From the NCBI GenBank assembly GCA_025997155.1, contig BNUF01000020.1, positions 1 through 23,046 on the forward strand: 23,046 bases of DNA, in the 5' to 3' direction. Below the pieces are notes generated by a model. That model made no database searches and was not told the DNA's origin. It saw only the letters and a list, made by a program, of their open reading frames with translations. The translations under genes were made by a program, and so were the position numbers. This stretch comes from Clostridia bacterium. GTDB lineage: Bacteria > Bacillota > Clostridia > Lachnospirales > WQUN01. Below, one piece after another: positions 1 to 23,046 of the stretch (positions are counted from its first letter, which is position 1; the number at the start of each line of letters is the position of its first letter).

Positions 1-127
1 CTCAGGTGGCTCGCGCCGTTTGGGAAACTGATTTTAACGCCCGCGTACCACGTGTTGTTTGAAGTCTTGAGGGTGAGGGGTATCGGGGCGGCATAAGCCG
101 CGTCGTCGGGATACCACTCGGAGGGGA
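1..127. repeat. Exact 127-bp direct repeat, copy A (at the window edge)
   Basis: Bases 1-127 are identical to 703-829. The match stops exactly at base 127 (next base C here, T in the other copy) and starts at the first base of the window. The two copies lie in the same frame of the large secreted-protein gene, 702 bp (234 codons) apart. A length of exactly 127 equals the largest default k-mer of a common short-read assembler, so an assembly-graph junction is likely. Confidence 0.95.
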
Positions 128-2786
128 CGCTGCCCGTTATCTTTATCGGAATATGCGTCAGCGCGGCGACTTTGCCCGCCCGCAGCGCGTCGCGTCCGCC
201 CGCGAAAAGCGGGACGCTCGGCGTGCCGAAATCCGAAAAATATACCGTTTGTCCGTATACCGTCGGGCTAGAGACAATAGACGTTATGTCTTGGGATACG
301 CTGGCCGCCTCTCTTTGCGCGAAAGTGTCGGGCATTGCGTCGCGGAGTTTCGCCTCGTCCGTTGAAATGTATATATTCGCAAAGGCACGTGCCTGCTGGT
401 CGAGAGGAAGCGAATTGTCCGTATACAAAATCTTCAGTCTGTCGATAAGGTTTCTGCCCGATATCGTGAACGAATAGTCGAAACTCACTTGCGTGTCGTT
501 CACGACGGGGTTATCGGCGACAATCCCCGACGGCGTTATCTTGTCACGCGGGGTAATGTCGTCAAGGGTGATGTTTGCGTAGGGCGACGGCATCTCTTCG
601 GAGGGGTCGACGTCCTTGTCGCCTAATTTTGTCGGGACGAGTACGGAAAAATACACTTTAGGGTATTTGAATTTGAAAACGCCCGTCGTCGTTTCGGGGG
701 TGCTCAGGTGGCTCGCGCCGTTTGGGAAACTGATTTTAACGCCCGCGTACCACGTGTTGTTTGAAGTCTTGAGGGTGAGGGGTATCGGGGCGGCATAAGC
801 CGCGTCGTCGGGATACCACTCGGAGGGGATTCCCGCAACAGGCAAAAGCGTGTACTGCGCGTTGTATATCGTGTTGCCGTCCGCGTCCTTGTCCTGCGTA
901 ATCCTCATTCTGATTTTCGCGTAGGTTTCGGGAACGGGCGGGTTTTTCGGCGCGTCACTCAGGCGCAGCTCGTATTCGACCTCCGCGTATCCTATTGGTG
1001 TGGGTTTTAACTTATCCAGTTTGAAATAGTTTTCAAGAGCCAAAGTCGTCCCCACGTCCCACTTGAAATCAAGCGAAAGGTTTGCGCGGGTGTAGTCGGT
1101 CTTAGTAATCGGGGTGAGTTCGATTACGCTTGCGTCAAACTCGTTCGGAAGCCCCACGCGGGTGTCCGACGGCGGTTTTATCTTAATATACTGGGACGCG
1201 GGAACAATGGTGTCGGGAGACGACCTCGGAACAAAGGTGAAGTAGTAGTTGCTCGACTGACTGTCTCCGTATATAGGTACCATCAGGATTTTTTTGTAAT
1301 CCGCGTTGGTATTGATTTCGATAGTCGCGACGGGGAGCGGGCCGGCGTTGCGGTTTGAGCGGAGCTGATACTCGCCGTGTCCCGCCTCGCCTCTATACGG
1401 GTAAAAATACACATAGTCGCCGTTTGTTCCGAGTGCGTACTGGATATATGTGTAAACTGTGCCAATCGGAAGCGTCGTAGTGCCGGGTTCAGGGTTTGCG
1501 CGGTCGCGCATAACGCCCGCCGCGTCCCTCATCAGCATAGGCGAGAAAACGACCGCGCTGAACATAGTGCTCGGCGCGACGCCGAAAACCTGTAATGTCG
1601 TTCTGTTCGCCGCGTCCTTGTTTATAATCGTCGAGTAGGAGGAATCGATTAGCCCCGCGTTAATACGGCTGTCTTCTATAATTGAGGGGGACGCGCCGAA
1701 AATGTCGTCGATTGTTAAGCCCCACGACGTGTTTGTCGTTTCTCCTCCGTTAAACCCTACGCTAAGCTGGAGTTCATACGAGCCTGGAGTTACCGCGCCG
1801 AACTGCTTCGCCGTGCCGTCCCATTCCAAAGGCTCGTCAAAAGAAATGTCAAGGCGCGTTTCCTTATCGCCCGCAACCGTATCGGGTTCGTCTAAGTTTT
1901 CGTTGATTACGTCGTCGCTCCTCGGGTCTAGGGGGTCGCGTCTGGAGTTGCGTCCGTCCCCCAAAAGGTCCGCGCCTATATTCGCGTAGGGTTCTGATTT
2001 TACAGAGCTTGTGTCGATACCTGTGAACACCTTTCGCAGGACGCTCACAACCGCGGCGCCCGCTCGGTCGACGTCGAGCGTGGCGGGGAAAATCCGCCCT
2101 TCCTCGATTCCGTCGGACATATAGTACATCTTGTTACCGTCCCAAAGAAGGGACACGTTCACTCCGTCATACTCAAAAGATATACCGTTTTTGATTGTGC
2201 CCCCGTATATATTGAACATTGCCGAATAGTGCTGGAGGTAGTTGGTAGGATTCCCGATTATCGGGTTGTCCTCGGGAGGTACGACGACTTGTTCCGTCCC
2301 GTCGGGGGACGCTGTGTTGAACTCGTTTAGCGTGTCGCCTTCAAAATCCTTGTAATCGTTATATTCAGGGCTTTTTTCGGGTTTGCCCGTGTGAATACGC
2401 AAAGCCGTGTTATCGGCGGAGTCAAGAGAAAACTCGACCGTAGCCTTATCCTTGGAAATCTTTGTTATGGTAACTTTTGCCAGCCTAGCCGAACCGAATT
2501 TCTCAAGGGGATAGGTCAGCTCATATTTTCCGTTATCGCCAAAATCCCACTCCGCCGAAAAAATGTCGGAGGGAATCAGTTGGTCCGTGGTACGCTCGGG
2601 CGCTATTTCTGTCGCGTTCATTCCGAGAAGCCACGTGGAGTTGTCGCGTTCGCCCGCGGACTGTATCTTAAACGAATCGGCGGTAAAAGCCGCAAAAACG
2701 CGTACAGGCGGAATCGTCCCAAAAATTATGGCGAACACCAATACAAAACTTATAGAAGATTTTCGTAGTTTTTTCAAGGTTTTCAT
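1..2786 (-). CDS. Very large secreted modular protein, N-terminal part (cut by the window's left edge)
   Basis: An uninterrupted frame runs from ATG at 2786 to base 1: 928 codons with no stop, so the C-terminus lies outside the window. Residues 1-32 form a Sec signal peptide (basic MKTLKKLRKS, a hydrophobic core, cleavage near VRVFA). I see no transmembrane helix or sortase motif in the visible part. The rest is rich in Asp, Thr, Pro and Tyr with beta-strand-like texture, and looks like fibronectin- or Ig-type modules. I do not recognise a catalytic domain. Residues about 653-695 (starting PSEWYPDDAAYAAP) recur identically at about 887-928, 234 residues later. ATG 2786 was chosen because a G-rich stretch precedes it; an in-frame ATG at 2798 is the alternative. 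The gene is separated from its right-hand neighbours by a tRNA and two terminators. It is probably a surface or extracellular protein; its function is unknown. Confidence 0.85.
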   Translation of the reverse strand, partial: MKTLKKLRKSSISFVLVFAIIFGTIPPVRVFAAFTADSFKIQSAGERDNSTWLLGMNATEIAPERTTDQLIPSDIFSAEWDFGDNGKYELTYPLEKFGSARLAKVTITKISKDKATVEFSLDSADNTALRIHTGKPEKSPEYNDYKDFEGDTLNEFNTASPDGTEQVVVPPEDNPIIGNPTNYLQHYSAMFNIYGGTIKNGISFEYDGVNVSLLWDGNKMYYMSDGIEEGRIFPATLDVDRAGAAVVSVLRKVFTGIDTSSVKSEPYANIGADLLGDGRNSRRDPLDPRSDDVINENLDEPDTVAGDKETRLDISFDEPLEWDGTAKQFGAVTPGSYELQLSVGFNGGETTNTSWGLTIDDIFGASPSIIEDSRINAGLIDSSYSTIINKDAANRTTLQVFGVAPSTMFSAVVFSPMLMRDAAGVMRDRANPEPGTTTLPIGTVYTYIQYALGTNGDYVYFYPYRGEAGHGEYQLRSNRNAGPLPVATIEINTNADYKKILMVPIYGDSQSSNYYFTFVPRSSPDTIVPASQYIKIKPPSDTRVGLPNEFDASVIELTPITKTDYTRANLSLDFKWDVGTTLALENYFKLDKLKPTPIGYAEVEYELRLSDAPKNPPVPETYAKIRMRITQDKDADGNTIYNAQYTLLPVAGIPSEWYPDDAAYAAPIPLTLKTSNNTWYAGVKISFPNGASHLSTPETTTGVFKFKYPKVYFSVLVPTKLGDKDVDPSEEMPSPYANITLDDITPRDKITPSGIVADNPVVNDTQVSFDYSFTISGRNLIDRLKILYTDNSLPLDQQARAFANIYISTDEAKLRDAMPDTFAQREAASVSQDITSIVSSPTVYGQTVYFSDFGTPSVPLFAGGRDALRAGKVAALTHIPIKITGSVPSEWYPDDAAYAAPIPLTLKTSNNTWYAGVKISFPNGASHL
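703..829. repeat. Exact 127-bp direct repeat, copy B
   Basis: This is the internal copy of the repeat at 1-127. It encodes residues about 653-695 of the large secreted protein. The sequence on both sides of the two copies differs where it can be compared, so the identical block is sharply bounded at its right end. Confidence 0.95.
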
Positions 2787-2821
2787 ACCCGCCCCCATAT
2801 AATCATAATATCTGCTTATAT

Positions 2822-2829
2822 ATATCGGC
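2822..2829 (-). promoter_or_regulatory. Possible SigD-type -10 element upstream of the large secreted protein
   Basis: The minus strand reads GCCGATAT about 36 bases before the ATG at 2786, which matches the Bacillus SigD -10 consensus. A TAAT lies 16 bases upstream in place of the expected TAAA at 15 bases, so the -35 part is imperfect. The surrounding stretch 2800-2880 is very A+T-rich and other promoter readings are possible. This is a weak call. Confidence 0.3.
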
Positions 2830-2881
2830 TTTTTTCCGTATAAAAATTATAAAAAATTCGATAAAAAATTTTAAAAAACCC

Positions 2882-2910
2882 TTGACAAGCGCGAAAATTG
2901 GTAATATAAT
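2882..2910 (+). promoter_or_regulatory. Consensus sigma-A promoter of tRNA-Leu
   Basis: TTGACA at 2882-2887 and TATAAT at 2905-2910 are separated by exactly 17 bases, a perfect consensus housekeeping promoter. It lies 24 bases upstream of the mature tRNA-Leu 5' end, as expected for a strongly expressed stable RNA. Confidence 0.9.
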
Positions 2911-2933
2911 ATTCAAGTACTAGATTTTGGCGC

Positions 2934-3017
2934 GCACTTGTGGCGGAATTGGCATACGCGATAGACTAAGGATCTATTCCGGGTTTCTGGGTGCAGGTTC
3001 AAGTCCTGTCAAGTGCA
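2934..3017 (+). tRNA. tRNA-Leu, anticodon AAG
   Basis: An 84-nt class II tRNA. The acceptor stem pairs GCACTTG (2934-2940) with CAAGTGC (3010-3016), and the discriminator base is A3017. The D arm is leucine-like (2943-2959). The anticodon stem is 2961-2965 with 2973-2977, enclosing a seven-base loop whose anticodon AAG is 2968-2970. There is a long variable arm (2978-2992). The T arm is GCAGG/CCTGT with loop TTCAAGT. CCA is not encoded, as is common in Bacillota. The anticodon reads CUU, and with A34 deaminated to inosine it could also read CUC and CUA. Confidence 0.93.
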
Positions 3018-3021
3018 TTAC

Positions 3022-3062
3022 AAAAAGGCGATTTTCGGTTTTATATCGGGGGTCGTCTTTTT
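3022..3062 (+). terminator. Rho-independent terminator of tRNA-Leu
   Basis: Shortly after the tRNA, AAGGCGATTTTCGG can pair with CGGGGGTCGTCTT across a short loop, using several G-U pairs. A run of T follows at about 3056-3062. The position fits the end of a monocistronic tRNA transcript. Confidence 0.7.
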
Positions 3063-3070
3063 TTATGAAA

Positions 3071-3102
3071 AAAATCCGTTCACGACGGCATGAACGGATT
3101 TT
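3071..3102 (-). terminator. Intrinsic terminator of the PEGA-protein gene, containing its stop codon
   Basis: Bases 3071-3082 and 3091-3102 form a perfect 12-bp inverted repeat with an 8-base loop. Read on the minus strand the hairpin runs into a U-tract (plus-strand A-run 3068-3074). The TGA stop of the PEGA-protein gene (3080-3082) lies in the distal arm, so translation ends inside the hairpin. With the terminator at 3022-3062 it insulates two converging transcripts. Confidence 0.85.
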
Positions 3103-4555
3103 CTTCAAGTAGGATTAGCTCGTAGGACCATGTAGGGGTGCTCAGGGAAATGTCATAGTTGATGGATTTGTAACCCGACTTTTTGTAGGTGAGCGTGTGG
3201 TTGCCGTATTCAATGTTCGCGGTGCAGGGGGCGATGCCGATAAAACCGTTGTCGATATAGATTTCCGCGCCGTCGGGGGTTGAGGAGACGGAGAATTTGC
3301 ACATAAGGACTTCCTCGTCAAGGGTGATATTCAGCGCGTTTGATTTCTTGTCGATTGTGACGGTACTCTCCCACGCCAGAAAACCTTGTTTTTCGACACG
3401 CACGGTGTATGTGCCGTAGTAGAGTTCGATTGGGCGGGAGGCGTCGACTTCCGCGCCGTTAATCTTCACGGTAAACCCCGCGCGGTTGACTTTGAGGTTG
3501 AGAAGCCCCTTGTTTAGCTGCATCGAGGAAAGGTCGATAACCTCCGTCGCGTCACGCGGGAGCGTCACCTCCGTGTACATTGGGGCGTAGTTCGCGGCGG
3601 TGATTGTGACGCGGTGTCTGCCTTCGGCGACCTCAAGCCGTCCGCTGTCCGTGTTCACGGTAAGCTCGGTGTCGGTGCTGTTGATTTTTGTCGTGCTTTC
3701 GTCGTCGATTTCGATTGTTCCGTCCACCAGATTTTCTTTGTTAATAAACTCGATATATCCGTGTCCTTTTTCAAGAGTTACGCACCATACGAAATTTTGG
3801 TAAACCTTGAGAGAAAGAACGTCCGCGTTTGAAATGCTTGATATGTCAAATACAGAACCCTGACTCAGCGCGACGACTTGGTTCGTGTAGCTGAAAACGT
3901 CGTTGCCGATTGTGATTTTTCGGTTTATGGTGTCGGGGACAATGTTTGTCACGTTCTTAAATTCCTTTGCGTCACGCGAAAGAAACAACCGCGCGATATG
4001 GCTGTTGTCGTACTCCACGTCCACAAGGTCGCCGACGCTTATCTCGTCAAAAACAATAGCCTCGCCGTACTTGTTTTTAAGAATCGACGTGCCGTCCGTC
4101 TTGAGGAGGACATTATTGCCGTGGGTTATGTCGTATACCGTGAGGGTTTGCTCGTATTTGCTTAAGTTTTGCACGACGGCTGTCATAGCGTCGGAGGCTC
4201 GGGCGGGCGCAGCGGCGGCGGGAAGTTCCTCCGCCGCTTTGTTTGTCGGTTTTGCTAAGTTTTTCGCCGTCACTTCCTTGCTCCCCGAAAACGACTGGAA
4301 CATTAGCGCGAAAAGAACGATGCACCCGATAACGCCGATGCTTATCGTCACGGCAAAAAACATACTGTATTGCGATTTCTGGCGGACGGGCGTGGGCTGG
4401 GGGACTTTTCGCACGGGCTTTTTCCGCACCCCCGCGTATGTCACGACAGGGGGCGGCGTTCCCTTCCGCTGTTTGTTGTACGCGCTGCCTGGCGTATATA
4501 TAACCCCGTCCCGCTCATTCGGCGATTTCGGACGTTTCTTATCGTTATCCTTCAT
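3080..4555 (-). CDS. Single-pass membrane protein with PEGA-type repeats
   Basis: A 491-residue protein. Residues 1-62 are a basic, proline-rich, probably cytoplasmic tail (PPPVV, VRKKPVRKVPQPTP). Residues 65-88 form one transmembrane helix. An Ala/Pro linker follows, then a beta-rich extracytoplasmic region. The C-terminus holds three PEGA-like units: about 268-345, 350-415 and 418-485; the last is clearest (STPDGAEIYIDN, GYKS near 461). PEGA domains are extracytoplasmic beta modules often found in envelope proteins; no enzymatic role is implied. ATG 4555 was chosen over an upstream start at 4597 because AAAGAAGG lies about 7 bases before it and the longer form overlaps the preceding gene. 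It is the last gene of the minus-strand run: 13 bases follow the 45-codon gene, and a terminator overlaps its stop. It may bind the cell wall or the neighbouring secreted protein; that is inference. Confidence 0.85.
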   Translation of the reverse strand: MKDNDKKRPKSPNERDGVIYTPGSAYNKQRKGTPPPVVTYAGVRKKPVRKVPQPTPVRQKSQYSMFFAVTISIGVIGCIVLFALMFQSFSGSKEVTAKNLAKPTNKAAEELPAAAAPARASDAMTAVVQNLSKYEQTLTVYDITHGNNVLLKTDGTSILKNKYGEAIVFDEISVGDLVDVEYDNSHIARLFLSRDAKEFKNVTNIVPDTINRKITIGNDVFSYTNQVVALSQGSVFDISSISNADVLSLKVYQNFVWCVTLEKGHGYIEFINKENLVDGTIEIDDESTTKINSTDTELTVNTDSGRLEVAEGRHRVTITAANYAPMYTEVTLPRDATEVIDLSSMQLNKGLLNLKVNRAGFTVKINGAEVDASRPIELYYGTYTVRVEKQGFLAWESTVTIDKKSNALNITLDEEVLMCKFSVSSTPDGAEIYIDNGFIGIAPCTANIEYGNHTLTYKKSGYKSINYDISLSTPTWSYELILLEENPFMPS

Positions 4556-4568
4556 ACGAATACCTTCT

Positions 4569-4706
4569 TTACTTCTTTTCATCCTCGGCTTGAGCAACTA
4601 CCTTGTCTATAATCCGCAGAGCTTTTTCGTTCGCCTTGGCTTTGTCGTCGTCGTTCAAAACTTCCTGAAGAGAATACATCATAACCAACAGTTCATACTT
4701 TGTCAT
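4569..4706 (-). CDS. Small 45-residue helical protein of unknown function
   Basis: The protein starts MTKYELLVMMYSLQ and ends QAEDEKK. It is mostly charged and predicted helical, with no signal peptide or membrane segment. AAAGGCGGCG precedes the ATG at a normal distance. It lies 23 bases after the tyrosine-rich protein gene and 13 bases before the PEGA-protein gene, in the same direction. The good ribosome site and tight spacing support a real gene. I do not recognise the family. It could be a small cytoplasmic partner of the PEGA protein's basic tail, but this is speculation from position alone. Confidence 0.7.
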   Translation of the reverse strand: MTKYELLVMMYSLQEVLNDDDKAKANEKALRIIDKVVAQAEDEKK

Positions 4707-4729
4707 TACATCGCCGCCTTTCGGTTCGC

Positions 4730-6265
4730 TTAGATAGGAGCCGCCGTACTTCTTGTAATCACGAGGGAATAATACGTCGTTCTCTCGCCGTCGGGGGAGC
4801 GGACGCTGAAGTATACGGTGTTGTCGCCGACGGCAAGCGGAACGGAGGCGTACACCGTGTTCGCGAAATTCGAGTTTGTGCCGAAGAACTGCACCCACGC
4901 GCTTGATACGGTAGGGGTTATATCGTTTCTTGATATTTCCGAAACCGTGTTGGCGACGGTTATGTTTCCTCTTTTCGGGTTATAGTACGATTCGCCGTTT
5001 CCCGAAAACGCGGGCGACAGGCTGAAAACCCGCGAAATATCCGTCGCGTAGGAATCGTAGGAGGACGCGCCGATTACAAACCCAGCGGAGCGGGACTGCT
5101 CGACGTTGTTCACATACGGTACGACGCGGTACGAACCTGAACGCGTACTTCTTGATGTGTACACGGTGAACGTAATTTTTGTGTCACTCTCCGAATTTCT
5201 GCTCACGGAGATTCCGTTGCCGTTTGTCACGTCGTTATACCTGTTTCCGTATTCGTTCGAACCCCACGGATACGAATTGTAGTTATAATTATAGTTGTAA
5301 TCGTAGGACGGATACGGATTGTATGGGTCGTATGGCGTATAATTTGACATATTATTTCCGTACTCATAGTAGGACGCGGGATAGTATCCGTTTCTGTTGT
5401 AAAATTCCAGATATGTCACAGGATAACGCCCGTATTGGTCATAATACTGGTAGTAATCTGTCGGGAAATACCGAAACCGCGAGTAGTAGTCGGAATACAA
5501 CAAAGGATACTGTGAATAACCATACCCGTTGTTTTGATAATAGTTGTTCGAATAGTCGTTGTAATAATCATAATATGACGTTGGGTATCTGCCGTATCTC
5601 GAATAGTAATCCGAGTATGTTGACGGATAGTATCTCAAATCCGCGTAGAAATCGTAGTAATCTGTCGGGTAGTAACCGTACCTGTTGTTATAATCCGAAT
5701 AATAGTAGGGATATGTACGGCTTGAATTGTAGTAGTAGTAGTCGTCGTAATAATACCCGTTGTTATAGTAGTAGTCGTCGTAATAATACCCGTTGTTATA
5801 GTAGTAGTCGTTATAATACCCGCCGTACCAGTCATTGTAATTCGAGGAATGGTCGAGGTCGTACACCCGCAGTTCAACGGAATTGTTCAAGTCCGTCCCC
5901 GTTATCGTCACAGTCGTGTTGTTCCCGCGTGTGAGGCGTGACGGGCTGATGCTGACCCCCGTGATTACAGGGTCGGGGACTTTTTCTTTGCCCGAACTGC
6001 CCGAAGAGTTTCCCGTGTCCTCTGTGGGCTTGTCGTTGTCATTCGGATTCACATACACGATTTCTTCCGCGGGGACATATTCGGGCGCGGCAGGCGCGGG
6101 TTCTGGCGTTTCGGACGCGGGTTTGCCCACAACGCCCGTGACCCCAGGCACATATGTTTTCGTATTATTCGGTATCGTTTTCGCGGGCGTTTCGGCATAC
6201 GCGAAAACCGACGACCCCGCCGCAATACAAACAGTCAGTAATATAGATAATATCCTCTTATTCAT
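4730..6265 (-). CDS. Secreted tyrosine-rich repeat protein with Ig-like and cadherin-like domains
   Basis: A 511-residue exported protein. It has a signal peptide (1-25, cleavage near AYA-ET) and a Pro/Glu/Asn linker to about 97. The first half of an IPT/Ig-like fold spans about 98-137 (TVTITGTDL); the second half resumes at about 351-400. Between them is a 210-residue tyrosine-rich insertion: I count 76 Tyr in residues 141-340. It begins with 11-residue units (YYYNNGYYYDD) and continues with seven 14-residue units whose prolines fall at 200, 214, 228, 254, 268, 282 and 296, roughly [YR][YF]P-x-x-Y-x-[DEQ]-[YF]-Y-x-x-[YF]-[GR]. The C-terminus (about 410-505) resembles a cadherin-like beta-sandwich (PF12733 type; VGDNTVYFSV, YYSLVITR). 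The start has GGAAGGAAG upstream and follows the DJ-1-like gene by 17 bases. Probably surface-exposed or matrix-like; dityrosine cross-linking or stacking adhesion is conceivable but unproven. Confidence 0.88.
   Translation of the reverse strand: MNKRILSILLTVCIAAGSSVFAYAETPAKTIPNNTKTYVPGVTGVVGKPASETPEPAPAAPEYVPAEEIVYVNPNDNDKPTEDTGNSSGSSGKEKVPDPVITGVSISPSRLTRGNNTTVTITGTDLNNSVELRVYDLDHSSNYNDWYGGYYNDYYYNNGYYYDDYYYNNGYYYDDYYYYNSSRTYPYYYSDYNNRYGYYPTDYYDFYADLRYYPSTYSDYYSRYGRYPTSYYDYYNDYSNNYYQNNGYGYSQYPLLYSDYYSRFRYFPTDYYQYYDQYGRYPVTYLEFYNRNGYYPASYYEYGNNMSNYTPYDPYNPYPSYDYNYNYNYNSYPWGSNEYGNRYNDVTNGNGISVSRNSESDTKITFTVYTSRSTRSGSYRVVPYVNNVEQSRSAGFVIGASSYDSYATDISRVFSLSPAFSGNGESYYNPKRGNITVANTVSEISRNDITPTVSSAWVQFFGTNSNFANTVYASVPLAVGDNTVYFSVRSPDGERTTYYSLVITRSTAAPI
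5735..5811 (-). repeat. 33-bp tandem repeat in the tyrosine-rich coding region
   Basis: Bases 5735-5767 and 5768-5800 are identical 33-bp units, followed by 11 bases of a third. The period is 11 codons, encoding YYYNNGYYYDD-type units. Identity at the base level points to recent slippage or recombination, so copy number may vary between strains. Confidence 0.9.
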
Positions 6266-6282
6266 TCGTATCTTCCTTCCAC

Positions 6283-6828
6283 TTAAAATATTTGCATCTT
6301 ACTTTTTATTTCGTCACTTTTGCCTTTGTCCGTAAGCACGGCAAGAAGTTCAAGCGCGAACGAAACGGAAACCCCCGCGCCGCGTCCCGTCGTGACGTTG
6401 CCGTCCGTGACAAACGGAGCTGAAATAACCTCCGCCCCCTCAAGATATTTTTCATACCCGGGGAAACACACCGCTTTTTTGCCGCGAAGAAGCTCGAGCC
6501 GCCCGATAACCGACGGCGCGGCGCATATCGCCCCGATTTTGCCGCCCGATTCCCCGTGTGCCTTGACTTTCGCCAGAAACTCGGGTTTTGACATATACCC
6601 CTCCGTCCCCGCGCCGCCTGGCAAAATAAGTATATCGAAATCCTGTTCCTCTATGTCGGAAAAAAGTTTGTCCGCCGTGACGGTGACGCCGTGCGAACTC
6701 CGAACCGCGAGTTCGTCTCCCAAAGATACCGTCGTAACCGAAACCCCGCCGCGCCTAAGCACGTCAACAGGAGCAAGCGCCTCCACCACCTCAAAGTTTT
6801 CAAGGTAAAAAACCGCCGCGTTCGCCAT
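6283..6828 (-). CDS. DJ-1/PfpI-family protein (YajL/ThiJ-like)
   Basis: A 181-residue protein of the DJ-1/PfpI superfamily. The conserved nucleophile-elbow cysteine is Cys102 in GAICAAPS, and Glu16 (motif EALAPVDVLRRGG) matches the glutamate that hydrogen-bonds this cysteine in DJ-1. LPGGAGTEG (about 69-77) is also typical. Family members have been described as glyoxalase III, deglycase, chaperone or oxidative-stress proteins, and these activities are debated, so no specific reaction is assigned. AAGGAGAAG lies just before the ATG and 12 bases separate it from the RNase G stop. It is cytoplasmic and probably co-transcribed with RNase G upstream and the tyrosine-rich protein downstream. Length is normal for the family. 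Confidence 0.9.
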   Translation of the reverse strand: MANAAVFYLENFEVVEALAPVDVLRRGGVSVTTVSLGDELAVRSSHGVTVTADKLFSDIEEQDFDILILPGGAGTEGYMSKPEFLAKVKAHGESGGKIGAICAAPSVIGRLELLRGKKAVCFPGYEKYLEGAEVISAPFVTDGNVTTGRGAGVSVSFALELLAVLTDKGKSDEIKSKMQIF

Positions 6829-6840
6829 ATTATCTTCTCC

Positions 6841-7977
6841 TTAAATTCTCAATATCTTCCCGCTGCCGCCGCAATGCCCGCAACTCTCCGTCAAAAGCCG
6901 TTCAAGCGAATCCCCCGACTTCTTCCTTGTGAGTATAAAAATCCCGACGTCGGTGACGCTTATCACCTCGGCGGAGAACCTGTCCTTTGAAAGACACTCC
7001 GACAGATACGCCCTAAGCTCCTCGTTTTGCTCCTTCTCCTCGGGGTTGATAAAATCGACTATGATTATCCCCGAAAGGTTGCGAAGCCTAAGCTGGCAGG
7101 CGATTTCCGCCGCCGCCTCAAGGTTGATTTTTCGGATAATCTCGCCCCGCCCGTTGCCGCGTGTGCATTTCCCCGAATTCACGTCAACGACGACGCAAGC
7201 CTCCGTCTGTTCTATTATAATACAGCCGCCGCACTTTAGCCACACTTTTTTATTCAAACCTTCGCGAATCTGTTCCTCTATCCCGAAATACCTGAAAATA
7301 TTTACTTCGTTGTCAAAAAATGTATAATCACGGAAGGGCGTGTTTATTATATACTCGTCGGCGGGAATCCCCGAAACCCTTGCTATGGCGCGGGCAAGCG
7401 GACTGTTTTCGGCGCGGATAAGCTTCGGCGCGGTCTCCGTTTGCGCCGATTTCACGACCTCCCGCGCCTGCGAAACAAGCCGCCCTATCTCCGTTTCAAT
7501 AAAAGCCTCGTCCTTGTGCGCGCTGTTCGTGCGGATTACCGCGCTATACCCCTCGGGCAGATACTTTTGATAAATCTGCTTAAGCCGCTCCCGCTCCCGT
7601 TTCCCCTCGATTTTTTTTGAAACCGCCAAAGGCGTGTATTTCTTCGGAACAAGCAAAACCGCGTGCAAACTCGTGAACGAAATTTCCTCCGTCAAATACG
7701 CGCCCTTTGTCCCCACGGGGTCTTTGAGCGCCTGAACGAGAATATACGACCCCCGCTTAACTTTTTGGTCAACCTGCAAAAACGCCTGTTTCTCAAGCCC
7801 TATGTCGATAAACGCGAAATGTGTCGGGAGCATATTTTTCACGACTCCAAGGTAGATATTGCCAATTATAGAAACGTTTACCTTGTCCTCGACAATAAGC
7901 TCCCGAAGTACCCCGTCCTCAAGATACGCGACCCTTGCGCTTTTTTCTCCGTCGTCTATTACTATCTTCGTCTCCAT
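6841..7977 (-). CDS. rng: Ribonuclease G/E family endoribonuclease
   Basis: A 378-residue RNase E/G-type endonuclease that cleaves single-stranded RNA in rRNA maturation or mRNA decay. An S1-like domain starts near residue 37 (GNIYLGVVKNMLP, FIDIGLEKQAFL). The catalytic acidic residues are Asp265 (VVVDVNSGK) and Asp308 (IIIVDFINP), which bind the metal in this family. The C-terminal CGHCGGSG (Cys366 and Cys369) is the zinc-link that joins subunits. It is shorter than the roughly 490-residue E. coli RNase G and lacks the RNase E degradosome tail. ATG 7977 overlaps the upstream DUF2344 stop by one base (TGATG), indicating translational coupling. In many Clostridia this gene follows TIGR03960 and DUF2344 genes and precedes rplU; here no rplU follows, and DJ-1 and surface-protein genes take that place. 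Confidence 0.95.
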   Translation of the reverse strand: METKIVIDDGEKSARVAYLEDGVLRELIVEDKVNVSIIGNIYLGVVKNMLPTHFAFIDIGLEKQAFLQVDQKVKRGSYILVQALKDPVGTKGAYLTEEISFTSLHAVLLVPKKYTPLAVSKKIEGKRERERLKQIYQKYLPEGYSAVIRTNSAHKDEAFIETEIGRLVSQAREVVKSAQTETAPKLIRAENSPLARAIARVSGIPADEYIINTPFRDYTFFDNEVNIFRYFGIEEQIREGLNKKVWLKCGGCIIIEQTEACVVVDVNSGKCTRGNGRGEIIRKINLEAAAEIACQLRLRNLSGIIIVDFINPEEKEQNEELRAYLSECLSKDRFSAEVISVTDVGIFILTRKKSGDSLERLLTESCGHCGGSGKILRI

Positions 7978-8561
7978 CAGAATATCTCTGCTCCGTCGGC
8001 TTTGTACAGTTTAAGCCGCGTATAGGACGCGTTCCCGCAAGCAACCCCCGCCCGCCCGCAAAGCGTTTGCAACACGGCGGACGGCTTGAGATTAGCCGTA
8101 CTCCCCTGTGAAATGCGCATAAACAGCGTGTTTCTGTCTGTGTGCTTTAAGTCGTATATATTTTCGTTCTCACCCATAACTTCCGCCAAAAGTTCCTCCG
8201 AAAAACTCGGCGAAGAGACGGAAAAATCCGCGTACCGCAAAACAGACGCGGGTTCTTTCTCCGTCTCCTCCATAACCCGCCCCCCCAAAACCGCAAGCCC
8301 CAAAGGCGGCATTTGCGCGTTAAGCCGCTCGTCTATTCCGTCAACCTCCGAATTAACGCGAATCGTCATTATCTCAAAAAGCCCCGACACCCCGACAGAC
8401 AAGGGCGCCGCGAAACTCACAAGCGAACGCGGGTTAAACCCCCGCGAATACGCCGCGTCAATCCCCGCCCGCCTAAGCGCCCTCTGCATAAACCGCAAAA
8501 GGTCAAGATGCCCGACAAACTTCATACACCCTGTCTTTTCGTACAAAATCATATATCGCAA
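7977..8561 (-). CDS. TIGR03936/DUF2344 radical-SAM-associated protein
   Basis: A 194-residue protein of the DUF2344 family, usually fused to or encoded next to a TIGR03960 radical-SAM protein. The N-terminus reads MRYMILYEKTG, then VGHLDLLRFMQRALRRAGI, which is diagnostic. AYSRGFNPRSLVSFAAPLSVG follows, also typical. Its biochemical role is not established. The start is a TTG at 8561, chosen because GGGAGG lies 6 bases upstream and the family alignment begins there; ATG 8552 would be 15 bases from that site. The gene overlaps the preceding antitoxin-like gene by 13 bases and the following rng gene by one base. Its usual partner, the TIGR03960 gene, lies 879 bases to the right, with a toxin-antitoxin pair and an antitoxin gene between them. 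Confidence 0.9.
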   Translation of the reverse strand: MRYMILYEKTGCMKFVGHLDLLRFMQRALRRAGIDAAYSRGFNPRSLVSFAAPLSVGVSGLFEIMTIRVNSEVDGIDERLNAQMPPLGLAVLGGRVMEETEKEPASVLRYADFSVSSPSFSEELLAEVMGENENIYDLKHTDRNTLFMRISQGSTANLKPSAVLQTLCGRAGVACGNASYTRLKLYKADGAEIF

Positions 8562-8761
8562 AACGCGCCTCCCGTCCTCAATTTTTCGGCGTATTGGTTA
8601 AGGCAATGATTTATAATTCGTTCCACCGAAACGCCTTTCTCTTTAGAAATCTGTTCAAAACGCTCATACAAATACAAGTCCACGGGAATTGTCACATTTT
8701 TATGAAGTTCCTTGTAATATGGATTTTTTACGCCCTTTGAAAAATCATATTCAGATTTCAT
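8549..8761 (-). CDS. BrnA/CopG-like orphan antitoxin
   Basis: A 70-residue protein beginning MKSEYDFSKGVKNPYYKEL, then NVTIPVDLYLYERFEQISKE. It resembles the small BrnA/CopG-type antitoxins, in which an N-terminal EYDFSKG-like segment precedes a ribbon-helix-helix DNA-binding domain (beta strand about 24-30, helices about 32-40 and 46-60). GGAGG lies 5-6 bases before ATG 8761; an in-frame GTG at 8767 is unlikely. No toxin gene of the BrnT or HicA type is adjacent. The 3' end overlaps the DUF2344 gene by 13 bases, so it is translationally linked to a housekeeping gene. It may be a decayed toxin-antitoxin remnant, an antitoxin acting in trans, or a regulator of this operon. Confidence 0.75.
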   Translation of the reverse strand: MKSEYDFSKGVKNPYYKELHKNVTIPVDLYLYERFEQISKEKGVSVERIINHCLNQYAEKLRTGGAFCDI

Positions 8762-8835
8762 AAGCACCTCCGTATTGTTTGGTTTCGTTAAATCCCCCTA
8801 TACCTGTGAAGATTTATCAGTGTTGCTTGAGCGTA

Positions 8836-8864
8836 TTGACACTGGGAATACACTGTATTACAAT
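8836..8864 (+). promoter_or_regulatory. Promoter of the relB-yafQ-like pair with embedded palindromic operator
   Basis: TTGACA at 8836-8841 and TACAAT at 8859-8864 are 17 bases apart. The spacer holds a perfect 13-base palindrome (AATACA-C-TGTATT, 8847-8859) that touches the -10 element. Type II antitoxins usually repress their own promoter by binding such a site, so this is a likely operator. Confidence 0.75.
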
Positions 8865-8887
8865 ATTTATAAAAAGGAGTGGTTAGT

Positions 8888-9178
8888 ATGGAAAACACCA
8901 CAAAAGTCGGATTTCGCGTAAACTCGGAGTTAAAAAAAGAGGCGGAGGAACTTTTTACGGAACTCGGGCTTAATATGACTTCCGCGCTTAATATGTTCCT
9001 GCGAAAAGCCGTGCTTACGCAAGGGATTCCGTTTGATGTGTCAAAAGCATACAAAGACGAAATCCGTGACGCTATGAGAGAAGCGGAACGCGTCGCCGCC
9101 GACCCGAACGCCAAAACCTACGCGCATTTTTCCGAATTGCTGGAGGAAATTGAAAATGAAATCGCAAACGAAATATGA
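8888..9178 (+). CDS. RelB/DinJ-family antitoxin
   Basis: A 96-residue antitoxin. The N-terminal ribbon-helix-helix reads TTKVGFRVNSELKKEAEELF, and GLNMTSALNMFLRKAV is typical of RelB/DinJ proteins. The C-terminal half (about 60-96) is acidic and would wrap around the toxin. AAGGAG lies 9 bases before ATG 8888, which is preferred to the in-frame upstream starts. The next gene overlaps its 3' end by 23 bases, the standard antitoxin-then-toxin arrangement. A consensus promoter with a palindromic operator precedes it. Confidence 0.92.
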   Translation: MENTTKVGFRVNSELKKEAEELFTELGLNMTSALNMFLRKAVLTQGIPFDVSKAYKDEIRDAMREAERVAADPNAKTYAHFSELLEEIENEIANEI

Positions 9179-9443
9179 CGTAAGGTCCACCAGCCGTTTC
9201 AGAAGAGACTTGAAGCGGGCGGTAAAACGCGGGCAAAACGTGTCGCTCCTTGACGAAATCGTGAATAAACTCGCGGACGGAACGCCTCTTCCCGAAAAGA
9301 ACCGCGACCACGAACTGTCGGGCGAATGGGCGGGACACCGCGAGTGCCACATATCCCCCGATTGGCTTTTGGTATACCTTATCAAGGACGACATTCTTGT
9401 CCTCACGCTAGCGGGTACAGGTTCGCACAGCGACATATTCTAG
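9156..9443 (+). CDS. YafQ-family mRNA interferase toxin
   Basis: A 95-residue RelE-superfamily toxin that would cleave mRNA on the ribosome when not bound by its antitoxin. The C-terminal block CHISPDWLLVYLIKDD and TGSHSDIF matches YafQ. Catalytic-type histidines and aspartate are present: His of DHEL, His and Asp of CHISPDW, and His of SHSD. The acidic residue just before CH is Glu rather than Asp. ATG 9156 was chosen because GGAGG (9142-9146) is 9 bases upstream; an in-frame TTG at 9150 would be too close. Its TAG stop shares the palindrome CTAG with the stop of the converging radical-SAM gene. It appears intact. Confidence 0.92.
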   Translation: MKSQTKYDVRSTSRFRRDLKRAVKRGQNVSLLDEIVNKLADGTPLPEKNRDHELSGEWAGHRECHISPDWLLVYLIKDDILVLTLAGTGSHSDIF

Positions 9444-11233
9444 CGACACCCAATCCCGCAGGCGGAGCAGTTTTCGCGGCAGTTCGGGGTTTGCTCGTTT
9501 CGGTAGGCGCGTTCTCTCTCGCGGATAAAAAATTCTTTTGAGACGCCGCAGTCAATGTGTTCCCACGGAAGTATCTCGGAAACGTCCCTGACTCTGGAGG
9601 TATAAAAGGCAAGGTCAAGTCCCGTTTCCTCAAACGCCTGTTTCCAAAGCGAATACCTGAAAATGTCGTTCCAGCCGTCAAACCTAGCTCCGAGTTCCCA
9701 AGCGCGGACGATACCTTTGCAAACCCGCCTGTCCCCCCGCGCCAAAATCCCCTCAATCACCGCGAGTTCACAATCGTGATAGGTATATCTAACGGCGCGT
9801 TTCGCCCTTTTAGACGCCGCGGGGATTGCGTTTTTCACATACATATGCTTGCCAAGAAATTCCTCCGTGGTGTTCTGCGCCTCCCACTGGAACGGGGTGT
9901 GCGGTTTCGGCACGAAACAAGCCGCGCTCACGCCGATACTCAAATGTTTGTTTTGCGTAAGATTCATAATGCCGCATACCGTCTGAACGATTCCGTCCAG
10001 GTCCTCTTTGGTCTCCGTGGGGAGACCCGTCATAAAATACAGTTTAACCTTAGTAATCCCCGACTCGAACGCAAGCTTTGCCCCGTTTTGTATATCCTCG
10101 TCCGAAAGGTTTTTGTTTATGACGCGGCGCAGGCGCAGAGTCCCCGCCTCGGGCGCGAAGGTAAGGCTCGATTTTCTCACCGTCTGCACGCTGTTCGCGA
10201 GCTCCGTGGTAAACGCGTCGACCCGAAGTGACGGAAGGGATACGTTTATGTTGTCCTTTGTAAACCTCTCGTCAAGAGCTCGCGCAAGTTCGTTAAACCG
10301 CGTGTAATCCCCCGTGCTGAGCGACACGAGAGAAATCTCGTCATATCCTGTCGAAGCAACCAGTTCCTCCGCCTGCGACATAAGCGTTTCGGGTTCTTTC
10401 TCTCTTGCGGGGCGGTACGAATACCCCGCCTGACAAAAGCGGCACCCTCGTATACACCCGCGAAAAACCTCGACCGACACGCGGTTATGCACCGTCTCGA
10501 CAAGCGGAACAAGTGTCTTTTTCGGAAAAAACGACTTGTCCATATCCTCTATAAAAACCCGCGAAATTTTGGGTTTAATCCCCTCCGCGTTCGGCGTAAT
10601 CTCTTTTATCGTCCCGTCCTCGTTGTAGCTAACGGAATAAAACATAGGCACATAAACCCCGTCTATATCCGCGATTTCCCTCAAAAACCCCGACTTGCTC
10701 AAGCGTCTTTTATACGCGTCAAGAATCTTGTCAAGATTTTCCTCCGCCTCGCCGATATAAAAAAAATCGAAAATATCAGCCAAGGGTTCGGGGTTGAGGG
10801 TGCAAATCCCCCCCGCGCAGACAATCGGCGAATCCTCCCCCCGCAAAGTACTCAAAATCGGAATCCCCGCCAAATCGAGCATATTAAGCACATTGGTATA
10901 ACTCATCTCGTATTGCAGAGTGAACCCCAAAATATCGAAATCCCCCGCCGAAGTCCCCGTTTCAAGGCTCTCCAAAAACAGCCCGTTCTCGCGAAGCAGA
11001 GTTTCCATATCTCCCCACGGAGCGAAAAACCTTTCGCAATACGTGTCCTCGCGCCTGTTCAGCAAAAAATACAGTATCTGCAACCCGAGGCAGCTCATTC
11101 CGACCTCATATATATCGGGAAAGCAAAACCCGAACCGAATTTTCCCGGATATATCCTTTTTTACCATATTTATCTCATTGCCGATATACCTTGCGGGTTT
11201 TTCCGTTTGTAATAAAATTTCGTCGCTATACAT
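9440..11233 (-). CDS. TIGR03960-family radical SAM protein with B12-binding-like N-terminus
   Basis: A 597-residue protein. The N-terminal region (about 30-190) resembles a cobalamin-binding-like fold (FCFPDIYEVGMSCLGLQIL, GFTLQYEMSYTN). The radical-SAM core follows, with the [4Fe-4S] motif CxxxCxxC at Cys260, Cys264 and Cys267 (RGCIRGCRFCQAGY). A C-terminal cysteine cluster at 585, 589, 592 and 596 may bind a second metal site. The family's reaction is not established. It is normally adjacent to or fused with DUF2344, and here that partner lies beyond the inserted toxin-antitoxin region. AGGGGAAATTT precedes ATG 11233, and a good promoter lies just upstream. The last four bases overlap the toxin gene tail to tail. 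Confidence 0.93.
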   Translation of the reverse strand: MYSDEILLQTEKPARYIGNEINMVKKDISGKIRFGFCFPDIYEVGMSCLGLQILYFLLNRREDTYCERFFAPWGDMETLLRENGLFLESLETGTSAGDFDILGFTLQYEMSYTNVLNMLDLAGIPILSTLRGEDSPIVCAGGICTLNPEPLADIFDFFYIGEAEENLDKILDAYKRRLSKSGFLREIADIDGVYVPMFYSVSYNEDGTIKEITPNAEGIKPKISRVFIEDMDKSFFPKKTLVPLVETVHNRVSVEVFRGCIRGCRFCQAGYSYRPAREKEPETLMSQAEELVASTGYDEISLVSLSTGDYTRFNELARALDERFTKDNINVSLPSLRVDAFTTELANSVQTVRKSSLTFAPEAGTLRLRRVINKNLSDEDIQNGAKLAFESGITKVKLYFMTGLPTETKEDLDGIVQTVCGIMNLTQNKHLSIGVSAACFVPKPHTPFQWEAQNTTEEFLGKHMYVKNAIPAASKRAKRAVRYTYHDCELAVIEGILARGDRRVCKGIVRAWELGARFDGWNDIFRYSLWKQAFEETGLDLAFYTSRVRDVSEILPWEHIDCGVSKEFFIRERERAYRNEQTPNCRENCSACGIGCR

Positions 11234-11261
11234 AAATTTCCCCTAATCATATAATACTTAC

Positions 11262-11290
11262 ATTATACGTTAATATCGCCTTCTAATCAA
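11262..11290 (-). promoter_or_regulatory. Sigma-A promoter of the TIGR03960 gene
   Basis: On the minus strand TTGATT (11285-11290) and TATAAT (11262-11267) are separated by 17 bases. The -10 lies about 29 bases before the start codon at 11233. It is divergent from, and close to, the mbl promoter. Confidence 0.7.
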
Positions 11291-11307
11291 GCGTCTAAAA
11301 TTTTAAG

Positions 11308-11335
11308 TTGCACAGCGTGAAAATTAGTGTATAAT
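11308..11335 (+). promoter_or_regulatory. Sigma-A promoter of mbl
   Basis: TTGCAC (11308-11313) and TATAAT (11330-11335) are separated by 16 bases, 43 bases before the mbl ATG. The bases leading into the -10, AAATTAGTG, also occur directly before the yqeG -10. Confidence 0.7.
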
Positions 11336-11378
11336 GTAGAGGTAGTATTTAGAGAACTGTTGAAAGGGATAAAAAATT

Positions 11379-12407
11379 ATGTTTGGCGCGGATATGGGAA
11401 TTGATTTAGGTACGGCGAACGTGTTGGTTTACATAAAGGGACAGGGGATTGTACTCCGCGAACCTTCCGTTGTAGCTATCGACAAAAACAAAGACACACT
11501 CCTCGCGGTGGGCGAGGAGGCGCGAAAAATGCTGGGACGCACGCCCGGAAACATAGTCGCGATACGCCCCTTGCGCGAGGGCGTTATTTCGGACTACGAC
11601 ATTACGGAAAAAATGCTGAGGTATTTCATAGAAAAAGCAATCGGTAAATCTCTGCTTGTCAAACCGCGCATATCGGTTTGCGTGCCGTCCTCCGTCACGG
11701 AAGTCGAACGCCGCGCCGTCGAGGACGCGACAAGACAGGCGGGGGCGAGACAGGTTTTTATAATCGAGGAGCCCGTCGCCGCCGCAATCGGGGCGGGGAT
11801 TGACATTGCCCGCGCTTGCGGGAGTATGGTCGTCGATATCGGCGGGGGAACGACCGACGTCGCCGTGATTTCGCTCGGCGGCACAGTCGTAAGCACCTCC
11901 CTCAAAGTCGCGGGGGACAACTTTGACGAGTCCATCGTGCGGTTTATGCGAAAAAAACACAGTATGCTAATCGGCGAACGAACCGCCGAGGATTTGAAAA
12001 TAAACATCGGGACGGCGTTCCCGCGAACGGTACCCGTCACAATGGACATTCGCGGGCGTAATCTTGTCACGGGGCTTCCGAAGACAATCACCGTCACCTC
12101 CGACGAAATGCAGGAGGCGCTTGCGGAATCCGTCGCGAGTATCGTCGACGCGGTGCATAGCGTGCTTGAACGCACGCCGCCCGAGCTCGCCTCCGACATA
12201 GCGGACAGAGGTATCGTTATGACGGGCGGCGGGAGCTGTCTGTACGGGCTCGACCAGCTTATCAAGAAAAAAACGGGGATAACCGCCACGATAGCGCAGG
12301 ACGCAATGGACTGCGTGGCAATCGGCACAGGGCAGTATATCGAATTCGCGACCTGCGGAAAAGGGAGCGAACTCGCAAAAAGTTCAAGTTACGCAAACCG
12401 CCGCTAG
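11379..12407 (+). CDS. mbl: Rod-shape-determining actin homologue, MreB/Mbl
   Basis: A 342-residue bacterial actin that polymerises at the membrane and organises cell-wall synthesis along the cylinder. Nucleotide-binding motifs are present: phosphate 1 near residues 9-13 (DLGTAN), phosphate 2 at 153-160 (DIGGGTTD) and the adenosine loop at 280-286 (VMTGGGS). The N-terminal MFGADMGIDLGTANV is typical. The symbol is based on context: Bacillus mbl lies directly upstream of flhO and flhP, and the same rod genes follow here after a two-gene insertion. GAAAGGG lies before ATG 11379. The stop is one base from the next start. The length is normal. Confidence 0.93.
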   Translation: MFGADMGIDLGTANVLVYIKGQGIVLREPSVVAIDKNKDTLLAVGEEARKMLGRTPGNIVAIRPLREGVISDYDITEKMLRYFIEKAIGKSLLVKPRISVCVPSSVTEVERRAVEDATRQAGARQVFIIEEPVAAAIGAGIDIARACGSMVVDIGGGTTDVAVISLGGTVVSTSLKVAGDNFDESIVRFMRKKHSMLIGERTAEDLKINIGTAFPRTVPVTMDIRGRNLVTGLPKTITVTSDEMQEALAESVASIVDAVHSVLERTPPELASDIADRGIVMTGGGSCLYGLDQLIKKKTGITATIAQDAMDCVAIGTGQYIEFATCGKGSELAKSSSYANRR

Positions 12408-12408
12408 T

Positions 12409-12822
12409 ATGAATTCAAAACAAGACGAACAGCTTACTTTGCTCGACAAGAGCCGTCGGAAAACCTTGCGCGAACACCCCGAACTTATTTTGCCGAACGC
12501 GGATAACGCGGAAATCTCCTCCGAGAAATTTACAAGCTATATATTCAATCCGTGTAACAAGACGGGTTTTGCGAAGGGCAAAGCTTTCACGCACAGACTG
12601 GGGTACTCTATTTCTAACTGGGAAGAATTAAAGCTTGAAATACAAAGAAATATCAAGAACTTCCCCGCGAAATTTCGGCAAGCCACACCTTTTGGAAACG
12701 AATATGAACAAAAGATGATTTTGTACGGCAAAACCAATAAGCCGACAAACGTTATTGTCGCGTGGTATGAAAAACGCGGCAGAACTTGGCTTGCGACGCT
12801 TTATGTCAAAGAGGTGGATTAA
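12409..12822 (+). CDS. DUF6883-like protein, possible toxin of a two-gene module
   Basis: A 137-residue protein whose core (about 25-135) resembles the DUF6883 family: LILPNADNAEISSEKFTSYI, then GKAFTHRLGYSISNWEELK, then a C-terminal beta hairpin (NVIVAWYEKRG, WLATLYV). No signal or membrane segment is seen. The family has no established function that I know of; its pairing with a small downstream partner is toxin-antitoxin-like, which is inference. ATG 12409 follows the mbl TAG after one base and I see no clear Shine-Dalgarno sequence, so translation probably relies on re-initiation after mbl. Its stop directly abuts the next ATG. Base composition is visibly more A+T-rich than mbl, which suggests acquisition. 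Confidence 0.78.
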   Translation: MNSKQDEQLTLLDKSRRKTLREHPELILPNADNAEISSEKFTSYIFNPCNKTGFAKGKAFTHRLGYSISNWEELKLEIQRNIKNFPAKFRQATPFGNEYEQKMILYGKTNKPTNVIVAWYEKRGRTWLATLYVKEVD

Positions 12823-13038
12823 ATGTTTATCGAACAGTATCAGGAAGTTGTTTTGAAAGACGGGCAAACAGGCTGCGCGGTCGAAGTTTTTGAACAGACA
12901 GGGTTTGTGGTTGACATTGGCAATTCGCCTAAAAACTGGGATACAATATATGCCGAGATAAACGATATTGACATGGAAGAAACTGAACGTTTATACGAAC
13001 GCGAACACGGAAAAGCCAAACAATTCGCCTTTGCGTAG
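12823..13038 (+). CDS. DUF4926-like small protein, partner of the preceding gene
   Basis: A 71-residue protein. Residues 6-50 (YQEVVLKDG, GCAVEVFEQTGFVVDIG) look like the small beta-barrel DUF4926 family, followed by an acidic helix (DIDMEETERLYERE). GAGGTGG precedes the ATG at 12823, which starts immediately after the previous gene's TAA. The size, acidity and position fit an antitoxin or immunity role for the DUF6883-like protein, but that is a guess. I am less sure of the family than for its neighbour. Confidence 0.65.
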   Translation: MFIEQYQEVVLKDGQTGCAVEVFEQTGFVVDIGNSPKNWDTIYAEINDIDMEETERLYEREHGKAKQFAFA

Positions 13039-13046
13039 TTTTGGGT

Positions 13047-13073
13047 TAAGAAAACTCAGGATAAAGCCGATAT
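13047..13073 (+). promoter_or_regulatory. SigD (sigma-28) type promoter of the rod-gene operon
   Basis: TAAG (13047-13050) and GCCGATAT (13066-13073) are separated by exactly 15 bases. The Bacillus SigD consensus is TAAA-N15-GCCGATAT, so only one base differs. It lies 30 bases before the flhO start, in the gap after the DUF4926-like gene. This is expected for flagellar genes and makes flhO-flhP-flgJ a separate transcription unit from mbl. Confidence 0.82.
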
Positions 13074-13102
13074 AGTCTTATAAGAGATTCGGAGGGAATT
13101 TT

Positions 13103-13879
13103 ATGGTACGAGGATTATACGAGGCCGCGCTTGGAATGAACACGGCGATGAAAAAACTTGACGTTGTTTCAAACAACATTGCGAACGTCGATACCGTGGG
13201 TTTCAAGAAGGACGCCGTTGTGACCCAGAGTTTTTCGGACGAACTTATGAAACGTCTGGGCGACCCCGCGCTTAACGAGCTTAGGCCCAACACGGCTATC
13301 GGCAAGATGCAGCTCGGGCTGACCGTCGACAACGTTGTGACGAAATTCACGACGGGGGCGTTTAAGGTGACGAACAACGATTTTGATACGTGCGTTGACG
13401 GCGACGGTTTCTACTCCGTTCAGGTGACCGACCCGAGCGGAAACGTCAGCACGAAATACACCCGTGACGGGCTTTTCACGACAGCGAACGACGTTCTTGT
13501 GTCGAATGACGGCAACCCTATTTTGGGGCAAAACGGCATAATCAGGATTCCACCGTCGGCGAAGATGACGATTGACGAGTACGGGAACGTGTACGCGGAC
13601 TCGGATTTGGTCGACCAGCTCCAGATGACCTCCTTCACCGACAACGCCACGCTCCGCAAATACGGCGACAACCTCTACAACACCACGGACGACAGCGTGA
13701 AGTCGAATTTCGCGGGAAAAGTGCGGCAGGGTATGACCGAGGCGTCGAACGTCAACTCCGTAAACGAAATGGTCGATATGATTGTCGTAAACCGTTGGTA
13801 CGAGGCGAATCAGCGCGTCGTCACGACTATCGACAGCACGCTTGACAAGTCGGTAAACGTTGTGGGCGCTCAAAGATAA
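13103..13879 (+). CDS. flhO: Flagellar basal-body rod protein, FlgF/FlhO type
   Basis: A 258-residue flagellar rod protein exported by the flagellar type III apparatus to build the rod across the envelope. The N-terminal rod motif (GLYEAALGMN, LDVVSNNIANVDTVGFKKD) and the C-terminal motif (NVNSVNEMVDMIVVNRWYEANQRV) form the coiled-coil D0 parts. The middle (about 95-165, VDGDGFYSVQV and GNPIL) is the FlgE/F/G-like core. GGAGGG lies 6 bases before the ATG. It is 28 bases upstream of the flhP-type gene. FlgF is the equivalent name in other genera. Confidence 0.92.
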   Translation: MVRGLYEAALGMNTAMKKLDVVSNNIANVDTVGFKKDAVVTQSFSDELMKRLGDPALNELRPNTAIGKMQLGLTVDNVVTKFTTGAFKVTNNDFDTCVDGDGFYSVQVTDPSGNVSTKYTRDGLFTTANDVLVSNDGNPILGQNGIIRIPPSAKMTIDEYGNVYADSDLVDQLQMTSFTDNATLRKYGDNLYNTTDDSVKSNFAGKVRQGMTEASNVNSVNEMVDMIVVNRWYEANQRVVTTIDSTLDKSVNVVGAQR

Positions 13880-13907
13880 CAAAAGATGACGAGAGGGGTT
13901 TTATAGT

Positions 13908-14744
13908 ATGATGCGTTCTTTATGGACGGGAGCGTCGGGTATGACGGCACAGCAGCTCAATGTCGATACCGTCGCGAACAACCTTGCAAACGTAAACACC
14001 ACAGGTTTCAAAAAAGAAAGACTCGAATTCAAGACATTATTATATCAGACAATGCAACGCGCCGATTTGGACGAGGCAAACCCTAGGTCGCGTCCCGTAA
14101 ACCTTCAGGTAGGCCACGGCGTTACGCCTGTCGTTTCGACAAAAACTTTCACGACGGGCAGTTTTCAACGCACAGACGACCCGCAGGACGTCGCAATCGA
14201 GGGCGACGGGTTCTTTGTGGTGCAAATTGATGAAAACGGCGTACAGCGTGAAATGTATACGAGGGACGGAGCGTTCAAAACCTCGATTATGGAGGACGGA
14301 AGTACGCTTCTCACCACCAGCGACGGCTACCCGATTCTTAACACCGACGGCGAATATATTATACTTCCCCCCGAAGTTCTTATGAAAGACGTTGCCGTTG
14401 ACGAGGACGGGCGTTTCAGCTATGTTGACCATGCGAACAACAACACCTTTGTCGACCTTGAGATGCAGTTTCAAATGGTGCAGTTTAGAAATCCCCAAGG
14501 GCTTGAGTCCGTCGGACGCAACCTCTACGGCATTACGGCGGCGTCGGGCGAAAAACTTCTGGAGGCGGAGGGCGAGACAAACTCCTCAAGCCGCCTGCGC
14601 CAGAACTTCCTTGAAATGTCAAACGTTTCCGTCGCCGACGAAATGGTGAGCCTAATCGTGGCGCAACGCGCCTATGAACTCAACTCGAAGGTTATCACCA
14701 CGAGCGACGAGATGCTCCAGTCGGCGAACGCCCTTAAGAGATAA
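13908..14744 (+). CDS. flhP: Flagellar basal-body rod protein, FlgG/FlhP type
   Basis: A 278-residue distal-rod type protein. The N-terminal motif is MMRSLWTGASGMTAQQLNVD, then NLANVNTTGFKKERLEFKTL, typical of FlgG. The core has IEGDGFFVVQI and TRDGAFKTS. The C-terminus reads NVSVADEMVSLIVAQRAYEL, then SDEMLQSANALKR, the canonical FlgG ending. GAGAGGGG precedes two consecutive ATG codons (13908 and 13911); the first is used. It is 12 bases upstream of the FlgJ-type gene in one operon with flhO. Confidence 0.94.
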   Translation: MMRSLWTGASGMTAQQLNVDTVANNLANVNTTGFKKERLEFKTLLYQTMQRADLDEANPRSRPVNLQVGHGVTPVVSTKTFTTGSFQRTDDPQDVAIEGDGFFVVQIDENGVQREMYTRDGAFKTSIMEDGSTLLTTSDGYPILNTDGEYIILPPEVLMKDVAVDEDGRFSYVDHANNNTFVDLEMQFQMVQFRNPQGLESVGRNLYGITAASGEKLLEAEGETNSSSRLRQNFLEMSNVSVADEMVSLIVAQRAYELNSKVITTSDEMLQSANALKR

Positions 14745-14756
14745 GCGGGGTGACTT

Positions 14757-15149
14757 ATGGATATTCAGGCACTTTCAACGGCAGCAAGTATGATTTCGGG
14801 CGCGTCGGGGGCTCAGGCGCGGGTCGACCTTAATGACGACATAAACAAAACCAATTCTTTCCAAGACGCGCTGAAAAGAGCCGCCGAGGAACAGGACGAC
14901 GCGAAACTCAAAAACGCCTGCGAAGAATTTGAGGCGTATTTCATTCAGACAATGTTTAAGGAAATGCGAAAAACCGTGGACACCTCAAAAAGTTATATCC
15001 CGATGACCAACGCCGACAACATATACCGCGATATGCTTGATGAGGAATACTCCAAAAACGCCGCGAAATCGGGCGGTATCGGGCTTGCCGCGATGATGTA
15101 CAAACAGATGAAACAAGAAGGCATCACGGAGTTCCCCTCACTTTCATAA
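14757..15149 (+). CDS. flgJ: Rod-binding protein, FlgJ N-terminal domain type
   Basis: A 130-residue protein corresponding to the rod-binding (rod-capping) domain of FlgJ. The signature is LKNACEEFEAYFIQTMFKEM with a C-terminal GGIGLAAMMYKQMKQE. The muramidase domain found in enteric FlgJ is absent, which is normal in many Bacillota, where a separate enzyme cuts the wall. AGCGGGGTG precedes ATG 14757. It is the last gene of the rod operon and is followed by a strong terminator. Confidence 0.9.
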   Translation: MDIQALSTAASMISGASGAQARVDLNDDINKTNSFQDALKRAAEEQDDAKLKNACEEFEAYFIQTMFKEMRKTVDTSKSYIPMTNADNIYRDMLDEEYSKNAAKSGGIGLAAMMYKQMKQEGITEFPSLS

Positions 15150-15153
15150 AAAT

Positions 15154-15178
15154 AACCCCCGCAAGGGGGCTTTTTTTT
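15154..15178 (+). terminator. Rho-independent terminator of the flagellar rod operon
   Basis: CCCCC (15156-15160) pairs with GGGGG (15165-15169) around a GCAA tetraloop, followed after one C by eight T (15171-15178). It lies just after the flgJ stop. Confidence 0.92.
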
Positions 15179-15179
15179 G

Positions 15180-15280
15180 TACACATTCCGTTTTCAATCA
15201 TCGGCAAGCACATTTTGAAACTTCCTTGAAGCGCGGAAGTTCCAAAATGCACTTCCCGATGTTTCAAACTGGAATGTGTA
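15180..15280. repeat. 101-bp imperfect palindrome, possible MITE
   Basis: The element folds about position 15230 without any gap. Paired blocks are 15180-15189 with 15271-15280 (TACACATTCC/GGAATGTGTA), 15199-15204 with 15256-15261, 15211-15217 with 15243-15249, and 15219-15225 with 15235-15241, leaving a 9-base loop. Most intervening positions also pair. The ends are TA...TA, as after insertion at a TA target. On the right it touches the stop codon of the small minus-strand gene. No coding capacity is seen. Confidence 0.75.
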
Positions 15281-15493
15281 TTAACCGTGGTACGCGCCGT
15301 ACTGCGGGTGTTCAACGCTCGTAATCATATCTTGGAGCTGGCTGGCGTGGAGTCCTTCTGTTTCGGCGAATTCGCGGAAACAAGAGCTTACGTTTTCGTC
15401 TTGGATTTCGCCCGCGTAGCCCATATAGTCGCGGATACGTTCTTGGGTGTCGAGGAGAGCTTTTTTGAGGTAGTCTGTGGTGTCGAGATGCAT
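15281..15493 (-). CDS. Small helical protein, possibly ferritin-like or coat-F-like
   Basis: A 70-residue protein with two amphipathic helices: about 6-32 (TDYLKKALLDTQERIRDYMG) and 35-57 (VSSCFREFAETEGLHASQL). The spacing of Glu and His (EFAETEGLH) recalls small rubrerythrin- or CotF-like four-helix proteins from spore formers, but half the usual length, so it would have to dimerise. The C-terminus ends VEHPQYGAYHG. GGAGGAAAACA precedes ATG 15493. It is a single gene converging on the flagellar operon, and its TAA stop directly abuts the palindrome at 15180-15280. Family assignment is tentative. Confidence 0.6.
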   Translation of the reverse strand: MHLDTTDYLKKALLDTQERIRDYMGYAGEIQDENVSSCFREFAETEGLHASQLQDMITSVEHPQYGAYHG

Positions 15494-15560
15494 TGTTTTC
15501 CTCCGTATTCTGTTTATTAAATTTCCCTTAAATTTATGTATATATAATTTACGGTATCAC

Positions 15561-15589
15561 TTGTTATTATTCAGAAAATGTGTTAATAT
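15561..15589 (+). promoter_or_regulatory. Probable promoter of the hybrid kinase gene
   Basis: TTGTTA (15561-15566) and TAATAT (15584-15589) are separated by 17 bases in an A+T-rich region, 31 bases before the kinase start. Each hexamer differs from consensus at two positions. Confidence 0.5.
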
Positions 15590-15620
15590 TTTAGGAACGG
15601 ACATAGACCGAGGTGATAAA

Positions 15621-18158
15621 ATGTTTATGAAGAACAGCGTCAAAGACGGCGTGTTGAATATTTTGCTGAATAACCTTAACACGGCGGTTTGGGACTTCAA
15701 TTTGCCCAAACTGACCTACTTCAACGAAAGTTGGTGGACGCTGACGGGATATTCGCCCGACGAATTCGAGAGCGTAATCGACGCATACGAAACGATAGTA
15801 CACAAAGAGGATAAGGAGCGGATTCGCGCGCGTTTTTCCTCTCTCGCCTCGAAAAAAACGACTTTTTCAGACGAGGTTTTTCGGATATACACAAAGAGCG
15901 GCGAAATGGTTTTCGTGCATGAACAGATTACTATCACGGGATACAACCAGAACGGCGAGGTGACGCGCCTTGCGGGAATTTTGCGCAACCTTACGGGGAA
16001 CACGCTGAACGACAAGTTAAAAGACGTTTCCGAGAGTATCAGGCGCGACCTGCAAATTTCCAACCAGACGGCTATGGCTATGTTCGAGAACAGCCCGAGC
16101 CTTAATTTGTTGTTTAACAGTAAATACCAACTCATAAATTGCAACAGCGCGACGATAAGATTTTTGAACTTCACGAAGACCAAAGAGGAGATTTTGCGGG
16201 ATTTCCACATAATGGTAAAGGAAATGATTCCGCAAACCCAAGGAAACGAATCTTTTACGATGCTGCAGCGTCTTAAGACGGCGGCGCGAATCGGCGACCT
16301 TGAGTTTGAGACGTTTTTTGACCTTGACGGGAAATTGTCGCCCTTGCGGGTTACTCTCAAGAGGATTCCCTATGAGGACAGTTTCGCAATCGTAATGTAT
16401 ATCACGGACTTGAGCCAGATTCACGACATACAGGCAAAACTCATACAGCGCGACCGCCTTCTTTTGACTGTAAACAGCGTGGCGACGCTTCTTCTTGAAA
16501 ATATCGAAAATTCGAGTTACGCCAAGATTAAAGAGGCGTTAAAACTCTTGTCGGAGGCGATAAACGTCGACCGCGCCTTTTTGTGGGAGAACCACATTGA
16601 AACGGACGCGGACGGCAGAAAATTCGTAATGAGCCGTCAGGTTTGCGTGTGGAGCAAGGACGAAAGCCGCACGGAGCTTGTGGATTTGCCTTTTAAAGAC
16701 GTGCTTAACAACTTCCCGCAGATTCATAACGACAATGACGGGATTGTGTCGCGTATGGAAATCATAAATATGCGGCGAAAGGAGTTCCCCCCCCACAGCG
16801 TCGACGAAAACGCGATAGTCGGAATGAAATCGATACTCGCCACCCCGATTATGTGGCGCAACGCTTTCTGGGGCTTTATCACCTTTGAGGACTACGTTCA
16901 CGAGAGATATTTTTCGCGCGAAGAGGAAAACATTATAAGTTCGGGCGGTATTCTTATCGCGTCCGCGCAAATGCTCGACGAAACGATGAAAAAACTTACC
17001 TTGGCGAAAGAGGAGGCAATCGCGGGGAGTATGGCGAAATCGGAGTTTCTCTCGCGAATGAGCCACGAAATCCGCACGCCCATGAACGCGATTATCGGAA
17101 TGGCGGAGATTGCCAAACGCTCCAGCGACATGGCGCGTATCAAAGCTTGTATCGTCAAGATTGACGATTCGTCACAGCAACTCTTAAGCATAATAAACGA
17201 CGTTCTCGATATGTCAAAAATCGAGTCGGGCAAATTTGAAATCGTCAACGAGGAATTTGATTTTGACAAAATGATACAACACGTCGCGAACCTTACCCAA
17301 GTCAAAGTTTTGGAAAAAAGCCAGATTTTCAACATAGAGTTTTCGGCAAAATTTGAACGCACGATTGTCGCGGACGAGCTGCGGCTTTCGCAAGTGCTTA
17401 TTAACCTTATCACAAACGCCGTGAAGTTTACGCCCGAGGGCGGCACGATAACGCTTATCATAAAAAAACACATAAACCCTGACGACACCGCCCAGCTGCG
17501 CGTCGAGGTAAAAGACAACGGCATAGGCATTTCCGCGGAGGCTCAGGCGCGGCTTTTCACCTCCTTTGAACAGGCGGACAAGAGTATCACAAGGCGTTTC
17601 GGCGGGACGGGGCTGGGGCTTGCAATATGTAAAAAGATAATAAACCTGATGGGCGGGCATATCTGGGTCGAGAGCGAAGAGGGGCGGGGGTCGTCGTTTA
17701 TCTTTGACGTGTCGATTAAGCGCGGCACATCTCTCACGGAGACAGTCCAAAATAACGGCGTCGAATTTTCGGACTACCGCTGGGAAAACAAACGCGTGCT
17801 TATCGTCGACGATATCGAGATTAACCGTGAAATCCTTATCTCTCTGCTTGAAGACACGGGCGTTGTTATCGAATCCAGCGAGGACGGCTTACATTCGCTC
17901 AACCGATTCAAAAACGGCGAAACCTTTGACCTTGTGCTTATGGATATGCAGATGCCCGTTATGGACGGGCTTGTCGCGACGGAGGAAATACGCAAACTGG
18001 GGGCCGCCGTCCCGATTATCGCCATGACAGCGAACGCCTTTAAAGAAGATATCGACAAATGTATGCAGTCGGGTATGGACGGACATATCGCGAAACCGAT
18101 AGAAATCGACGAACTTATGCGGGTTATGTCGGAGCACTTTACGGAGGCCGTATTATGA
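15621..18158 (+). CDS. Cytoplasmic hybrid sensor histidine kinase (PAS-PAS-GAF-HisKA-HATPase-REC)
   Basis: An 845-residue kinase without signal peptide or membrane helices, so it senses internal signals. Domain order: PAS (about 10-125, NESWWTLTGYSPDEFESVI), second PAS (about 145-265), GAF-like (about 285-455), HisKA with phospho-acceptor His482 in SHEIRTPMNAIIGMAEIAK, HATPase_c with the N box (NLITNAVKF), G1 (DNGIGIS) and G2 (GGTGLGLAI), and a C-terminal receiver with acceptor Asp775 (VLMDMQMPVMDG). It would pass phosphate from His482 to Asp775 and then probably to a separate phosphotransfer protein, none of which is seen here. Start 15621 has GAGGTGATAAA directly before it; longer upstream frames lack a ribosome site. 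The stop overlaps the acetyltransferase start (ATGA). No DNA-binding output domain is present. Confidence 0.93.
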   Translation: MFMKNSVKDGVLNILLNNLNTAVWDFNLPKLTYFNESWWTLTGYSPDEFESVIDAYETIVHKEDKERIRARFSSLASKKTTFSDEVFRIYTKSGEMVFVHEQITITGYNQNGEVTRLAGILRNLTGNTLNDKLKDVSESIRRDLQISNQTAMAMFENSPSLNLLFNSKYQLINCNSATIRFLNFTKTKEEILRDFHIMVKEMIPQTQGNESFTMLQRLKTAARIGDLEFETFFDLDGKLSPLRVTLKRIPYEDSFAIVMYITDLSQIHDIQAKLIQRDRLLLTVNSVATLLLENIENSSYAKIKEALKLLSEAINVDRAFLWENHIETDADGRKFVMSRQVCVWSKDESRTELVDLPFKDVLNNFPQIHNDNDGIVSRMEIINMRRKEFPPHSVDENAIVGMKSILATPIMWRNAFWGFITFEDYVHERYFSREEENIISSGGILIASAQMLDETMKKLTLAKEEAIAGSMAKSEFLSRMSHEIRTPMNAIIGMAEIAKRSSDMARIKACIVKIDDSSQQLLSIINDVLDMSKIESGKFEIVNEEFDFDKMIQHVANLTQVKVLEKSQIFNIEFSAKFERTIVADELRLSQVLINLITNAVKFTPEGGTITLIIKKHINPDDTAQLRVEVKDNGIGISAEAQARLFTSFEQADKSITRRFGGTGLGLAICKKIINLMGGHIWVESEEGRGSSFIFDVSIKRGTSLTETVQNNGVEFSDYRWENKRVLIVDDIEINREILISLLEDTGVVIESSEDGLHSLNRFKNGETFDLVLMDMQMPVMDGLVATEEIRKLGAAVPIIAMTANAFKEDIDKCMQSGMDGHIAKPIEIDELMRVMSEHFTEAVL

Positions 18159-18727
18159 GCGAGCTTTTTTGGGAGAGCGCGGATATAGCGGTTAGGGCGT
18201 TTGAACCCGCCGACCTTGAACGAGTCATAAACGAAAGACATACCCTAAACTCCGCGAAAGACTGGTATTATGACGAAATCGGATTGCCCAGCTCTGAAAA
18301 GTCACTGCGCGAAAAATACGACAAACTCCTTGAAGGATACAACGATAACTTCCTTTTTGCGGTATACGACAAAAACGGTACATACGCGGGCGAAGTCTGG
18401 GTCTGGGACACAAACCGAAGGGCGGGAGTAGTCCGCCAAGGTATTTTCACAGAACCGCAGTTTCGCGGGAGGGGCGTCGCGAAACAAGCTCTCGCTCTGG
18501 TCCTTGACTACTACTTCAACGAACTTAATTACCGCAAATCCGCCACTTACGTCTTCTCTTTCAACGAACCCTCAATCCGATTTCACGATAAATTCGGCTA
18601 CACCGTCGAGGGCGTACTCAAAGAGGACATTTACACACGCGGAAAATACGCCGACAAACTCTGCTATGCCCTATTCCGCGACAATTTCAACGCCCTCCAC
18701 AAAAATCTGCTCTGGGAGAACAGATAA
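18155..18727 (+). CDS. GNAT-family N-acetyltransferase
   Basis: A 190-residue acetyltransferase of the RimJ/RimL-like GNAT type. The acetyl-CoA pyrophosphate loop is at 102-109 (QFRGRGVA), after a strand typical of the fold (VVRQGIFTEP). The C-terminal part (NEPSIRFHDKFGYTVEGVLKED) is a common GNAT ending. The substrate cannot be told from sequence and could be a protein N-terminus, an amino acid or a small molecule. The gene overlaps the kinase stop by four bases (ATGA), so it is translationally coupled to it. It converges directly on the HD-GYP gene with no gap between the two stop codons, leaving no room for a terminator. Confidence 0.88.
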   Translation: MSELFWESADIAVRAFEPADLERVINERHTLNSAKDWYYDEIGLPSSEKSLREKYDKLLEGYNDNFLFAVYDKNGTYAGEVWVWDTNRRAGVVRQGIFTEPQFRGRGVAKQALALVLDYYFNELNYRKSATYVFSFNEPSIRFHDKFGYTVEGVLKEDIYTRGKYADKLCYALFRDNFNALHKNLLWENR

Positions 18728-21184
18728 TCAACCGTAGATTTGCCGCCGCACCTTCTCGAATTCCTCGTGGATTTCGGCGAAGAGGTCGGTGATTACGGGG
18801 TCAAAGTGCGTGCCGCGTCCCTCTTTGATAATGTTCACAGAGGTTTCGTGGGAAAACGGCGTTTTGTAGGCGCGTTCGGAGGTGAGCGCGTCATACACGT
18901 CGGCGACCGCCATAATCCTCCCTTGGAGCGGGATATCGCTCCCTGCCAGGCGGTTGGGGTAGCCGCTGCCGTCCCATTTTTCGTGGTGGGAGATTGCGAA
19001 AGTCTTCGCGTAGTAGAGAAAATCGCCCTGCGGTGTGGTTTCCTCTATTTTTTCTATGATTTTTTCGCCCATTGAGGAATGTTCTTTCATTGCGACAAAT
19101 TCCTCCTCCGTCAGCTTTCCCGGTTTTTGGAGAATCGCGTCGCTTACCGAAATTTTCCCGACATCGTGAAGCTGGCAGGACTGCAAAAGCAGGGGGATAT
19201 CCCATTTGTCGACTTCTTCCTTGTAGATGCCCCGAGCTTTCATGGCGTACACAAGGATTTTTAGGTACCTTTGAGTGCGTTCGATATGCCCGCCCGTGTT
19301 GCCGTCACGGCTTTCCACAAGGTCGGATATGGTTATGAGGATTGAGTTTTGAAGTTCCATAACTTTCGCGGTTTTTTCGTCCACCATATCCTGAAGATTC
19401 GCGTTAAAATCCTCTAGCTGTCTGTTGTATTCGCGCTGGCGGTTTACCTGTATGTTCCGCCCTATTATGATTAGCAGGATAATCGCCGACGCGGCAGCTA
19501 TAATATACCTTGTGTGCAGTTTCGCCATCTGTGTGCTGTAATCGAAAACCTTGTGCGTCCAGTTGTCGGAAATCTGGCGGGTGTCGGCTAGGAGCTGCGC
19601 CTCGGTCATTATGTTTCTAAGGGAGGTTTGCGTCAAAGGGAACCCGAAATATAAGTCGGCGCTGCCGAGAAACCTCTTGTTTATCTTGAAACCAGGGCGT
19701 TCGTTGTAGTTCATCACACTAAGCAGTAGATTTTCCGACCCCATAATCAAACCGACCTCGCCCTTCTCCAAACCGTCAAAGGCGGCGGAAACGGAGGCGT
19801 ATTCGGTGATATGCTGGTGATTCGGAAACCAGCGCAGAAACATTTCGGACTGCTCGGAGTCCTTGATAAGCCCGACGCGAAACGCGGGGACTTGCTTGAA
19901 CTCGACGGCGGGGTAATCGTTTTTCGATATGAGGGCGTATTCGTCGGAATAGTACGGCACGCCCCCCAAAATGAATTTTCCGCCGCGTTCGGGGTGATTC
20001 ATAAGTTCCGCCATAACGGTATCCTTGCCGCTGAATTCGTTTATCAAATCCGCGCGGCTTAGATTGGGTTCGTTCGCGGCGACAAAAGTAATCCCCGAAA
20101 TTTCGGAGATTTGTTTCAGAGTGTCAACGGCGATACCCTGCCATTCGTTTTCTTTTTTGTTGTAAAAAGACGTGGGGTATTCGTCATACGCAAGCGCAAC
20201 GAGTACGGGCTTGTCTGATTCCTGAAGTCTAAGCAGTTCCTCGCGGTCGCCGAAACTCAGGCGCGTGTATAACTGCTGACCCAGATACTCCATATACCCT
20301 TTGTCATACATTTCCCGAAGTTCCTGTCTCACGCCTGGAGCGTTTATGTACGCGTCAAGCGCGTCTATAATCGGGGCGAGCTCACGGTTTTTCGCGGATA
20401 TCGGGAGGTCGTCGTATATAAGCGGAAAGATTTCGTAGGAAACGACGTTTTTGTACATAGCAAAGGAGCTTTGGGCGACGCCCGCGTCAAAAAACGCGTC
20501 GACTTTGCCGTCGAGAATCAGTTTGTACGCCGCGTCATAATCGGGAGCTTCGATTATCTCGATTGATTTGAAGTGTTTTTCAAGTCCTTGCAGGATTTCC
20601 TCTTTGTTAAGTTTTGAAAAGGCCAAGTCTCCGTTTGGCACAAACCCAAGCCTGACGGTAAGTCCCGCGTTTGCAATCGTTTCGGGACTCACGCGGTTAT
20701 TAAGACGGTACATTTTGAGGACGCGCTGGGCGACGGCAGCTGTCGAAATGTAGTCTTGCCTTAACGCGTCGCTTTCGACAAACGCGTCGGTAAAGTCGAC
20801 CTCAAATTCGTCCAGGTGTTTTTGTAAACCCTCGTGCGTGTAAATCCGCACCTCGAACGGAATGTCAAAAAGTTCGGAAAGACGCTCGCAAAGAAGGGAA
20901 TTGTACCCCCGCACCTCTCCGAAGTAGGTATAAAAAGTCTCGGTGTTTGACACCGCGCCAAAGGTAAACCCCGTATGTTTTTGTTTGCGCGAATCCTTTA
21001 ACGCCTCGACGGCGGCTATGGTTTTCTTTGACAGATTCGGGATATCCTTATAGCTCTTGATTTCCTTCGCGGAATCAGACGAGAGCGAAATAGAATAATT
21101 TGCCGCCGATTCGCAGGCAAAAAGCGTCAGAAGAAATAAAGCCATAACAAACGATAACGCCCTTTTATATGCTTTTATGTACAT
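18728..21184 (-). CDS. Solute-binding-domain sensor with HD-GYP phosphodiesterase output
   Basis: An 818-residue membrane sensor. The N-terminus is a signal peptide with a possible lipobox (LFAC, Cys24), which is imperfect. Two SBP_bac_3-type periplasmic-binding domains follow: about 60-305 and 325-545. A transmembrane helix is at about 560-578 and a short coiled coil (NRQLEDFNANLQDMVDEKTA) precedes an HD-GYP domain. The metal motif HD is at 673-674 (LHDVGKISV), and HHEKWDGSGYP begins at His733. AVADVYDALTSERAYK follows. HD-GYP domains hydrolyse cyclic di-GMP, and the key residues are intact, so the protein probably lowers cyclic di-GMP in response to an external ligand such as an amino acid. 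GGGGAG precedes ATG 21184. It lies downstream of efp, separated by the inverted-repeat element at 21213-21377. Confidence 0.92.
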   Translation of the reverse strand: MYIKAYKRALSFVMALFLLTLFACESAANYSISLSSDSAKEIKSYKDIPNLSKKTIAAVEALKDSRKQKHTGFTFGAVSNTETFYTYFGEVRGYNSLLCERLSELFDIPFEVRIYTHEGLQKHLDEFEVDFTDAFVESDALRQDYISTAAVAQRVLKMYRLNNRVSPETIANAGLTVRLGFVPNGDLAFSKLNKEEILQGLEKHFKSIEIIEAPDYDAAYKLILDGKVDAFFDAGVAQSSFAMYKNVVSYEIFPLIYDDLPISAKNRELAPIIDALDAYINAPGVRQELREMYDKGYMEYLGQQLYTRLSFGDREELLRLQESDKPVLVALAYDEYPTSFYNKKENEWQGIAVDTLKQISEISGITFVAANEPNLSRADLINEFSGKDTVMAELMNHPERGGKFILGGVPYYSDEYALISKNDYPAVEFKQVPAFRVGLIKDSEQSEMFLRWFPNHQHITEYASVSAAFDGLEKGEVGLIMGSENLLLSVMNYNERPGFKINKRFLGSADLYFGFPLTQTSLRNIMTEAQLLADTRQISDNWTHKVFDYSTQMAKLHTRYIIAAASAIILLIIIGRNIQVNRQREYNRQLEDFNANLQDMVDEKTAKVMELQNSILITISDLVESRDGNTGGHIERTQRYLKILVYAMKARGIYKEEVDKWDIPLLLQSCQLHDVGKISVSDAILQKPGKLTEEEFVAMKEHSSMGEKIIEKIEETTPQGDFLYYAKTFAISHHEKWDGSGYPNRLAGSDIPLQGRIMAVADVYDALTSERAYKTPFSHETSVNIIKEGRGTHFDPVITDLFAEIHEEFEKVRRQIYG

Positions 21185-21212
21185 GACTTATCTCCCCGAA
21201 AAAAGAGCTCTT

Positions 21213-21377
21213 AGAGTCTGTTCAGTATCTCGCTTTTGGAGGATTTTCGAGCAGGTTTTTCGCCTTACAAGGAAGCGGCGACGACGCACACTCCTAAGCA
21301 GTTTGCTAGGAGCCGCTGACGCAGTACGGCGGAAAAGATGCCGAAAAGACCCAAAATGGAGATGCTGAACAGGCTCT
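21213..21377. repeat. 165-bp inverted-repeat element between efp and the HD-GYP gene
   Basis: The ends are inverted copies: 21213-21231 pairs with 21359-21377 across 19 positions with only two G-T pairs. Pairing continues inward (TTTTGG/CCAAAA, TTTTCG/CGAAAA, then 21256-21264 with 21328-21336, AGCGGC/GCCGCT), giving imperfect arms of roughly 50 bp. A central hairpin CTCCTAAGCA/TGCTAGGAG lies at 21291-21312. The right end shares its last base with the efp stop codon. No clear target duplication or coding capacity is visible. It could be a MITE, a decayed insertion sequence, or a structured RNA. Confidence 0.8.
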
Positions 21378-21934
21378 CACACACGTCCCAGATATTCGCC
21401 CGTTCTCGTGTCAATTTTTATTTTTTCGCCGATTGAGAGGAAGAGAGGAACGTTGATTGTAGCTCCCGTTTCGACAGTCGCGGGTTTGTTGCCGCCTGTC
21501 GTGGTGTCGCCCTTAAAGCCCGGTTCGGTCTCGGTGATTACCAATTCGACAAAAAGCGACGGTTCGATTCCGAAAACATTTCCGTTGTGGGAAAGTATCT
21601 TTACGACGTCGTTTTCTTTTACGAATTTCAAAGAATCGCCCACTTCGGACGCGTTTATGGCAATTTGCTCATAGTTTTCAACGTCCATAAAGTGGTAGAG
21701 GTCGTCTGTGGCGTACAGATACTGCATATCCTTGCGTTCGATATGCGCCTGCGGCATCTTTTCAGACGGACGAAAAGTGCGTTCGACCACGCCGCCCGAA
21801 ACGAGATTTTTAAGTTTTGTGCGGACAAACGCCGCGCCTTTGCCCGGTTTAACGTGCTGAAACTCGATTATAACAAAAATATCGTTGTCTACCTCAACGG
21901 TTACGCCGTTTCTAAATTCACTTGCTGAAATCAT
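21377..21934 (-). CDS. efp: Translation elongation factor P
   Basis: A 185-residue EF-P, which relieves ribosome stalling at proline runs. The N-terminal KOW-like domain carries the acceptor loop KPGKGAAF with Lys32, the position modified in many bacteria. The two OB-type domains and the C-terminal [10 protein letters not shown] ending are normal. TAGGAGG precedes ATG 21934. It is the last gene of yqeG-comFB-efp, 15 bases after comFB. Its TGA stop is directly followed by a 165-bp inverted repeat. Confidence 0.96.
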
Positions 21935-21949
21935 AAGTAGAGCCTCCTA

Positions 21950-22222
21950 TTAGTCGTGACGCGGATTTTTTGACACAATAACAACCGCCTTAGAGAGCGC
22001 GGCGACAATGTCGACTTCGAATTGTTGGCGGAGAGAGGCAATTTTCGTATACAGTTCGCCTTTTTTGGTGACGACGTACTTCGCCGGCAGAGAATTCAGC
22101 GCGATAGCCGTGACGTCAAGCCTGCATTTGTCGCAGGTGCAAGAGTGCATATTTTTTAATATGTCGTCAAGCGCGTCTTCTACGCAATCGTTCATATAAT
22201 TCTTTATAACCTCAGTTGCCAT
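21950..22222 (-). CDS. comFB: ComFB-family protein
   Basis: A 90-residue protein of the late-competence ComFB family. The diagnostic segment is MATEVIKNYMNDCVEDALDD, with cysteines at 28, 30 and 33 (CTCDKCRLDVTAIALNSLPAKY), a probable metal site. Family members have been reported to bind cyclic dinucleotides such as cyclic di-GMP, which would fit the HD-GYP gene nearby. GGAGGG precedes ATG 22222, which lies one base after the yqeG stop. Longer upstream starts would overlap yqeG and lack such a site. It is probably translationally coupled to yqeG and co-transcribed with efp. Confidence 0.85.
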   Translation of the reverse strand: MATEVIKNYMNDCVEDALDDILKNMHSCTCDKCRLDVTAIALNSLPAKYVVTKKGELYTKIASLRQQFEVDIVAALSKAVVIVSKNPRHD

Positions 22223-22223
22223 T

Positions 22224-22736
22224 TTAAACCCTCCGTTTGTGTTTTTTGTATTCAGCGAGTACAACGCGTTCCGCTCCTCGTTTCGCGGCGACAAGCCATA
22301 TATCGCTGTTTGTCTGTGGTTTAACAAGCACGGTGAAGAACTTTTTGCGTTTGCCGACGAGAACGTCCGTAAAAATCTGGTCGCCTATAATCGCGATTTG
22401 TTCGGGGAGCGAATTTGTAAGTACGCGAGCTCTCCCGACTCCGAATCCGAGGGGTTTCAGAGAAAAACTAAAGTTTCCCAAAACGGAAGGCATCTCCTTT
22501 GTAAAACGCGCAACCCGCGACGGCTGTCCGTTTGAAACGAAACAAATCTTGAAATCCATTGATTTAAGTTTTTTGAAAAGTTTAACGAGTTCGGGGGTCG
22601 GCGCAAGTTCTCCGTGGGGTAGGAGCGTGTTGTCAACGTCAAAAAACAACGTATCTATGTGTTTCTCTTTCAACTGTTTGTATGGTATTTTGAAAACAGA
22701 CGAAACATATAAATCCGGGTAAAAGTATGAAAACAC
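22224..22736 (-). CDS. yqeG: YqeG-family HAD phosphatase
   Basis: A 170-residue HAD IIIA phosphatase. Motif I is FFDVDNTLLP with nucleophile Asp33 and acid/base Asp35. Motif II is Ser68 (FVSNG), Lys94 is a probable motif III residue, and motif IV is GDQIFTDVL (Asp119 and Asp124). YqeG is related to the mitochondrial phosphatidylglycerophosphate phosphatase Gep4, so a role in phosphatidylglycerol synthesis is plausible. The start is a GTG at 22736; the family's usual LYPDLYVSSV-like opening follows at residue 6, and AAAGGG lies upstream. A TATAAT at 22755-22760 implies a very short leader. Confidence 0.92.
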   Translation of the reverse strand: MFSYFYPDLYVSSVFKIPYKQLKEKHIDTLFFDVDNTLLPHGELAPTPELVKLFKKLKSMDFKICFVSNGQPSRVARFTKEMPSVLGNFSFSLKPLGFGVGRARVLTNSLPEQIAIIGDQIFTDVLVGKRKKFFTVLVKPQTNSDIWLVAAKRGAERVVLAEYKKHKRRV

Positions 22737-22754
22737 AAAATCAGCCCTTTAACA

Positions 22755-22783
22755 ATTATACACTAATTTACCGGCGTCAACAA
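22755..22783 (-). promoter_or_regulatory. Probable promoter of yqeG-comFB-efp
   Basis: On the minus strand TATAAT is at 22755-22760, with a weak TTGTTG (22778-22783) 17 bases upstream. The 15 bases AAATTAGTGTATAAT are identical to those of the mbl promoter. The transcript would start close to the ribosome binding site, leaving a leader of roughly a dozen bases. Confidence 0.55.
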
Positions 22784-22796
22784 CTCAATATTTTTG

Positions 22797-23046
22797 TCAT
22801 CTAATCCAAAGAAACGAAAAGTTCTCCCTCTTTTCAATCACATCAAACTCGTGATGGTCGGCAGTCAACAACGCCCCGCCCGCAACAGCAGTTTCGGCAA
22901 GCGCGATTGAATCAGCCAACGAAATTTTATAGGTAGCTTTCAATCTTCCCGCCTCCGAAAAAACCTCGTCACTGATTTCGTGATTGACGGCGATAGGCGA
23001 CTGCCGAACCTCGTCAAGAAATTTGTCGGCGTGTTTCTTGCCATAG
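22797..23046 (-). CDS. PIN-domain protein, VapC-like toxin, C-terminal part (cut by the right edge)
   Basis: The visible 82 codons end in TGA at 22797-22799, and the N-terminus lies beyond the window. The sequence has PIN-domain hallmarks: SLADSIALAETAV with a metal-binding Asp, then GGALLTADHHEFD with a second Asp, and a C-terminal WIR. VapC-type PIN proteins are site-specific RNases paired with an upstream antitoxin, which would be outside the window. It is in the same direction as yqeG, with about 60 bases and a promoter between. Confidence 0.82.
   Translation of the reverse strand, partial: YGKKHADKFLDEVRQSPIAVNHEISDEVFSEAGRLKATYKISLADSIALAETAVAGGALLTADHHEFDVIEKRENFSFLWIR

Follow-up and report, generated by a model that had tools for sequence, protein, structure and literature searches.

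Domains of the IPT/TIG and Cadherin-like types are common outside the cell. A make-up dominated by tyrosine, asparagine, aspartate, glycine and serine is found in antibody loops and in carbohydrate-binding surfaces, and in the bovine antibodies with an ultralong CDR H3 it is a very long loop of the Ig fold, with prominent tyrosines and a disulfide knob, that does the binding. Length-variable surface proteins have been described under the name of 'periscope proteins', in which the repeats are reported to be whole folded domains (PMC8201768).

The protein analysed here is an unusual orphan among repeat-bearing Ig surface proteins. It resembles the bovine antibodies, by analogy and not as a member of the same family, in that an Ig fold appears to bear a very long inserted loop; it differs from them in that another loop of the fold is concerned, no homology exists, and the loop is a repeat array without a disulfide knob. 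The likeness to periscope proteins, again an analogy, is that in-frame DNA repeats could alter the length of a surface segment; here, however, the units are of 11 and 14 residues, lie inside a domain, and are known from a single genome.

A predicted secreted protein with a tyrosine-rich insert

The window, meaning the whole stretch of 23,046 nucleotides that was analysed, is contig C20 of a 3.05 Mb genome in 502 contigs, 77% complete. It encodes RNase G, TIGR03960 and TIGR03936 proteins and, as judged by eye, MreB/Mbl-like and FlgF/FlgG-like proteins, a set of genes that points to a probable clostridial origin. On the minus strand, ORF 4730-6265 is open over 511 amino acids from an ATG, with zero internal stops and a ribosome-binding-site-like GGAAGGA upstream. 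Its N-terminus, MNKRILSILLTVCIAAGSSVFAYAE, looks by eye like a signal peptide, residues 1-25 having a charged start, a hydrophobic run and A-x-A before position 25, and the full-length model places a helix at residues 4-15 of this putative signal. The features of the gene are as follows.

4730..6265, minus strand: ORF of 511 amino acids, predicted secreted protein with a probably split IPT/TIG domain holding a Tyr-rich insert, then a Cadherin-like domain
6191..6265, minus strand: putative signal peptide, residues 1-25 (inspection and model helix 4-15)
5978..6190, minus strand: Pro/Glu/Ser-rich linker, residues 26-96 (sequence; pLDDT <50)
5852..5977, minus strand: probable first part of IPT/TIG, residues 97-138 (TIG profile positions 5-36 of 84; predicted strands)
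5714..5845, minus strand: zone of 11-residue YYYNNGYYYDD units, residues 141-184 (33-bp repeat at 5733-5822)
5546..5713, minus strand: 14-residue repeat units 1-4, residues 185-240 (sequence; four predicted helices)
5510..5545, minus strand: 12-residue spacer NYYQNNGYGYSQ, residues 241-252 (sequence)
5342..5509, minus strand: 14-residue repeat units 5-8, residues 253-308 (sequence)
5231..5341, minus strand: Tyr/Asn/Pro-rich insert tail with YNYNYNYN, residues 309-345 (sequence)
5060..5218, minus strand: probable second part of IPT/TIG, residues 350-402 (joined-flank profile test, predicted strands, structural alignments)
4733..5062, minus strand: Cadherin-like beta-sandwich (PF12733), residues 402-511 (best stretch residues 436-505)

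The ORF begins 17 bp past a DJ-1 gene and is followed, in the same direction, by a short ORF and the gene of a PEGA-domain protein. Between 6947 and 2700 the listed sites include no terminator-like one on the minus strand, but promoter-like sites of that strand do occur at 4706, 5841 and 5565, so that co-transcription is possible. The short ORF (4569-4706, minus strand), with the Tyr-rich and PEGA genes on either side, encodes 45 amino acids rich in Lys, Asp and Glu and has a possible ribosome-binding site; the PEGA-repeat protein (3080-4597, minus strand) has, by eye, one likely membrane span.

Three other observations concern this end of the contig. A perfect 12/12 match to a sigma-70-type promoter lies at 2882-2910 on the plus strand, with opposing genes on either side. 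ORF 3-2798 (minus strand) is long, secreted-looking and cut off by the contig end, and gave no match in Pfam (E up to 1) or NCBIfam (E up to 0.1). Bases 1-127 of the contig recur exactly at 703-829, duplicating a stretch of this truncated ORF, apparently a k-mer overlap left by the assembler where the contig ends.

Two kinds of repeats make up the insert

The earlier note had counted 76 tyrosines in residues 141-340, and this count is exact; the same 200 residues hold 26 Asn, 18 Asp, 17 Ser and 13 Gly. Outside residues 138-350, 16 tyrosines are found in 298 residues. The tools used show the proline-phased 14-residue units that the note had described, but they number eight, not seven, arranged as 4+4 with the 12-residue spacer between. 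The units open with (Y/F)P, and their first residues are 185, 199, 213, 227, 253, 267, 281 and 295, so that the repeat prolines fall at 186, 200, 214, 228, then 254, 268, 282 and 296. Seven Pro-Pro pairs 14 apart were found in residues 138-345, six inside the two runs and one, at 319-333, outside the eight units; 20,000 shuffles of the same residues averaged 0.70 such pairs and had at most 5. The two runs, residues 185-240 and 253-308, are identical at 30/56 positions (20,000 shuffles: mean 9.5, maximum 20).

A rough consensus of the unit is Y-P-(T/S)-x-Y-x-(D/E)-(Y/F)-Y-x-x-Y-G-x, with Pro and Tyr5 conserved in 8/8 units, and Thr/Ser3 and Gly13 in 4/8 each. Two types of unit alternate: identities average 7.0 within the odd and even classes against 5.4 between them, and the odd/even labelling is the best split of the eight units (2/70 labelings, that is one split and its mirror). 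This alternation in the sequence suggests a 28-residue pair. A duplication of a 56-residue block, units 1-4 giving units 5-8, was also considered and dropped: when units 5-8 were reordered, 4/24 orders reached at least 30 identities, among them the true order, with 30, and one that exceeded it, with 31.

The 11-residue unit YYYNNGYYYDD is present in two full copies and one partial copy, encoded by a tandem DNA array at 5733-5822 (period 33 bp, 2.8 copies, 95% matches). The YNYNYNYN motif of the insert tail occupies residues 323-330.

The 14-residue units are probably helical

Spacing of the aromatic residues was analysed over residues 185-308. Aromatics recur at lags 7 (z 3.0), 11 (2.4), 14 (4.1) and 18 (1.8), with a small excess at lags 3 and 4 (z 0.9 each), and are depleted at lags 2 (z -3.8), 9, 12, 16 and 20. 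The best aromatic angle is 85-105 degrees in 7/8 units. Since repeats inflate autocorrelation z values, the eight-unit column profile was tested by permutation. The aromatic moment of this profile is highest at 100 degrees, which is the angle of an alpha helix, and is reached by 0.5% of column permutations (columns 3-12) or 1.3% (13 columns); when aliphatics are counted too, these figures are 0.8% and 1.5%. At 160-180 degrees, nothing stands out in this profile.

AlphaFold was given 63 residues spanning units 1-4 (residues 182-244), with residues 250-312 as a second row. Four helices were predicted, at residues 187-196, 201-210, 217-224 and 229-240, each beginning one to three residues past a repeat proline. 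Mean pLDDT was 64.6 (68-73 at positions 11-50) and pTM 0.41; how the helices pack in this model should not be relied on. A helical form of the 14-residue units is partly supported, and we consider it fairly probable.

The main rival reading is that the whole insert is a disordered, Tyr/Asn/Asp/Gly-rich sticker-and-spacer sequence, matrix-forming or phase-separating, without a fixed fold. Its composition agrees with this, the 11-mer zone and the YNYN tail fit such a description, and in the full-length model the insert has a pLDDT of 23-33 and no secondary structure. The strict 14-residue proline register and the alternation of unit types nevertheless exceed the order that a sticker needs, and the helical aromatic spacing and the four predicted helices also point away from it. 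We hold this reading to be rather unlikely, while the best placed among the alternatives.

Alternatively, the Tyr/Asn-rich units might assemble into extracellular cross-beta fibres, that is, a functional amyloid; amyloid-like strands were among the possibilities raised by the earlier note. Tyr/Asn richness and tandem repetition are what such fibres would show, and the YNYNYNYN stretch could be a strand. The 14-mer zone itself behaves otherwise: lag-2 aromatics are depleted, no moment appears at 160-180 degrees, a proline occurs every 14 residues, and no strand is predicted in the insert, either in the full-length model or in the 63 residues folded alone. The strand idea is probably wrong for the 14-residue units, given their helical aromatic spacing and the four short helices of the units 1-4 model, and a functional amyloid is improbable.

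The two kinds of repeats look different in age

Between 14-residue units, 106/170 identical residues, counted over all unit pairs, are written with different codons, and 19 of the 30 residues shared by the two runs differ in codon. Comparison of the runs gave a dN of 0.40, with dS returned as not computable, which we read as saturation. The 33-bp array is 95% matched, so the 11-residue units are probably recent. As far as DNA sequences tell, the 11-mers, nearly identical, and the 14-mers, with scrambled codons, look different in age. GC3 of the repeat part is 0.576, close to the values of 0.599-0.662 in four genes nearby.

That the 14-mers kept their residues as their silent sites became scrambled speaks for selection at the protein level. 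This bears on another explanation, a neutral low-complexity expansion by replication slippage, in which the insert would have no selected function. The nearly identical DNA of the 33-bp array is as slippage would leave it, and no insert-keeping orthologue was found (see below). Codon divergence among the 14-mers, and a frame open throughout, imply that slippage may fit the 11-mers, not the 14-mers, and for the insert as a whole it makes an unlikely account.

The insert probably splits an IPT/TIG domain

According to the earlier note, the insert lies between the two halves of what looks like one IPT/Ig domain. The intact protein matches the start of the IPT/TIG profile PF01833 over residues 105-135 only, with 18.2 bits, below the gathering score of 20.9; the excised first half scores 24.6 bits. 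When residues 97-138 were joined to 350-402, the score rose to 28.0 bits over profile positions 5-77 of 84, and nine shuffled second halves at this joint all stayed below (21.1-23.6 bits). A second joint, 97-141 with 346-402, gave no TIG gain: its 24.1 bits lie within the range of five shuffles (20.6-24.5) and below the 24.6 bits of the isolated first half. With NF058597, the joined flanks reached 29.5 against a cut-off of 30, and the intact protein, which differs from ordinary IPT/TIG domains by its 211-residue insert inside the fold, is below both curated cut-offs.

Strands are predicted at residues 100-107, 116-124 and 130-136 of the first part, and at 352-359, 363-370, 379-385 and 396-400 of the second, the last at a pLDDT of about 31. 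Foldseek aligned Ig-like structures across both halves (97..388) of the low-confidence full-length model, at E of at least 3.2, with no match below that value. No prediction was obtained in which residues 98-137 and 351-400 fail to form one domain. Split placement of the insert is therefore supported by the gain over nine shuffles at one of two joints, and residues 97-138 and 350-402 are probably one IPT/TIG Ig-like domain.

The note had also placed a cadherin-like domain after the split Ig domain, and this layout is probably right. Residues 402-511 scanned alone match PF12733 with 27.1 bits (cut-off 24.2; 24.9 in a genome search), above the cut-off at residues 436-505; the match differs from a full domain in beginning at profile position 34 of 89, the first third being diverged or missing. 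A scan of the whole protein at E up to 1 does not list PF12733, and in the full-length model the domain is not resolved (pLDDT <50). We suspect that the Tyr-rich composition lowers the profile scores of the intact protein, both for PF12733 and for the first half of TIG.

No convincing relative of the protein is detected

Protein searches covered about 5.8 billion clustered proteins, with a sensitivity set by shared five-residue words. Among the matches listed for the whole protein (at least 7,989 scored candidates), only itself was found, and the same was true for residues 183-310 (156 scored candidates) and 345-511 (628). Comparison of the whole protein with 60 relatives gave one outside match, to residues 410-506 (G054, E 1.5e-5). 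The joined flanks (97-138 and 350-511) gave four matches in the 37 other genomes of the family, with E of 5.3e-4 to 0.09 (limit 0.1), all within the last domain of the query. In the longest frame of each of the five last-domain loci, no 100-residue stretch had more than 8 tyrosines. Such weak matches of the last domain elsewhere are as expected of a common domain.

An HMM of the repeat was run against genome sets of the family, class, order and phylum, which overlap. No match was found in the other 37 genomes of the family (E up to 0.01) or in 390 of the class (E up to 0.001); two weak matches appeared in the other 391 genomes of the order and two in the other 397 of the phylum (E up to 0.01 for both). 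These four reached 19-20 bits, compared to 91-104 for the protein itself, and are taken as chance; no repeat array was present in the two most Tyr-dense frames of each locus, the exact frame of the match being untraced. Phage and plasmid records gave no repeat match. In viral contigs one pattern search gave six matches, none of them confirmed, and the unit pattern was not found.

The earlier note knew of no described family with such a layout, and for the insert none was matched in the libraries searched (Pfam, NCBIfam, PHROGs and PDB). With the E limit set to 10, at which HMMER filters still drop most matches above about 0.1, residues 141-345, 185-308 and 141-184 matched 0 families of Pfam and NCBIfam; choline-binding, glucan-binding (YG) and other catalogued repeat profiles of these two libraries gave none on the insert. 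In PHROGs nothing matched at E up to 1, and the 14-residue units gave 0 matches to PDB sequences at E up to 10. With the modest-confidence repeat model, Foldseek returned 0 matches in PDB and three rows in a viral library, at E 5.4-9.9. No paper on such a protein was found, as judged from listings and the opening lines of abstracts.

Orthologues were also sought through the PEGA neighbour, which is present in 37/41 genomes, its own included. In the neighbouring stretches from 20 of the 36 other genomes, some of which end early at contig ends, no ORF had a BLAST match to the Tyr-rich protein. Beyond PEGA, the only match in these 20 stretches to the listed genes of the window was a weak one to Mbl.

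A strict DNA pattern of one unit, applied to the species collection, matched in two Dependentiae genomes only (L055 at 7322-7368 and L056 at 3460-3506). The proteins concerned share one YPxxYYDYYxxYGxYP, that is, a 14-residue unit and the next Tyr-Pro; they differ in being proteins of another kind, with this single unit near a Cys-rich end and no array. By rough estimate, chance alone would give about one match of the pattern in that collection, and the Dependentiae unit is probably convergent.

The genus of the host is represented by one genome only in the family search. As far as can be seen from sequence comparison, we conclude that the Tyr-rich protein is a lineage-restricted orphan.

Discussion

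The anatomy of this protein is fairly well supported, and its function we infer. It would be a secreted surface or matrix protein whose IPT/TIG Ig scaffold displays a helical, Tyr-faced module for binding or cohesion, a proposal to which we give even chances. Export, exposure and binding or cohesion are suggested by the signal-like start and the domain types. The Ig-like domain would serve as the scaffold, and a display loop of 211 residues would leave it after the third predicted strand and return before the fourth. At the heart of this loop would lie the eight 14-residue helix-turn units, in each of which proline, often with Thr/Ser, may begin a short helix, a residue that is often Gly may close it, and the aromatics at unit positions 5, 8, 9 and 12 may form one face; the alternating unit types suggest that helices could pair over 28 residues. 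Flanking this core, the Tyr/Asn/Asp/Gly units of 11 residues on one side and the YNYN tail on the other would be flexible, possibly length-variable connectors. Exposed Tyr-rich faces would then probably mediate non-covalent binding or cohesion to envelope glycans, to cell-surface material or to further copies of the protein.

Because the composition of the insert and its position in an Ig fold resemble those of antibody loops and of the ultralong CDR H3, we favour non-covalent binding or cohesion. A covalent matrix, in which tyrosines are oxidised to dityrosine to give a tough coat, had been envisaged in the earlier note and agrees with the very high Tyr density, but we rate it as very improbable. 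Neither the PF00141 peroxidase nor the PF07732 multicopper oxidase family, the two searched for, was found in the 77%-complete genome, which speaks weakly against such a matrix; among 14 control genomes the same searches matched in 5 and 8 respectively. The host is, moreover, probably anaerobic.

More tentatively, the Tyr-faced 14-residue units, paired over 28 residues and set in an IPT/Ig display loop with a length-variable stalk, might define a new class of alpha-helical repeats and be the bacterial equivalent of an ultralong antibody loop, which is possible but doubtful. Whichever form the insert takes, the generality of the lesson is limited without detected relatives. If disordered, it would be a bacterial sticker sequence with an unusually high Tyr content. 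On the helical reading, if true, it would represent a regular repeat fold built almost wholly on tyrosine packing, from which both the study of aromatic cores and the design of adhesive repeat proteins could profit, and the protein would show clearly that a bacterial Ig domain can hold a very long inserted binding loop.
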